A stretch of 64,000 bases of DNA from Chloroflexota bacterium (GCA_026707225.1 JAPOXG010000022.1:1-64000); one strand, 5' to 3'. Counted from the stretch's first letter, positions 1-64,000 are shown. Translations and numbers: made by a program. Notes: generated by a model not told the origin, from the letters alone.

Positions 1-657
1 TACGGAAATCGTATCGGCTATCTCCATCACTTCGCGCAATTTGTGCAGGATGAGCATCAGCGTCACGCCCGCGTCGCTCAGCTGTTTCAATCTAGTGAAG
101 AGACGATCAACGCCGCTGGGGGACAGCAAGGCGGTTGGTTCATCCAGGATTAGAAATTGCGCCTGCCCGGCGAGGGCGCGCAGGATCTCCAGAGACTGTA
201 TAAGCTCTATCGGCAGGCTGTGGATTCGCGAATTTGGCGACGCGCTGATGTCAGCGAGCTGCAATTCGCGCAGCCAGGACGCGGCCAACTGCCTGCCTGA
301 ATAGAATGCGCCCGCGTATTTGCGCGCGGAAACCAGCTCCAGCGCCTCGGCCACAGTGAAATTCGGCGGCAGGGTGAAGCGCTGATGGACGATATCCAGC
401 CCGAGCTCGCGTACAAGCTGGTCCGTTGCATCGCGCACTGCTGTGCCGCGAATCCAGAAGCGGCCGCCCTGAGGCTGGATGATGCCGGCCAAGACGCGAG
501 CAAGGGAAGTCTTGCCCGCGCCGTTTTGACCGACCAGAACATGGATTCCGGCTTTATGAAAGGACAGCGATGTCGGATGCAGCGCCTGAACATCGCCATA
601 AGCGACGGCGATATCTTCGCAGCGCAGGACGATCTCGCCGCTAGCCGCCGCCGTCAT
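1..657 (-). CDS. ABC transporter ATP-binding protein, BMP/nucleoside (YufO/NupO-like) or CUT2 type, truncated by window edge
   Basis: Hand translation from ATG at 657 (not in ORF track because it lacks a stop in the window): MTAAASGEIVLRCEDIAVAYGDVQALHPTSLSFHKAGIHVLVGQNGAGKTSLARVLAG...FLILDEPTALLSPSGVDRLF...LILHKLREVMEIADTISV. Walker A GQNGAGKTS, Walker B/Glu LILDEPT and H-loop HK are present. Start overlaps the stop of the BMP gene. Confidence 0.85.
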   Translation of the reverse strand, partial: MTAAASGEIVLRCEDIAVAYGDVQALHPTSLSFHKAGIHVLVGQNGAGKTSLARVLAGIIQPQGGRFWIRGTAVRDATDQLVRELGLDIVHQRFTLPPNFTVAEALELVSARKYAGAFYSGRQLAASWLRELQLADISASPNSRIHSLPIELIQSLEILRALAGQAQFLILDEPTALLSPSGVDRLFTRLKQLSDAGVTLMLILHKLREVMEIADTISV

Positions 658-1690
658 CCCGCGCCATTCTTTCTTGGTTGTCCTCTTCGACTACGAAGTC
701 GCCGTTGGTGATGTCTTCGACCAGCGCCTCGACCGCCTCAAGCGATGCTTCCGCCCGTTCGCGGCGTTCGTCGGTGGTCGCTTCCAGAAACGCTTCCGGG
801 ATATGGAAGCTGATCTCGCCCGACTGCACATTGCCGTAGCGGAAGCCGCCGCGCGTCTCCGGATTCATCGCCAGTTCAATCTCCTGCATGATCGTCTTTT
901 CCCATTCTATCAAGACCAGAATGGCGACGTTAGCCGGCGCCTGCTCCACCAGTGGCGCGGAGGCGACCATGACCAGCGCGTCGTTGTCGGAAGCGGCTTC
1001 GACCACGCCGATGTCGCTGGCGGCGGCGCCCGTGAAGATGAAATCGACGCCGCTGCTGTAGAGCCCGGCAGCCAGTTCGCGGCCTTTGACCGGGTCTTCA
1101 AAAGACTCAATGAAGACCGCCGTCGTTTCGATATCAGGGTTGATAGAATGGGCGCCGTCGGTGAAGGCGTTGAAGTCAGCCCAGGCGAAAGGCAGCGGCA
1201 CGCCACCGGTATAGCCAAGCTGGTTGGATTCGGTCAGGTGCGCGGCATAAACGCCACCGACATAAGCGCCTTCGAAGAATTGATACTCCATGAGCTGGAC
1301 GTTGTCTGGCTGCTCGTCGCCGCTTGGCAGCCCGACGATGGTCACAAAGGTCGTATCGGGGAAGTCGGGCGCGATAATCCAGGAGGTCGCGCCCATGGCG
1401 TAGAAGGTGGAAACGATGATGTCGACGCCGGTACGCGCCAGGTTGCGCAGCGTCAATTCAAAGGTCGCGGGGTCCAGCGCTTCGAGGAATTGCGTCTCGA
1501 CGCCGAATTCCTCAGCCGCCATATCCAGCCCGGCGATCAAACCATCGATGGGTCCGTTGTCCCCCGCCGCCTGCGTGGCAACGAGCGCTACCCGTATGGA
1601 GTCATCTTGCGCATTTGCAGCGCCAATGGCAATGGCAAGTATGCCTAAGAACAGCAACAGTCGCGGCACAGGAGTCATTAAGATTTTCAT
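641..1690 (-). CDS. BMP-family (basic membrane protein/PnrA-like) substrate-binding protein
   Basis: Sec-type signal peptide MKILMTPVPRLLLFLGILAIAIGAANAQDD, then BMP-like fold (VALVATQAAGDNGPIDGLIAGLDMAAEEFGVE...GVYAAHLTESNQLGYTGG). Start moved to the internal ATG at 1690. Overlaps the ATPase gene. Confidence 0.85.
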   Translation of the reverse strand: MKILMTPVPRLLLFLGILAIAIGAANAQDDSIRVALVATQAAGDNGPIDGLIAGLDMAAEEFGVETQFLEALDPATFELTLRNLARTGVDIIVSTFYAMGATSWIIAPDFPDTTFVTIVGLPSGDEQPDNVQLMEYQFFEGAYVGGVYAAHLTESNQLGYTGGVPLPFAWADFNAFTDGAHSINPDIETTAVFIESFEDPVKGRELAAGLYSSGVDFIFTGAAASDIGVVEAASDNDALVMVASAPLVEQAPANVAILVLIEWEKTIMQEIELAMNPETRGGFRYGNVQSGEISFHIPEAFLEATTDERRERAEASLEAVEALVEDITNGDFVVEEDNQERMARDDGGG

Positions 1691-1711
1691 TTCGAGTCTC
1701 CATTTCATCAA

Positions 1712-1731
1712 CAATGCAATCGATTACATTG
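1712..1731. promoter_or_regulatory. Candidate LacI-family operator (20-bp near-perfect palindrome)
   Basis: CAATGCAATCGATTACATTG; reverse complement CAATGTAATCGATTGCATTG (one mismatched symmetric pair). Central CG and AATCGATT core typical of LacI/PurR-family operators. Overlaps the -10 of the candidate BMP promoter. Confidence 0.55.
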
Positions 1732-1756
1732 TAACAGTTTGAACGTGCAGCGGCAA
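1728..1756 (-). promoter_or_regulatory. Candidate sigma70-type promoter for the BMP operon
   Basis: Minus strand TTGCCG (1756-1751), 17-nt spacer, TACAAT (1733-1728), upstream of start at 1690. Confidence 0.45.
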
Positions 1757-1812
1757 ACTTTGGTGGGAATTCAGTGTCGCCGCGCGCGCGTTTCCACCCC
1801 TCGCCCCTACCG

Positions 1813-2784
1813 CTAGGGATTCGGCCGGCGGGCGATCCATTGGCTCGCCGCTGCGGATTCTGCGCATTTGCGGGCGTGGAGGGCGGCGCCGACCAAACAG
1901 ACATCGTCGCTGAATCGCGCCGGGCGCAGCAGATTGTCCGGGAGGAAGCCCTCAAACAGAATATGCTGCTCGATCGCCTTTCGCGCCGGATCCAGAATTA
2001 AATCACCCAGATTCATCACGCTGCCGCCCAAGACGACCGCCGCCGGGTTGAAGAGATGCAGCAAGTTGACCAGCCCCAATCCCAACCAGGTTCCGGCTTG
2101 CCGCAGGCAATCGAGCGCGAATTCGTCGCCGGCCAAAGCCGCTTCCCCAACCGCCTGTCCATCGATCGCTTCGCAATCCCGCAAAACCGAAGGTGTAGCT
2201 CCCGCTCTCAGTTGATGCCGCGCCAACTCGCCCAGCGCCGTGCCTGACGCCAGCTCCTCCCAGCGTCGTATGCCGCCGTCGGGCAACGTAAAACGCATGT
2301 GACCGGGTTCAATGGCATGCCCGCTGAAACCATTGAACAGCTCTCCGTTGATGATCGCGCCGCCGCCGATGCCGGTACTGATGGTCAAATAAATCATGGG
2401 GTCGGCGCCCTGCCCCGCGCCCAGGTGATATTCCGCCAGCGCACCGAGATTGGCGTCGTTTTCGACAAAGGCGGGCAGGCCGGCAAACGCCCGACGAAAG
2501 GTCTCGACAATCGGCGCCTTCGACCAGCCGGGCAAGGTCTCGGCTTTGATGATGACACCAGCCGCGGTGTCCAGCGGACCCGGCGCCGCGATGCCAATGG
2601 AAGCCAATTCGTCTTCAGCGTGAATCAGTGATTTGCCCAGGTTGATCAAGCGCTCCAGGACAATATCCGGTCCGTCGCTGACGCGGCTGCGCGTTTCGGC
2701 GCGCCGGATCAAGCGCATGTCGCCGTCAAAAAGGGCGGCGCGACTGCGGGTTCCGCCGAAGTCAATTGCCAAACAGGCGCTCAT
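1813..2784 (-). CDS. ROK family sugar kinase/regulator-like protein
   Basis: MSACLAIDFGGTRSRAALFDG...GIAAPGPLDT...VENDANLGALAEYHLGAGQG...STGIGGGAIINGELFNG; typical ROK phosphate and ATP motifs. No N-terminal HTH. Confidence 0.85.
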   Translation of the reverse strand: MSACLAIDFGGTRSRAALFDGDMRLIRRAETRSRVSDGPDIVLERLINLGKSLIHAEDELASIGIAAPGPLDTAAGVIIKAETLPGWSKAPIVETFRRAFAGLPAFVENDANLGALAEYHLGAGQGADPMIYLTISTGIGGGAIINGELFNGFSGHAIEPGHMRFTLPDGGIRRWEELASGTALGELARHQLRAGATPSVLRDCEAIDGQAVGEAALAGDEFALDCLRQAGTWLGLGLVNLLHLFNPAAVVLGGSVMNLGDLILDPARKAIEQHILFEGFLPDNLLRPARFSDDVCLVGAALHARKCAESAAASQWIARRPNP

Positions 2785-3734
2785 AGTCGATTGATGTATT
2801 CATACAGGCGGCGGTCGGGTGGCGGCTTGTGTTCGGCGGGCGGGCTTCCCTGACGCAGCATCGCCGCGCCAGCGCGCCACAGGACCGTGCCACTGACATT
2901 GCCATCCTGGAAAGCGCGCCAGGCGACGCGGCTCATATCGCGGGCGACGCGGCGATCCCAGTGGGAAACATCCGCGCCGCGCTGCGCATGACCCAAGGCG
3001 GTATAACGAAGGCGAATGCCCGTGCGCCGCGGAATCTCTTCCACCAACCGGTCGACATCCGGATAGGCTTCCGAGGCGACGACTAGCGCACTGCCTTCGC
3101 GAGCGACGATCTGTTTCAAGCGCTCGGATAGCCAGTCAAGTTCGAGCGGATATTCCGGCAGCAAAGCCAAGTCGGCGCCGCTGGCGTAGGCGATCGCCAG
3201 CGCCAGATGACCGGTCGGCGCGCCCAAGGTCTCCAGCAGGAAGATTCGCCCGGGCAGGGCATGGGCAGTCGCGCGAATAGCGGCGACGGCAGGTATGGCG
3301 TAGTTACAGGCGGAATCATGCCCAAGCGTGTAATCGGCGCCGGGCACATCATTGTCAATAGTCGTCGGCAAGACGATGCAAGATACGCCCCATTCCGCTA
3401 GCAGGGGCGCAACATGGCGAATCGTGCCGTCGCCGCCGAAGAGCAGCAGATTGTCGATGCCGCGCCGGCGCATGACGTCGCCCAATTTTTCGCGGGCATT
3501 CGGATCCTGCAGAGCCGGTCTTCGGCTCGACGGCAGGATGGATCCCCCACGCCCAGCCAGCAAAGAAACGAGGGACCGATCAAGCTCCACCAGTTGATCG
3601 TCGAGCAAGCCCGCCATGCCGTTCCGCGCGCCCAGAGCCTGATCGCCATTTTGCCTAGCCAGGCGCGTAAACGTCTCGATGGCTGTGTTGATTCCCGGCG
3701 CGTCGCCCCCGCTCACTACGATGCATGTCTTCAT
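2781..3734 (-). CDS. 6-phosphofructokinase-like kinase (PfkA superfamily)
   Basis: VVSGGDAPGINTAIE, LLFGGDGTIRH, PTTIDNDVPGADYTLG, ALGHAQRGA. 4-bp overlap with the downstream ROK gene. Confidence 0.85.
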   Translation of the reverse strand: MKTCIVVSGGDAPGINTAIETFTRLARQNGDQALGARNGMAGLLDDQLVELDRSLVSLLAGRGGSILPSSRRPALQDPNAREKLGDVMRRRGIDNLLLFGGDGTIRHVAPLLAEWGVSCIVLPTTIDNDVPGADYTLGHDSACNYAIPAVAAIRATAHALPGRIFLLETLGAPTGHLALAIAYASGADLALLPEYPLELDWLSERLKQIVAREGSALVVASEAYPDVDRLVEEIPRRTGIRLRYTALGHAQRGADVSHWDRRVARDMSRVAWRAFQDGNVSGTVLWRAGAAMLRQGSPPAEHKPPPDRRLYEYINRL

Positions 3735-3955
3735 CTATCGTTAAGCCCCTCCTTGTCGGGCGCCACCCTACCGATGATACCGCATACGTCCGCTTCATCC
3801 GAAAGCCATTCGATCATTCACCGGCGCTTGGCCGGTCTCGTCAGCGCGGCTGTTTGCAAATCGTTAGTGAATGAGATAACCTTTTGAGACATTTCCGGTT
3901 TCCGCGCGCTGGAAGCGGGCGATGTCAGTATACGTATTGTAGAAGGAGACCTACG

Positions 3956-5854
3956 GTGAAAAGAATTCTTGTTCTCACGACACTTGTGCTCTTCGCGCTC
4001 AGCCTCGTTCCCGGGGCGATCGCGCAAGACGATGGCTATACCATCGCCTTCGTTCCGGGTGTCAATCCGGATCCGTTTTACATCACCATGTCAACCGGTG
4101 TGAATCAGGCTGCTGTAGACCTGGGGCTGACGGTCATTCAGCAGGACCCCGAGCGATTTGATGTCACCGTCTCTGCGCCGATCATCGAAGCGCTGATCGC
4201 CCGCGGCGATATCGACGCTCTGGTCACGGCGCCGAACGACAAAGAACAGTCGATACCGGTGCTGCAGGCGGCGCATGACGCCGGCATTGTTGTGCTGACG
4301 GTCGATACTTTCATCGGCGATGGCAACTATGCCGATGGCGAAGTCACCTTCCCGATCTCCTACATCGGCTCGGACAATACGCAGGGCGGCTACATCGCCT
4401 GCTCGGCGCTGGCGGACAAGCTGGGCGCAGGCGCCAAGATTTACGTCACCAACACGCGCCCGGGCATCAGCACGACCGACCAGCGTGAAGAAGGCTGTCT
4501 AGCCGCGGCTGAGGCTAGCGGTTTGGTCGTAGCTCGCGTCGATTACAACGAGAACAGCGCCGATACCGCGCAAGCGCAGACGGCGGCTGTCTTGCAGGCG
4601 AATCCAGATATTGTCGGCATGTTCGCCACCAATACCTTCGGCGCGCTCGGCGCTGGCACGGCGATTCAGAACGCAGGTTTGCAAGGCGCGGTGGAAGTGG
4701 CGCTCTTTGACGCCAGCGAAGAAAACATCGGCTTCCTGAACGATGGCATCGTCTCGCTCGTGATCGCGCAGAAGCCGGCCGACATGGGTTATCTCGGCGT
4801 CGCCTTGGCCACCGCCTATCTCGATGGCGTAGGCAGCATCCCGGCGCGCATTGGCACCGGTTACGCCGTCATCACCGCCGACAACGTAGACGATCCGGAT
4901 GTGGCTCGCTTCATCTACACCAGCAACACCAGCGATCCGGCGCCGGCGCTGGACGAGAGCTATAACCTGGCTTTCGTGCCTGGCGTGAATCCCGATCCCT
5001 TCTACATCACCATGTCGCGCGGGGTCTATGGCGCGGCCGGTCGCTTGGGCATCAACGTCATCCAGCAGGATCCGGAGCGCTTTGACGTCACCGTTTCCGC
5101 GCCGATAATCGAAGCGCTGATCGCGCGCGGCGACATCAGCTCGCTGGTGACGGCGCCGAATGACAAGGAACAGTCGATCCCGGTGCTGCAAGACGCGCAT
5201 GACGCCGGCATCGCGGTCCTGACGGTCGATACCTTCATCGGCGATGGCAACTACGCCGATGGCGAGGTCACCTTCCCCTTGAGCTATATCGGCTCGGACA
5301 ATGTAGAAGGCGGCCGCATCGCTTGTTCGGCTTTGGCGGACAAGCTGGGCGAAGGCGCGAAGATCTACGTCACCAACACGCGCCCGGGCATCAGCACGAC
5401 AGATCAGCGCGAGGAAGGCTGCCTGGCGGCGGCTGAGGCTGGCGGACTGATCGTCGCCCGCGTCGATTACAACGAGAACAGCGCTGATATGGCGCAGCAG
5501 CAGACGGCGGCTGTCTTGCAAGCGAATCCCGATATCGTTGGCATGTTCGCCACCAATACTTTCGGCGCTTTGGGCGCGGGCGCGGCCATCCAGAATGCCG
5601 GCTTGCAAGGCGCGGTGGAAGTGGCTCTGTTTGACGCCAGCGAAGAGAACATCGGCTACTTGCGCGACGGCATCGTTTCGCTGGTGATCGCGCAGAAGCC
5701 GGCCGACATGGGCTACCTCGGCGTGATCGCGCAGGCGGCCAACTTGCGCGGCGTGACCTCAATGCCGGCGCGCGTCGGCACTGGTTACGCGGTCATTACC
5801 ATCGACAACGTAGACGATCCGGATGTCGCGCGTTTCATCTACACGGCGGGCTAG
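3956..5854 (+). CDS. CUT2-type sugar-binding protein consisting of two tandem periplasmic-binding domains
   Basis: GTG start after AGAAGGAGAC; signal peptide VKRILVLTTLVLFALSLVPGAIAQDDG. Two copies of Y-(T/N)-(I/L)-AFVPGVNPDPFYITMS...RFIYT with 308-codon periodicity. Confidence 0.9.
   Translation: MKRILVLTTLVLFALSLVPGAIAQDDGYTIAFVPGVNPDPFYITMSTGVNQAAVDLGLTVIQQDPERFDVTVSAPIIEALIARGDIDALVTAPNDKEQSIPVLQAAHDAGIVVLTVDTFIGDGNYADGEVTFPISYIGSDNTQGGYIACSALADKLGAGAKIYVTNTRPGISTTDQREEGCLAAAEASGLVVARVDYNENSADTAQAQTAAVLQANPDIVGMFATNTFGALGAGTAIQNAGLQGAVEVALFDASEENIGFLNDGIVSLVIAQKPADMGYLGVALATAYLDGVGSIPARIGTGYAVITADNVDDPDVARFIYTSNTSDPAPALDESYNLAFVPGVNPDPFYITMSRGVYGAAGRLGINVIQQDPERFDVTVSAPIIEALIARGDISSLVTAPNDKEQSIPVLQDAHDAGIAVLTVDTFIGDGNYADGEVTFPLSYIGSDNVEGGRIACSALADKLGEGAKIYVTNTRPGISTTDQREEGCLAAAEAGGLIVARVDYNENSADMAQQQTAAVLQANPDIVGMFATNTFGALGAGAAIQNAGLQGAVEVALFDASEENIGYLRDGIVSLVIAQKPADMGYLGVIAQAANLRGVTSMPARVGTGYAVITIDNVDDPDVARFIYTAG
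4037..4927 (+). repeat. Intragenic SBP domain repeat, copy 1
   Basis: YTIAFVPGVNPDPFYITMSTGV...VARFIYTS; near-identical to 4961-5851. Confidence 0.85.
4961..5851 (+). repeat. Intragenic SBP domain repeat, copy 2
   Basis: YNLAFVPGVNPDPFYITMSRGV...VARFIYTAG; offset 924 bp from copy 1. Confidence 0.85.
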
Positions 5855-5874
5855 CTTGCTAGCTCTACGCAAAT

Positions 5875-5948
5875 TGTAGGGGCGGCCCAGTGGGTCGCCC
5901 GCCTACCTCAACAAGCAAATTGTAGGGGCGACTCTGTGAGTCGCCCGC
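5875..5948. repeat. Two REP-like palindromic repeats
   Basis: TGTAGGGGCGGCCCAGTGGGTCGCCCGCC (5875-5903) and TGTAGGGGCGACTCTGTGAGTCGCCCGC (5921-5948), just after the tandem SBP stop. Confidence 0.85.
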
Positions 5949-6041
5949 TTTTGTCTAGCGGCGCGCCCGATGACAACAGACCCGATTCTCTGGCCATGAT
6001 TCATCATAACCTCTCTGCTGCTGTGCTTTTCCCCTGTGCAG

Positions 6042-7241
6042 ATGACTAAATTGCAACCATCGCTCGTCAAGCGACAGAACCTGCTGGTCGGCGCTTTGTG
6101 CACGACCTATGGTCTGCTGTATTTGGGTCGGGTGAATATCAGCGTCGTCTTGCCTCTGCTCGCCATCGAGCTTGATGTCAGTCGCGCTCAAGTCGGCGTA
6201 TTGGGGACGGTGTTCTTCTGGACCTACGCCATTGGCAACTTCGTCAATGGTGAGCTCGGCAGCCACGTCAGACCTTATCGCGTAATCGGCGTCGGTTTGT
6301 TGGTCACGGCGATTGTGAATCTCGTTTTCGGTTTCCAGACATCGCTGCTGTTAATGCTGGTGCTTTGGGGCATCAACGGCTTGGCGCAATCGGGGGGATG
6401 GCCGCCGATCGTCCGCATCCTGGCCGAGCGCCTCGATCCGAGTCGAATAAAACAGGTGTCGACCGTCATCCCATTCAGTTATGTAATCGGCACAGTGGTC
6501 ACATGGACCTTGATCGGGGCCATATCCGCCGGCGAGAACTGGCGCCTGGCATTTTGGCTTCCTGGATTGATCTTGCTGTTGACGGCGGCGCTCTGGTGGA
6601 AGGGAGGCATTGATGCGCCGACGACAGACTCGAAGGGCGTGCGCCTTTCGACGATAATGGCCGAAGCTCGCGGCGTCGCCTTTGCCATGGTGGTAGCGGC
6701 ATTAGCAGGCTTCGTACGCAACGGGACGCTCATCTGGCTGCCGACCTATATTCTCGATAGCGAATTGATCGCGGAGAATTTGGTGGGCGCCGTCGCGGCG
6801 ATCACGCAATTGGTCGCGATTCCGGGCATCTTGCTGGCGCGCCACAGCGTTGTGCGCAGCAACCGAGTGTTGTTCACGGCGGCGCTGTTGCTAGGGGCGA
6901 CCGGGTTTGCTTTTCTCCTTTTGACGTTGGCAGTCGGCGTATCGTCGATAATCGTCTTATGCCTGGCGATGATGTTATTGGGCGGGGCATTCGGCCTGGT
7001 GACGACTTCCATGCCCTTGATCTTGGCGCCGCCGGGTCGCGCTTCGTCGATCGCTGGCACGCTGAATATGATGGCGACCCTGGCCGGCGGCTTGGCCGGT
7101 TTCAGCATCGGCGCTTTGGTGGAGCGAAGCGGTTGGACGGGCGTCTTTGGCGTGTGGGGCATCATGCTTTTGCTGGCTGCTGCCGTGGCCTGGCGCCGCA
7201 AACACGTAGAAGAGGTCCTCGCCGGTCTGGGTCAGGCTTGA
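6042..7241 (+). CDS. MFS transporter (OPA/GlpT-like)
   Basis: About 12 hydrophobic segments; LLYLGRVNISVVLPLLAIELDVSRAQVGVLGTVFFWTYAIGNFVNGELG. Confidence 0.85.
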   Translation: MTKLQPSLVKRQNLLVGALCTTYGLLYLGRVNISVVLPLLAIELDVSRAQVGVLGTVFFWTYAIGNFVNGELGSHVRPYRVIGVGLLVTAIVNLVFGFQTSLLLMLVLWGINGLAQSGGWPPIVRILAERLDPSRIKQVSTVIPFSYVIGTVVTWTLIGAISAGENWRLAFWLPGLILLLTAALWWKGGIDAPTTDSKGVRLSTIMAEARGVAFAMVVAALAGFVRNGTLIWLPTYILDSELIAENLVGAVAAITQLVAIPGILLARHSVVRSNRVLFTAALLLGATGFAFLLLTLAVGVSSIIVLCLAMMLLGGAFGLVTTSMPLILAPPGRASSIAGTLNMMATLAGGLAGFSIGALVERSGWTGVFGVWGIMLLLAAAVAWRRKHVEEVLAGLGQA

Positions 7242-7257
7242 AGAACAGAGGCCTCAT

Positions 7258-8442
7258 TTGCAGACAACGCTGAGCAAGCAGCAGAATATGATGGTGGGGA
7301 GCCTGCTGGTCACCTACGCGTTGTATTACCTGGGGCGCGTGAATATCAGCGTGGTCTTGCCAGCCTTGGCGCTGGACCAGGGCGTCAGCCGCGCTGAAGT
7401 CGGCGCTCTGGGCACCGTCTTCTTCTGGGTATACGGCATCTTTCACTTCATAAGCGGCGAGATCGGCAGCCATGTCAGCCCTTTTCGCCTGGTCAGCCTC
7501 GGATTGCTCGCCAGCGCCATCGTGAATCTGGTCTTCGCCTTTCAGTCGTCGTTGATTGTCATGCTCATTTTGTGGGGTCTAAACGGGGTCGCCCAGTCGG
7601 GCGGCTGGTCGCCCATGTTCCGCATATTGGCGGAGCGGCTGGACCGCAGCCATATCAAACGCGTATCGACCATCATGCCCTTCAGTTATGTCATGGGCAC
7701 GGCAATCACCTGGGTGCTGATTGGGGCTGCCGCGACGGGCGAGAATTGGCGGATCGCGTTTTGGCTTCCGGGAATCATCTTGCTTCTGGTGCTGGTTTTT
7801 TGGCGGGCGGCCGGCATTGACGCGCCAAAATCCAGGTCCGACGGCATTCGCCTATCCACCATGATGGCCGAGGCTCGCGGCATCGCCTTCGTCATGTTGG
7901 CGGCGGCGCTGAGCGGTTATGTGTTCAATGGAACCATCATTTGGCTGCCGACATATATTCTTGACACCGGGCTTATTGCTGAGGGCTTGGTTGGAGCGGT
8001 CGCCGCCTTGACGCAAGCAGTCGCAATTCTCGGCCTCCTTACGGCGCGCGCGCTTGTCACGCGCAGCAATCAAGTCTTCGCGACTGCCGTGCGGCTGTTT
8101 TCGGCCGCGGGAGTAGCCTTTCTGCTGCTAAGCATAACCGCTGGCCTCTTTGCCATCGTCGTGGTCGCCTTCGCCTTGCTGGCTTTGAACGGCGCCTTTG
8201 GCTTGACCGTCAGCGCAATGCCCCTGCTGCTGGCGCCGGCCGGGCGCGCCTCATCAACCACGGGCGCAGTCAACATGATGTCAACGTTCTTCGGCGGCAT
8301 GGCTGGTTTCAGCATCGGCGGCTTGGTGGAGCTCAGCGGCTGGAGCGCGGTATTCAGCTTATGGGGCGCGCTGCTGTTGCTGGCCTGCCTGTTGATCTGG
8401 CGCAATCGGCACATTGAAGCAGCCAAAGACAGCGCGCTATGA
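7258..8442 (+). CDS. MFS transporter, tandem paralog of upstream gene
   Basis: LYYLGRVNISVVLPALALDQGVSRAEVGALGTVFFWVYGIFHFISGEIGSHVSPFRLV; TTG start, 16 bp after the previous stop. Confidence 0.85.
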   Translation: MQTTLSKQQNMMVGSLLVTYALYYLGRVNISVVLPALALDQGVSRAEVGALGTVFFWVYGIFHFISGEIGSHVSPFRLVSLGLLASAIVNLVFAFQSSLIVMLILWGLNGVAQSGGWSPMFRILAERLDRSHIKRVSTIMPFSYVMGTAITWVLIGAAATGENWRIAFWLPGIILLLVLVFWRAAGIDAPKSRSDGIRLSTMMAEARGIAFVMLAAALSGYVFNGTIIWLPTYILDTGLIAEGLVGAVAALTQAVAILGLLTARALVTRSNQVFATAVRLFSAAGVAFLLLSITAGLFAIVVVAFALLALNGAFGLTVSAMPLLLAPAGRASSTTGAVNMMSTFFGGMAGFSIGGLVELSGWSAVFSLWGALLLLACLLIWRNRHIEAAKDSAL

Positions 8443-8529
8443 GCCATCCGCCGCGAGCCCAAGAGATAGTATAATGACGCTTCAGAAACAGAACATTGCA
8501 GGGGCAAGCCACTGGGTCGCCCGAATTCC

Positions 8530-9732
8530 ATGAGCGACATTGCGCCGCTAAGCGGCATCCAAGTGGTGGACCAGACGCAAGCGCTGGCCGGTCCATACAC
8601 GACGATGATTCTGGGCGATCTCGGCGCCGATGTCATCAAGATCGAGAAGCCCGGCATCGGCGACAATTCGCGTCAGTGGGCGCCGCCATATATCGGCGAT
8701 CAAAGCTGCTATTACCTGGCGGTCAACCGCAACAAGCGCGGCATCGCCCTGGACTTGAGCGCCGCCGGCGGACGTGAATTCATCCACAAGCTCACGAGAG
8801 ACGCCGACGTTTTTCTGACCAATCTCAGAACCACAGCCGCGCTCCAGCGCCACGGCATCGATTACGAAACGCTTAGCGCCATCAATCCGCGGGTGGTCTA
8901 TGCCTCAATCAGCGGCTATGGGCGGACTGGCCCGCGGGCGGGACAGCCGGGTTATGATCTGGTGTCGCAGGCGGAATCGGGCACAGTGGCTTTGACGGGC
9001 GAGGTTGATGGCGCGCCGATGCGCTTCCCCACGCCGATCGCCGATATGACCTGCGGTTTGTTCACCGTGATTGGGATCCTGGCCGCACTGCGATCGCGCG
9101 ACCAAAATGGCGCTGGTCAGTTCTTAGACATGTCCTTGCAGGAAGGGCAGATGACCTGGCTGGCCAATCTGGCCGGCGAATATTTCGCCGAGGAGAGGGA
9201 TCCGCCGCGGCGGGGCAATCGCCACCCGCAAGTGGTGCCATACGAAGCTGTCCAAGCCAGCGATGGCGACTGGTTCATGCTGGGCGTCGCCTCGGACAAC
9301 GTATGGGGCGCCTTCTGCCGGCAGGTCAATCGGGAAAACCTGGCCTCAGACCCGCGTTTCATCACCAATGCCGACCGTATCGCCAACTACGACGCGCTGC
9401 TCCCCATCGTTCGGGACATCATCCGCGGCAAGACCTGCGATGAGTGGCTGACGGACCTGCGCGCGGCCGGCGTGCCCTGCGGGCGCATCAATACGGTGGC
9501 GGAAGCGCTGGGCGACCCCCACTTGATCGAGCGCGGATTCATCGTCGAGTTGGAACACCCGGCTCTCGGTCTGATCAAGTCGCTGGCGACGCCGATTCAC
9601 CTGACAGATACGCCGCTGGTTTATCGCCGGCATCCGCCGCGCCTGGGCGAGCATAGCGATGAAGTGGCGGCTGAATTAGGCTACCGACGGGGCGATATCG
9701 CGCGGCTGCGGGCGGAGGGCATACTCGCATGA
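8530..9732 (+). CDS. CaiB/BaiF family CoA-transferase
   Basis: LSGIQVVDQTQALAGPYTTMILGDLGADVIKIEKPGIGDNSRQW...SAAGGREFIHKL...GYDLVSQAESG...LDMSLQEG. Confidence 0.92.
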   Translation: MSDIAPLSGIQVVDQTQALAGPYTTMILGDLGADVIKIEKPGIGDNSRQWAPPYIGDQSCYYLAVNRNKRGIALDLSAAGGREFIHKLTRDADVFLTNLRTTAALQRHGIDYETLSAINPRVVYASISGYGRTGPRAGQPGYDLVSQAESGTVALTGEVDGAPMRFPTPIADMTCGLFTVIGILAALRSRDQNGAGQFLDMSLQEGQMTWLANLAGEYFAEERDPPRRGNRHPQVVPYEAVQASDGDWFMLGVASDNVWGAFCRQVNRENLASDPRFITNADRIANYDALLPIVRDIIRGKTCDEWLTDLRAAGVPCGRINTVAEALGDPHLIERGFIVELEHPALGLIKSLATPIHLTDTPLVYRRHPPRLGEHSDEVAAELGYRRGDIARLRAEGILA

Positions 9733-9873
9733 GTTGGCATGATTGGTCGTGCCCGCCGGGCGCATGACCTGCAAATTGAGAATGATTAGGTATAATAGGC
9801 GAATTGCAACCGACCGGGGGGTTGCTTCAATGTTACCATCGTCCGCAGGCACTAAGGACAGAAGACTCTCCCT

Positions 9874-10995
9874 ATGGCATTAGGCACGACGTCGGACAAG
9901 GCAAAGCGCCAACCTCTGGTCAATGCGCGCTTTGTCGAATTCCTGACCCAAAGCTGGTCTTATCTTTTCTTGCTTGGCTTGGTTGTCTTCTTCTCCCTGA
10001 CGGGCACCGGCTTCTTTTCCGTTCGCAACTTCTCCTCGATTTTGACCACCAGCACCTTGATCATGTTGATGTCGATCGGGCAGACCTACGTCGTCATCAC
10101 GGCCGGCATTGATTTGTCCATCGGCTGGACAGTAGGGCTATCATCGGTTACCACCGCCCGCGTCATGCGGGACCTGGCGGCCGGCGGCGCCGATGTCGAG
10201 TACGCTATGCTCGCTGGCGTCTTTGCCGGCTTATTGGTCGCGCTGGTCCCGGGCTTGGTCAACGGATTGCTGGTCGCGCGAGTGAAGGTGCCGCCATTCA
10301 TCGCCACGCTCGGCATGTTTGGCATCGTGCGCGGCGCCGCCTTCTTGCTGACTGACGGACAGCAAGTCGTGCGCGGTTTATCGGCCGAATTGCGTGAGGC
10401 GCTTCGCGGCATCGGCAACGGCAGCCTGCTCTACCACATCCCCGATCACGGACTGGTCTGGTTCCGGCAGCCGCCCGATCTCGAGCCGACGCAGATTCGA
10501 CAGGTTTCGCAACTATTGCCATATCCTGTGTTGATCACCGCGCTGGTCGTCGTCGTCTTCGCTTTCATCCTGGCGCGCAGCAAATTTGGCCGCCACACCT
10601 ATGTCATCGGCGGCAGCGAAGAAGCGGCGCGGCGCTCCGGCATCAATGTCGACCGCCACCTGATCATCATTTACGTGATCTGCGGCTTCACCGCGGGCAT
10701 CGCCGGCGTGTTGCATCTCTTCCGCTTTACGGCTGGCGCGCCCCAAGCCGGCGAAGCGGCGTTGCTGTCATCGGTCGCGGCGGTCGTCATCGGCGGCACC
10801 AATCTCTTCGGCGGCGAAGGGGACATCATGGGCGCGGTCGTCGGCTCGCTGATCATCGCCGTCTTGCAGACCGGGCTGGTCATTCTCAATATCGACTCGA
10901 TATGGCAGTTCATCGTGGTCGGCGTCGTCATCATCATCGCCGTGCTGGTCAATCAGCTGCAGACGGCGCTGGAAAGGCTGCAATCGAATGTCTGA
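9874..10995 (+). CDS. CUT2-type (RbsC-like) sugar ABC transporter permease
   Basis: TYVVITAGIDLSIGWTVGLSSV...GLLVARVKVPPFIATLGMFGIVRG...VIGGTNLFGGEGDIMGAVVGSLII. Confidence 0.9.
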   Translation: MALGTTSDKAKRQPLVNARFVEFLTQSWSYLFLLGLVVFFSLTGTGFFSVRNFSSILTTSTLIMLMSIGQTYVVITAGIDLSIGWTVGLSSVTTARVMRDLAAGGADVEYAMLAGVFAGLLVALVPGLVNGLLVARVKVPPFIATLGMFGIVRGAAFLLTDGQQVVRGLSAELREALRGIGNGSLLYHIPDHGLVWFRQPPDLEPTQIRQVSQLLPYPVLITALVVVVFAFILARSKFGRHTYVIGGSEEAARRSGINVDRHLIIIYVICGFTAGIAGVLHLFRFTAGAPQAGEAALLSSVAAVVIGGTNLFGGEGDIMGAVVGSLIIAVLQTGLVILNIDSIWQFIVVGVVIIIAVLVNQLQTALERLQSNV

Positions 10996-11758
10996 GGCAA
11001 TTCTAACCGCGACCGGCGTCAGCAAGCATTTCGGCGGCTTGACCGCGGTGGACAACGTCGATTTCGCGGTCCATCCCGGTGAGGTCGTCGCTCTGCTCGG
11101 AGATAACGGCGCCGGCAAATCGACGCTCATCAAGTGCATCTCCGGCGTCTATCGCCCGGAGAGCGGCACGGTCATCTTCAATGGCGCAGACATCACACAT
11201 CAGCCGCCGGCCGATATTCGCAGCCGCGGCATTGAGACGATCTACCAGGACCTGGCTTTGGCCGAGAACCTCGATGTCGGCGCAAACGTCTTCCTGGGCA
11301 AGGAAGTGACCCGCCGGCTCTTCGGTCTGCTCCCAGTCACCGATGACAGTTATATGCGCCAGGAAGCTTCGGGCGTGCTGGATGAGCTGGATATCCACAT
11401 TCCCTCGCTCACGCAGAAGCTGGTCAATCTCTCTGGCGGGCAGCGCCAGGCGGTCGCCATTGCCCGCGCCATGTATTGGAATGCCCAACTGGTGATCATG
11501 GATGAGCCAACCGCCGCGCTAGGGGTGCCGGAGCAGCGCAAGGTACTGGCCTTGATACGCTCTCTGCGCGAGGGGAATATTCCGGTCATCCTCATCAGCC
11601 ATACGATGCACGATGTCATGGCGGTGGCTGACCGCATGGTGATCATGCGCCGCGGGCGGGTCGTCGCCAATATCCTGCGGTCCGACGCCACCGAAGAGAT
11701 CATCGTTCGACATATCGTCGGCAGCGCTGAAAACGGCGAAAACGCGGTGATGATTTGA
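10988..11758 (+). CDS. CUT2-type sugar ABC transporter ATPase, single NBD (FrcA-like)
   Basis: LLGDNGAGKSTLIKCISGVYRPESG...LVNLSGGQRQAVAIARAMYW...VIMDEPTAALGVPE; 256 aa. Overlaps the permease by 8 bp. Confidence 0.92.
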   Translation: MSEAILTATGVSKHFGGLTAVDNVDFAVHPGEVVALLGDNGAGKSTLIKCISGVYRPESGTVIFNGADITHQPPADIRSRGIETIYQDLALAENLDVGANVFLGKEVTRRLFGLLPVTDDSYMRQEASGVLDELDIHIPSLTQKLVNLSGGQRQAVAIARAMYWNAQLVIMDEPTAALGVPEQRKVLALIRSLREGNIPVILISHTMHDVMAVADRMVIMRRGRVVANILRSDATEEIIVRHIVGSAENGENAVMI

Positions 11759-11894
11759 CTCGAGCGCCAAGACTAGCGCGCTGAAGCGGGCGACCCGCTT
11801 GGCCGCCCTTACAACTATTACATTCCCATTTGATCTATACCGGTCAGCCGGCGGCTGGCTCTAAATCGTGGTATTCTGAATAGAAAGGACAAGC

Positions 11895-12863
11895 ATGCCA
11901 ATACAACTGACGCCCGGCCGGTACCGCGGTCTGAAATCAACGAGCCTGGCCGAGGGCGATGTCTTCGGCATCATCGCCTTTGATCAGCGCGGCAGCTACC
12001 GCAGCATGATGCCCGCCAATGCCAGCTATGAAACGCTGGCGCAGGTCAAAGGCGAGATCATCAGCGCCCTCTCGAAAGCAGCCAGCGCCATCCTCACCGA
12101 CCCGACTTATGGCCTCAACGCCGCCATGCGGATGAGCCCGAAAGCGGGCTTGCTGCTGGCGCTTGAGAAGAGCGGCTACAGTGGCGATTCGAGCTATCGC
12201 AAGACCGAACTCATCTCCAGTTGGACGCCGGAGAAAATCCGCAAAGCGGGCGCCAGCGCGGTCAAGCTCATGGTCTATTACCATCCGGGGAGCGGCGCGC
12301 TCGCTGACGAGCTGGAGCAACTGATTCGCCGCGTGGCAGCCGACTGCCATGAATGGGATCTGCCGCTTTTCCTCGAGCCCATGTCCTATAGCCTGGACCC
12401 CGCCATTTCGAAAGACAGCGAGGAATTCGCCGCCGCTCGCCCGGAGGTCGTCATCGAGACCGCTCGCCGATTGGCAGGCAGTGGCGCCGACGTGCTGAAA
12501 ATGGAATTCCCGCATGATATTAAGTTCAACCAAGATCGGGAAGCTTGGCGACAGGCTTGCGCGGAGCTCAGCGAGGCTTCAACAGTGCCTTGGGTGCTGT
12601 TAAGCGCGGGCGTCGATTTCGATCAATTCAAACCGCAGGCGCAGGTCGCCTGCGAGAGCGGCGCCAGCGGCTTCCTCGCCGGTCGCGCCATTTGGAAAGA
12701 AGCGGCGGCCATGTCTAAGACGGATCGGGCCGCCTTCCTGGAGACCGTAGCGCAGGATCGTCTGCGCCGGCTATTGGATATCGCCGCCGCCTCAGCGCGG
12801 CCCTGGACCGATTTCTACAGCGCGCCGCAGTCCTCCGAGACCTGGTACGAAACGTACGCTTAA
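11895..12863 (+). CDS. LacD-like tagatose-1,6-bisphosphate/class I aldolase
   Basis: MPIQLTPGRYRGLKSTSLAEGDVFGIIAFDQRGSYRSM...AILTDPTYGL...AGASAVKLMVYYHP...PLFLEPMSYSL...GADVLKMEFPHD. Confidence 0.8.
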   Translation: MPIQLTPGRYRGLKSTSLAEGDVFGIIAFDQRGSYRSMMPANASYETLAQVKGEIISALSKAASAILTDPTYGLNAAMRMSPKAGLLLALEKSGYSGDSSYRKTELISSWTPEKIRKAGASAVKLMVYYHPGSGALADELEQLIRRVAADCHEWDLPLFLEPMSYSLDPAISKDSEEFAAARPEVVIETARRLAGSGADVLKMEFPHDIKFNQDREAWRQACAELSEASTVPWVLLSAGVDFDQFKPQAQVACESGASGFLAGRAIWKEAAAMSKTDRAAFLETVAQDRLRRLLDIAAASARPWTDFYSAPQSSETWYETYA

Positions 12864-13047
12864 GGGCAGAGCTATTGGCGGCAATGTGGCGGCCAGCCCA
12901 AGGGTCGCGCTTACTGCTTTTGCTTTCAATGCGTCTTGTTGATTTATGACGCTGGTTTGCATTAAACTGAAGTAAATGACCGTGCTCCAACTATGGAATC
13001 GCAATCACTTTCGAGGCCCTGTCGCAAACTAATCCGTGAGGAATCGC

Positions 13048-14598
13048 ATGTCTAGCAAGATCAATCATGACAAGTCCATGACCCCGTCGCGCCGCGATGT
13101 CCTAAAGATATTCGCCGCCGGCATGAGTGGCGCCGTCGGCGCGATTGCGCTTGATCGAGCGCCAGGGATGAACCTTGCCCGCGCCAGCGATGGGACGCTG
13201 CGCATCGCTTGGCTGACGCCGGCGCAGCTTGACCCGCGCTCAGTCTCCGGTATGAGCGAGATCGCGATTTTGAATGCCCTTTACGATTATCTCTTTGAGA
13301 CCGACGCCTCGTCGAATCTGGCGCCCGCGCTGGCCGCTTCTTGGGAACGGAACGACGACGGGACACGGTATACGCTGCAGCTGGTGCGGAACGCTCTCTT
13401 CCACGACGCCAGTCCCCTGACCGCGCATGATGTGCTGTGGAGCATTCAGTGGCAGCTCGACGCCGGTGGCACCATTGCCGATGTGCTGGCCGGGCTCGAA
13501 TCGCTTGAGGCTGTGGGCGATCATACGGTGATATTCAATCTCAAAGCGCCCGATCCCGATTTTCTCTATCGGCTCACGGAATACAAAATCGTCATGCTTA
13601 AAGCGGGCGCGCAGAACGCAGGCATCGAATTCAATGGCACCGGACCCTTTATCATGGACGAAATGATCCCCGGCGATCGCCTGGTGATGAAAGCCAATCC
13701 CAATTATTGGCGAGGCGCGCCCGGCATCGAGACCTTGGAGTTTCTCTTCTTTGACGACCAGCAGGCCGCGATCGCCGCGGTGCAGGGCGGGATTGCCGAT
13801 GGCATTCTGCGGCTCGACAACTTCAGTTTTCTCAACTTCAGCGGCGATTATCGCTTCAATTCCGTAGACCTGCCCACCAATGCGCATCACATGACGCGCA
13901 TCCGCGCCGACCGACCGCCGGGAGACGATATACGCGTGCGGCAAGCCTTCAAGCTCGCGACCGACCGGCGCGCCGTTTGGGAGCGCGTACAGCTGGGCTT
14001 TGGGGCGGTCGGCAAAGATTCACCCATTGGTCCCTCATTCGCCCAGTATTTCCTCGCTGATGTCGAGCCGCCGCAGCGCGACCCGGCCGCGGCCGCCACA
14101 TTGCTGGCGGAGGCTGGCTATCCCAATGGCTTGGACATGACCTTGCATGTGCCCAACAGCGGCGTTATGCCGGATTTCGCCCAGGCGATGGCGGCGCAAT
14201 GGCAAGAGGCTGGCATCCGCGTCGAGATTGAATTGGAAGAAGAAAACGAATATTGGGTGCAAAAGTGGCTGGAGGTGGATTTGGGCGTGACCTGGTGGGG
14301 CGATCGGGTGTCGCCGCAGATTTACCTTGACCTCGCTTATCGCTCCGACGCGACCTGGAATGAATCGCATTGGCAAGACGACCGGATGGATGCGTTGATC
14401 GACTTCACCCGTTCCGCACTCGATCAAGACGCGCGGACCGAAGCCTACCAGGAGATCCAGCGGCTCTTCCTCGACGAAGGACCAATCATTGTGCCCTACT
14501 TTTACGCCTCGTTCATGGTGATGGCGAGCCACGTCTCCGGCGTGGAGCTGCACCCCTTCTCGGGTCGCACCCACTTCCACAAGGCTGTATTGGGTTGA
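13048..14598 (+). CDS. Family 5 extracellular solute-binding protein (oligopeptide/oligosaccharide type), Tat signal
   Basis: MTPSRRDVLKIFAAGMSGAVGAIAL twin-arginine; GTLRIAWLTPAQLDPRSVSG...YDYLFETDASSNLAPALAASWERNDDGTRYTLQLVRNALFHDASPLTAHDVLWSIQWQ. ATG at 13048 with GAGGAA upstream. Confidence 0.88.
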   Translation: MSSKINHDKSMTPSRRDVLKIFAAGMSGAVGAIALDRAPGMNLARASDGTLRIAWLTPAQLDPRSVSGMSEIAILNALYDYLFETDASSNLAPALAASWERNDDGTRYTLQLVRNALFHDASPLTAHDVLWSIQWQLDAGGTIADVLAGLESLEAVGDHTVIFNLKAPDPDFLYRLTEYKIVMLKAGAQNAGIEFNGTGPFIMDEMIPGDRLVMKANPNYWRGAPGIETLEFLFFDDQQAAIAAVQGGIADGILRLDNFSFLNFSGDYRFNSVDLPTNAHHMTRIRADRPPGDDIRVRQAFKLATDRRAVWERVQLGFGAVGKDSPIGPSFAQYFLADVEPPQRDPAAAATLLAEAGYPNGLDMTLHVPNSGVMPDFAQAMAAQWQEAGIRVEIELEEENEYWVQKWLEVDLGVTWWGDRVSPQIYLDLAYRSDATWNESHWQDDRMDALIDFTRSALDQDARTEAYQEIQRLFLDEGPIIVPYFYASFMVMASHVSGVELHPFSGRTHFHKAVLG

Positions 14599-14650
14599 TG
14601 GGCAGCTCGCCAGCTGTCTTAAACTCTAGAGACGGGATTAGTTTTTGCAT

Positions 14651-14680
14651 TTGGAAATCACTTGCTTCCTGTGCGATAAT
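14651..14680 (+). promoter_or_regulatory. Candidate promoter upstream of second Tat SBP
   Basis: TTGGAA (14651-14656), 18 nt, GATAAT (14675-14680). Confidence 0.3.
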
Positions 14681-14875
14681 ATCGCGCGCCTTGCACCTGA
14701 GTCGCTGCAGGGCCGGGAGGGATGACGATGACGCAACATCGTGAGTTAATCCGTCAGCGCCGCGAACGTTCACAGGCGCCGCCGCTTCGCTGAAACCATT
14801 TCGACGCCGCGATGTGTTCATGCTCCCGCTCCAGGCTCGAGATTGATCGATTGACACATGAAGGAGATACACATC

Positions 14876-16420
14876 GTGTCGAAAAACTGCAGTAAGCCCG
14901 CAAGCGAGTTATCCCGCCGCGAATTTCTAAATGTCTTCGCCGCTGGCGCCACCGCCGCGGTTGGCACGGTCGCGCTTTCCGGGCTGAGCGGAATCGCCAG
15001 CGCGCAGCACGGCGGAACCCTGCGCATCGCCTGGCTGACACCGGCGACTTTGGACCCGCGGTCGGCATCGGGCGATAGCGAAATCGCCATCCTGAACGCG
15101 CTTTACGATTACCTGATTGAAACGGACGCCGACGCCAATCTGGCGCCAAGGCTCGCTTCATCATGGGAGAACAGCGATGACGGCTTAGCCTATACGCTGC
15201 AAATTCGCGCTGACGCGGCTTTCCATGACGGCAGCCCGGTCACGGTCGATGATGTGCTCTGGACGATTCAGTGGCATCAGGAATCGGAGAGTACGGTCGC
15301 CGGTCTGCTTTCATCGGTGGAATCCGTCTCCGCGGCGGGCGACAGCGCCATCACCTTCACGCTAAGCGCGCCGAATCCTGATTTTCTCTACAACCTGACG
15401 GACAACAAATTCGTGATCCTGCAGGCAGGCGCGGAAAACATCGGCGCCGAGTTCAACGGCTCCGGACCTTTTGTGCTTGAGGAGCTGATCGCGGGCGACC
15501 GCGCCATCATGCGCGCCAACGAAAGCTACTGGGGTGGCGCCCCGAGCATTGATCAGCTTGAATTCGTCTTTTTTGACGACCAGCAAGCCGGCATCGCCGC
15601 GGTACAGGGCGGCGGCGTCGATGGCATCATGAGACTGGACAACTCGAGCTTCCTCGGTTTCACCGGCGATGTGGCTTTCAATACCAGCGACATCCCCACC
15701 ACCGGTCATCATTTGGCGCGACTGCGCTACGATCGGGCGCCGGGATCCGATGCGCGCGTGCGCCGGGCATTCAAGCTGGCGACCGACCGCGACGCCATCT
15801 GGGAGCGCGTCCAACTTGGCTTTGGCGCGGTCGGCAAGGACTCGCCGATAGGACCCGCCTTCGGTCAGTACTTTCTGGCGGAGGCCGAAGTGCCGCCGCG
15901 AGATCCGGCCGCCGCGGCCGCCCTGCTGGCAGAAGCCGGCTACCCCGATGGCTTGGATATGATTTTGCACGGGCCGAACAGCGGCAACTTTTCCGACCTC
16001 GGGCAAGCGCTGGCAGCCCAATGGGAAGAAGCCGGCATCCGCGTCGAGATACAACTGGAAGACGAAAACACCTACTGGAACGAACTGTGGGATCAAGTTG
16101 ATCTCGGTATGACGGGCTGGGGGCCCCGTCCGGTGCCGCAGCTTTATCTCGACCTCGCCTATCATTCCGAGGGCGGTTGGAACGAATCACACTACAGCAA
16201 CCCGCGTGTTGACGAGTTGATTGAAATCGGTCGCTCGTCGCGCGATCAAGCGGAGCGAACCGCCGCCTACAAAGAGATTCAGCAGATTCTGCTGGACGAA
16301 GGCCCGGTCGTCGTGCCCTACTTCTTCGCCCAATTCATGGTGTTGGCCGGCGGCGTCTCCGGAATAAATTTGCACCCCTTTGCGGGACGCACGAATTTCA
16401 ATGCGGCGCTGCTTGGATAG
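14876..16420 (+). CDS. Family 5 extracellular solute-binding protein, Tat signal, paralog of previous gene
   Basis: GTG preceded by AAGGAGA; ELSRREFLNVFAAGATAAVGTVALSGLSGIASAQHGGTLRIAWLTPATLDPRSASGDSEIAILNALYDYLIETDADANLAPRLASSWENS. Confidence 0.88.
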   Translation: MSKNCSKPASELSRREFLNVFAAGATAAVGTVALSGLSGIASAQHGGTLRIAWLTPATLDPRSASGDSEIAILNALYDYLIETDADANLAPRLASSWENSDDGLAYTLQIRADAAFHDGSPVTVDDVLWTIQWHQESESTVAGLLSSVESVSAAGDSAITFTLSAPNPDFLYNLTDNKFVILQAGAENIGAEFNGSGPFVLEELIAGDRAIMRANESYWGGAPSIDQLEFVFFDDQQAGIAAVQGGGVDGIMRLDNSSFLGFTGDVAFNTSDIPTTGHHLARLRYDRAPGSDARVRRAFKLATDRDAIWERVQLGFGAVGKDSPIGPAFGQYFLAEAEVPPRDPAAAAALLAEAGYPDGLDMILHGPNSGNFSDLGQALAAQWEEAGIRVEIQLEDENTYWNELWDQVDLGMTGWGPRPVPQLYLDLAYHSEGGWNESHYSNPRVDELIEIGRSSRDQAERTAAYKEIQQILLDEGPVVVPYFFAQFMVLAGGVSGINLHPFAGRTNFNAALLG

Positions 16421-16439
16421 CTTTTGCTTAGAGGCGAGC

Positions 16440-16566
16440 TCGACGCGGCGGGCGACCCACCGGGGCGTGTAGGTCGCGTAGACACTGACCGGCGACACCG
16501 ACCGTCGGTCGCCCCTACAACCGATTCTGTGTGGGCATGTAGGGGTCAGCCGGCGGCTGGCCCTTC
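16440..16566. repeat. REP-like palindromic repeat cluster
   Basis: GCGGGCGACCCACCGGGGCG..., CGACACCGACCGTCGGTCGCCCCTACA, TGTAGGGGTCAGCCGGCGGCTGGCCC; between an SBP stop and the permease start. Confidence 0.75.
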
Positions 16567-16635
16567 AGTTTTCCGACGAGCGACGCTCATCACGTAATCT
16601 AGGCTAGCCAGCGATGTAGGAATGTTTATCGTCAG

Positions 16636-17559
16636 ATGAGGGCATTAACCATCAGCCGCCTGTCTGTCGCGTTTGGGCGGACGGCGAGGACCCAGTTGCG
16701 CCATCCGCAATCGGCGGCGGGCACGCTCCTGGTCGCCTTTTTCCTGATCCTCGCGTTATTCGGTCCCCAACTTGCGCCTCACAGCAACCCAAACGATCAG
16801 AGCCACGACGTTCGCGTGCCGCCGACGCTCGATCCCGGCGCGCTTCAATTGGGCGAACACCCCTTCGGCACCGACCGGCTGGGGCGCGATGTCTATAGTC
16901 GCGTCATCTTAGGCGCCGGCAGCATTTTCCGCATCGCCGGGCTGGGCACGCTCCTCAGCGTCATCCTTGGGTCGGCGCTGGGATTGTTCATGGGTTACCA
17001 GGGCGGCTGGGTTGATGAGCTGATCGGACGCGTCATCGACGCGCTGCTGGCGATTCCGGCGCTCTTGCTGGCGCTGGTCCTGATTGGCATCATCCGCAAT
17101 CTTGATTTCGCGGCGGGCAGCTGGCAGGCGGCGCTGGCGGACAATGTCATACTGCTGGTGATCTCGCTGCTGTATATCCCGATCGTGGCGCGCGTCGCCC
17201 GCAGCACGACGCTGGATATCAAAACGCGCGAATTTGTCGAAGCGGCGCAGATCCGCGGCGAAAGCCAATTCTATATCATCTTCCGCGAGATCTTGCCATC
17301 GGTGATTCCTTCGCTGGTTGTGGAGGCGTCGCTGCGTTTCTCCTACGCCATCTTTCTGGTCGCTTCACTCGGTTTTCTTGGCTTTGGCGCCCGCCCGCCA
17401 TCGCCGGATTGGGGCTTGATGGTCAACGAAAATCGCGGCGGCTTTTACCAGCTCACGCCTTGGGCGCTTGAGTTCCCCGCGCTCGCCATCGCCATCTTGG
17501 TCATCGCCGTCAATCTGATGTCGGATGGCATCCGGCGCGCCGTGCAAAAGGGCTCTTAA
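16636..17559 (+). CDS. DppC/OppC-like ABC transporter permease
   Basis: HPFGTDRLGRDVYSRVILGAGSIFRIAGLGTLLSVILGSALGLFMGYQGG...YIPIVARVARSTTLDIKTREFVEAAQIRGES...EASLRFSYAIFLVASLGFLGFGARPPSPDWGLMV. Confidence 0.92.
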   Translation: MRALTISRLSVAFGRTARTQLRHPQSAAGTLLVAFFLILALFGPQLAPHSNPNDQSHDVRVPPTLDPGALQLGEHPFGTDRLGRDVYSRVILGAGSIFRIAGLGTLLSVILGSALGLFMGYQGGWVDELIGRVIDALLAIPALLLALVLIGIIRNLDFAAGSWQAALADNVILLVISLLYIPIVARVARSTTLDIKTREFVEAAQIRGESQFYIIFREILPSVIPSLVVEASLRFSYAIFLVASLGFLGFGARPPSPDWGLMVNENRGGFYQLTPWALEFPALAIAILVIAVNLMSDGIRRAVQKGS

Positions 17560-17561
17560 GC

Positions 17562-19676
17562 ATGAACGCGACCGGTCAGAACCTGCTCGAAGTCGACCAC
17601 TTGACCATCAGCTACCGGGTCGAGGATCAATGGATCCCGGCGGTGCGGGATTTCCGTTTGCAGCTTCAGCCGAGGCAGATCGTTGGGCTGGTCGGCGAAT
17701 CCGGCTCCGGCAAATCAACCGTCGCCCTGGCTTTGATGCATTACCTGAGCAGCAACGGCAGGGTGGAAAGTGGCGGGCGGCTGCAATTCAAGGACGAAGA
17801 TCTGCTGCGCAAGTCCAATGCCGAGATGCGCCAACTCTGGGCGAAACGCATCAAGTTTGTGCCGCAAAACGCCTCCGCCGCGCTCAATCCCTCGATCAAG
17901 ATCGGGCGTCAAGTGATGGAAGCGCTCAAAGCGGCCGATGACATCGACGGCCATGAGGCCTACAAGCGCATGATGCAGATGTTTCACGATGTCAATCTTG
18001 TCGATCCTGAACGAGTCGCCGAACGTTATCCACATGAGTTGAGCGGCGGCATGCAGCAGCGCGTCACCATTGCAATGGCGCTGATCAGCAATCCCGAGCT
18101 GCTCATCATGGACGAGCCGACCACCGGACTCGACGTCACGACGGAAGCGGTCATCCTCGATCTGGTGCGCGGGCTGATCGCCGAGCGCGATACCGGCGTC
18201 GTCTATATCACGCACAACCTCGGCGTGGTCGCCCAGCTATGTGAGCGCGTCCTGGTGCTGTATGCCGGCGAAATTATGGAAGAAGCGAGCGTACTGGATC
18301 TGTTCCAGCAGCCTCGGCATCCCTATACCCTGGGTTTGGTCAGCAGCGTGCCAAGACCTGGGCAGAGCAAACGCGCCGCGCAGCTTCAATCTATCGCCGG
18401 CAATCCACCGTCGTTGACTCGGATTCCCGGCGGCTGCGTCTTCGCGGAGCGCTGTCCATTGGTTATCGATCTTTGCCGCGAGAGGAAACCGCCCTTGGAA
18501 TCGCTGGAAGATGGGCGCCTGGTTCGCTGCCACCGCTGGGAAGAGCTGAGCCAACCGCTCCCCCCAACCCCTACTAGCCATCTCTATGGTGAGCATCCGA
18601 GGCATCAGATGCCCACCATAGAGATGGTGGGTGGGGGAGCAAATGGCGAAACCCTCATGCAAGTCTCCGACCTGACCAAGCACTTCCCGGTTGAGCGCAA
18701 CCTGCGCGAGATCCTCGGGCGGATCGAACCGTCGCCGATTCGCGCCGTCGATGGCGTAGACCTGCAATTGCGCGCCGGGCAGACCCTCGGGCTCGTCGGC
18801 GAGAGCGGCAGCGGCAAGACGACGCTGGCGCGCCTCATCATTGGCTTGGAGGAGCGCAGCGGAGGATCATTGCAACTGCTGGGCTTGGATGTGCGCAACA
18901 GCGTGCGCGAACGCAGCCAAGACGTCTTGTCGAAGCTGCAAATGGTCTTTCAGAATCCGCAAAACTCATTGAACCCCTATCTGTCCGTGCGACAGGCGAT
19001 ACGGCGCCCGCTGATTAAGCTGCGCGGTTTGTCGGCGGAGGCGGCTGACGCCGAGGCGCTCGCCCTGCTAGCGCGGGTCAATCTGCGCGCCGAATATGCC
19101 GAGCGCTACCCAGACGAATTGAGCGGCGGCGAGAAGCAGCGGGTTGCGATCGCGCGCGCTTTCGCCTCCGATCCCGATCTAATCATCTGCGATGAACCGG
19201 TGTCGGCGCTGGATGTCTCGGTGCAATCGGCAGTGCTCAATCTATTGGCGGCTTTGCAAGACGATCATGGCAGCGCTTATCTCTTCATTTCGCACAATTT
19301 GTCCGTGGTGGGATACCTGGCCGATACCATCGCCGTCATGTATCTGGGGCAGCTCTTTGAAGTGGGTGAAGCGCGCGAGCTTTTTCAACCGCCCTACCAC
19401 CCTTATACCGAAGCGCTGGTTTCGGCGATACCAGTCCCCGATCCCTTGCATGCGACCGAGCGCATCCTGCTCAGCGACGACTTGCCCAGCGCGCAAAACC
19501 TGCCCAGCGGCTGCCGCTTCCACACGCGCTGCCCGCGCAAAATTGGCGAGATCTGCGAAACGGACGAGCCCCCATGGCGTCAGGGCGGCGCGGGCCACCT
19601 GATACGCTGCCATATCCCGCTGGAGGAGTTGACGGCCGCGCAGAGCGATCTCATCCCGCTGGACGAGGTGGTTTGA
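17562..19676 (+). CDS. Fused DppD-DppF dual ATPase of oligopeptide-type ABC transporter
   Basis: Two NBDs: GESGSGKSTVALAL/LSGGMQQRVTIAMALISNPELLIMDEPTTGLDV and [47 protein letters not shown], each with an oligo-HPY-like C-terminal Cys motif. Confidence 0.92.
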   Translation: MNATGQNLLEVDHLTISYRVEDQWIPAVRDFRLQLQPRQIVGLVGESGSGKSTVALALMHYLSSNGRVESGGRLQFKDEDLLRKSNAEMRQLWAKRIKFVPQNASAALNPSIKIGRQVMEALKAADDIDGHEAYKRMMQMFHDVNLVDPERVAERYPHELSGGMQQRVTIAMALISNPELLIMDEPTTGLDVTTEAVILDLVRGLIAERDTGVVYITHNLGVVAQLCERVLVLYAGEIMEEASVLDLFQQPRHPYTLGLVSSVPRPGQSKRAAQLQSIAGNPPSLTRIPGGCVFAERCPLVIDLCRERKPPLESLEDGRLVRCHRWEELSQPLPPTPTSHLYGEHPRHQMPTIEMVGGGANGETLMQVSDLTKHFPVERNLREILGRIEPSPIRAVDGVDLQLRAGQTLGLVGESGSGKTTLARLIIGLEERSGGSLQLLGLDVRNSVRERSQDVLSKLQMVFQNPQNSLNPYLSVRQAIRRPLIKLRGLSAEAADAEALALLARVNLRAEYAERYPDELSGGEKQRVAIARAFASDPDLIICDEPVSALDVSVQSAVLNLLAALQDDHGSAYLFISHNLSVVGYLADTIAVMYLGQLFEVGEARELFQPPYHPYTEALVSAIPVPDPLHATERILLSDDLPSAQNLPSGCRFHTRCPRKIGEICETDEPPWRQGGAGHLIRCHIPLEELTAAQSDLIPLDEVV
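18561..18642. repeat. Long imperfect palindrome inside the DppD-DppF fusion linker
   Basis: GCTCCCCCCAACCCCTACTAGCCATCTCTATGGTGAGCATC..CGAGGCATCA..GATGCCCACCATAGAGATGGTGGGTGGGGGAGC. Confidence 0.8.
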
Positions 19677-19680
19677 CGCC

Positions 19681-20661
19681 ATGCTGCAATTCCTGCGCCG
19701 CCGATTTCTGTTCTTCTTCTTCACTTATCTTGTCAGTTCGCTGACGATCTTTTTCCTGCTGCGCATTCTGCCTGGCGATCCGGCGCGCGTCATCGCCGGC
19801 GGGCGGGAAGCCACCGAGGCGCAAGTCGCTGAAATACGGGAAGCATTGGGCTTGAACGCGTCGCTGCCGCAACAGTACGTGACCTGGGCGGCCGATTTCA
19901 TTCGTGGCGAATGGGGCGATACAATCGCTTTTCGCGGGGCGATGAATCGCGATTTGATCATGGAGCGCAGCGTCAATTCGGCGCGGCTTGCTCTGGTCGC
20001 TCTGCTGATGTCGGCGCCGCTCGCGCTGGCGCTGGGCGTTATCGCTGGCTTGTTCGAAAATAAGCTGCCGGATATCCTCATCTCGCTGCTGACGCTCTCC
20101 GTCGTCAGCTTGCCCGAATTCGTCACCGGCTTATTCTTGATCAATATCGTGGCGCTGCGTTGGGGCCGCAGCGAGCTGGCGGCTTCGCTAGGCTGGTGGT
20201 TCCCGTCCAGCTCCGCCGTGCCGGCCAACGCTTCTTTCGCCGAGATGCTGCCGGCGCTTTGGCTGCCGGCCTTCGCAGCGACGCTGGTGATGCTCGCCTA
20301 CATCTCTCGCTTGACGCGAGCGGGCGTCATCGAAGAGCTCAAGCGCGATTATGTGCGCACAGCCGCGCTCAAAGGCATCCCCTGGCGCATGGTCATCTGG
20401 CGGCACGTTCTGCGCAACGCCCTGCTGCCGACCGTCACCGTCATCGCCCTCAGCATCAGCTGGCTGGTCAGCGGGCTGGTTGTGATCGAATATGTCTTTG
20501 GCTTCCCCGGGCTTGGCAGCCTCCTGATCGCCGCGATTGAACGGCGCGATCTGCTGCTGGTGCAAGCCATCGCCATGGTCACCGTGACCGTGATTCTCTT
20601 CGCCAACCTCTTTGCCGATGTGGCTTATGCGCTTCTCAACCCGCGCGTGGAACTGGCTTAA
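19681..20661 (+). CDS. DppB/OppB-like ABC transporter permease
   Basis: FLRRRFLFFFFTYLVSSLTIFFLLRILPGDPARVIAGG...EELKRDYVRTAALKGIPWRMVIWRHVLRNALLPTVTV...YVFGFPGLGSLLIAAIERRDLLLVQAI. Confidence 0.92.
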   Translation: MLQFLRRRFLFFFFTYLVSSLTIFFLLRILPGDPARVIAGGREATEAQVAEIREALGLNASLPQQYVTWAADFIRGEWGDTIAFRGAMNRDLIMERSVNSARLALVALLMSAPLALALGVIAGLFENKLPDILISLLTLSVVSLPEFVTGLFLINIVALRWGRSELAASLGWWFPSSSAVPANASFAEMLPALWLPAFAATLVMLAYISRLTRAGVIEELKRDYVRTAALKGIPWRMVIWRHVLRNALLPTVTVIALSISWLVSGLVVIEYVFGFPGLGSLLIAAIERRDLLLVQAIAMVTVTVILFANLFADVAYALLNPRVELA

Positions 20662-20717
20662 CGGGCGGCCAACTAGAACCTACTGAGCATCACCCTATGT
20701 CGAGAACACCACATACT

Positions 20718-20759
20718 TTCACCACAGAGGAAAGGAGGCAACACAGAGATCACAGAGGG
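20718..20759. repeat. CACAGAG-type short-period repeat
   Basis: TTCACCACAGAGGAAAGGAGGCAACACAGAGATCACAGAGGG: CACAGAG three times at irregular short spacing, intergenic. Confidence 0.5.
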
Positions 20760-20848
20760 ATATATGGCTGTTTCGTAATCGATCTTGTTGAAGATTTTTG
20801 ATGAAATGCCCGCGCGGTCATGGTTCGCCCTTCATATGTTCGTGCTTT

Positions 20849-21028
20849 GGCGGGCGACTCACAGAGTCTCCCCTACAATACGCTGGTGTGGCGCGGGCGA
20901 CCTGATAGGTCGCCCCTACATTTATGCGCGGCGGCGGGCGACCCATGGCTCGCTCCTACATTTATGCGCGGCGGGCACACGATGGGTTGCCCCTGCAATT
21001 CGCTCTTATGGCGCGGGCGACCTAATAG
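20849..21028. repeat. Array of four REP-like palindromes
   Basis: GCGGGCGACTCACAGAGTCTCCCCTACA; GCGGGCGACCTGATAGGTCGCCCCTACA; GCGGGCGACCCATGGCTCGCTCCTACA; GGGCACACGATGGGTTGCCCCTGCA; a fifth half-unit, GCGGGCGACCTAATAG, runs into the SDR stop. Confidence 0.8.
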
Positions 21029-21807
21029 CTGAGGAAGCCGCCATCGACGCGCCAGGTGGCGCCGGTGACGAAGCTGGCTTCATCGCTGGCCAGGAAAGCG
21101 ACCACATCGCCGATTTCGCTGACCTGCCCCGAGCGCCCCAGCGGCGTCTGGCGGAAGTACTTGCCGGCGCCACCGGTCTCTACCACTGTATCGGTGAAGT
21201 CGGCGCTCGATTCGGTATAGATTTCACCGGGCGCGACTAGATTGACGCGAATACGATGCGGCGCCAATTCGATCGCGGCGCCTTTGCACAAGCCGTCCAA
21301 GCCGGATTTCGCCGCGCCGTAGGGCGTCGCGTTCTCCTGCGCGGCAAATTGCGCCACCGAAGAAATGCTGATGACGCTGCCGCCCTCGCCCTGCTTTATC
21401 ATTTGAAAAGCCGCCTCCTGCGTACAGATGAAAGCGCCGGTGAGATTGACATCAATCGTAAGGCGCCAATGCTCGTCGGTTTCTTCCAGAAAGGGGCGGA
21501 CATCGGCTGAAGCGCCAGTCAACGCCGCGTTGTTCACCATTACATCGAGGCGGCCAAAAGCTTCTACTGTCCGCGCGATCATGCCCTGCACCAGCGCGCG
21601 CCGCGTGATGTCGCAGCCGACCGCCAGCGCCGGATGCCCCGCCGACCGCAGGATCGCCACCTTGTCTTGGGCGAATTGGATATCGGCTGGAAGCTGCGCC
21701 AAAGCCAAAGCCGCGCCTTCCCGCGCGCAGCTCTGCGCGATGCCCCAGCCGATGCCGGTCGCGCCGCCGGTGATGATGATGACTTTGCCTTCGAGTCTTC
21801 CGCTCAT
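21022..21807 (-). CDS. SDR-family oxidoreductase
   Basis: GKVIIITGGATGIGWGIAQ...VMVNNAA...ISSVAQFAAQENATPYGAAKSGLDGL...GATWRVDGGF. Confidence 0.92.
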   Translation of the reverse strand: MSGRLEGKVIIITGGATGIGWGIAQSCAREGAALALAQLPADIQFAQDKVAILRSAGHPALAVGCDITRRALVQGMIARTVEAFGRLDVMVNNAALTGASADVRPFLEETDEHWRLTIDVNLTGAFICTQEAAFQMIKQGEGGSVISISSVAQFAAQENATPYGAAKSGLDGLCKGAAIELAPHRIRVNLVAPGEIYTESSADFTDTVVETGGAGKYFRQTPLGRSGQVSEIGDVVAFLASDEASFVTGATWRVDGGFLSY

Positions 21808-21827
21808 GAACTCTTGTCCCGTTCTGC

Positions 21828-23042
21828 CTAAGGCTCGAGCCGCATGATCTCGTCGACATCGACTAACGGCACAGTCACATTTTCAGACATCCTTTGGACC
21901 GCTTTGCTGTCCTTGAAACCGGTGCCGGTCAAGACGCAGGCTACTTTCTCGGCGCCAGTCAACCGGCCGGCTGCCAGATCCGCTTTGACCGCGGCCCAGG
22001 TGATGGCGGCCGCCGGTTCCACGAATAGCCCCTCGCGATTGGCCAGCTCCGCCTGCGCTTGATAAGTGATTTCATCCGCGATGGTGACCGCCCAGCCCTC
22101 CGATTCCCGCAGATCATTCAAGACCAAATCGCCGTCGGGCGGCGCGGTCAATATGATGCCGGAGACTGCGCTCGTGCAATCGTCGAGCGGCACAATCGCG
22201 CGCTCCTCGCGCCAGGCTTGCGCCACAGGATCGCAGCCGGCCGGTTGAATCGCAACCATGCGCGGCAGGCGATCAATATAGCCCGCCGCGCGCCATTCGC
22301 GGAAGCCCTTCCAGATGCAGCTTAGCAAGCCGCCGCCGCCCACCGGCACGTAAACCACATCCGGCGCATCGCCTTTCAGCTGCTGGCAGATTTCGTAGGC
22401 GATGGTCTTGGCGCCTTCCATCGATTGTGGGCTGAAGCTGCGCGCGGTGATCAGCATCAGCCAGTTGTTGATTTGGCAGATCCTGGGCACGTTTTGCCAA
22501 GCCCCCGCCTCGACTTGCGGATCGTAGCCCAAGCCGCGCAGCGACATAATTTGTGGTCCGTAAGCGATGATTTGGCCGATCTTGGCGCGTGGCGCCCGCT
22601 CCAGCGTGAACAAGTAACCGTCCACACCGGCATGCGCGCCGTATGCCGAGAGCGAAGCGCCAGCATTGCCGGACGAGATCGCGACCCAGGAGGGCATGCC
22701 CAACTGCCGCATCAGGGAAATGCCGACCGAAGCGATGCGATCTTTGTATGATCCGGTCGGGTTCATGCCTTCATTCTTGAAGTAAAGCCGGGGCAAGCCG
22801 TTTTCCGTCCCCAGCCGCGCCGATCGGAGCAGTGGCGTATCGCCTTCGCCCAGGCTAACGATATGCGCCGGGTCGGTCAGGGGCAGGCGGGCGGCGAAGC
22901 GCCAGATGCCGGGCAGTTCATAATTCAACGGAATCTCGACCGAGTCGTAGAGGACGTCCAGAACGCCGCCATCGCGCGGGCAGGAGGCCGCGCCCAAATC
23001 GGCGCAGATCCGACCGCAGGTCATACATTGAAGCTGGTGCAT
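21828..23042 (-). CDS. Threonine synthase-like PLP-dependent enzyme
   Basis: CMTCG zinc-ribbon-like N-terminus; SLGEGDTPLLRSARLG...LYFKNEGMNPTGSYKDRIASVGISLM (PLP Lys); VPVGGGGLLSCIWKGF; CVLTGTGFKD. Confidence 0.85.
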   Translation of the reverse strand: MHQLQCMTCGRICADLGAASCPRDGGVLDVLYDSVEIPLNYELPGIWRFAARLPLTDPAHIVSLGEGDTPLLRSARLGTENGLPRLYFKNEGMNPTGSYKDRIASVGISLMRQLGMPSWVAISSGNAGASLSAYGAHAGVDGYLFTLERAPRAKIGQIIAYGPQIMSLRGLGYDPQVEAGAWQNVPRICQINNWLMLITARSFSPQSMEGAKTIAYEICQQLKGDAPDVVYVPVGGGGLLSCIWKGFREWRAAGYIDRLPRMVAIQPAGCDPVAQAWREERAIVPLDDCTSAVSGIILTAPPDGDLVLNDLRESEGWAVTIADEITYQAQAELANREGLFVEPAAAITWAAVKADLAAGRLTGAEKVACVLTGTGFKDSKAVQRMSENVTVPLVDVDEIMRLEP

Positions 23043-23061
23043 TGCAACTCGTCCCTTTGCC

Positions 23062-23146
23062 GGGTGGGCGAGTCACCGCCTCGCCCCTACAATTCTTCTC
23101 GTTGTTGTGCTGCTGCGGGCGACCAAATAGCGCGCCCCTACAAATT
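23062..23146. repeat. REP-like repeats
   Basis: GGGTGGGCGAGTCACCGCCTCGCCCCTACA and GCGGGCGACCAAATAGCGCGCCCCTACA. Confidence 0.65.
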
Positions 23147-24169
23147 CTGCGATCCGGGACGTGGCGCGCCGATCAACTCCAACTCCTCGGCAAAGTGACA
23201 AGACACCCATTGATCGGGGCTGATTTCCCTGAGCCGCGGTTCTTCTTCCTGGCAGCGGGCTTGGGCGTATCGGCAGCGCGGATGAAAATAGCAGCCGGCC
23301 GGCGGATCAGCCGGATTGGCGATTTCGCCCGGCAAGATGATCCGATTCTTGACCACATCGGGGTTCGGCGTCGGCGACGCCGAAAGCAGCGCCTCGGTAT
23401 AGGGATGCTTGGGGAAAAAGAAAAGCTGGTCTTTTGGCGCCACCTCCACCAGCTTGCCGACATACATCACGGCAACACGGTCCGAAATATGCTCCACCAC
23501 GCTTAAGTCATGGGCGATGAAAAGATAAGACAGCCCGAATTCGCTTTGCAAGTCGTTTAGCAGGTTGAGGATCTGCGCCTGGGTCGACACGTCGAGCGCC
23601 GACACCGGCTCGTCCGCGATGATCAAGCGCGGGTTGGTCGCCAGCGCCCGCGCCACGCCGATTCGCTGACGCTGCCCGCCGCTGAAGGCATGGGGATAAC
23701 GCCGCAGATGCTTGGCTTCCAAGCCCACGACATCCATCAAATGCGCGACGCGCTTTTCAAGCTCCTTGCCTTGCGCCAGCTTCGCCAGTTTCAGCGGTTC
23801 GCCAACGATATCGAGGATGGTCCAGCGCGGGTCAAGCGAATAGAAGGGGTCTTGAAAGATCATATTGGCGTGGCGCCGAACATCGCGCAATTCCCGCGGG
23901 CTGATATTCGCCATGTCGACGGTCGTCTCATCGTCTATCTGAAACTGAATGCTGCCCGCGGTCGGGTCGAGCGCGCGCAAGATGCAGCGCCCAACGGTGG
24001 TCTTGCCCGAACCCGATTCGCCGACCAAGCCCAGCGTTTCGCCCGCTTGAATCTCCAGGCTCACGTCGTCAACCGCTTTCACCTGCCCGACCACGCGCCG
24101 CAGAAATCCCTTTTCGACCGGGAAGTACTTCTTCAAGCCCTCCACTTTCAGCAGCGGCTGCTCGCTCAT
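23138..24169 (-). CDS. OppF/DppF-like ABC transporter ATPase
   Basis: [56 protein letters not shown]...[43 protein letters not shown]. Confidence 0.93.
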
Positions 24170-25215
24170 ATTGCACTTTCCTCCCGCTGGTCATGGAGGA
24201 AACAGCGGACGAAGTGATTTTCTTCAATTTCCACCAGGGCGGGCAGCGCCACATCGCAGCAGCCGGCGATGATATCGGGGCAGCGCGAGCTGAATCCGCA
24301 GGCTCGCGGCATGCCAATGGGGATGGGCACGGTGCCGTCAATCGACTGCAGGCGCTCGGCATGCTGCCCGATCCGCGGCGTCGCCGCCAACAGCCGGCGC
24401 GTGTAGGGATGCAGCGGATTGTGGAAGATATCCCGCACCGAGCCTTGCTCGACAATTCTTCCCAGATACATAACCGCGACCTGGTCGCAGATTTCAGCGA
24501 TGATGCCCAGGTCATGCGTGATATAAAGCACCGCCATTTGGAACTGCGATTGCGTCCGCGCGATGAGGTCCAGTATCTGCGCCTGCACCGTCACATCCAG
24601 CGCGGTCGTCGGCTCATCGGCGATCAGCAGACGGGGGCGGCAAGCCAGCGCCATCGCGATCATGACCCGCTGGCGCATCCCGCCGGAGAAATGATGGGGA
24701 TACTCCTCCAAGCGCTGTACCGGATTGGGTATGCCGACCAAGTCCAGCATTTCCAGCGCGATCTGATAGGCTTCGCGTCTGTTGGCGGTGACGTGCAGCC
24801 GCACCGCTTCCATCAGCTGATTGCCGATGCTGTGGATGGGTGACAGGCTCGACATTGGCTCCTGAAAGATCATCGCGATTTCGTTGCCGCGAATGGCGCG
24901 TATCTCCGTACCGCTGGGCTCCAGCGCCGCCAGGTCAATCGCGCCGCCCTGATCCGCGCGATAGTTGATTTGGCCGTTTACGATGCGCCCCGGCTTGGGC
25001 ACCAGGCGCATCAAGGACTGGGCGGTCACCGTCTTGCCACAGCCACTTTCGCCAATTAAGCCGAAGACTTGCTGCTCTTCAATGGCGAAGCTGACGCCAT
25101 CGACCGCCTTCAGCGTGCCTTCGTCGACAGCAAATTGCACGCTCAAGTCTTGGACGTCGATAACAGGCTCGGCGGCCGTGGTTAGGTCAGTGGTCTGTTG
25201 CGGCGCGTCCAACAT
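24166..25215 (-). CDS. OppD/DppD-like ABC transporter ATPase
   Basis: [25 protein letters not shown]...[40 protein letters not shown]. 4-bp overlap with OppF-like gene. Confidence 0.93.
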
Positions 25216-25219
25216 AGCG

Positions 25220-27766
25220 CTAAAGCCTCACAGCAGCGGCATTCCAGGCGGCGGCGGCAATGCCCTTCAAATGGCTGACTTCGATTGGGCGGCGCTCGCC
25301 CGGCTCCAGCCAGAAGTAGCTGTCGCCACAGCTGAATTCGGCGGAGATTTCTGGGCAATCGAAGTGAACGCCGACGGCCGGGCGCTGTCCGATGTTGCTG
25401 ATCATGACGGCATCGGCGTCAATTGCTTCAATCGCAAGCTGCGTCCGCGGCAAATTGAAAAGACAGCCCTGTACTTGCGCGTAATTCAGCCAGTAAAAGA
25501 CGCGGTCCTGAACGCCGTCCTCGGTGGCAATGTCGGCAGTGATAAACAGGGGACTGCTCCAGGTTTGGTCGCTGTCAAGCGCCAATTCACCCAGCCGCTT
25601 GACCGATCCCTGAGACCCGCTGCCGCTGAAGTCTATGTTTTTGATCAGCTTTAGTTCGCTGTCGAATGCTCGGACGCGGGCGGACCAGACGCGATTCGAC
25701 AGCGCGCCGTCATCGTCCAGCAGGAAGATCGGAAACGCGGCGTCCACGCCGACGCATGACAGCCGCTTGAACCGTACGCAGACGTGCAGCGGGCGATAAG
25801 CGCCGCGCAGAATATGGTAGGCGATCTTGGGTACGCCGTGCCAGTCCACCGTCGCCCAAGAGGCGGCCGGATTATTGTCCGTCAATTTGTAGTAGCAGAC
25901 GCCGGTCGCGTGGGGCCAGCGCGTCCGCGCCAGTTCCAGCGTATGACGCATGCCGGTCGCCTGCGCCATCTGCATGCCGAGGATGAAATTCTGCAGCGAA
26001 TCAGCCGGCAGGAAGTCAGCGACATACTGCGCCATAATCGTCTGCTCGGCTTTGAGATTGAAGACCGGCATGTGATGGGTGAAGGCGCTATCGCTCGCGG
26101 GGGGCCAAGTCTCCAGTTCCTCGGCGGGGATATATCGCTCGACCGTCTCGTAATTGGGCAGCGACGCCAGCCCAAATTCGCCGATGAAAGCCGCCGAAAG
26201 CGACAAGTTGTAATCGAGCGGATGGTACTGCCAAAAGACATGGTAGCTGTGGATGCTGCCGCCCCAGGGTTCGCCGCGGTGGAAGGGACGGGCGCCGTCC
26301 AGCTCGCAGCTGGCGCGTCCCATCATATCGATGGCTTCGCCGAAGGGCTCGCCCGACTCGTTGCCGCCGCCCCACATCACCAGCGACGGGTGATTGCGCA
26401 GGCGAATCGTGTTGCAACGCACGGTCTCTTCGAGGATGTCGTAGGGCTGAATGCGGTGACTGTTCCAAGCCGTGGGCCATTCCTGCAAAACCATGATGCC
26501 GTGACGGTCAGCCAGGTCGTAGAACGCATCCGTCTCCGGCATGCCGCTGCCCCAGGCGCGCAGCAGCTGCATATGCGAATCTTTCGCCAGTTGCAGGAAG
26601 CGATCGTAGCGTTCCGGCTCAAAGCGCAGCAGGGCATCAAGCGTGCACCAATTCGCCCCCTTGACGAAAATCGGTTTCCCATTGACCACGAAGGTCCAGT
26701 TGTAATTCTCAGGAACGGGACCCTCGGGCGTCGGCTGCATCTCAATCGTGCGAACCCCGAAGGTAATGCTTGCATGATCAGGCGCGCCGCCCTCGGGCAG
26801 GAAGGACAGCTTCAGGCGATACAGGTTGGGCTCGCCATAATCGACGGGCCACCAGAGCCGGGCCTCGGGCACGGTGAATTCGAGCAGCTCGGTCTTCGCG
26901 CGCTCTGTCGCCTCCACATCGCAGGCGAAGTGATGCGTCTCGCCTTCAAAGTTCTCGGGTTCGACGCTGCCGATCAGTTGACCGCGCCATTCTTCAGCCG
27001 CGCCCTTGAGCGTGAGATGCAAGCGCAGCAAGCCGGCCTGGGCGTCCAGCGTGGCGGCGAAGGGATCCACGATCTCGACCGCGGGCGACGCCTGCAAGTA
27101 CACAGGCCGCCAGATGCCGAGCGTGGGCAGGTTGATGTAATGCCAGCCATAGATATTGTTGATGACAGCGCTATCGAGCCAGCCGACATTCATGCCGGTG
27201 AAAAAGTCGTTGGGTTCGCCCTCGCTGATGCGGCGCGGCGCCGGATCAAGCCGGACGATCAGTGTGTTGTCGCCGTCGTTCAACAGCGATGCTACATCGT
27301 AAGCAATCTCAGCGAACATGCCTTTGTGCTCGCCCAACTTATGCCCATTCAGCCAGACAGCGCAGGCATCGCAGATACCGCCGAAAATCAATCGTTCGCC
27401 GCTGCCCTCAGCCGGGCGGCGGAAACGCTTTGTCAGCCACCATGTTTTGAAGCTCTCGGCTCTGGCGATTTCGTCATTGCGGCCTACGTATGGATCGGGA
27501 ATCTTTCCCGCTTGAAGCAAGGCGGTCTGAATGCTGCCCGGTACGACGGCGGGAATGGCATCGGCCCAATCGCCGCTGAGCCGATCGCTTTCTTCGCCGC
27601 CCTCGACCATCACCCAGCCGTCATTCAGCGCGAGACGCGGCGGTCCCGCCGGGTGTTCAATGCCGCCGGCGCGCAGTTCTATTGCCTGCGCCGCGCCCGC
27701 GATGGGCGATGGTCCCGGCGCGAAGGACTCGCGGTCGACTTGGTCAAGGCTCCTGGCTTCAGTCAT
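25220..27766 (-). CDS. Glycoside hydrolase family 2, beta-mannosidase-like
   Basis: Acid/base MWGGGNESGEPF, nucleophile FIGEFGLASLPNYE, FVVNGKPIFVKGANWCTLDALL...LLRAWGSGMPETDAFYDLADRHGIMVLQEWPTAWNSH. Start ATG at 27766 with GGAGA upstream. Confidence 0.92.
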   Translation of the reverse strand: MTEARSLDQVDRESFAPGPSPIAGAAQAIELRAGGIEHPAGPPRLALNDGWVMVEGGEESDRLSGDWADAIPAVVPGSIQTALLQAGKIPDPYVGRNDEIARAESFKTWWLTKRFRRPAEGSGERLIFGGICDACAVWLNGHKLGEHKGMFAEIAYDVASLLNDGDNTLIVRLDPAPRRISEGEPNDFFTGMNVGWLDSAVINNIYGWHYINLPTLGIWRPVYLQASPAVEIVDPFAATLDAQAGLLRLHLTLKGAAEEWRGQLIGSVEPENFEGETHHFACDVEATERAKTELLEFTVPEARLWWPVDYGEPNLYRLKLSFLPEGGAPDHASITFGVRTIEMQPTPEGPVPENYNWTFVVNGKPIFVKGANWCTLDALLRFEPERYDRFLQLAKDSHMQLLRAWGSGMPETDAFYDLADRHGIMVLQEWPTAWNSHRIQPYDILEETVRCNTIRLRNHPSLVMWGGGNESGEPFGEAIDMMGRASCELDGARPFHRGEPWGGSIHSYHVFWQYHPLDYNLSLSAAFIGEFGLASLPNYETVERYIPAEELETWPPASDSAFTHHMPVFNLKAEQTIMAQYVADFLPADSLQNFILGMQMAQATGMRHTLELARTRWPHATGVCYYKLTDNNPAASWATVDWHGVPKIAYHILRGAYRPLHVCVRFKRLSCVGVDAAFPIFLLDDDGALSNRVWSARVRAFDSELKLIKNIDFSGSGSQGSVKRLGELALDSDQTWSSPLFITADIATEDGVQDRVFYWLNYAQVQGCLFNLPRTQLAIEAIDADAVMISNIGQRPAVGVHFDCPEISAEFSCGDSYFWLEPGERRPIEVSHLKGIAAAAWNAAAVRL

Positions 27767-27791
27767 AGCGATCTCCAACAGCGGACGCGCA

Positions 27792-28961
27792 TCACAGCGA
27801 GTATGGATCGGCGGCGTCCCGCAAGCCATCGCCGACGAAGTTAAACATCAGGACGGTCACGATGATGAAGACGCCGGGGATGAGTTTCCAAGGCTGATGC
27901 ACTAGCGCGCCGAAGTTCATCGTGTCTTGCAGCAGCACGCCCCAGCTGACGCCAGGCTCTAACATACCGATTCCAATAAAGCTCAGCGCCGTCTCGCCCA
28001 GGATCATGCCGGGTATGGCCAGGGTCAGGGTCACGATCAGATGGCTGGCGAAATTCGGCAGCAAGTGGCGGCTGATGATGTACAGATCGCTGCCGCCGCA
28101 CAATTTGGACGCGACCACGAAATCCAGATCGCGCAATGATAGCAACTTGCCGCGAACGACGCGCGCCAAGCCGGTCCAGCCCACGATCGAAAGGACAATC
28201 GTGATGGCAAAAAAGGTATGCTCCACGGGCCATTCTCGCGGAATGGCGGCCGACAGCACCATCCAGAGCGGCAGGGTGGGGATGGCGATGAGCAAGTCGA
28301 TGATGCGCTGTATGGCTTCGTCGACAATGCCGCCAGCATAGCCGGAGATGCCGCCGATCAAACAGCCGAGCACAAAGCTGATGGCGACGCCGCCCAAGCC
28401 GACGAAGAGCGATACGCGAGCTGCGATTATGGTGCGCGAGAATAAATCGCGGCTCACGGAATCGGTGCCGAAGAGCGTGATATTCGTGTCGCCGTCGACG
28501 CCGAAGAGACGCAGATCCAGCTTAAACAAGCCCAGAATCGAGTAGGGCTCGCCGCGCACGAAGAAGTGAATCGGGAATTTCACCTCTTCCTGCTCGGTAT
28601 AGATCTCGCGAAATGTCTTGGGATGGAACTCGCGTTTGCGCGCGTAGACATAAGGCTGGAAGGGCTTGCCGTCCAAGCCAAAGTGGATGACGCTCGGCGG
28701 CGCGTCCTTGTAGCCTTTCAAACGCAAATGAGCCGGATAGGGCGCGATGAAATCGGCGAAAATCGCCATCAGGTACAGCAGTACCAAAACGGGCAAACCG
28801 AGCCGGGCAAGACGATGCCGCCAGAAGCGCCGCCGGATCAGTTTGCCGCGCGACAAATACTCGATCGAGTCGTCCGCGACTTGAGCGGCGGACACATCCG
28901 GTAACGCAGTCGAGATGTTTTGCGGTGATTCCATCAGTGATTCCAGGTCTCGCCGCCGCAA
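27792..28961 (-). CDS. OppC/DppC-like ABC transporter permease (with large extracytoplasmic insertion)
   Basis: ITLFGTDSVSRDLFSRTIIAARVSLFVGLGGVAISFVLGCLIGGISGYAGG...LARVVRGKLLSLRDLDFVVASKLCGGSD...GVSWGVLLQDTMNFGAL. ATG at 28934 is an alternative start. Confidence 0.9.
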   Translation of the reverse strand: MRRRDLESLMESPQNISTALPDVSAAQVADDSIEYLSRGKLIRRRFWRHRLARLGLPVLVLLYLMAIFADFIAPYPAHLRLKGYKDAPPSVIHFGLDGKPFQPYVYARKREFHPKTFREIYTEQEEVKFPIHFFVRGEPYSILGLFKLDLRLFGVDGDTNITLFGTDSVSRDLFSRTIIAARVSLFVGLGGVAISFVLGCLIGGISGYAGGIVDEAIQRIIDLLIAIPTLPLWMVLSAAIPREWPVEHTFFAITIVLSIVGWTGLARVVRGKLLSLRDLDFVVASKLCGGSDLYIISRHLLPNFASHLIVTLTLAIPGMILGETALSFIGIGMLEPGVSWGVLLQDTMNFGALVHQPWKLIPGVFIIVTVLMFNFVGDGLRDAADPYSL

Positions 28962-28967
28962 CGAAGA

Positions 28968-29972
28968 TCAGTCATAGCGAATCCGCGGATCAAGCCATAC
29001 CAAGGCAATATCGGAAATCAGGGTGCCGATGAGCGTCAAGGCGCTCAAGATCATGATGATGCTGCCAGCCAAATACATATCCTGGCGCAGGACAGCCGTC
29101 AGCAGCACGGGACCGATGGTCTGGAGGTTGAGAATGATGGACACCAGCGCTTCGCCGCCGACCATCGCGGGCAGCAGCCAGCCGATCGTGCTGAAGATGG
29201 GATTGAAGGCGATGCGCACCGGGTACTTCCAGAGCAGCCGCCTTTCGCTCAGCCCCTTCGCCCGCGCCGTGACCACATATTGCTTGTTCAGCTCATCAAG
29301 CAGATTGGCGCGCATGACGCGTATCAAGCCGGCCGTGCCCGCGGTCGCCAGCACCAGCACCGGCACCCAGACATTCTTCAGCATGTCGATCACCTTGGCG
29401 ATAGACCAGGGCGCGTGTTTGAATTCCAGCGAAAACAAACCGGTGACGGCATGCCCGGTTTGGGCGAAGACGAGCCACATGATGATGATGGCGAAGAGAA
29501 AATTGGGTATCGCCAGCCCGATAAAGCCGATAAAGATCGACAGATAATCCATCAGTGAATACTGATGGGTGGCGGAATAGATGCCGATTGGAATGGCGAT
29601 CGCCCAGACGACGATCGTCGAGACGATTGAGATGATCATCGTCGCCGGCAGGCGCTCCATGATAATGTCCGAAACCGGCTTGTTGTCGTGGCTGCTGCCA
29701 TAAGAACCGAAAGACCGGCCCAAATCACCGTTGACGATGAAATTGCGCATCCAGCGGAAGTACTGCGTGTAGAGCGGTCTACCCAAGCCATAGCGCTGCT
29801 CAAGGCGCTCGATCTCAGCCTGGTCCACTTTCAAGCCCTGGCTTTCAAGCCGGGTTACATAGCTGCTGAGGTAATCGCCGGGGGGGAGCTGGATGATGAT
29901 GAAAGAGATCATCGACAGCAATACCAGCATGGGAATAAGTATGAAAATCCGGCGCACAATGATGCGAAGCAT
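28968..29972 (-). CDS. OppB/DppB-like ABC transporter permease
   Basis: MLRIIVRRIFILIPMLVLLSMISFIIIQLPPGDYL...DELNKQYVVTARAKGLSERRLLWKYPVRIAFNPIFSTIGWLLPAMVGGEALVSIILNL. Confidence 0.92.
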   Translation of the reverse strand: MLRIIVRRIFILIPMLVLLSMISFIIIQLPPGDYLSSYVTRLESQGLKVDQAEIERLEQRYGLGRPLYTQYFRWMRNFIVNGDLGRSFGSYGSSHDNKPVSDIIMERLPATMIISIVSTIVVWAIAIPIGIYSATHQYSLMDYLSIFIGFIGLAIPNFLFAIIIMWLVFAQTGHAVTGLFSLEFKHAPWSIAKVIDMLKNVWVPVLVLATAGTAGLIRVMRANLLDELNKQYVVTARAKGLSERRLLWKYPVRIAFNPIFSTIGWLLPAMVGGEALVSIILNLQTIGPVLLTAVLRQDMYLAGSIIMILSALTLIGTLISDIALVWLDPRIRYD

Positions 29973-30037
29973 CTAGTTCTCCCGGCTGATGGCTCGCGCC
30001 TTTCGCTATTATGGGAGCCATCTTGCCGCAGCAAAAT

Positions 30038-30066
30038 TTGACTTAGCGCATTTGGTTATGGATAAT
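30038..30066 (+). promoter_or_regulatory. Candidate sigma70-type promoter for SBP at 30154
   Basis: TTGACT (30038-30043), 17 nt, GATAAT (30061-30066), in the divergent intergenic region. Confidence 0.6.
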
Positions 30067-30153
30067 AGCATACATGACTTGCAAAGGCACATTTGCGGGT
30101 ACTATTGACCTTCGTATTTGGAGTGAGCAGAGATTCTGTTGAAGGAGATCAAA

Positions 30154-32031
30154 ATGTCTATTCCATTTCGCAAGCTGTTACTTTTCTTGATTGTCTCTAT
30201 GATGATCGTCGGTCCGGGCGCGCTATTCGGCGCGGCGCAGGATTGCATGTACAACGAGGCGCCGATGCTGGCGGAGATGGTCGCCGCCGGCGACTTGCCG
30301 GGTGTCTGCGACCGCCTGCCGGATAACCCACTCGTCGTCTCGCCTGGAGTGTATCTGCCCGAGTCGCTCATTGTGCCTGAGATTGGTCAATACGGCGGCG
30401 AGCTGCTCATGACCTGGCAGAACAACGTGGCCATGAAGGAGACGCTCTTCAACACCCTGAACCGCGATGACAACACGATTGCGCCCAACATCATCGAAGC
30501 GTTCATCATCAGCGACGACGCCAGCGAATACACCTTCAAGCTGCGCGCTGGGCACAAGTGGTCCGACGGCGCCCCGGTAACCACCGAGGATGTGCGCTTC
30601 GCCTATGAAGACGTCATCAGCAACGCGGAGCTCCGTCCCTCGGCGCCGACTTATTTGAAGAGCGGCAACGTGCCCGACGGCGCCCCGGCGACGCTGGAGA
30701 TCGTGGACGATACCACTTTCAAATTCGTCTTCGACGGTCCCTATCCCGGGTTCGCCTCCAGCTTGGTGTCCTTGGGTACGGGTTACCTGGATCTCATCAA
30801 GCCGAAACACTACCTGGTCGAATTCCATAGCGATTATGGCGATGCCGATGAGATCGCCGCCATGGTCGAAGAGGGCGGATTGGAAAGCTGGGTGGAGGTC
30901 TTCAACGCGAAGGATGTTTCCGGCTGGTGCGAGAACTGCCTGCACGCCATCGGCTTCCCGCAGTTGGGACCTTGGGTGCGCGTGGAAGGTCCGGAAGAAG
31001 AAGTGGTGACGCAGCGCAATCCCTATTACTTCGCCGTCGACGCCGATGGCAACCAACTGCCCTATCTTGACGGGCGTCGCTCCGTCATCAATCAGTGGGG
31101 GATCATGGAAACGGCTGAACTGATGATGTTCGCCGGCGATGTCCACTACTTCTGGACGACCAGCCTGGCCAACTTGCCGCTCTTCATTGAGAACGAGGAG
31201 AATGGCAACTATACGACCCATGTTTACCCCAATAAAGATTCGCGCATGCTGCACTTCAATCTCACCTTTGATGATCCGGTCTGGCGCGAAGTCACCTGGG
31301 ACGCGCGCTTCCGCAATGCCGTGATGCTGGCGATTGACAGCGAAGATCTGATCAATGCCATCTACTATGGCCAAGCCAGCCTGCCGACGATCGCGCCGAG
31401 CGATTACGATGTCGACGGCGCGAACGCCCTGCTGGATGACATGGGCATGACGGAGCGCGATGCCGATGGTTATCGACTGTCGCCCGGTGGCGAGCCATTC
31501 TCGATCATGCTCGAGGTTGGCGCCGGTGGCGGCGACTATGCTGACCCCGCGCCATTCTTCGTCGATTATCTGGGCGATGTCGGCATCAAAGCCGACTTCC
31601 GCGAAATTGATCCCGCCCTGGTCGGCGAGCGCCGTCTCTCCAACGAGATGCAAGCCGGGATCAACTGGAATACAGCGCCGCTCTTCGCCGCCCATACCTT
31701 CCCGGATTACATCCCGAACTCGAACTGGGGTCCGCTTTGGGGGCAGTGGTACAACGACAAGGAAACCGGCGAGGAACCGCCCGATTGGATCATGGATCTG
31801 TATGCCATCCACGAGGATCTGATCAGCCACCCGCCGGGCAGCGACGGCTTCATCGCCGCTTCCGCCGACCGCGATGCCTGGCTCTATGACAACGTGCCCT
31901 TCTTCACCCACATCGAGCAGCCGGGAATCGTGCACATGTGGTCCAACTGCCTGGCCAACGTACCGGATGCGCCCTTCCACCACGGCTCCTGGTCCAGCCA
32001 CCGGCTGATCTACTTTACGGATGACTGCTAA
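30154..32031 (+). CDS. Family 5 extracellular solute-binding protein (oligopeptide/oligosaccharide type)
   Basis: ATG at 30154 with GAAGGAG; signal peptide LLLFLIVSMMIVGPGALFGAAQ; IEAFIISDDASEYTFKLRAGHKWSDGAPVTTEDVRFAYEDV. Confidence 0.9.
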   Translation: MSIPFRKLLLFLIVSMMIVGPGALFGAAQDCMYNEAPMLAEMVAAGDLPGVCDRLPDNPLVVSPGVYLPESLIVPEIGQYGGELLMTWQNNVAMKETLFNTLNRDDNTIAPNIIEAFIISDDASEYTFKLRAGHKWSDGAPVTTEDVRFAYEDVISNAELRPSAPTYLKSGNVPDGAPATLEIVDDTTFKFVFDGPYPGFASSLVSLGTGYLDLIKPKHYLVEFHSDYGDADEIAAMVEEGGLESWVEVFNAKDVSGWCENCLHAIGFPQLGPWVRVEGPEEEVVTQRNPYYFAVDADGNQLPYLDGRRSVINQWGIMETAELMMFAGDVHYFWTTSLANLPLFIENEENGNYTTHVYPNKDSRMLHFNLTFDDPVWREVTWDARFRNAVMLAIDSEDLINAIYYGQASLPTIAPSDYDVDGANALLDDMGMTERDADGYRLSPGGEPFSIMLEVGAGGGDYADPAPFFVDYLGDVGIKADFREIDPALVGERRLSNEMQAGINWNTAPLFAAHTFPDYIPNSNWGPLWGQWYNDKETGEEPPDWIMDLYAIHEDLISHPPGSDGFIAASADRDAWLYDNVPFFTHIEQPGIVHMWSNCLANVPDAPFHHGSWSSHRLIYFTDDC

Positions 32032-32059
32032 GCGCTGATCAGCTTCGTTTGACAGTCGC

Positions 32060-32095
32060 AGAGGGTTGGAAAGTTCCAGCCCTCTCTTCTATTGG
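32060..32095 (+). terminator. Terminator/attenuator-like hairpin between SBP and GH2 genes
   Basis: AGAGGGTTGGA-AAGT-TCCAGCCCTCT followed by CTTCTATT. Confidence 0.55.
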
Positions 32096-32152
32096 CGCGA
32101 GATTTTGCTAGTTCTGCCGCGCCGCCAAAGTCTGAAATCAAGGAAGCGACGT

Positions 32153-34912
32153 ATGACCTTCACCAGTGAAACCACCCTTGCCCAAGTCATCGCATCGGCC
32201 AAGGGACGAGCCGTCCTCGTGACGCATCTGCCCGAACTGCTCGAAGGATCCAGGTCATTGCGTGACCCGAACCTGGCGCTGGCTGACCTGCCCTACCCCT
32301 GGCATCGGCGGCTGCCGGCGCTGCTGCGAGACCTAAACCGTCCGGCGGCCGAAGTGTGGACGCATGACGCCGAGCAGACTTCGATGAATGCGCTGGACCG
32401 GGAGTCTTTCGCGCCACGATACACGCCCTGGGACACGACGCCGCAGGACGTTGGGCTGAGCGCGGAATTGGTCACGCAGGCAACGGGCCCATCCAGCTTG
32501 TGCCTGGATGGCGAATGGCGGCTGGCCGAGGGCGGGAAATTGACGGACAGACTGAACGGCGCCTGGGACGATTCCATTCCGGCGCAAGTCCCCGGAAGCG
32601 TGCACAGCGCTTTGGTCGAAGCCGGGCGCATCCCCGAAACTACCTTCGGGCGCAACCAGGAAATCGCCCGTCAAGAAAGCTTCAAGACCTGGTGGCTGCG
32701 CCGCGATTTTGCCCGCCCAGACGATATGATTGGCGCGGACCTCAGGTTCGGCGGCGTCGCCAATCGCTGCACCGTCTGGCTGAATGGGGAGATGCTGGGG
32801 AGCCACGAAGGCATGTTCGGCGGACCCGATTTCGATATCGCCGGCCGCCTTCAGGAGCAGAATACCTTAATCCTGCGCCTCGATCCCGTGCCTTTCGAGA
32901 TTGACAAGGGACGCGCCTTCAACCCCGATAGCAACGACAGCTGGAAGCGCACCGTCGTCTTCAACAATGTCTACGGCTGGCATTATTCCAACCTGCAATC
33001 GCTGGGAATCTGGCGCTCCGTGGAAATTCAGGATCGTCCGGCTGTTGCCCTTGTCGAGCCTTTCATGCGCACGGTCGACGCGGCGGCGGGCATCACCGAA
33101 CTGGCGCTGCGCTTCGAGTCGCGCTCATCACCTTGGAGCGGGACGCTGCAGGCGACGATCGCGCCGGAAAACTTCGACGGCGAGCCGTTTTCATTTTCGA
33201 AGCAGTTTGAATCGGGAACGGCGAATCTGACATGCAATCTACGTATTCAGATTCCCGATCCCAAAGTGTGGTGGCCCGTTGATATGGGCAATCAGCCTTT
33301 GTACCAAGTTGCGCTCTCCTTCCAGCCGGATGACGGCGGGCAAGCAGATGTCCAGCGCTTCAACTTCGGCTTGCGCACGATCGAGATGGCGCCGCTGCCG
33401 GGCGGTGCGCGACCCGATCGCTACAACTGGACCTTCGTGGTCAACGGTCAGCCCATGTTCATCAAAGGCAGCAACTGGTGCACGCTGGACGCCTTGCTGG
33501 ATTTCTCGCGCGACCGCTACGAGCGCTTTATCAAGCTGGCGGCGATGCAGCATGTGCAGATGTTCCGCCCCTGGGGCAGCGGCATGCCGGAAACCGACGA
33601 CTTCTACGATCTCTGCGACCGCTACGGCATCCTCGTCATGCAGGAGTGGCCCACTGCCTGGAACAGCCATGTGACGCAACCCTACGATATGCTGGAAGAG
33701 ACGGTGCGGCGCAACACGCTGCGCATCCGCAATCACCCATCGCTGGCGATGTACGGCGGCGGCAACGAATCCGGCGAGCCATTTGGGCCCGCCATCGATA
33801 TGATGGGGCGCTTGAGCATCGAGCTTGACGACACCCGCGTCTTTCACCGGGGCGAGCCCTGGGGCGGCAGCACTCATGATTACGGCACCTACTGGGGGCG
33901 CCAGAACCTCGATTACAGCCTGAACATGACCTCGGTATTCTGGGGTGAGTTCGGGTTGGCTTGCAGCCCAGTTTACGAGTCGGCGCTGCGCTATCTGCCA
34001 GACGAGGAGAAAGATGTCTGGCCGCCATTGGAAGGCGGCGCCTTCGCCTATCACACACCGATATTCGACACCTATGATGATGTCTCCCGCTTGAAGCAGA
34101 ACGCCTACTATTTTGTGCCGTCAGATTGCACCCTGGAGCAATATACGATTGGCTCGCAGTTGTCGCAGGCGGTTGGCATCCGGCACACGCTGGAGCGGGC
34201 GCGCTGCCGTTGGCCGCACAGTACCGGCGCCCTCTATTACAAATTGACGGACAACTATCCGGCCGCATCCTGGGCTTGCATTGATTGGTACGGCGCGCCC
34301 AAGATCGGCCATTATTTCTTCCAGGACGCCTTCGCCCCGCTGCTCGCCCCCGTGCTTTTCAGCAGCACGAACACAGTCGGTATACCGATCTCGCTGCCCG
34401 TCTTCCTGCTGGACGACGCCGGCGCGCTGGCGGATTCAAGCTGGCAAGTGACCGTGCGCGCGTACAGCGGCGATCTGCAGCTGATCAAGCGCGAAGATTA
34501 TGCAGGTCAAGGCGGGATCGCCAATCCGCACAAGCTCAGCGAATTTACGCTTACATTCGAAGAGACCGATACCGTACCGCTATTTGTGGTGTCGGAGGTT
34601 TGGAGTGACGGCGCGCTCGCCCAGCGCAGTTTCTATTTCGTGAACTTCGAGCCGGTCAAAGGCAGCCTCTTCAATTTGCCCAAGACGTCGCTGGAGTTCG
34701 ACCTGCAGGGCCGAAGCGCGACGGTGTGCAATACAGGCGATCTGCCGGCGGTCGCGGTGGATGTCTCGCGGCCGGGCTACCTGGATACCTTCACGGTATC
34801 GGATAATTATTTCTGGCTCGATGCCGGCGAGACGGTGACCGTTGAAGTCAGCGATGTCGATGGTCTGGACGTCAGCGCCTGGAATGCGCCTGCCGTTGGC
34901 TCCAAGAGCTAG
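32153..34912 (+). CDS. Glycoside hydrolase family 2, beta-mannosidase-like, with extra N-terminal helical domain
   Basis: MYGGGNESGEPF acid/base, FWGEFGLACSPVYE nucleophile, FVVNGQPMFIKGSNWCTLDALL. N-terminal TFTSETTLAQVIASAKGRAVLVTHLPELLEGSRSLRDPNLALADLP precedes the jelly-roll domain. ATG at 32153. Confidence 0.92.
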   Translation: MTFTSETTLAQVIASAKGRAVLVTHLPELLEGSRSLRDPNLALADLPYPWHRRLPALLRDLNRPAAEVWTHDAEQTSMNALDRESFAPRYTPWDTTPQDVGLSAELVTQATGPSSLCLDGEWRLAEGGKLTDRLNGAWDDSIPAQVPGSVHSALVEAGRIPETTFGRNQEIARQESFKTWWLRRDFARPDDMIGADLRFGGVANRCTVWLNGEMLGSHEGMFGGPDFDIAGRLQEQNTLILRLDPVPFEIDKGRAFNPDSNDSWKRTVVFNNVYGWHYSNLQSLGIWRSVEIQDRPAVALVEPFMRTVDAAAGITELALRFESRSSPWSGTLQATIAPENFDGEPFSFSKQFESGTANLTCNLRIQIPDPKVWWPVDMGNQPLYQVALSFQPDDGGQADVQRFNFGLRTIEMAPLPGGARPDRYNWTFVVNGQPMFIKGSNWCTLDALLDFSRDRYERFIKLAAMQHVQMFRPWGSGMPETDDFYDLCDRYGILVMQEWPTAWNSHVTQPYDMLEETVRRNTLRIRNHPSLAMYGGGNESGEPFGPAIDMMGRLSIELDDTRVFHRGEPWGGSTHDYGTYWGRQNLDYSLNMTSVFWGEFGLACSPVYESALRYLPDEEKDVWPPLEGGAFAYHTPIFDTYDDVSRLKQNAYYFVPSDCTLEQYTIGSQLSQAVGIRHTLERARCRWPHSTGALYYKLTDNYPAASWACIDWYGAPKIGHYFFQDAFAPLLAPVLFSSTNTVGIPISLPVFLLDDAGALADSSWQVTVRAYSGDLQLIKREDYAGQGGIANPHKLSEFTLTFEETDTVPLFVVSEVWSDGALAQRSFYFVNFEPVKGSLFNLPKTSLEFDLQGRSATVCNTGDLPAVAVDVSRPGYLDTFTVSDNYFWLDAGETVTVEVSDVDGLDVSAWNAPAVGSKS

Positions 34913-36198
34913 GCTTTTGCCACATTCGTGATTTTCAGCACCAAGGGATTGGGCCACTTGCGATTGTTGTAAAGGCGCTGCGTCCGACAGAAAGTGACGC
35001 GCAATTCATTGCCGTCCTGTCGCCAGCGCGTCTTGGGATCGGCCTCGGGCTGATACTCCAGCACTTCGCCTGATTGGCCCAGCACCTCGATTTCCGTGGC
35101 GTCCGTCGCGCGCAGGCTCTTCAACGCAATCGTGCGCCAATCGCCCATCTCCAGCGGTGGCATGGTATCGAAGGCGTAGACCGTCCCTGCCTCCGCGTCC
35201 CAAGTGAAATAGGTCGCTATTTCGTGTGTCGCTTTCCAAGGGCGCACGCCGCGAGTCGCTTCGCCATTGACGAAGTTCCACAACCCGATCTCGCGGACGC
35301 GGTCGTCCATATTGCGCGGCAGCCGTCCGTCGGCGTCGGGTCCGCCGACCGCCAGCAACAGCGTGCCGCCGCGCGAGCGGATGTCGATCAGCAATTCGAT
35401 CAGTTCGCGTCCGCTCTTCAGTTCGTCATTGCCGGCTTTGTATTGCCATTGCGAGCCAATGGTGTAATGCGCCTCGAAGGGACCGCGCACATCGTCCCGG
35501 CGTTCTTGTTCCGGCGTGATGATGCCGCCGCGTGTGATCATGACCTCGCGGTTCAGGCTCCAGGCGTATTCCACCAGCGAGCGCGTGGCGTCGCGGTAGC
35601 CGTCGAAGCACAAGATGTCCGGTTGATAGCGCTCCAGCAATTCGCGAATCTGCGATTTGTCGTAGGCCAGCAATTCGGCGTTATATTCGGGATTGGCGTA
35701 ATCGTGAGCGCGGGCCGGCGTCTTGCCGCGCCGCCACTGAAACCAGGCGTCATCGGGCGAAAAGTACATGCCCACTGGCAGATCAATTTCGCGCAGCGCT
35801 TCCACGTATTCGCGCAGAATATCATTGCCGTAGGGACTGTTCATCACGTTGAAATCGGTCGTGGCCGTATCCCACATGCAGAAGCCGTTGTGGTTCTTCG
35901 CCGCGACGGTCACGTAATCAAAGCCGCAGAGCTCCGCCAAACGCGCGTACCAGCGGGCGTCGAAGTGTCGCGGATTGAAGAATGCCGGCAGCTGCGTGAA
36001 ATAACGCCGCAGATAATCCGGCGAGGCGCCGATGACCGAATGCGCGTTGACCATGCCGAAGGACGCATCAACCGTCCAGTACAAGTACATGCCCAGCGCC
36101 ATGTCCTGATACCATTCGAGGCGCTCTGGCGTATTGCGCATCTCGGTATAGACGCCCTGCGACGCGCGGTCTTGTTCTTTTTCCGCCCCCTGTGTCAT
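34909..36198 (-). CDS. GH29-like (alpha-L-fucosidase superfamily) protein with divergent active site
   Basis: WYARLAELCGFDYVTVAAKNHNGFCMWDTATTDFNVMNSPYGNDILREYVEALREIDLPVGMYFSPDDAWF...ELLERYQPDILCFDG. Convergent 4-bp overlap with the GH2 gene. Confidence 0.8.
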   Translation of the reverse strand: MTQGAEKEQDRASQGVYTEMRNTPERLEWYQDMALGMYLYWTVDASFGMVNAHSVIGASPDYLRRYFTQLPAFFNPRHFDARWYARLAELCGFDYVTVAAKNHNGFCMWDTATTDFNVMNSPYGNDILREYVEALREIDLPVGMYFSPDDAWFQWRRGKTPARAHDYANPEYNAELLAYDKSQIRELLERYQPDILCFDGYRDATRSLVEYAWSLNREVMITRGGIITPEQERRDDVRGPFEAHYTIGSQWQYKAGNDELKSGRELIELLIDIRSRGGTLLLAVGGPDADGRLPRNMDDRVREIGLWNFVNGEATRGVRPWKATHEIATYFTWDAEAGTVYAFDTMPPLEMGDWRTIALKSLRATDATEIEVLGQSGEVLEYQPEADPKTRWRQDGNELRVTFCRTQRLYNNRKWPNPLVLKITNVAKA

Positions 36199-36319
36199 AT
36201 TTCTACCTTTCCGAAAAGTCTCGCGTGTCTTGTCTACTGCTCGCCATTCAGATTGGTCTCGCTCTGCTGGCTGACTTTGCAAATCGCCTAAATTATGGCT
36301 CGTTCGCCGGCGGCGCTCC

Positions 36320-37288
36320 CTAGTTCGCTGGGGAAGGGGCCGGGGGATGGGGTGTTGCCCGCCAATACACGCGCAGCGCGTTCAATCCTAATACGTCCGC
36401 CAATTCCGCCTCGGACAAGAAGTCGCAGTGCAGCCGGACATAGTTCAGAAGCTGCCGATAACTGCCACTGGTGAGGAGACCGGGCGCATCGGCCCCCCAC
36501 ATGATCTTCTCAGCGCCGATCAGGTCCACCGCGCGCTTGATGTACATCCGCGCCGCGGCGTAAGGATATTCATCGAAGTCAGCCGCATACGCGGGCAGCG
36601 CCGACAAATCAAAGTAGACGTTCCGCCGGCGACCCAACAAGATCTGTTCGCTCCATTTGTCGTTGAGTTCGACATTGTCGTCCTCGCCTTCTCCAATGGG
36701 AGGCTGCGCCAAATGGGCGATGACGAAGGTCAAGTTGGGATGGCGCTCGGCGAGAGCGGCGACCGCTTCGGTCTGATAGGCTCGGCTGCCGATCTTGCCC
36801 AGATCCAGCGTGACCACCAGCCCGTCCTTTTCCGCCGCTTCAAAGATCCAGCCTTGCTCGGGCGCGTCAAGGCGCAGGTCGGGGTGGAGCCCGGTCAAGC
36901 CGGTCGGCTCGGTCAACTCAAACTTGAGGATGCGCAAACCATACTCTTCTACGCACTTTTCATACACCTGCCTAACATCGGGTGCCAACGGATCAGGCGC
37001 AAAGGCGCCCATAAAGCGATCGGGAAAACGCTCAACAGCCGAAGCGACATAGGCATTTGCCTCGCCGTAAAAGGGTCCTTGCAGCAGCACCGCCCGCTCG
37101 ACGCCTGCCCAGTCCATCTGCGCCAGTAGCGCTTCCGCCGGAAACGCGGTTGTTTCGCAAAATGGCGGCAGCAGTTGAATCGTCTCTTCGCCCCAGCGCA
37201 CTTGGCCCCAGGAGAGCGAGCGCGTGGGACCGTCCGCAGTCATCCCCTTGACCGCCGTCATGATATGCGCATGCGCGTCGATGATCAT
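36320..37288 (-). CDS. Amidohydrolase family protein (amidohydrolase 2, PF04909-like)
   Basis: MIIDAHAHIM; MGAFAPDPLAPDV; FVIAHLAQP; KIMWGADAPGLL. Confidence 0.82.
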   Translation of the reverse strand: MIIDAHAHIMTAVKGMTADGPTRSLSWGQVRWGEETIQLLPPFCETTAFPAEALLAQMDWAGVERAVLLQGPFYGEANAYVASAVERFPDRFMGAFAPDPLAPDVRQVYEKCVEEYGLRILKFELTEPTGLTGLHPDLRLDAPEQGWIFEAAEKDGLVVTLDLGKIGSRAYQTEAVAALAERHPNLTFVIAHLAQPPIGEGEDDNVELNDKWSEQILLGRRRNVYFDLSALPAYAADFDEYPYAAARMYIKRAVDLIGAEKIMWGADAPGLLTSGSYRQLLNYVRLHCDFLSEAELADVLGLNALRVYWRATPHPPAPSPAN

Positions 37289-37323
37289 ACTGTGCTAAAA
37301 GCTTTGCTTGCTGCTGGTGTGTC

Positions 37324-38241
37324 TTACGCGGACAAGCCCGTGATCTGGCGCGCCTCTTCGGGCGAGGCGATCTCGCGCCCGACCTCCTTGGCGATGCGAA
37401 CGGCGCGCTCGACCAGCTCGGCATTGCTCTGGGCATAGACGCCTTTTTCGATGTAGGGACAATCCTCCATGCCGACCCGCACATGACCGCCGATGGCGAT
37501 GCCGTGAGCGATGACCGACCAGTAGACCTCGGGCGCCATGCAGCTCATACTCCAATTCATATTGTCAGGCAAATGATCGACCATGAATTGGATGCCCTTG
37601 GCCGATGGCGGCGTCCAGCTCTGGCCGGGCCAACCGAAGAACAGCGTCCCCCACAAGGGATCGGGAAGCAGACCGAGCTCGTCTTCGCGCCGGTCGCCCA
37701 CCCAGAATTCGCCAGCCCGCACTTTTTCAATCGCCCAGAAGGCGCCCGTGCTGAAGCATTCGATCTCCAGCTTGACACCATTTTCATTCGCCAGGCGCGC
37801 GTACTCGCGCAGCTCGGAGATAGGATGAATGGAATAGCAGTAACCGGCCGGGGGATGCTCGGGCGCCGGCTGAAAATACTCGTCATGAGAATCGAAGTTG
37901 ATCGAGCTCATATCCGGCTTGAGCTTTTGCCAGAGCTCAATCTTCTGCTCCAGGCGAATGCTCGCCAAGCCGAATTGCACCACCGCCCCGCCAGTGCCGC
38001 GGATGCGCTCGGTAATCTCCGCCCAGCCATCCATGATCGGGATCTGCAGCAGCCGGCCATCGGGCTGGATCTCGGTATCGCTGACATAAGAGCCGTGCAC
38101 ATGACATATCGAGGCGCCCGCGTTGATCGCGCGGACGTATTCCTCGGCGACGCCGGTTGGGTTATCGGGCTTAGGCCCGTTCGGATTATGTGGATAAGTC
38201 AAGGTCGTATCGCAGGTGACGGTGATAACCAGCTTGTCCAT
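37324..38241 (-). CDS. BKACE family (DUF849, beta-keto acid cleavage enzyme)
   Basis: MDKLVITVTCDTTLTYPHNPNGPKPDNPTGVAEEYVRAINAGASICHVHGSY...PEVYWSVIAHGIAIGGHVRVGMEDCPYIEKGVYAQSNAELVERAVRIAKEVGREIASPEEARQITGL. Confidence 0.88.
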   Translation of the reverse strand: MDKLVITVTCDTTLTYPHNPNGPKPDNPTGVAEEYVRAINAGASICHVHGSYVSDTEIQPDGRLLQIPIMDGWAEITERIRGTGGAVVQFGLASIRLEQKIELWQKLKPDMSSINFDSHDEYFQPAPEHPPAGYCYSIHPISELREYARLANENGVKLEIECFSTGAFWAIEKVRAGEFWVGDRREDELGLLPDPLWGTLFFGWPGQSWTPPSAKGIQFMVDHLPDNMNWSMSCMAPEVYWSVIAHGIAIGGHVRVGMEDCPYIEKGVYAQSNAELVERAVRIAKEVGREIASPEEARQITGLSA

Positions 38242-38321
38242 GTTTTGCCTTCCCAATAAAGAACTTGATGTCGAAAGCGGGTGACCTGATAGACCGCCCA
38301 GACAGTTCTCACCATAGCTTT

Positions 38322-39341
38322 TCAGTCGTATGTCAAAACAATGCGGCCGGTAACGCCCGCGCGCAGCATGCCCAGAGCCTCGTTGACCTGGGCAAGCGGA
38401 ACCGTCTGCCGAACGATCGAGCGCAGCGCGCCGCTCGCGTAGAGCTTGATGCAGCGGCTGAGATCGTTGCGCCGGCCCGCGCGCGTGCCGATGACTTCCT
38501 TTTCATTCTGCGCCAGTTCCTTTCCCGATAGCGGGAACAACTCGGGCGTATAACCGACCACCACCAGTCGTCCGCCCCGCCGCAGCGAGGCAAAACCAGC
38601 GGACACGGTGCCTTCCAAGCCGACCACGTCAATCGCGCGATCGACGCCGAGGCCGTCGGTCAGACGCTGAACCTGCGATATTAGCGAATCGCCAGCCGTG
38701 CTTGAGAAGACGGACGCGCCCTGTTCCAGCGCCCATTCCGCTTTGGCTTCGTCAATATCAGCAGCGATCACCTCCAAGCCGGCCAAAGCCAGCAGCTGCG
38801 TCACGATGGAGCCGACGCCGCCGACGCCGATCACCAGCGCAATGTCGCCCAGGGTCACATCGGCGCGATCCACAGCATGCAGCGCGGTCATGCCGGCGTC
38901 GCAGCAGGTCGCGCCATCGGCAAAACTCACCGCATCGGGCAGGCGAATGAGCTGCTGGGCTGGCAGGCAGACGCATTCGGCATAGCCGCCAGGCACATCG
39001 AGCACGCCGACGATGCCGCCCATATTGAGGCAAAGCTGCTCACGAAAGCTGCGGCAATAGAAGCAACTCCCGCAGGTGATAAAGTTGTACACGGCGACGC
39101 GATCGCCCGGCGCGAATTCCGAGACGCCCGCGCCAACCGACACAACGTCGCCGGCGATCTCGTGGCCCATGATGAAGGGCAATTTCGGCAGGTAACCAAA
39201 GCCTTCAAGTAGCTTCAGATCGGTGCCATCGATGCCGCAAGCGCGCACGCGAACCAGGGCTTTGCCCGCGCCCGGATTCGGCGGCGGGACGTCCTCAATC
39301 CGAAGCGGCTGGCCGAGTTCATGCAATAGCGCCGCTTTCAT
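38322..39341 (-). CDS. Zn-dependent medium-chain alcohol dehydrogenase
   Basis: ACGIDGTDLKLLEGF...FIMGHEIAGDVVSVGAGVSEFAPGDRVAVYNFITCGSCFYCRSFREQLC...VIGVGGVGSIVTQLLALAG. Confidence 0.92.
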   Translation of the reverse strand: MKAALLHELGQPLRIEDVPPPNPGAGKALVRVRACGIDGTDLKLLEGFGYLPKLPFIMGHEIAGDVVSVGAGVSEFAPGDRVAVYNFITCGSCFYCRSFREQLCLNMGGIVGVLDVPGGYAECVCLPAQQLIRLPDAVSFADGATCCDAGMTALHAVDRADVTLGDIALVIGVGGVGSIVTQLLALAGLEVIAADIDEAKAEWALEQGASVFSSTAGDSLISQVQRLTDGLGVDRAIDVVGLEGTVSAGFASLRRGGRLVVVGYTPELFPLSGKELAQNEKEVIGTRAGRRNDLSRCIKLYASGALRSIVRQTVPLAQVNEALGMLRAGVTGRIVLTYD

Positions 39342-40168
39342 TCGTCGTCCTCGCGGGCAATGCCGATCTCGATCAGGGCCTGGCGATAAAGCGGCAGACC
39401 CCAAAGATAACCCTGTTCGGGCATCGGATAGCCGTACATGTCCAGCGTTGACGTGCCGGCGAAACCGATCTCCTTCAGCGCTTGATTCATCGTCGCCAAA
39501 TCGAGCGCGCCCTTGCCCGGCGGATAATGCAGCTCGCTGGTGAAGCCATCGGTATCGGCATAATGCAGGTGTTCAATCCGCGCTCCCAAGTCGTAGATTG
39601 CGTCTACGTAGCTCGCTGGTTGACCCACGCCATAATGGCAGAAGTCGTAGAGCACGCCGAAATGCGCGCGATCCAGCTGGTCACAGAGCTGCTTCATGAA
39701 GTCGTTGTCCATGCCCAGGGTGAAAGGATGCGGCTCGACGGTGAAACGAACGTCCTTCGGTCGCGCGTAATCGATCGCCTCGGTGAACAGCGAAACCAAA
39801 GTGGCGAGCAGGTCAGCATCGGGGATGTCGCTATCGGGGAGCCGCCGGCCTTCCCAGACCATCACATCGGCGACGCCCAACTCCAGCGCGTGATCGACAT
39901 CCGCCTTAAGGCCCGCCAGCGTCCGGTTGTAGTTCGCAGTCGAGCCAAAGGGCTGAAAATAATCGGCGCCGACCGCGTTGTAGCCCCAGAGTTCTAATCC
40001 CAATTCAGCGGCGAATTCGCGAAATTGTTTCAGCAGGCTGGGGCTGCGGCAGCCAGCCAGATGCGGCGGCCACATTTCTACTGCGTTGCAGCCGGCCGCC
40101 GCCAAGCGCTGACAAGCCTCTTCCGCTGTGTAATCCTGAAATGTGATGGAATTGCCGCACAAACGCAT
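39338..40168 (-). CDS. Sugar phosphate isomerase/epimerase-like TIM barrel (AP endonuclease 2 family)
   Basis: YTAEEACQRLAAAGCNAVEMWPPH...FTVEPHPFTLGMDNDFMKQLCDQLDRAHFGVLYDFCHYGVG...LGARIEHLHYADTDG. 4-bp overlap with ADH. Confidence 0.85.
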   Translation of the reverse strand: MRLCGNSITFQDYTAEEACQRLAAAGCNAVEMWPPHLAGCRSPSLLKQFREFAAELGLELWGYNAVGADYFQPFGSTANYNRTLAGLKADVDHALELGVADVMVWEGRRLPDSDIPDADLLATLVSLFTEAIDYARPKDVRFTVEPHPFTLGMDNDFMKQLCDQLDRAHFGVLYDFCHYGVGQPASYVDAIYDLGARIEHLHYADTDGFTSELHYPPGKGALDLATMNQALKEIGFAGTSTLDMYGYPMPEQGYLWGLPLYRQALIEIGIAREDDE

Positions 40169-40180
40169 CGCCCAATCTCC

Positions 40181-41227
40181 TTACACTGCCACGCCGAGTT
40201 CCGCCGCCAGCTCATTGAAGGCTTGCCACAATCGCTCCGGCAGCTCAATTCCGGCGCGCGAACGCTGTTTGGCGCTGCGATATTCGGGCTCGCCCGGGAA
40301 GAGCACTTCGTCGACGCCGGCGCGCGGCCGCGCAGATTTCGTATGGGCGATGAGCTCGCGGGTGCGCCGCTTGAAATCAGCGATGTCTTCAAAGGCGGCG
40401 ATGTTCATCACCTGAAACAAGACGCCATTGCCGTGTGTCGCGGCCGCCTCGCTGACATAACCGGCGCCGCTCAAGCCGCCGGCCAGCATCTCGATCATCA
40501 CGCCCAGCGCGTAGCCCTTATGCCCGACCGGCCCGCCCAAGGGCAAGAGCCCGCCAGCGGGAGGACCATAAAAGTCATTCGGGTCGCGACTCGGGTTCCC
40601 GTCCGCGTCGATGATCACATTCTCCGGCAACTGGGCGCCGCGAAAGAAGTGATCGCGGACCTTGCCCTCGGGCATCACCGAAGCGGTGATATCGACCAGT
40701 ACGGGCCATTCCATTCCGCTCGGCGCGGCGAAAGCCAGCGGCGTCGGCGTGAAGCGGCCTTCAATCCCGCCCCAGGGCGTCACGTTTCCCTTCCCGCCCG
40801 TCTGGGAATTGACGTAGGCTGTTCCTATCATGTCGCGCTCGGCCGCCATGACGACATATTCGCCCAGCCGCCCAATATGCGGGCTGTTCACCAGCGCCAC
40901 CATGCTGACGCCCTGCCGCGCCGCGATCTCTATCGCCCGCTCCATCGCGACCTTGGCGGCGACTTGGCCCCAAGTCCGCTGGGCATCCAGCAACGCGGTC
41001 GACCCCAACTCGCGCCGCGTCACGACTTCGGCTGACATGTCGATAAAACCATCACGCGCGAACTCGGCATATTGCAACAGGCGCATAAAACCATGCGAAT
41101 CATGCCCGGCCAGGTTGGCGCGTAGCAGCGTCTCTACTACCCAGGCCGAGCGCTCGGGCGGCGAGCCCAGGGCATTCAATATCGCTGTGCCCAGCGCCCG
41201 CAGTCGCTCTACTTTCATTCGTGGCAT
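40181..41227 (-). CDS. Ldh2/YiaK family malate/L-lactate dehydrogenase-like oxidoreductase
   Basis: ANLAGHDSHGFMRLLQYAEFARDGFI...MVALVNSPHIGRLGEYVVMAAERDMIGTAYVNS...PVLVDITASVMPEGKV...GHKGYALGVMIEMLAGGLSGAG. Confidence 0.92.
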   Translation of the reverse strand: MPRMKVERLRALGTAILNALGSPPERSAWVVETLLRANLAGHDSHGFMRLLQYAEFARDGFIDMSAEVVTRRELGSTALLDAQRTWGQVAAKVAMERAIEIAARQGVSMVALVNSPHIGRLGEYVVMAAERDMIGTAYVNSQTGGKGNVTPWGGIEGRFTPTPLAFAAPSGMEWPVLVDITASVMPEGKVRDHFFRGAQLPENVIIDADGNPSRDPNDFYGPPAGGLLPLGGPVGHKGYALGVMIEMLAGGLSGAGYVSEAAATHGNGVLFQVMNIAAFEDIADFKRRTRELIAHTKSARPRAGVDEVLFPGEPEYRSAKQRSRAGIELPERLWQAFNELAAELGVAV

Positions 41228-42018
41228 AACGAAACTCCATTCGCTGCTTCGGCGCGAAAGAGAGCCAACATCTCGCGAGCGCCGGCTAGAATGAGACCCT
41301 GATCCGACGCGATCGGGATGATATGCAAGCCCTGCATCAGCAGATTCTTCCAGCCAAAGGGGCTGCTCTCGTCGGCGTCGGGCGAGCGGCCCGACATCAG
41401 CGGCATATTGGCGGCGCGCGCCTTCGCCGCCACCCGGTCAATCGTCGCGATGACGCGCGGATCATCAAAGGCCGGCAGCAGACCCATGCTGGCGCTCAAG
41501 TCGACCGCGCCGATCATACAGGCGTCCAAGCCTTCGACTGCCAGCACGGCATCGAAATCTTCCACCACGCCGACGGTCTCGATCATGATGACGACGATGG
41601 TCGAGTCGTTGGCGGCTGCCAGATATGCTTTCTCATCCAGTCCGTAGCGGCTGGGGCGGCGGGGACCGGTGCCGCGAATGCCCAGCGGCGGATATTTGCA
41701 GGCGGCGGCAGCCAGGCGCGCGTCGGCGGCGCTGGTGATATGCGGCACGATGACGCCGTCAGCGCCCATATCCAGCACGCGCTTGATATGGACTGGATCG
41801 CCCCCCGGCACGCGCGCGATGGTTGGCGTGTCGCCCAGGGCGATCAGCAGATTCTGCAAGGATTGCAGGTCGATCGCCGTATGCTCGGTATCGATGGCGA
41901 CCCAATCCAAACCGACATCGCGAATCATCTCGGCGACAGTGATATCGGTCAGGCTCAGCCACATGCCCGGGCTGGGCTCGCCGCGCCGCCATTTCGCTTT
42001 TAGTTCAATGGCATTCAA
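41215..42018 (-). CDS. HpcH/HpaI family aldolase (2-keto-3-deoxy sugar-acid aldolase-like)
   Basis: GLDWVAIDTEHTAIDLQSLQNLLIAL...IARVPGGDPVHIKRVLDMGADGVIVPHITSAADARLAAAACKYPPLGIRGTGPRRPSRYG...MIETVGVVEDFDAVLAVEGLDACMIGAVDLSASMG. Probable TTG start at 42018. Confidence 0.92.
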   Translation of the reverse strand: MNAIELKAKWRRGEPSPGMWLSLTDITVAEMIRDVGLDWVAIDTEHTAIDLQSLQNLLIALGDTPTIARVPGGDPVHIKRVLDMGADGVIVPHITSAADARLAAAACKYPPLGIRGTGPRRPSRYGLDEKAYLAAANDSTIVVIMIETVGVVEDFDAVLAVEGLDACMIGAVDLSASMGLLPAFDDPRVIATIDRVAAKARAANMPLMSGRSPDADESSPFGWKNLLMQGLHIIPIASDQGLILAGAREMLALFRAEAANGVSLCHE

Positions 42019-42054
42019 GTTGTCCTCGTTTCTGTATGTGCATGGATAAGCAAG

Positions 42055-42090
42055 GCGCCGGCGGGCGACCTGATTGGCCACCCCTACAAG
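42055..42090. repeat. REP-like repeat
   Basis: GGCGCCGGCGGGCGACCTGATTGGCCACCCCTACAA, upstream of the HpcH gene. Confidence 0.65.
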
Positions 42091-42139
42091 TTTTCGATTA
42101 TCATGGCGCTTTCATTCTTATGGCACTCATTATCATGAC

Positions 42140-43246
42140 CTACTTGGTAAGACTCAGCAGCGAGCGCTCGTTTTCGGCATCGAAGAGATGCATCTGCCCG
42201 CCAGCGAAATGCAGGCGGCAGGGCGCGCCGACCGCGAGGGATTCTTGCGCGTCGACGATCACGCCGAAGAGTTGCTCGGCGGCGCGGACGAAAATCAAGT
42301 CGCGGCTGCCCAGCGCTTCCACCAGCTCCACTTCGCCGCTGACGCAATTTTCGCCGGGCTCCGCGACCAGTCTGATCGCTTCTGGCCGGATGCCCCAGAT
42401 GACGCGGTTTCCCGCCATTGCCGCCAAGCCATCGTGGAAGCGCGCCGGCAGCGAAAGATCGAAACCGGGCAACTGAAGGCGATACCCGCCACCATTCTCG
42501 TTCCTAACCACGCCAGGCAACATGTTCATGCTCGGCGTACCGACGAAATTGGCGACGAAGGCATTCCGCGGCCCGAAGAAAACCTCGTGCGGTCTGCCCA
42601 CCTGCTGGATATCGCCATTGTTCATCACGATGATCTTGTCGCCCAGCGTCATCGCCTCTTCCTGATCGTGCGTGACGAAGATAAAGGTCGTGCCGGTATC
42701 CTGATGCAGCCGCTTGATTTCGGCGCGCAGCTGCACGCGCAGTTTCGCATCCAGATTGCTCAGGGGCTCGTCCATCAGAAAAACTTCGGGACGGCGCACC
42801 ATCGCCCTCGCCAAAGCCACCCGCTGCGCCTCGCCGCCGCTAACCTGCCTAACGCTGCGCTCCAAGAGATGATCGATATTCACCAGCGCCGCCACTTCGC
42901 GCACCGTACGGTCGATTTCGCCGCGCTTCATCTTGACCGCGTGCAGGGGAAAAGCGATGTTGTCGTAGACATTCATAGTCGGGTACATGCTGAAGTTCTG
43001 AAAGACCATCGCCACCCGGCGATCTTTCGGCGCCAAATCGGTAATGTCGCGCTCGGCAATGGTGATGCGGCCGCTGTCGGGCTGCTCCAAGCCGGCGATC
43101 ATGCGCAAGGTCGTCGTCTTGCCACAGCCCGATGGTCCCAGCAAAACCGCCAGCTCGCCCGCTTCGATGACCAGATTGATATTGTTGACGGCGGCGCGAT
43201 CCGAATCGGCGAATCGCTTGACCAGATTTTGGAGCAGGACTTTCAT
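42140..43246 (-). CDS. MalK/UgpC-like CUT1 ABC transporter ATPase
   Basis: LLGPSGCGKTTTLRMIAGLEQPDSGRITIAERDITDLAPKDRRVAMVFQNFSMYPTMNVYDNIAFPL...VSGGEAQRVALARAMVRRPEVFLMDEPLSNLDAKLR. Confidence 0.95.
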   Translation of the reverse strand: MKVLLQNLVKRFADSDRAAVNNINLVIEAGELAVLLGPSGCGKTTTLRMIAGLEQPDSGRITIAERDITDLAPKDRRVAMVFQNFSMYPTMNVYDNIAFPLHAVKMKRGEIDRTVREVAALVNIDHLLERSVRQVSGGEAQRVALARAMVRRPEVFLMDEPLSNLDAKLRVQLRAEIKRLHQDTGTTFIFVTHDQEEAMTLGDKIIVMNNGDIQQVGRPHEVFFGPRNAFVANFVGTPSMNMLPGVVRNENGGGYRLQLPGFDLSLPARFHDGLAAMAGNRVIWGIRPEAIRLVAEPGENCVSGEVELVEALGSRDLIFVRAAEQLFGVIVDAQESLAVGAPCRLHFAGGQMHLFDAENERSLLSLTK

Positions 43247-43320
43247 GCGATAACTTCTTCCAGATCACCCAAACTGTCGGCCTTCAACAAATGTGCCCGC
43301 TATTCCCAATACCACGCGTC

Positions 43321-44160
43321 TCACTCCAGAATCCCAAATGTCAGCCCCTTGACCAACTGCCGCCGCAGGATGATCGTCAAGACAATAACCGGCGCCATAA
43401 TGATCATATTCACCGCGAACAGATTGCCCCACTCCACGCGCGTGCGCACGATGTAGGTGCCGGCGGTCATTGGCAAGGTGCTGGTCCGGTTGCCCGCCAG
43501 GATCAGCGCCAGGAAGAATTCATTCCAGGCGAAAATGAAATTGAGGATCGCGGTGGCCACGATGCCCGGAAAAACCACCGGCAGCACGACGCGCCAGAGG
43601 GCGCCCAGACGGGTATAACCCTCGACCATGGCGCTTTCTTCCATGGCCGCCGGCAATTCGGCGAAATAGCCGCGCATCATCCAAATGACCAGCGGCAGCA
43701 AAAATGTCTGATAAGTGATGATGAGGCCGGGAAAGGTATCGCGCAAGCCGATGCCCAATCCGCGTTCCAAATAGAGGAACATGGCATAAAAGGGCAAGCC
43801 GACCACGATGGGCGGGATCATGCGCAGCGAGATCAGCCATTGCATCAGCGCCTTCGAGCTGCGAAAGCGGAAGCGGGCGAAGGCATAGGCGGCCGGCACG
43901 CCCAATAGCAGCGCGACCGCGACCGAGCCGATCGAAATGATCAGGCTGTTGCGCAAGTAGACCCAGCCCTTGCGCGTGAAGAACACGAATTCGAAGTTTT
44001 CCAGCGTCGGCTCGAAGACCCAAGTCGGCGGGCTCGAGACCCAGATGATCTGCGGCTTGAAAGCGGTAATGCTGCCCGCCAACACCGGCGCGATGACCAG
44101 CATCGCCATCACGATCAGGATGACATAAGCGAAGACGCGTTCGCTGGTCGGCACGCGCAT
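43321..44160 (-). CDS. MalG/UgpE-like CUT1 permease
   Basis: LPAAMEESAMVEGYTRLGALWRVVLPVVFPGIVATAILNFIFAWNEFFLALIL (EAA loop). Confidence 0.92.
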   Translation of the reverse strand: MRVPTSERVFAYVILIVMAMLVIAPVLAGSITAFKPQIIWVSSPPTWVFEPTLENFEFVFFTRKGWVYLRNSLIISIGSVAVALLLGVPAAYAFARFRFRSSKALMQWLISLRMIPPIVVGLPFYAMFLYLERGLGIGLRDTFPGLIITYQTFLLPLVIWMMRGYFAELPAAMEESAMVEGYTRLGALWRVVLPVVFPGIVATAILNFIFAWNEFFLALILAGNRTSTLPMTAGTYIVRTRVEWGNLFAVNMIIMAPVIVLTIILRRQLVKGLTFGILE

Positions 44161-44163
44161 CGG

Positions 44164-45090
44164 CTAGCCCATCTCGACATCGCGATACAAGTAGCGGAAC
44201 ATCAAGGCGGAGATCAGACCGATGAAGAGCAGCATCAGGATGGAGCCGGCCGCCGCCCGGCTCAGCTTGCTGAACGTGAAGGCGGTGCGGTAAAGGTACA
44301 GGCTCAGTGTCTCGGTGGTGAGGTGAGGCCCCCCATCGGTCATAACGCGCACGATATCGAATGTGCGAAAAGCATCGACCGTACGCAGCAGCAACGCCAC
44401 CAGAATCACCGGGCGCAGCATGGGCAGCGTTAGGCGGCGGAAGATCATCCAGGACGACACCCCTTCCAAGCGCGCCGATTCAAAGGGCGCGCGCGGCAAG
44501 GTCGCCATGCCCGCCTCAATGATGAGAAAAACCAACGGATACCATTGCCAGATATCCACCAGCACAACGGTCAGCCGCGCCGTGCTGGCATGCGCCAGCA
44601 TCGTCTGCCCCGGGATGCCGAACAGACCGAGAAACCAGTTGACCAGCCCGAAGAGCGGGTCCAGCATCCAATTCCACATCAGCCCCACCACGATTGGCGC
44701 CATGGTGATGGGAATGATGAGGATAAGGCGCAGCAGTTCTACCCCCGCGGTGATACGGCGGATCAGCAGCGCCACGGCAAATCCCAGCAGAAAGGAGCCG
44801 GAAACCGAGAAGACCACATAATAGAGCGTGTTGAACGCGCTCTGAATAAAGTCGTCGTTGCCCAGCATGCGCTCAAAGTTCTGTAAACCCACGAAGGGAC
44901 GCGACTGCGAGGCGAAGGTAACGCGAAACAGGGAAACGCCAGTCGAGAAGATGATGGGGTAAATCACCACCAGCAGCAGGATGATCAGCGCGGGCGCGAT
45001 GAAAAACCAGTGCCGCCGCCGCTGCGTCAACTGGTAAAGGCGCGTTGAGAAGGGCTTCCCCTGATTATCTGCAATGTCAGAATGGAACAT
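44164..45090 (-). CDS. MalF/UgpA-like CUT1 permease
   Basis: LPRAPFESARLEGVSSWMIFRRLTLPMLRPVILVALLLRTVDAFRTFDIVRVMTDGGPHLTTETLSLYLYRTAF. ATG at 45090. Confidence 0.92.
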   Translation of the reverse strand: MFHSDIADNQGKPFSTRLYQLTQRRRHWFFIAPALIILLLVVIYPIIFSTGVSLFRVTFASQSRPFVGLQNFERMLGNDDFIQSAFNTLYYVVFSVSGSFLLGFAVALLIRRITAGVELLRLILIIPITMAPIVVGLMWNWMLDPLFGLVNWFLGLFGIPGQTMLAHASTARLTVVLVDIWQWYPLVFLIIEAGMATLPRAPFESARLEGVSSWMIFRRLTLPMLRPVILVALLLRTVDAFRTFDIVRVMTDGGPHLTTETLSLYLYRTAFTFSKLSRAAAGSILMLLFIGLISALMFRYLYRDVEMG

Positions 45091-45102
45091 GTATTTTATG
45101 TT

Positions 45103-45205
45103 GACGAGCGACCCACCGCGGCGCGTAGACACTGCCAGTCGCTCGCCCCTACATAAATGCAGCTTAGAAGGGCGACTCACCGAGTCGCCCCTACAGTTTG
45201 CGCTC
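45103..45205. repeat. REP-like palindromic repeats between SBP and MalF-like genes
   Basis: GAGCGACCCACCGCGGCGCG..CTCGCCCCTACA; GGCGACTCACCGAGTCGCCCCTACA (45171-45195). Confidence 0.8.
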
Positions 45206-45221
45206 TGGCGGGCAACTTACC

Positions 45222-46691
45222 CTACATGCACTCGTCGTGTTCCAAGCCGAGTTCGGCGAGTTTCGCGCAGACAAACTCTTCGCGCTGCTCCACCGAAACA
45301 TAGGTGAGCCCTTCGTCATAGTAGCCGGCGTCTTCGACGATTTCGCGGATGTCATTGTTGGCGTCCACCATCAGCGTCGCCGCGTCACCGCCGGCGGCCA
45401 CCTCTTGCAAGGCGCGGCCGATGGCGTTCTCCGCTTCGGGCCACCAGGGTTCCGCCGGGCGCCCGATGCCGACTTTCGCCGCTTCGTAGTTCGCTGTCAG
45501 ATGCGGCCATTTCGCGACCAGATCGGGATCGGTCAGCACCGAGATGCGATGCCCGGCGCCGGTCTGATCCGCCAGAATGCGCGAGAAAGCTTTGCCATGC
45601 GCCAACTGCAAGTAATCCCAGGCGATCTGTTTCTGCTCCTCGGAGATATGGGCGTTGATCATATACGCCGGTCCAGCCGAGAGCAGCGCAGACTGTACCT
45701 CGCCCGTCTCCGGATTGAGCCAGCCCGGCACCGGCGCGAAACCGGTATTCGCCGCGACGATCGAGGCTTCGGGATCCAGCAGGAGCGGGATCGCCCAGCT
45801 TTCCGTGCCATACATCGCCACCTTGCCTTGGGCGAAATTCTGCATCACTTCGCCGAATTGGAAGGACTCGCGCCCCGGCGGCTGCAAATTAAGAACATCC
45901 TGCCCGGCGAAAAACATCGCCGTATCGATGGCCGCTTCGGTATCAAAGAGCGGATTGAAGTCGCTGTCGAAGAAATCGACGCCGCGCGAGAAGCCGAAGT
46001 GAATCATGTAATCGAAGAGGATATTGTTGGGGGTGCCATAGCGGTAGTTGAAGCCATACAGCTCATCGTCGGGCCGCGTGAAGAATTCGCCGACTTCCGC
46101 CAACTCGTCCCAGGTGGCGGGCACGGTGAGTTCACGGCCGTATTGATCCATGAAAGCCGCCTGCTCGTCGGGGTCTTCAAAGAGATCGGTGCGATAGGCG
46201 AACATGCCGACGGCGACCAGCGTCGGTATGCCGACCCATTTTTCTTTCGCCATCGCCACGGTGCCGAAGGCGCGGGTGGTGAAATCTTCCGGATACGAAT
46301 CCCCCGGCGCCGCCAGATAGAAGCGGTCCAACTCTTCCAGGCAGCCCAGCGCGGCCAATGCGCCAGCCCAGCCGTCTTCGACGAACATGATGTCAAAGTC
46401 ATCGCCGCCAGCCGCGCAGGTGGTCTGAATCCGCGGCAGCACATCGCTATGCGCCGAGTTTTCATAAATCAACGTGACACCCGAAGCCTCTTCGTAGAGC
46501 GGATCCAGGATCTCGTGCTGGTAGGCCAGGATGGGCACGACCTCGGTGTTGAGGATGCGCAGTTCCTTGCCTTCCCAGGGGCGCGCGCCCGTCTCCGGGT
46601 CGGTCAGCGGGATCGAATCCTGCGCCGATGCCAGCGGCAGGAAGAGCGAAGCCAGCGCGAGCACAAACAGAATCGCCTTGATGCTTCTCAT
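45222..46691 (-). CDS. Family 1 extracellular solute-binding protein
   Basis: MRSIKAILFVLALASLFLPLASAQDSIPL; KELRILNTEVVPILAYQHEILDPLYEEASGVTLIYENSAHSDVLPRIQTTCAAGGDDFDIMFVEDGWAGALAALGCLEELD. Confidence 0.9.
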   Translation of the reverse strand: MRSIKAILFVLALASLFLPLASAQDSIPLTDPETGARPWEGKELRILNTEVVPILAYQHEILDPLYEEASGVTLIYENSAHSDVLPRIQTTCAAGGDDFDIMFVEDGWAGALAALGCLEELDRFYLAAPGDSYPEDFTTRAFGTVAMAKEKWVGIPTLVAVGMFAYRTDLFEDPDEQAAFMDQYGRELTVPATWDELAEVGEFFTRPDDELYGFNYRYGTPNNILFDYMIHFGFSRGVDFFDSDFNPLFDTEAAIDTAMFFAGQDVLNLQPPGRESFQFGEVMQNFAQGKVAMYGTESWAIPLLLDPEASIVAANTGFAPVPGWLNPETGEVQSALLSAGPAYMINAHISEEQKQIAWDYLQLAHGKAFSRILADQTGAGHRISVLTDPDLVAKWPHLTANYEAAKVGIGRPAEPWWPEAENAIGRALQEVAAGGDAATLMVDANNDIREIVEDAGYYDEGLTYVSVEQREEFVCAKLAELGLEHDECM

Positions 46692-47158
46692 TTCATTCAC
46701 TCCTTCATTTTCAAATCTTATTCAACTTTCGATTCGTTATTGTCTCATTCCATTTATAGCTGCCGCCTTTCTACTTTTGAAGCGGTATCAGCCCGCGGCC
46801 CTGGCAGACGCGCCCAGCCTCCGCCCAATGCCCAAGCCGTCGTGATAGTAACGCGTCCGTTTGCCCCCGTCAACAAAACCTGAACGACAGGCGCTTGGCG
46901 TCAATGGCCGCGGCGCCTATTTCAGTCAGCGCCTTGCGTCAGCAACTTCTCGCAAACCTACTCTGTTTGCCCCAGGCGCATAAATTCGCTAATATCCTGC
47001 TCAGGCGCGGGCGGGCAAGACGCGGACAGAATGGCGCGCCAGACGACGGTTGCGGTTGCGGATCCTGGGGAAGGAGACAGCTTAAAGGTCAGACCGCGTT
47101 ACATTGACAAACTTGCCACTATCAGAACGAAACCATTAGCTAACGAGAGAGGTCAAAA

Positions 47159-48448
47159 ATGAAGAGCATGCTTAAACGTTCCATGCTGATTATGGCGCTG
47201 GTTATCCTCGCTACGACAACGGGAGTAACGCCGGCGCAGGATGAAGTCACCCTGGGCTTCGTCTACGGCTCCTTCGCCCCGCAGGAGAAATGGGAAGCCT
47301 ACTTCGAGGGATTCCTCGAGGCGCATCCCAATGTCACGATCAACTACATTCCGGTCCCATTGGACAGTTGGGGTGATTACACGCAGAAAATTGTCACCAC
47401 GATGCTGGGTGGCGAGCAGGTCGATGTCATCTGGAACGCGATTGAAGCTGTTCCCTTAATGGCCGAACGCGGCGTCCTGCGGGAGCTGGATTCCTTCCTT
47501 GAGAGCGACACCGATATCCAGGAGTTCCTGGACGATGCGAATCCCAAGCTGCTTGAGGGGCTGCGCTGGAAGGACCAGCAGTATCTGCTTCCCTTCGCCT
47601 GGAACACCACGCTGATTTACTACAACAAAGCGGTACTGGAAGCCGCCGGATTGCCCGAACCGCCGCCGGACTGGACCTGGGACGATTTCCTGGAATACGC
47701 CACAACCATAACGCAAGATACCGACGGCGATGGCAATAACGATATCTGGGGCTTCCACCATAACGCCTGGCTCTGGCACCTTGGTCCCTGGCTGGTCTCC
47801 AACGGTTCCTTCTTCCTAAACGAAGACTTCAGCGAGCCTTGGTACAGCCGTCCGGAGTCTATCGAGGCGCTGCAATTCGCGCGCGACTTGATCTGGGAGC
47901 ATGGAGTCGGACCGACCGGGTCCTTCAACTTCCGCGAAGCCTTTGTCGCCGGCACGCTGGGCATGATGATCGACTCGCCCGCCGGGCGCCAGCGCCTAAT
48001 CCCGGCCGGCATGTCCGCCGATGACTACGATGTCGTCTTCTTCCCTACCAAATCGGGCGAAGGCGCCCCCGGCTCGCAATGGGGCACGGACGGCTATGGC
48101 ATCACGAAAGACAGCCAACACCCGGACCTGGCTTGGGAGATGGTCAAGCACTTGGTGAGCACGGAAGTCATGTCCAAACTGCTCTCGGGCGAGTTCGCTT
48201 CGGCGAGCGCCCCGGCGCGCCAATCGCTGGCGAGCGATCCGGTTTTGGTCGCGGCGAGCCCAGCCAATTACCTGCGATTTTATGAGGTATTGGACAACGG
48301 GCGCACGGTCATCAACGCGCCCAACTTTGCCGAATTGGCGGAAATTCACGATCGCTATATGTCGCAAGTTTGGGCGAATGAGATGAGCGTCGAAGAGGCC
48401 GCCGCTAACATCCAGGCCGATATGGAAGCGGTCATCGCCGATAGCTAG
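47159..48448 (+). CDS. Family 1 extracellular solute-binding protein
   Basis: Signal peptide MLIMALVILATTTGVTPAQDE; EAYFEGFLEAHPNVTINYIPVPLDSWGDYTQKIVTTMLGGEQVDVIWN...DGYGITKDSQHPDLAWEMVKHLVS. Confidence 0.92.
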   Translation: MKSMLKRSMLIMALVILATTTGVTPAQDEVTLGFVYGSFAPQEKWEAYFEGFLEAHPNVTINYIPVPLDSWGDYTQKIVTTMLGGEQVDVIWNAIEAVPLMAERGVLRELDSFLESDTDIQEFLDDANPKLLEGLRWKDQQYLLPFAWNTTLIYYNKAVLEAAGLPEPPPDWTWDDFLEYATTITQDTDGDGNNDIWGFHHNAWLWHLGPWLVSNGSFFLNEDFSEPWYSRPESIEALQFARDLIWEHGVGPTGSFNFREAFVAGTLGMMIDSPAGRQRLIPAGMSADDYDVVFFPTKSGEGAPGSQWGTDGYGITKDSQHPDLAWEMVKHLVSTEVMSKLLSGEFASASAPARQSLASDPVLVAASPANYLRFYEVLDNGRTVINAPNFAELAEIHDRYMSQVWANEMSVEEAAANIQADMEAVIADS

Positions 48449-48569
48449 CGGATCAAGCGCGAGGTGGCTCGGTGCTGAATTCAGGCCGCCTCATCACCGC
48501 CCCGGTCAGGTTCATAGATCGCTTGCAATATGCCGCGTTACTTGACCGGGCATCTGTTCCAGAATACTC

Positions 48570-49526
48570 ATGAGCGTGCAGTCGCCGAAGAAGCAGGAGG
48601 CTGCCATTTTAGCGCGCCAAGCCACCGCTAGCTGGAATTGGGCCAACAGCCTACGGGCACGGGAAGCAATCGCCGGCTACTTCTTCATTCTGCCGACGCT
48701 GTTGAGTTTTCTGGTTTTCTTTCTCATCCCGACGATTTCGGGCTTGGGCATGTCCCTCTTTGATTGGGATTTTTTCTCCGATCCCGATTATGTTGGGCTG
48801 GAAAACTTCATTGAGCTGTCGCAAGACAAACTCTTCCTGACAACATTAAAGAACACGGCGCTCTTTGCCATCTTTGCCACTGCCGGCAACGTAGGCTTGG
48901 GCATGTTTATCGCCATCGGCATCAACAGCATCAAGTGGGGCTGGCTGAGAGCCTACCTGCGCACCGCCTATTTCATACCCTTCGTCATCTCGACTGTCGT
49001 CGTCGCCCTGATGTTCGGCTTTCTCTTGCAAGAGAGCACCGGCGTGGTGAATTATTATCTGTCGCGGCTGGGGATTCACCGGATACCGTGGCTGTCTTCG
49101 TCGGCCTGGGCTTTCAGATCCATTGTCTTGATTGATGTCTGGAAGCATATCGGCTTCTTCACGCTGATATTCCTGGCCGGCTTGCAGGCGATCCCGAGCG
49201 AACTTTATGAAGCGGCGCTGGTCGATGGCGCCGGGCGCCGCGTTCGGCTGACGCGCATCACGATCCCGCTGCTGACGCCATCGCTGTTCTTTTCGTTAAT
49301 CATCGCACTAATTGGCGCTTTCCAGGTTTTCGAGTCGATGTATGTCTTGACCAACGGCGGACCCGGCGATGCTACCAGAACCGTCGTCATGTATCTCTTT
49401 CGAGAGGCTTTCGGCAGCTTCAATATGGGCTACGCCGCCAGCATGGCGGTCCTGCTCTTTTTCATCATCCTGACCCTGACCGTCACCCAGGTCCGGCTCG
49501 GCGACCGCTGGGTCTTCTACCGCTAA
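48570..49526 (+). CDS. MalF/UgpA-like CUT1 permease
   Basis: AGYFFILPTLLSFLVFFLIPTISGLGMSLFDWDF...IPSELYEAALVDGAGRRVRLTRITIPLLTPSLFFSLIIALIGAFQVFESMYVLTNGGPGDATRTVVMYLFREAF. Confidence 0.93.
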   Translation: MSVQSPKKQEAAILARQATASWNWANSLRAREAIAGYFFILPTLLSFLVFFLIPTISGLGMSLFDWDFFSDPDYVGLENFIELSQDKLFLTTLKNTALFAIFATAGNVGLGMFIAIGINSIKWGWLRAYLRTAYFIPFVISTVVVALMFGFLLQESTGVVNYYLSRLGIHRIPWLSSSAWAFRSIVLIDVWKHIGFFTLIFLAGLQAIPSELYEAALVDGAGRRVRLTRITIPLLTPSLFFSLIIALIGAFQVFESMYVLTNGGPGDATRTVVMYLFREAFGSFNMGYAASMAVLLFFIILTLTVTQVRLGDRWVFYR

Positions 49527-49545
49527 CCGTTCGCAAGAGTCGACA

Positions 49546-50433
49546 ATGACCAGCGTGGCGCTCTCGTACCGCAATTCAGCGTTTCAAGACAAGTTGAGGC
49601 GCAATTGGAGCGCCTACTTGGCCAATATCGTACTTGCGCTCCCGCTGGTCCTCGGATCGCTGATTATGTTCTTGCCCCTAGTTTGGGCGGTTTCCTTCTC
49701 GTTTGGTCAGCCGCACGAATTCTTCACGCTGCCGCCGCCGGTTATCCCCAGTTCATTCCGTCTCGACAATTATCATGGCGTCTTTGAGCGCGTCGACTTT
49801 CTTAGATTTTTTCTCAACAGCGTCTTCGTCACCGCCTGCGTGACGATCGCGCAATTGATCACCTGCAGCATGGGCGGCTATGCCTTTGCCCGCTTGCGCT
49901 TCCCCGGCAAGCGGATCATCTTCATTCTTTTCCTCGCTTCGATGATGGTGCCCCAGCACGTCACTTTGATCCCGGTCTTCATCATCATCCGCGGGATGGG
50001 CTTGTACAACAATCTGGGCGCGCTGATTGTCCCTTACGCCACCAGCGTCTTCGGCACCTTCCTGCTCAAGCAATTCTTCGAGACAATTCCCGATGAATTG
50101 GAGGATGCCTCGAAGATTGACGGCGCCGGCTTTCTGCAGATCTACTGGCGCATCATGCTGCCGCTCGCCGGTCCACCGCTGGCGACCCTGGCGATACTCA
50201 CCTTTAACAGCTCCTGGAATAACTTCTTTTGGCCGCTGATTTTCATCAATTCAGCTGACAAGATGACTTTGCCGCTCGGCATGATATACTTGCGCGGTCA
50301 GGATGGGGTGACCAACTCCGGCGTGCTCATGGCGGCGATCGTCTTGAACCTGATTCCTGTCCTCGTATTCTTTTTGATCTTTCAGCGTAGACTGGTGGAA
50401 GGCGTGACTTTGAGCGGGCTAAAAGGCGCCTGA
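49546..50433 (+). CDS. MalG/UgpE-like CUT1 permease
   Basis: LRLPGKRIIFILFLASMMVPQHVTLIPVFIIIRGMGLYNNLGALIVPY...IPDELEDASKIDGAGFLQIYWRIMLPLAGPPLATLAILTFNSSWNNFFWPLIF. Confidence 0.93.
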   Translation: MTSVALSYRNSAFQDKLRRNWSAYLANIVLALPLVLGSLIMFLPLVWAVSFSFGQPHEFFTLPPPVIPSSFRLDNYHGVFERVDFLRFFLNSVFVTACVTIAQLITCSMGGYAFARLRFPGKRIIFILFLASMMVPQHVTLIPVFIIIRGMGLYNNLGALIVPYATSVFGTFLLKQFFETIPDELEDASKIDGAGFLQIYWRIMLPLAGPPLATLAILTFNSSWNNFFWPLIFINSADKMTLPLGMIYLRGQDGVTNSGVLMAAIVLNLIPVLVFFLIFQRRLVEGVTLSGLKGA

Positions 50434-50498
50434 ATCATCGTAAATCTTGAAGTCCGTCACAGGACTGTTTTGATAGGCGACATTCAAAGGGTGAACTG

Positions 50499-52916
50499 AT
50501 GAAACATCACGAAGGCATCCGAAGCTACGACCATAGCGCCAGCGCCCTGGCTTTCCCTCTGGGCGGTATCGGCACCGGCAACGTGTCGCTGGGCGCGCGC
50601 GGCGAATTGCGCGATTGGGAAATCTTCAACAGCCCGGCAAAAGGCGCGACCCTGCCGCTGACTTTCTTCGCGCTGCGCTGCCGGCAGGCGGGGCAAGAGG
50701 CCAAGATTCGCGTACTCGAAGGACCGCTTCAAGCGCCGCATACGCCTTCGCACGGCTACCATCCCTTAATGAGCTTGGCGGGCTTGCCGCGCTTCAAAGG
50801 CAGTACCTTCCGCGGACAATACCCCTTCGCCAGCATCGAGTTTCACGATGCGAATATGCCGGTCTCGGTTTCGCTGGAAGCCTATACGCCTTTGCTGCCG
50901 CTGAATCCGGAAGATTCCGGCATTCCCTGCGCCATCCTGACCTACACCGTCAGGAATATGACCGAAGACCCGGTCGACATGACCCTCGTCGGCTCCTTGA
51001 CCAACCCGGTTGGCAACTTGAGGCGCGATCGATTCGGCAACGAAGCCCAGGTTGAGTTCGGAACGCCCGTTAACGATTTCCGCGATGACGATGACCTGCG
51101 GGGCCTGCTGCTGACCAATCCGGAGCTTGCAGTTGAAGACCTTCATCATGGCAGCCTCGCCCTCGCCAGCGATCACGAACGCGCGACCTTCAAGCGCAGT
51201 TGGCTGCGGGGCGAGTGGTGGGATTATCTGCACGACTTCTGGGACGATCTCCTGGAAGATGGATTGCTGGACGACCCCGCCGATGACGCGCCCGGCACGC
51301 GCATCGCTGCCGCGTCCCTCGGTTTGGTCGACCGCCTCGAAGCTGGCGAGAGCAAGCGCTTCCGTTTTCTGCTGACCTGGCACTTCCCGAACCGGCCCGC
51401 CGCCTGGGACCTGCGCGCGCTTCCTGCCATAGGCGTCGACGAAAGCGATGTCGGCATTATCCGCAACCACTACGCCACACGCTTCAATGACGCCTGGGAA
51501 GTCGGGCGATACACCGTGCGCAATCTGCCTCGCCTGGAATCGACGACGCGCCAGTTCCACGACGCCTTGTTTGGCAGCACGCTGCCCCCAGTCGTACTCG
51601 ACGCCGTCTCCGCCAATATCGTACCGGCACGCAGCACGACCTGCTTCTGGCTGGAGGATGGACGCTTCTACGGCTGGGAAGGCTGCTTTGACGACTCGGG
51701 CTGCTGCGCCGGCACTTGCACCCATGTCTGGAGCTACGCTTATACCATCGCCTATCTGTTTCCTTCGCTCGAGCGCGAGATGCGCAAGATCGAATTCAAT
51801 GTGGAAACGGCTGACGACGGCGCCATGAAGTTCCGCAGCTATGGCACTTTTCATGCGAATGTCATCGATGCCGTGCGCGCGGACGCCGCTGTCGATGGTC
51901 AGATGGGCTCGATCCTGCGCGGCTACCGTGAATGGCAGTTGTGCCGCGATGACGAGTTCCTCGCCGGCATCTGGGACGGCGTCAAACGCGCCATCGGCTT
52001 CGCCAGCGCCTACTGGGACGAAGACAATGATCACGTGCTTGATGCTGTGCAGCACAATACATACGACATCGAATTTCACGGTCCCAACCCGCTGTCCAGC
52101 ATCTACTATTTGGCCGCCTTACGCGCAGTGGAAGAAATGGCGCGCGCCATGGGCGAAGACGAATTGAGCGCGCGTTGCCGCGTCGCCTTCCAAACCGGCA
52201 GCGCCAATCTGGACGACATGCTCTGGAATGGCGGCTACTACATCCAGAAGCTGGATGCGCTTAACGCGCAGAAATACCAGCACGGCGAGGGCTGCCTCTC
52301 CGACCAGTTGCTGGGACAGCTGCATGCCAGCCTGCTCGGCCTTGGCGACCTGCTGCCCGCCGAACATGTAAAGACGGCGCTGAAGTCCATCTACCAGCAC
52401 AACTTCATGCGCGATTTCAGCGAGCACGCCAATTGCCAGCGCGTCTACGCTCTGAACGACGAAGCCGGCTTGCTGCTCTGTTCCTGGCCTCACGGGGGGC
52501 GCCCGCGCCTGCCCTTCCCTTACGCGGATGAGGTCTGGACTGGAATCGAATACCAGGTCGCCGCGCATCTCATTTATGAAGGCTGGGTCGAAGAAGGTCT
52601 TGAAATTGTCGAAGCGCTGCGCGCCCGGCATGATGGCATCCGGCGCAACCCCTGGAACGAAGTCGAATGCGGCAATCATTACGCCCGCAGCATGGCCAGC
52701 TGGGCGCTGCTGCTGGCGCTTAGCGGCATGCGGATCGACGCGGAAACTGGCGCGTCCACTTTCACGCCCAGTGACAACCTGCTTGCGGACAAAGAGCCAT
52801 TCTCGGTCTTTTGGTCTGACGGACGCGAATGGGGCGTGTATTCGCAGGCATGGGACACAGCAAGCGAGACCTGGGAGCCCCGCTTTGAGACGCTTGGCGC
52901 GGCAGGCGACCTGTAG
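50499..52916 (+). CDS. GH116 family (GBA2-like beta-glucosidase/glucosylceramidase-type) protein
   Basis: ALAFPLGGIGTGNVSLGARGELRDWEIFNSPAKG; GCCAGTCTHVWSYAYTIAYLFPSLEREMRKIEF; VQHNTYDIEFHGPNPLSSIYYLAALRAVEEM; DEVWTGIEYQVAAHLIYEGWVEEGLEIVEALRARHDG. Confidence 0.92.
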   Translation: MKHHEGIRSYDHSASALAFPLGGIGTGNVSLGARGELRDWEIFNSPAKGATLPLTFFALRCRQAGQEAKIRVLEGPLQAPHTPSHGYHPLMSLAGLPRFKGSTFRGQYPFASIEFHDANMPVSVSLEAYTPLLPLNPEDSGIPCAILTYTVRNMTEDPVDMTLVGSLTNPVGNLRRDRFGNEAQVEFGTPVNDFRDDDDLRGLLLTNPELAVEDLHHGSLALASDHERATFKRSWLRGEWWDYLHDFWDDLLEDGLLDDPADDAPGTRIAAASLGLVDRLEAGESKRFRFLLTWHFPNRPAAWDLRALPAIGVDESDVGIIRNHYATRFNDAWEVGRYTVRNLPRLESTTRQFHDALFGSTLPPVVLDAVSANIVPARSTTCFWLEDGRFYGWEGCFDDSGCCAGTCTHVWSYAYTIAYLFPSLEREMRKIEFNVETADDGAMKFRSYGTFHANVIDAVRADAAVDGQMGSILRGYREWQLCRDDEFLAGIWDGVKRAIGFASAYWDEDNDHVLDAVQHNTYDIEFHGPNPLSSIYYLAALRAVEEMARAMGEDELSARCRVAFQTGSANLDDMLWNGGYYIQKLDALNAQKYQHGEGCLSDQLLGQLHASLLGLGDLLPAEHVKTALKSIYQHNFMRDFSEHANCQRVYALNDEAGLLLCSWPHGGRPRLPFPYADEVWTGIEYQVAAHLIYEGWVEEGLEIVEALRARHDGIRRNPWNEVECGNHYARSMASWALLLALSGMRIDAETGASTFTPSDNLLADKEPFSVFWSDGREWGVYSQAWDTASETWEPRFETLGAAGDL

Positions 52917-52990
52917 GGGATACACTTGTGTCGCCCTGTACTTGCGCGGCTTGGGCTCCCGGGAGGGCGAGACAAGTCTCGCCCCTACAG
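52914..52990. repeat. REP-like palindromic repeats
   Basis: GTAGGGGATACACTTGTGTCGCCC; GGGCGAGAC-AA-GTCTCGCCC (52965-52984) CTACA. Confidence 0.75.
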
Positions 52991-53053
52991 CACGACTTTA
53001 GCGGGTAAATTCGCAGGCGCAGGCACAACAACGCCGAAAACGAGGTTAGACAA

Positions 53054-53764
53054 ATGTCGCTAAAATACTACACGCACGGACGGCGCGACCAAATGAAAGT
53101 GGCGCTGACCTTCGACGACGGACCCAATCCGCCGCGCACCGACCAGGTCATCGAGATTCTCAACAGCCGAGGCGCGCGCGGCACCTTCTTCGTTCTGGGC
53201 AAGTGGGTGGAGCGTTTTCCCCAGGCTTTCCAGCGCATCGTCGAAAGCGGGCATTGCGTCGGCAATCACAGCTACCTGCACGAAGCCCACCTCGGCGATT
53301 TTGACCGCGCCGAAGCCGCCATTGGCAATCTGCTCGGCCGCCCGACGCGCTTCCTGCGCGCCCATTACTTCAACTTCTTCACTTGCCTCTACTCGCCGGT
53401 CGCCTTGTCGCGCGATATGAAGATCGTCGATGCCGATGTCAACCCGGCCGATTACGCCAAGAGCGATCCACAGGCGATCATCGACGCCACGCTGCAGGCG
53501 CCTGCTCTAGCCGGCGGCTCCATCATCGACCTGCACGACGGCCGGGAGCTGGACGACGACGCCAGGCGCCTCGCCAGCCCGCTGCCGATGATCGAAGCGC
53601 TGCCAGCGATCGTTGACGGCTTAAAGGCGCGCGGCTTCCAACTGGTTGGCCTCGACGAAATGGAACTGGTCGATGCCATTGAGTGGCAGCCCGATGGGCG
53701 GGGGACATTCGCCGCGCCCGAGGCGCGCGCGGCCATCGAAGGCTTGAGCCGGAAGTCCAACTGA
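53054..53764 (+). CDS. Polysaccharide deacetylase family protein (NodB-like)
   Basis: VALTFDDGPNPPRTDQVIEILNSRGARGTFFVLGKWVERFPQAFQRIVESGHCVGNHSYLH. Confidence 0.92.
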   Translation: MSLKYYTHGRRDQMKVALTFDDGPNPPRTDQVIEILNSRGARGTFFVLGKWVERFPQAFQRIVESGHCVGNHSYLHEAHLGDFDRAEAAIGNLLGRPTRFLRAHYFNFFTCLYSPVALSRDMKIVDADVNPADYAKSDPQAIIDATLQAPALAGGSIIDLHDGRELDDDARRLASPLPMIEALPAIVDGLKARGFQLVGLDEMELVDAIEWQPDGRGTFAAPEARAAIEGLSRKSN

Positions 53765-53813
53765 CCGAGCGCGACTGTCCAAATGCCGCGCCGCATCGCA
53801 GGCTCGCCAATAT

Positions 53814-53842
53814 TTGACAAGCCAACTTGGAGACGCTACAGT
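53814..53842 (+). promoter_or_regulatory. Candidate sigma70-type promoter for the second CUT2 operon
   Basis: TTGACA (53814-53819), 17 nt, TACAGT (53837-53842). Confidence 0.55.
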
Positions 53843-53980
53843 TCGTTCTGTAATCGGCGAATTGAAATCGTGATTTCTTTCTTTGCAGGCTGCTCACAAT
53901 ATGTACTTGCGAAATTCCAAAGTCCGCCCCGTTTTGACAGGCCGCAATATCCGCCAAAGCGATGATCGAGCGCGCGACTG

Positions 53981-54763
53981 ATGGACTCGACTCAAGGCCA
54001 TCCTGAGCGCGTTGCTATCGACGAGTCAGCGCCGGCGCCGCTGCTCATCGCCCGAAACATCACCAAGTCATTCGGCCATGTCCAGGCGCTGAGCAATGCT
54101 TATATTGACGTGCGGGCGGGCGAAATCGTGGCGCTGGTGGGTGACAATGGCGCTGGCAAATCAACACTGATCAAAGTCCTTTCCGGCGCGCATCGCCCCG
54201 ACGCCGGCGAGATTATCGTCCGCGGCCAATCGGCCGCCATCAACAGCCCGAACGACTCCTTCGATCTCGGCATCGCCACGGTTTATCAGGACCTGGCGCT
54301 GCTGCCATCGCGCGATGTGGTGGCGAACCTCTACGTGGGAAGGGAGCTCACCAACAACGGCTTGCTGGACCGGCGCAAGATGACCGAAGAAGCCAATCGC
54401 GTCGTGCGGCAACTGCGCACCAACCTGCCCTCGGTGCATACGCCCGTGCGCTTTCTGTCCGGTGGCCAGCGGCAGGCGGTCGCCATCGCCCGCGTCGTGC
54501 ATTTCGGCGCCGAGATTCTGCTGCTCGACGAGCCGACGGCGGCGCTCGGCGTCAAAGAATCGCACGAAATGTTGACCTTGATCGAGAACCTCAAAGAGCA
54601 GAACAAAGCGATCATCGTCGTCAGCCATAATCTGGCGCACGTCTTCCGCATCTGCGATCGCATCACTGTCCTGCGCCATGGCGAGACGGTAGGCACGCTG
54701 ATCAAAGAAGACACCGATTCCACCGAAGTCGTCCAAATGATCACCGGCGCTGATCTCTTGTGA
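53981..54763 (+). CDS. CUT2-type sugar ABC transporter ATPase, single NBD (FrcA-like)
   Basis: LVGDNGAGKSTLIKVLSGAHRPDAGE...VRFLSGGQRQAVAIARVVHFGAEILLLDEPTAALGVKESHE; 260 aa. Confidence 0.93.
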   Translation: MDSTQGHPERVAIDESAPAPLLIARNITKSFGHVQALSNAYIDVRAGEIVALVGDNGAGKSTLIKVLSGAHRPDAGEIIVRGQSAAINSPNDSFDLGIATVYQDLALLPSRDVVANLYVGRELTNNGLLDRRKMTEEANRVVRQLRTNLPSVHTPVRFLSGGQRQAVAIARVVHFGAEILLLDEPTAALGVKESHEMLTLIENLKEQNKAIIVVSHNLAHVFRICDRITVLRHGETVGTLIKEDTDSTEVVQMITGADLL

Positions 54764-54810
54764 ACTCGAGGAATCATCAGGCCTGGCGAATAGGGTAACG
54801 GAGCGCATCA

Positions 54811-55884
54811 GTGACAGCCATTATTGACAAAGTCAAGCCATCTGACGATAGGCCGGAAGGAGCGTCGCGGCTGCGGCGCTTGCTCGGGCAGCGTGAAGCG
54901 CAGCTGCTGCTGGTGCTGGTCGTATTCACCTTGCTCGTGCGGGCTGGCGGCGCGAAAGGCTTCCTCGGTCCCACGCATTTTCCCATCTTCCTGTCCCAAG
55001 TCGCGCCGGACATGCTGGTGGTGATCCCGATGGCGATGCTGCTGATCGGCGGCATGTTCGATCTGTCGGTGACCGGCGTCGCCAACCTCAGCGTGGTCTT
55101 GGTCGGCTGGACCTTCTCTCGCTTGCTGGGCACGATGGACGACACGCTGCTGATCATATTGGTGGTCGCGATTGGCTTAATGGCCGGTTTGATCGTCGGC
55201 GCGATCAATGGCTTGGCGGTCACCCGTCTGCGCATGAATCCGCTGATGACGACGCTGGCGACCTGGTGGATGGCTCAGGGCGCGGCGACCGGCGTGGCTG
55301 GCGGTGAATCGCGCCACAACTTCGTCGGCTCCTTCCGCGATATCGCCCGATTTCAGCCCCTGCGAGATTTGGGCGAGACCTTCCCCTTTCTGCAGGAGAT
55401 GCGCATCAGCACTTTGCCAATGCCGGTATTCTACGCGGCGATTGTGATTTTCCTCGGCTGGCTCATTTTGACGCGGACGCGCTTTGGCTGGCATATTTTC
55501 GCCACCGGCAGCGACCGGCAAGGCGCGGCGCTGAACGGCGTCAACGTCAACCGCGTGACCCTCATCGGCTTCATCGCCACCGGCATGGCCGCCGCCATGT
55601 GCGGCATCGTCTGGGCCAGCCGGCTCACATCAGCGCCGCCCAATACCCTGGGTGGCCTCGAGCTGCGGGTGATCGCCGCCGCGGTGATCGGAGGCGCCGC
55701 GCTCACCGGCGGGGAGGGCAGCGTGCTCGGCGCCGTCCTGGGGCTGTTCTTCATGCACATGATCCGCAGCGCCACCATTCAATTGGGCTTGCCCGTCTAT
55801 TGGGAATTCTTCGTATTGGGCGCCGTTCTGTTCACCGCCGTCGCCTTTGACGCCTGGACCAAACGGCGAGCCGACACCCAATGA
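54811..55884 (+). CDS. CUT2-type (RbsC-like) sugar ABC transporter permease
   Basis: VVIPMAMLLIGGMFDLSVTGVANLSVVLVG...GLAVTRLRMNPLMTTLATWWMAQGAATG...VIGGAALTGGEGSVLGAVLGLFFM. GTG start. Confidence 0.9.
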   Translation: MTAIIDKVKPSDDRPEGASRLRRLLGQREAQLLLVLVVFTLLVRAGGAKGFLGPTHFPIFLSQVAPDMLVVIPMAMLLIGGMFDLSVTGVANLSVVLVGWTFSRLLGTMDDTLLIILVVAIGLMAGLIVGAINGLAVTRLRMNPLMTTLATWWMAQGAATGVAGGESRHNFVGSFRDIARFQPLRDLGETFPFLQEMRISTLPMPVFYAAIVIFLGWLILTRTRFGWHIFATGSDRQGAALNGVNVNRVTLIGFIATGMAAAMCGIVWASRLTSAPPNTLGGLELRVIAAAVIGGAALTGGEGSVLGAVLGLFFMHMIRSATIQLGLPVYWEFFVLGAVLFTAVAFDAWTKRRADTQ

Positions 55885-56106
55885 CGCTGACGCTTGTGGC
55901 GCCTTTATCCGAACAGCCCTGGTCAGGCCAGGGGAAGCGGCGCTCCCGCGCGCAGCGCGCGATGCGTCTTTGAAGGGGGCAGATGCACAGGCGCGTCTGC
56001 ATCGCCAAAGTGGTGAATTGCGCGGCCATCGACAATGACAGCCGTGTGGATTTCCCCACGAAGCGCAATGAGACTCGATAGAACAACACATCTTTTGGAG
56101 AGCAAA

Positions 56107-57975
56107 ATGAAAAGGTACATGGTACTTCTGCTGGTATTTTCGCTGCTGATTGGCGTCGCCGCGCCTCTCGTCGCCCAAGACGAAGACGTCTACTACATGA
56201 TCGGCGGCAACCTGGGGCATCCTTGGTGGAAGCAGCACTTTGAAGGCATTGAAGTAGCCGCCGAATGGCTCGGCATCAATGTCGAAATCGTGGGTCCGCC
56301 GCCCACCGATGGCATCGCCCTCGAGCAAATCAAGCTGCTTGAGGAGATCGTCGCCAAGCCCAATACCGCTGGCATTATGATGATCGGCTTTGATGTCACG
56401 CTCATCCCCGAGGTATCGAAACAGGCGATGGCGGCCGGGATCCCCTTCATCCAGTTTAATGGCGATCTCATCGACAAGAGCGCCCGCCATGCTTTCGTCG
56501 GCACGGGCGACTACGCATTCGGTGAATCGGCGGCGCAGTTGGTGCTGGATCGCTATCCCGATGGCGCCAAGATTGGCGTGGTCGCTTTCATCAGCGCCCA
56601 GCAGCATCGCGATCGCCTGCAGGGCTTCCAGGAAACGCTGGAAGCTTCAGGGCGCGCCTATGAATTCCTCGAGCCGGTTGATGACCGCGCTTCAATGGAC
56701 GGCGCTTACAACGGCGCGCTGAACCTGATCGAAGCCAATCCCGATATGGACATCATCTATTCGGGTGACGCCTTTGCCGAAGGCGTCGCCAACGCCGTGA
56801 ACGACATGGGCTTGATCGACAGCATCGACGTGGTCGGCGGCGACCGCGCCGACTCGCTGCTGCAGGACATCAAGGACGGCAACGTCATGGGCACCATCGC
56901 CCAAGACACTTTCGCCGAGGGCTTCTTCGGCGTGCTTTACATGTATGTCGCGCGTCAGGGTCTTGTCGCGCAAGAAGGCGGGCGCCTCGCCTTGCCCGAC
57001 ACATCGATCACCCAGTCCTTCACCATCACAGCCGAAACCGTTGACTTCTTCCTCGGCGTCGAGCCGGACAAGCCAACGCTGCCCGCCGGCGCCGACGGCA
57101 CTTACTACATGATCGGCGGCAACCTCGGGCATCCCTGGTGGAAGCAGCATTTCGACGGTATCGAAGCGGCCGCCGATTGGCTGGGCATCAATGTGGAAAT
57201 TGTCGGTCCGCCGCCCACAGATGGCATCGCCCTGGAGCAGATCAAGCTGCTGGAAGAGATCGTTGCCAAGGAAGACACCAGGGGCATCATGATGATCGGA
57301 TTTGATGTCACGCTGATACCAGAAGTATCCAGGCAAGCGATGGCGGCCGGCATCCCCTTCATCCAGTTCAACGGCGATCTCATCGACCGCAGCGCTCGCC
57401 ATGCCTTCGTCGGCACCGGCGACTTCGCTTACGGTGAATCGGCCGCCCAGCTCGTGCTCGATCGCTATCCGGACGGCGCCAAGATCGGCGTGGTCGCCTT
57501 CATCAGCGCCCAACAGCATCGCGACCGCTTGCATGGCTTCCAAACGACGCTGGAGGCATCGGGCCGCGCTTACGAATTCCTCGAACCGGTGGATGACCGC
57601 GCCTCGATGGACGGCGCTTACAACGGCGCGCTCAACCTGATCGAAGCCAATCCCGACATGGACATCATCTACTCCGGTGACGCATTCGCCGAGGGCGTCG
57701 CCAACGCGGTCAAGGACATGGGGCTGGTCGACAGCATTGACGTGGTCGGCGGCGACCGCGCCGATTCCCTGCTGCAAGCGATCAAAGACGGCGATGTCAT
57801 GGGCACGATCGCCCAAGACACCTTCGCCGAGGGCTTCTTCGGCGTCGTCTATATGTATGTCGCCGCTGAAGGCATTGTGGCGCGTGAAGGCGGGCGCATC
57901 GCCCTGCCCAATACCGTGATTACGAAGTCCTTCACCGTCACCGCCGAGACCGTCGACTTCTTCCTGGAGGGCTAG
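56107..57975 (+). CDS. CUT2-type sugar-binding protein consisting of two tandem periplasmic-binding domains (different family from 3956-5854)
   Basis: MKRYMVLLLVFSLLIGVAAPLVAQDEDV; two copies of YYMIGGNLGHPWWKQHF(E/D)GIE(V/A)AA(E/D)WLGINVEIVGPPPTDGIALEQIKLLEEIVAK with 304-codon periodicity. Confidence 0.92.
   Translation: MKRYMVLLLVFSLLIGVAAPLVAQDEDVYYMIGGNLGHPWWKQHFEGIEVAAEWLGINVEIVGPPPTDGIALEQIKLLEEIVAKPNTAGIMMIGFDVTLIPEVSKQAMAAGIPFIQFNGDLIDKSARHAFVGTGDYAFGESAAQLVLDRYPDGAKIGVVAFISAQQHRDRLQGFQETLEASGRAYEFLEPVDDRASMDGAYNGALNLIEANPDMDIIYSGDAFAEGVANAVNDMGLIDSIDVVGGDRADSLLQDIKDGNVMGTIAQDTFAEGFFGVLYMYVARQGLVAQEGGRLALPDTSITQSFTITAETVDFFLGVEPDKPTLPAGADGTYYMIGGNLGHPWWKQHFDGIEAAADWLGINVEIVGPPPTDGIALEQIKLLEEIVAKEDTRGIMMIGFDVTLIPEVSRQAMAAGIPFIQFNGDLIDRSARHAFVGTGDFAYGESAAQLVLDRYPDGAKIGVVAFISAQQHRDRLHGFQTTLEASGRAYEFLEPVDDRASMDGAYNGALNLIEANPDMDIIYSGDAFAEGVANAVKDMGLVDSIDVVGGDRADSLLQAIKDGDVMGTIAQDTFAEGFFGVVYMYVAAEGIVAREGGRIALPNTVITKSFTVTAETVDFFLEG
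56191..57063 (+). repeat. Intragenic SBP domain repeat, copy 1
   Basis: YYMIGGNLGHPWWKQHFEGIEVAAEWLG...FTITAETVDFFLGVE. Confidence 0.85.
57103..57972 (+). repeat. Intragenic SBP domain repeat, copy 2
   Basis: YYMIGGNLGHPWWKQHFDGIEAAADWLG...FTVTAETVDFFLEG; offset 912 bp. Confidence 0.85.
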
Positions 57976-57983
57976 CGCCAACA

Positions 57984-58128
57984 AGCGGGTCAGCCTCCGG
58001 CGTAGGTTAGTGTCTACGTTACCTGACCCCTACAGGCAACTTTAGATTGGAAAATGTAGGGGCGACCTGGCAGGTCGCCCGCCATAACAAAACAGTCGTA
58101 GGGGCGACCCTTGGGTCGCCCGCCGCCT
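57984..58128. repeat. REP-like palindromic repeat array
   Basis: GCGGGTCAGCCTCCGGCGTAGG...CTGACCCCTACA; TGTAGG-GGCGACCT-GGC-AGGTCGCC (58061-58079); GTAGG-GGCGACCC-TT-GGGTCGCC (58103-58120). Confidence 0.85.
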
Positions 58129-58191
58129 GAACTATCAACTTCTGCCTGTGGCGACGGAACATAATTTGGCGGACGGACAGGACAAAAGCCG

Positions 58192-58995
58192 ATGAGACTG
58201 AAAGATAAAGTCGCCCTGGTCACTGGCGGCGGACGCGGCATCGGACGGCATATCGCCCTGCGCCTCGCTGATGAAGGCGCTGATGTGCTGGTCAACTACG
58301 CCAGCAGCGAAGCCGGCGCGCAGGACATCGCCGCGCAGATTCGCGGGAAGGGGCGGCGCGCGATTGCCGTGAAAGCGAATATCGCCCAGCGCGACGAGGT
58401 CGATGCCATGTTCGAGCGCCTCGCCGCTGACTTCGGTCGCATTGACATTCTGGTCAATAACTCGGCGATCGATCCGGTGATCCCCTTCCTGGACATGACC
58501 GATGAACAGTGGGACCGGGTCATCGATATCAACCTCAAGGGCACGTATATGTGTTCCCAGGCGGCTGCCCGGCTCATGGTCAAACAGGGGAACGGCGGCA
58601 ACATCACCATCATCGGTTCCATGCACAGCATGGCGACCTTCCCCGGCATGTTGGCTTATGCCAGCACCAAAGGCGGTCTCAACGCGATGACGCGGGCCAT
58701 GGCGCTGGATCTCTCGCCGCACCGCATCCGCGTCAACTGCGTGATCCCCGGCTCCATTCACGTAGAGAAAGCCTACGAAGTCATCCCGAACTATGACCCG
58801 CACATGATCGATGATCAAATCGCATTGGGGCGCATCGGCTACGGACCGGATATCGCCGCCGCCGTCGTCTTCATGGCTTCGGGGGATGCCGAATACATCA
58901 CCGGCACGACGCTGAATGTCGATGGAGGGGTCATGGCGCGCATGGCCCTTTGGTTCGACGACTTGGAGACAGTTGAGCGCAAATACGACCCATAG
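58192..58995 (+). CDS. SDR-family oxidoreductase (FabG-like)
   Basis: DKVALVTGGGRGIGRHIALRLADEGADVLVNYASSEAGAQD...ILVNNSAIDPVIPFLDMTDEQWDRVIDINLKGTYMCSQAAARLM...YASTKGGLNAMTRAMALDLSPHRIRVNCVIPG...GTTLNVDGG. Confidence 0.94.
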   Translation: MRLKDKVALVTGGGRGIGRHIALRLADEGADVLVNYASSEAGAQDIAAQIRGKGRRAIAVKANIAQRDEVDAMFERLAADFGRIDILVNNSAIDPVIPFLDMTDEQWDRVIDINLKGTYMCSQAAARLMVKQGNGGNITIIGSMHSMATFPGMLAYASTKGGLNAMTRAMALDLSPHRIRVNCVIPGSIHVEKAYEVIPNYDPHMIDDQIALGRIGYGPDIAAAVVFMASGDAEYITGTTLNVDGGVMARMALWFDDLETVERKYDP

Positions 58996-59205
58996 CGGCG
59001 CCACTGATGCTGCTACCGCCTGCAGAAGACCTGAGCAATGAACGAAGTCGAACATGAGGCGCCGCTTATTACCTTGCGGCCTTCCGGCTGTTCATATTGC
59101 GTCAGGTGAAATTCAAGCAGCCGTCAATCATAAACCTCTCGGCGGGCGAACTGGCACTTCGACGAGGAGGATGATTCGTATCGCCCTCGTTGCGTCGTTA
59201 ATCTT

Positions 59206-59234
59206 TTGACACAGCCATACAGGTCAGTTAAAGT
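59206..59234 (+). promoter_or_regulatory. Candidate sigma70-type promoter far upstream of SBP at 59677
   Basis: TTGACA (59206-59211), 17 nt, TAAAGT (59229-59234). Confidence 0.5.
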
Positions 59235-59542
59235 ATCGGTACGAGATATTGTGGATATACAAAAAGAGTTTTTTGGAAGATGAAATGAAACGTCGCATTC
59301 AAGGTCTGCGTTTGCCGACGCAGCCTTTCCCCAAATTCAGCGCGACGCGTTACTGCCAAAACGACAAATCCCGCGCGGCGAAATCGATTCCATCCGTTGA
59401 ATACGACACAAACGCTGTCGAGCGCATATCGATAGCTTGGAGCGCGCCTTCACGCGCTTTAGCCAGTTTCGTGGCGGAGCGACAATGACAGCCGCTCGGC
59501 GGCAGCGCATAGAATCAACCGCGTTCACAACAATGACAAGCC

Positions 59543-59576
59543 CTCTCCTTGCGCGAGCAAGGGGGTTTAAGGAGAG
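59543..59576 (+). promoter_or_regulatory. Candidate alternative-pairing leader element
   Basis: CTCTCCTTGC(59543-59552)-GCGA-GCAAGG(59557-59562)...AAGGAGAG(59569-59576). The left arm can pair with either right arm. Confidence 0.4.
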
Positions 59577-59676
59577 AGTCGTAGAGTACAGGGAGGCAAA
59601 ATGGTGTGTTGCGTTTAGCTTGTTCGGCAGCCGCTGCGTGACGCAGCAAGGCTAATTGTTACTTTGGAGGTCAGGA

Positions 59677-61593
59677 ATGACTAGAAAACTTTGTATCGCA
59701 ATTGCTCTTCTTCTCGCTATTGCCCCGTTTTCAGCGCTTGTCTCAAACGGACAGGGCATGGCTTACAGCGAAGCGCCGGCGCTGGCGGAGAGGGTCGCCA
59801 ACGGGGAACTGCCGCCGGTCGAAGAACGTTTGCCGGCCAATCCCTTGGTCATCGAGCCGATCGAAGAAGTCGGCGTCTATGGCGGCACCTGGCTGACATT
59901 CGGCGACAATATCAGCCGTCTGTCAAACATGGTGATCTGGCAAGACATCGGCTTGCTGATGTGGAACAACGACCAGAACGCGACTGTGCCCAGCCTGGCG
60001 GAAAGCTGGGAGATCAGCGAAGACAGCCAGGAATTTACCATCAAGCTGCGCGAGGGCTTGCGCTGGTCGGACGGCGCGCCTATGACCGCCGATGACGTCA
60101 TGTTCTGGTATGAAGATGTCATCAGCAATGATGAATTGCGCCCGGTGAAGCCCGGTTTTATGCGTACGCCCACTGGCCACGTCGGCGCGGTCGAGAAGAT
60201 TGATGATCTCACGGTCGTCTTCAAATTCCCCGAGCCGCACGGCATGTTCCTCACGCTGCTGACCAAGGAGTTCCACACCTATCTGCCCGCGCATTACATG
60301 CGGCAATTTCACAAGAACCACGTCTCCGCCGAGGAGTTGCAGGCCGCAATCGACGAAGCTGGCGTCTCGAACTGGGTCGATCTCTTTTACCTGCGCTGGA
60401 ATACCTCCGGTGGCGGCAACAGCCGCGGCATGAACAATCCAGACCTGCCGACGATGCTGGCCTGGGTTCCCACCGTCGAGCCGCCCGGCGACCGCTTCGT
60501 ATTTGAGAGAAACCCGTATTTCTTCGCTGTTGATACCGAAGGCAATCAGCTGCCATACCTTGATCGGGTCGATTTCCGCGTTGTCGATGGCGAGGTCATG
60601 AAGCTGCGCATTCTGGCCGGCGAGCCAAACTTCCAGGCCGCCCGCGCGCTGACCTTCGCCGACATGGCGCTGTACGTCGAAAATGCCGAAGCCAACGAAT
60701 ACGAAATCTTGCGCTGGGGCGACTTGCAGATCTCCGAAGCCGCGCTTTGGATCAACCTGAACACACCGGATCCGGTCGACCGCGAGCTCTACCAGGACGT
60801 GCGGTTCCGCCGCGCGATGTCTTTGGCCATCAATCGCGAGCGTGTCAATGACACCTTGTACTTTGGCCAGGGGCAGGCCACCGCCGCGACGCTGCCGCCG
60901 GTCGAATCCCGCTACTACAAGGAAGAATATGCGCGCGCCTACACCGACTATGATCCCGATCAGGCGAATGCGCTTCTCGACGGAATTGGCTTGACCGAGC
61001 GCGACGGCGATGGCTTTCGCTTGAAGCCAGATGGCAATCGACTGTCGATCGTCATTGAAGTGCCCAACAACCGACTGCCGATGATCGACAACCTGAATCT
61101 CATCCGCGACGATTATGCCGATGTCGGCGTCGATTTTATCATCCGGCCCATCGACAACGCGCTTTGGGGACAGCGGATGCGCGCCGGCGAGATGCAATTC
61201 GTCGGCTGGCCGATGGCGAAAGCGGCCACCGAAACCGATCTCGTGCCGATCAGCACCAACACCGATTGGGCGCCGCTTTGGGGTCTCTGGTATCACACCA
61301 ACGGGGAGCAAGGCGAGGAACCGCCCGATTACATCAAGGATCTGCAAAACGTCTGGACGCGCATCTTGGCGACGGCGGACCAAGAAGAACGCGACATGCT
61401 CTACGATACGATTCTGCGGACGCAAGCGGAGAACATGTGGGTGATCGGCGTCGTCGGTCCTCTGCCGAAACCGGTGATCAGGAAGACCTGGTTCCGCAAC
61501 GTGAAGACGGACTGCACCTGGAGCTACCACCACGGCGGCTTCATCGGCTGCACCGATCCCTTCGCGTTCTGGATCGAGCCAGAGCATCAATAG
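59677..61593 (+). CDS. Family 5 extracellular solute-binding protein
   Basis: MTRKLCIAIALLLAIAPFSALVSNGQGMAYSEAPALAERVANGELPPVEERLPANPLVIEPIEEVGVYGGTW...AESWEISEDSQEFTIKLREGLRWSDGAPMTADDVMFWYEDV. ATG after GGAGGTCAGGA. Confidence 0.93.
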   Translation: MTRKLCIAIALLLAIAPFSALVSNGQGMAYSEAPALAERVANGELPPVEERLPANPLVIEPIEEVGVYGGTWLTFGDNISRLSNMVIWQDIGLLMWNNDQNATVPSLAESWEISEDSQEFTIKLREGLRWSDGAPMTADDVMFWYEDVISNDELRPVKPGFMRTPTGHVGAVEKIDDLTVVFKFPEPHGMFLTLLTKEFHTYLPAHYMRQFHKNHVSAEELQAAIDEAGVSNWVDLFYLRWNTSGGGNSRGMNNPDLPTMLAWVPTVEPPGDRFVFERNPYFFAVDTEGNQLPYLDRVDFRVVDGEVMKLRILAGEPNFQAARALTFADMALYVENAEANEYEILRWGDLQISEAALWINLNTPDPVDRELYQDVRFRRAMSLAINRERVNDTLYFGQGQATAATLPPVESRYYKEEYARAYTDYDPDQANALLDGIGLTERDGDGFRLKPDGNRLSIVIEVPNNRLPMIDNLNLIRDDYADVGVDFIIRPIDNALWGQRMRAGEMQFVGWPMAKAATETDLVPISTNTDWAPLWGLWYHTNGEQGEEPPDYIKDLQNVWTRILATADQEERDMLYDTILRTQAENMWVIGVVGPLPKPVIRKTWFRNVKTDCTWSYHHGGFIGCTDPFAFWIEPEHQ

Positions 61594-61615
61594 GTTTGGC
61601 GGCGCCCACCAAAGC

Positions 61616-61741
61616 GCCAACCGAAGGGGCGACCGACCCGCTGTGTCGAAGGTCAGTGTCTACGCGACCTACGCGCGGCAGTAAGTCGACCGCCATCAAA
61701 ATCACAATTTGTAGGGGCGACCCTTGGGTCGCCCACGCCCA
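61616..61741. repeat. REP-like palindromic repeats
   Basis: ...GTAGG-GGCGACCC-TT-GGGTCGCC (61716-61733), identical core to 58103-58120. Confidence 0.8.
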
Positions 61742-61771
61742 ACATCCACTACCAACAAAAAGGGAGCAATC

Positions 61772-62479
61772 ATGTCCGAATACGATATTCTGGCAAAGTA
61801 TGAGGGACTGCGTTTAACGGATGTATGCGACGGTATGGATGCGCTGCGGCGCCAGGACATCGGCTTGGTCGCCGGCGACATCCGCCCGCTCTGGCGCGAT
61901 ATCGACAACTTTGCGCATCGCTTCTGCGGCCTGGCGTACACGGTGCGCTTCATGCCCACCGCGCGGCCGGTCGACGCCTACGAGCCGGCCGACTTCGAGA
62001 CCTGGAAGGGCAATTGGTATCGGACGTATGCCGGCGGCCCGCCGGTTGACGAAATCCAAAAAGGCGATGTGATCGTCATTGACGGTGGCGAAATCGGCAC
62101 AGTTGGATTCATTGGATCCAACAACGGCTTCGCCTGGATCGCCGCCGGCGCCGTGGGCATCGTGACCAACGGCGGCGCCCGCGATACGGACGAGCTAATC
62201 AAGCAGCGGGTGCCGGTCTATTCCCGCCGCGTTACCCAGTCCATCCGCCCCGGCCGCCTGGAACTGGATTCGACGCAGATACCCGTAAATATCGGCGGCG
62301 TTCTCGTTCGGCCGAAGGACCTGGTTCTGGCCGATGGCGATGGCGTCATCATTGTGCCGCTGGAGGTCGCCGAAGAAGTGGCGAAGCATGCCTGGGTCGT
62401 CGCGGAGGGTGACAAACGGGGAAGAAGGCGCATTTACGAACGACTGGGACGAGAGCCGGACTGGACGGTCGACGTCTAG
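61772..62479 (+). CDS. RraA/HMG-aldolase family protein
   Basis: LRLTDVCDGMDALRRQDIG...GDVIVIDGGEIGTVGFIGSNNGFAWIAAGAVGIVTNGGARDTDELIKQRVPVYSRRVTQSIRPGRLELDSTQIPVNIGGVLVRPKDLVLADGDGVIIVPLEVAEEV. Confidence 0.93.
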   Translation: MSEYDILAKYEGLRLTDVCDGMDALRRQDIGLVAGDIRPLWRDIDNFAHRFCGLAYTVRFMPTARPVDAYEPADFETWKGNWYRTYAGGPPVDEIQKGDVIVIDGGEIGTVGFIGSNNGFAWIAAGAVGIVTNGGARDTDELIKQRVPVYSRRVTQSIRPGRLELDSTQIPVNIGGVLVRPKDLVLADGDGVIIVPLEVAEEVAKHAWVVAEGDKRGRRRIYERLGREPDWTVDV

Positions 62480-62547
62480 CCAGAGCGTCAATCGCGTTTT
62501 GCGGGCTCCGCCCCTTTTCCGGTGGAGCCCCCATGGGATAAAGCAAC

Positions 62548-63537
62548 ATGCCGCAGTACATCGTCAAACGCATACTGCTGATGATTCCGACGCTGGTCGC
62601 GCTATCGATCTTCATCTTCGTGCTCACGCAGCTGCCACCGGGATCCTACCTCGATTCAATCGTCACCGAGCTGGAGTCGCAGGGCGAGTCCATCTCGCAA
62701 GACCAGATCGAGAGTCTCAAGGTGCGCTACGGCTTCGACGAGCCGCTGCATGTGCAGTATCTCAAATGGGTTTCCGGCTGGCTGCGCGGGGATTTCGGCA
62801 CGTCCTTCACCTATTACGGCCAACAGAACCTGGAGGTCATTTCTCATTTCCTCGGCTACACGGTCCTGATCGCCTTCAGCACACAGCTTTTCATCCTGGT
62901 CGTCGGCATCGCCATTGGCATATTCTCAGCGACGCACCAATACACGCTGGGCGATCATTTCGCAACCTTCGTCGGCTTCATCGGGCTGTCGATACCCAAC
63001 TTCTTGCTGGCGCTGATTCTGATGTACATCGGTTATTTTGTATTTGGCATTCCGGCCCTGGGCGGTCTCTTTTCAAATGAGTATCTGGATGCTCCCTGGA
63101 GCATTGGCAAAGCGCTGGATTTGCTGGCGCATCTCTGGATTCCGGTTGTCGTGCTGGGAACAGCCGGGACAGCTGGCATCGCCCGCCGAATGCGCGGCAA
63201 TCTGCTGGACGTTCTCAAAATGCAGTACGTGGCGACGGCGCGCGCCAAGGGCCTGCGTGAGGGGGTGGTCGTCCGCAAGCACGCGACGATGAACGCGGTT
63301 TCGCCTATTATCATGGCGGTCGGCATGCGCTTCCCCGAAATCCTGTCCGGCTCCACGATTGTGTCTATCGTGCTTTCGCTGCCCACTTTGGGGCCGGTGC
63401 TATACAAAGCCTTGACCAATCAAGACATGTATCTGGCGGGAACCATTCTGTTCTTCCAGAGCCTGCTGCTCTTGGTGGGCAACTTGCTAGCTGATATCGC
63501 CTTGGTCGCGGTCGACCCGCGCGTTGAGTTTGAATGA
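62548..63537 (+). CDS. OppB/DppB-like ABC transporter permease
   Basis: MPQYIVKRILLMIPTLVALSIFIFVLTQLPPGSYLDS...MRGNLLDVLKMQYVATARAKGLREGVVVRKHATMNAVSPIIMAVGMRFPEILSGSTIVSIVLSLPTLGPVLYKALTNQDMYLAGTI. Confidence 0.94.
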   Translation: MPQYIVKRILLMIPTLVALSIFIFVLTQLPPGSYLDSIVTELESQGESISQDQIESLKVRYGFDEPLHVQYLKWVSGWLRGDFGTSFTYYGQQNLEVISHFLGYTVLIAFSTQLFILVVGIAIGIFSATHQYTLGDHFATFVGFIGLSIPNFLLALILMYIGYFVFGIPALGGLFSNEYLDAPWSIGKALDLLAHLWIPVVVLGTAGTAGIARRMRGNLLDVLKMQYVATARAKGLREGVVVRKHATMNAVSPIIMAVGMRFPEILSGSTIVSIVLSLPTLGPVLYKALTNQDMYLAGTILFFQSLLLLVGNLLADIALVAVDPRVEFE

Positions 63538-63548
63538 GGAATCGCTAA

Positions 63549-64000
63549 ATGTCTGTCGCGGCTATCAAGCCGGCGCGGCTCGCGAAGGATAAACAGCGGG
63601 GCCTGTCGCAGTGGGATTTGATGTACATCAAATTCAGGCGGCATCGGCTGGCGATGTTCTCGGGCCTCTTTCTTATATTCGTATACATCGTCATCTTGTT
63701 CGCTGAGTTTTTCTCGCCATATCCAACGAACGAGAAATTCGGCAAATTCGTGCACACGCCGCCAATGCCGATCTTGTTCTGGGACGAAAATGGCTTGTCC
63801 CGTCCCTTCGTTTATGGCTACAAGCAGGAGCTGGATATCGAGACATTTCAACGAACATACGTGGCCGATACCTCCCAGAAGTACTATCTCAAGTTTTTCA
63901 CCAGTGGGTCGGAATACAGCCTGCTTGGCCTGGTCACAACCGATATCCATTTCTTCGGCGTGGACGAGCCGGGCTTGATATTCTTGTTTGGCACCGACCG
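63549..64000 (+). CDS. OppC/DppC-like ABC transporter permease, truncated by window edge
   Basis: Hand translation: MSVAAIKPARLAKDKQRGLSQWDLMYIKFRRHRLAMFSGLFLIFVYIVILFAEFFSPYPTNEKFGKFVHTPPMPILFWDENGLSRPFVYGYKQELDIETFQRTYVADTSQKYYLKFFTSGSEYSLLGLVTTDIHFFGVDEPGLIFLFGTD; no stop before the window end. Confidence 0.88.
   Translation, partial: MSVAAIKPARLAKDKQRGLSQWDLMYIKFRRHRLAMFSGLFLIFVYIVILFAEFFSPYPTNEKFGKFVHTPPMPILFWDENGLSRPFVYGYKQELDIETFQRTYVADTSQKYYLKFFTSGSEYSLLGLVTTDIHFFGVDEPGLIFLFGTD

Follow-up and report, generated by a model that had tools for sequence, protein, structure and literature searches.

The window, meaning the whole stretch of 64,000 nucleotides analyzed here, contains two loci that are probably ordinary CUT2 monosaccharide importers in which the gene for the substrate-binding protein (SBP) has been duplicated in frame, with the units homogenized and used for tethered capture, independently of the type of ATPase. 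We call the loci systems A and B, and the groups to which their SBPs belong families A and B.

Two importers with doubled binding proteins

System A (53981-57975) lies on the plus strand. Its CUT2-type ATPase (53981-54763, 260 aa) contains one ABC_tran domain by Pfam and therefore a single nucleotide-binding domain (NBD), and its best NCBIfam matches span only the first half of the YtfR, XylG, AraG and RbsA models. The CUT2 permease (54811-55884, 357 aa, GTG start; Pfam BPD_transp_2) follows, and then the SBP (56107-57975), in which Pfam and self-comparison reveal a signal peptide and two near-identical Peripla_BP_4 units. The SBP frame opens at 56035, but the likely start is 56107, where the signal peptide MKRYMVLLLV...VAQ begins. 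Self-comparison of the units places the repeat cores at 56191-57054 and 57103-57966, in a register of +912 nt. An SDR oxidoreductase gene comes after the SBP, at 58192. The first-pass annotation had described this system as an ATPase with one NBD beside an SBP with two full units, and the ORFs, coordinates and Pfam assignments agree.

It had also described the same pairing in system B, where Pfam likewise finds a tandem SBP, a permease and a one-NBD ATPase, all on the plus strand. The SBP (3956-5854; the ORF opens at 3884) has two Peripla_BP_4 units in a register of +924 nt. The permease (9874-10995) is assigned to CUT2 by Pfam (BPD_transp_2) and NCBIfam, and the ATPase (10988-11758, 256 aa) has one ABC_tran domain, with NCBIfam matches limited to the first half of RbsA-like models. 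In both ATPases the Walker A (GDNGAGKST), signature (LSGGQRQA) and Walker B motifs, read from the sequence, are intact. Between SBP B and its permease (5854-9874) lie two MFS transporter genes and a CaiB-like CoA transferase gene. Some close relatives share this separation by inserted genes with the window's genome; in many other relatives the SBP, permease and ATPase are contiguous, and the SBP-to-ATPase distance is about 1.1-1.5 kb versus 5-7 kb.

The nearest NCBIfam models are AlsB for the system A SBP and RbsB for the system B SBP, both matched far under the equivalog cut-off. On the flanks of system B (1813-3734 and 11895-12863) are genes resembling ROK kinase, phosphofructokinase and tagatose-bisphosphate aldolase, the last being a tagatose-1,6-diphosphate-aldolase-like gene at 11895, after the ATPase. 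These flanking genes suggest a hexose or ketohexose as a candidate substrate of system B.

Within each chain the units are closely alike. Those of SBP A share 91% of amino acids and 85% of DNA positions, with 84 synonymous versus 26 nonsynonymous codon differences; those of SBP B share 87% and 81%, with 90 versus 38. Peripla_BP_4 is matched in two stretches of each SBP, with Pfam scores of 263 and 308 bits. The two SBPs had been called non-homologous-looking. Both fall in one Pfam family, with about 24% identity over both units, so they are homologous. They are also the only two tandem frames among the nine Peripla_BP_4 frames of this genome. AlphaFold predicts two complete PBP folds joined by a short linker for family B (mean pLDDT 79, pTM 0.81). 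The best solved match to family B is the single-unit 5DKV of Agrobacterium vitis, 44% identical, and no solved tandem of this SBP family was found among the solved structures searched.

In a survey of 1842 ORFs, each 300 aa or longer, from 2.29 Mb of sequence, a sample biased to CUT2 loci and one in which overlapping loci were counted repeatedly, whole-domain repeats of about 300 aa were almost confined to CUT2 SBPs and their antisense shadows. A separate frame in the window's own genome (L092, 10772-11998, minus strand; G000:C78; 409 aa, both strands open) contains an internal repeat of 139 residues, with 95% identity across 100 residues.

Distribution, unit number and NBD number

Tandem SBPs recur across several families and many independent assemblies, much more than chance could account for, which upholds the earlier suggestion that the arrangement is more than a one-off duplication. 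The genus has family A tandems in 14 further genomes, at 92-98% identity; in two of these a contig end truncates the tandem. Most genomes of the genus also have a family B tandem, and other genera have such tandems too, with identity falling to 65%. The named loci come from Chloroflexota MAGs that bear the title 'Chloroflexi' or 'Anaerolineae bacterium'. A profile search of 400 genomes across the phylum returned matches to both units only in the window's own genome (G000) and two others of the same class, and single-unit relatives in about 20 genomes outside the class; among 199 genomes of the class, further tandems were found in several families. In the genomes sampled, all from Chloroflexota and searched with a family B profile that could miss very different tandems, tandem CUT2 SBPs are thus found only in one class.

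Unit number is not fixed at two. Single-unit relatives of the tandems are found at L105, L106, L129, L178 and L179. At L192 (5446-8163, minus strand), away from the contig end and adjoining a two-NBD ATPase, a 906-aa SBP with a lipobox-like N end (TQCGS) has three complete Peripla_BP_4-type units that are 65-71% mutually identical. A family A SBP in genome G020 (L055, 8335-10533, plus strand) has at least 2.3 units and runs off the contig end, with the starts of its units 2 and 3 identical over 291 of 291 bases; its third unit could be real or an assembly loop. Some of the single-unit or 99-100% identical cases (L129, L057, L065, L189) may likewise be short-read collapses or ambiguous repeats.

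The question of artifact also arises for the window itself, since the source genomes are MAGs in which contig ends interrupt some tandems, and L055 stops inside a repeat whose last bases copy unit 2. For systems A and B, an assembly or local artifact is already refuted and can be given practically no weight. Their units are only 81-85% identical in DNA, the 84 and 90 synonymous differences being too many for an assembly duplication, and full-length tandems lie inside long contigs, with orthologs in many independent assemblies.

The doubled SBP beside a single-NBD ATPase had been put forward as a class of its own, a reversed CUT2 architecture in which the double SBP is functionally coupled to the single NBD. 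Both systems in the window fit such a coupling, as do the tandems at L057-L059 and every tandem locus of families A and B whose ATPase can be seen. When SBP units and NBDs were counted per CUT2 locus in a sample at the level of the order, however, all four combinations appeared among the relatives. Tandem SBPs stand with one NBD in families A and B, at L057 and at L058/L059, but with two NBDs in seven groups (L065, L067/L078, L079/L080, L082, L096/L097/L100, L098/L099/L102 and L101). Single-unit SBPs most often stand beside two NBDs, and a single NBD is frequent among them too. We placed 48 SBPs whose NBD number was known on a tree, on which the number of units changes about 13 times and the number of NBDs 5 times; the first count is approximate, the tree having weak and long branches, and it supports repeated gain or loss of the tandem state. 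Of 6 independent pairs of close relatives with unlike unit numbers, 5.5 keep the same NBD number, and in the raw table the two numbers show no significant association (Fisher p = 0.24). The single/tandem pairs L067/L106, L101/L105 and L079/L129 have two NBDs throughout. In family B, tandems and the single-unit orthologs L178 and L179 all have one, so the single NBD is independent of the tandem SBP. Coupling as a rule is already refuted by these counts, and a functional coupling seems very unlikely.

The first-pass annotation had named two observations that would speak against its reading. Single-unit SBPs at related loci do occur in family B (L178, L179) and in three other families; in family A they do not. 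An unlinked RbsA-type double ATPase as the true partner is unlikely, for family A loci keep the order ATPase-permease-SBP wherever the contig spans all three genes. The ATPase of the family A loci has one NBD wherever it is visible.

Homogenization of the units

In every tandem of the order-level sample, self-alignment gives units that are 78-100% identical, whereas the families differ from one another to 25-55%. The same holds between orthologs from different bacterial families: L064 and window B have within-protein identities of 90 and 87% versus 65-69% between species, and L058 and L059 have 90 and 88% versus 54-56%. In the informative columns of L064 and window B, 62 are concerted, with both units sharing a lineage-specific residue, and 2 are orthologous.

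These sites are unevenly placed along the unit. Between L072 and window B, the first 40 hold 9 older unit-specific columns, the middle holds 1 and the last 60 hold 6, and lineage-shared columns number 0, 9 and 1 in the same zones; between L067 and L078 the corresponding counts for start, middle and end are 4, 1 and 7 unit-specific and 1, 23 and 2 lineage-shared. The unit ends that face the inter-unit linker stay unit-specific while the cores are homogenized.

Codon usage at synonymous positions follows the same direction. Identical synonymous codons within proteins exceed within-gene shuffles by z values of 5-19. For L072 and window B, the share of same codons is 61-65% within a protein versus 37-39% between species, and in the cross-genus pairs compared, the within-protein values lie above the between-species values. 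Genome-to-genome codon bias could add to this cross-genus gap, hence the use of the within-gene shuffle as well. A codon excess alone is no proof of conversion, since some excess remains after any duplication, however old. Taken together, the site pattern and the codon excess indicate DNA-level homogenization, or concerted evolution, of the unit cores.

Within the genus of the window the picture is different. There, each unit groups with its counterparts at the same position, unit 1 with unit 1 and unit 2 with unit 2 (L069, L055 and partly L051 being exceptions), and codon identity between species is about as high as within proteins; both features argue that exchange is rare within the genus. 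One of the exceptions, L069 in genome G027, has a unit 2 with a unit-1-type C end, as conversion would leave.

The main alternative is that each lineage duplicated its SBP separately and recently, with purifying selection and no ongoing gene conversion keeping the units alike. The single-unit sister proteins in several families and the many state changes on the tree are what such a history would produce, and repeated separate duplication could explain part of the pattern between families. As an account of the whole, it seems unlikely. Orthologous tandems from different bacterial families have a common junction position and a similar linker length, and unit-specific end residues are common to genera while the cores are lineage-specific in both units. 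The homogenization of synonymous sites and the unit-1-type C end in unit 2 of L069 also argue against it. In the single-unit relatives, the N end resembles unit 1 and the C end resembles unit 2. This is compatible with recombination having removed a unit, with a duplication whose junction ends adapted afterwards, or sometimes with assembly collapse.

A proposed tethered sugar catcher and its known relatives

How might the doubled protein work? In the reading that we favor, one secreted chain carries two copies of one sugar-binding domain, whose cores are kept alike by gene conversion or unequal crossing-over. Each unit would capture the same sugar on its own, and one loaded unit at a time would dock on the homodimeric permease. 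The tether would keep the second loaded unit close, so that both the capacity for capture and the local concentration would rise. In this reading the ATPase with its single NBD is a separate, FrcA-like trait, presumably acting as a homodimer. That both units should bind the same sugar is suggested by their pocket-motif segments, aligned with solved relatives, which are identical or nearly so between the units of SBP A and of SBP B. Bivalent capture of one sugar is a possible role of the doubling. According to a published report, sponge-associated Anaerolineae and Caldilineae have an abundance of carbohydrate ABC transporters (PMC6306507), which makes strong selection on sugar capture plausible, with no implication that the window genome comes from a sponge.

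A contrary proposal is that the units bind different ligands, or that one of them is a non-binding module for docking or anchoring. The conservation of the unit-specific ends could be taken to favor this, but given the closely matching pocket-motif segments in both SBPs and the mostly conservative nature of the residue differences between units, we hold it to be highly improbable.

We also considered soluble versus lipoprotein anchoring as the cause of the tandems, and set it aside as a general rule. Lipobox-like cysteines occur in the tandems L190 and L191 of the class, and the tandem L188, elsewhere in the class, also has a Cys near its N end. The tandems of the order-level sample carry SPase I-type signals; of their three lipobox regex matches none is convincing, that of L066 lying upstream of its likely start. 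Several single-unit CUT2 SBPs of the order have a lipobox (L103, L104, L107, L109, L125, L126).

More tentatively, and with somewhat less than even confidence, we suggest a generalization to the class: CUT2 SBP genes may be small expandable arrays, in which recombination alters the number of units (1, 2 or 3), the same recombination keeps the ligand specificity of the units identical, and selection favors multivalent catchers that feed one translocator. A free ABC binding protein that recurs in the form of near-identical units in tandem, with related one-, two- and three-unit versions, provides a natural series for testing directly whether capture and transport change with the count of binding domains in a chain. 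So far this has been addressed mainly in permease-fused domains of differing specificity such as those of GlnPQ. Through their recurrence and homogenization, these genes would also be a bacterial case of concerted evolution acting inside a single gene. In the literature searched, which was mainly open-access, we found no account of tandem CUT2 SBPs, and an earlier description may exist elsewhere. As far as these searches show, it is new that free SBPs occur as tandems built of near-identical units, that they recur in one class and that their units are homogenized; the parts are ordinary CUT2 components.

Compared with RbsABC, the systems in the window are alike in SBP fold and family, permease family, ATPase family and gene clustering, with a Peripla_BP_4-type SBP and a BPD_transp_2 permease. 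They differ in having a two-unit SBP and a one-NBD ATPase, where RbsABC has a one-unit SBP and a two-NBD ATPase; family B nevertheless includes single-unit orthologs. Single-NBD members of CUT2 are known (FrcA), and we therefore keep the systems within the wider CUT2 group. With FrcBCA-type importers they have in common a one-NBD ATPase, one permease gene and an SBP, a likeness of architecture. Known FrcBCA-type members have a single-unit SBP, in contrast to the two-unit SBPs here.

The nearest experimental precedent is GlnPQ, in which tandem PBP-fold domains bind independently (PMC8025302). GlnPQ and related transporters resemble our systems in having two PBP-fold domains with a short linker. 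Their domains, however, form one chain with the permease and have different specificities, whereas those here are near-identical units of another SBP family in separate exported proteins, encoded by their own ORFs with their own signal peptides. OpuA has two substrate-binding domains per transporter (PMC11065425). As in the systems here, more than one such domain is available to each translocator. The two domains of OpuA stem from two copies of a fusion between binding domain and permease, rather than from intragenic duplication of a free SBP.
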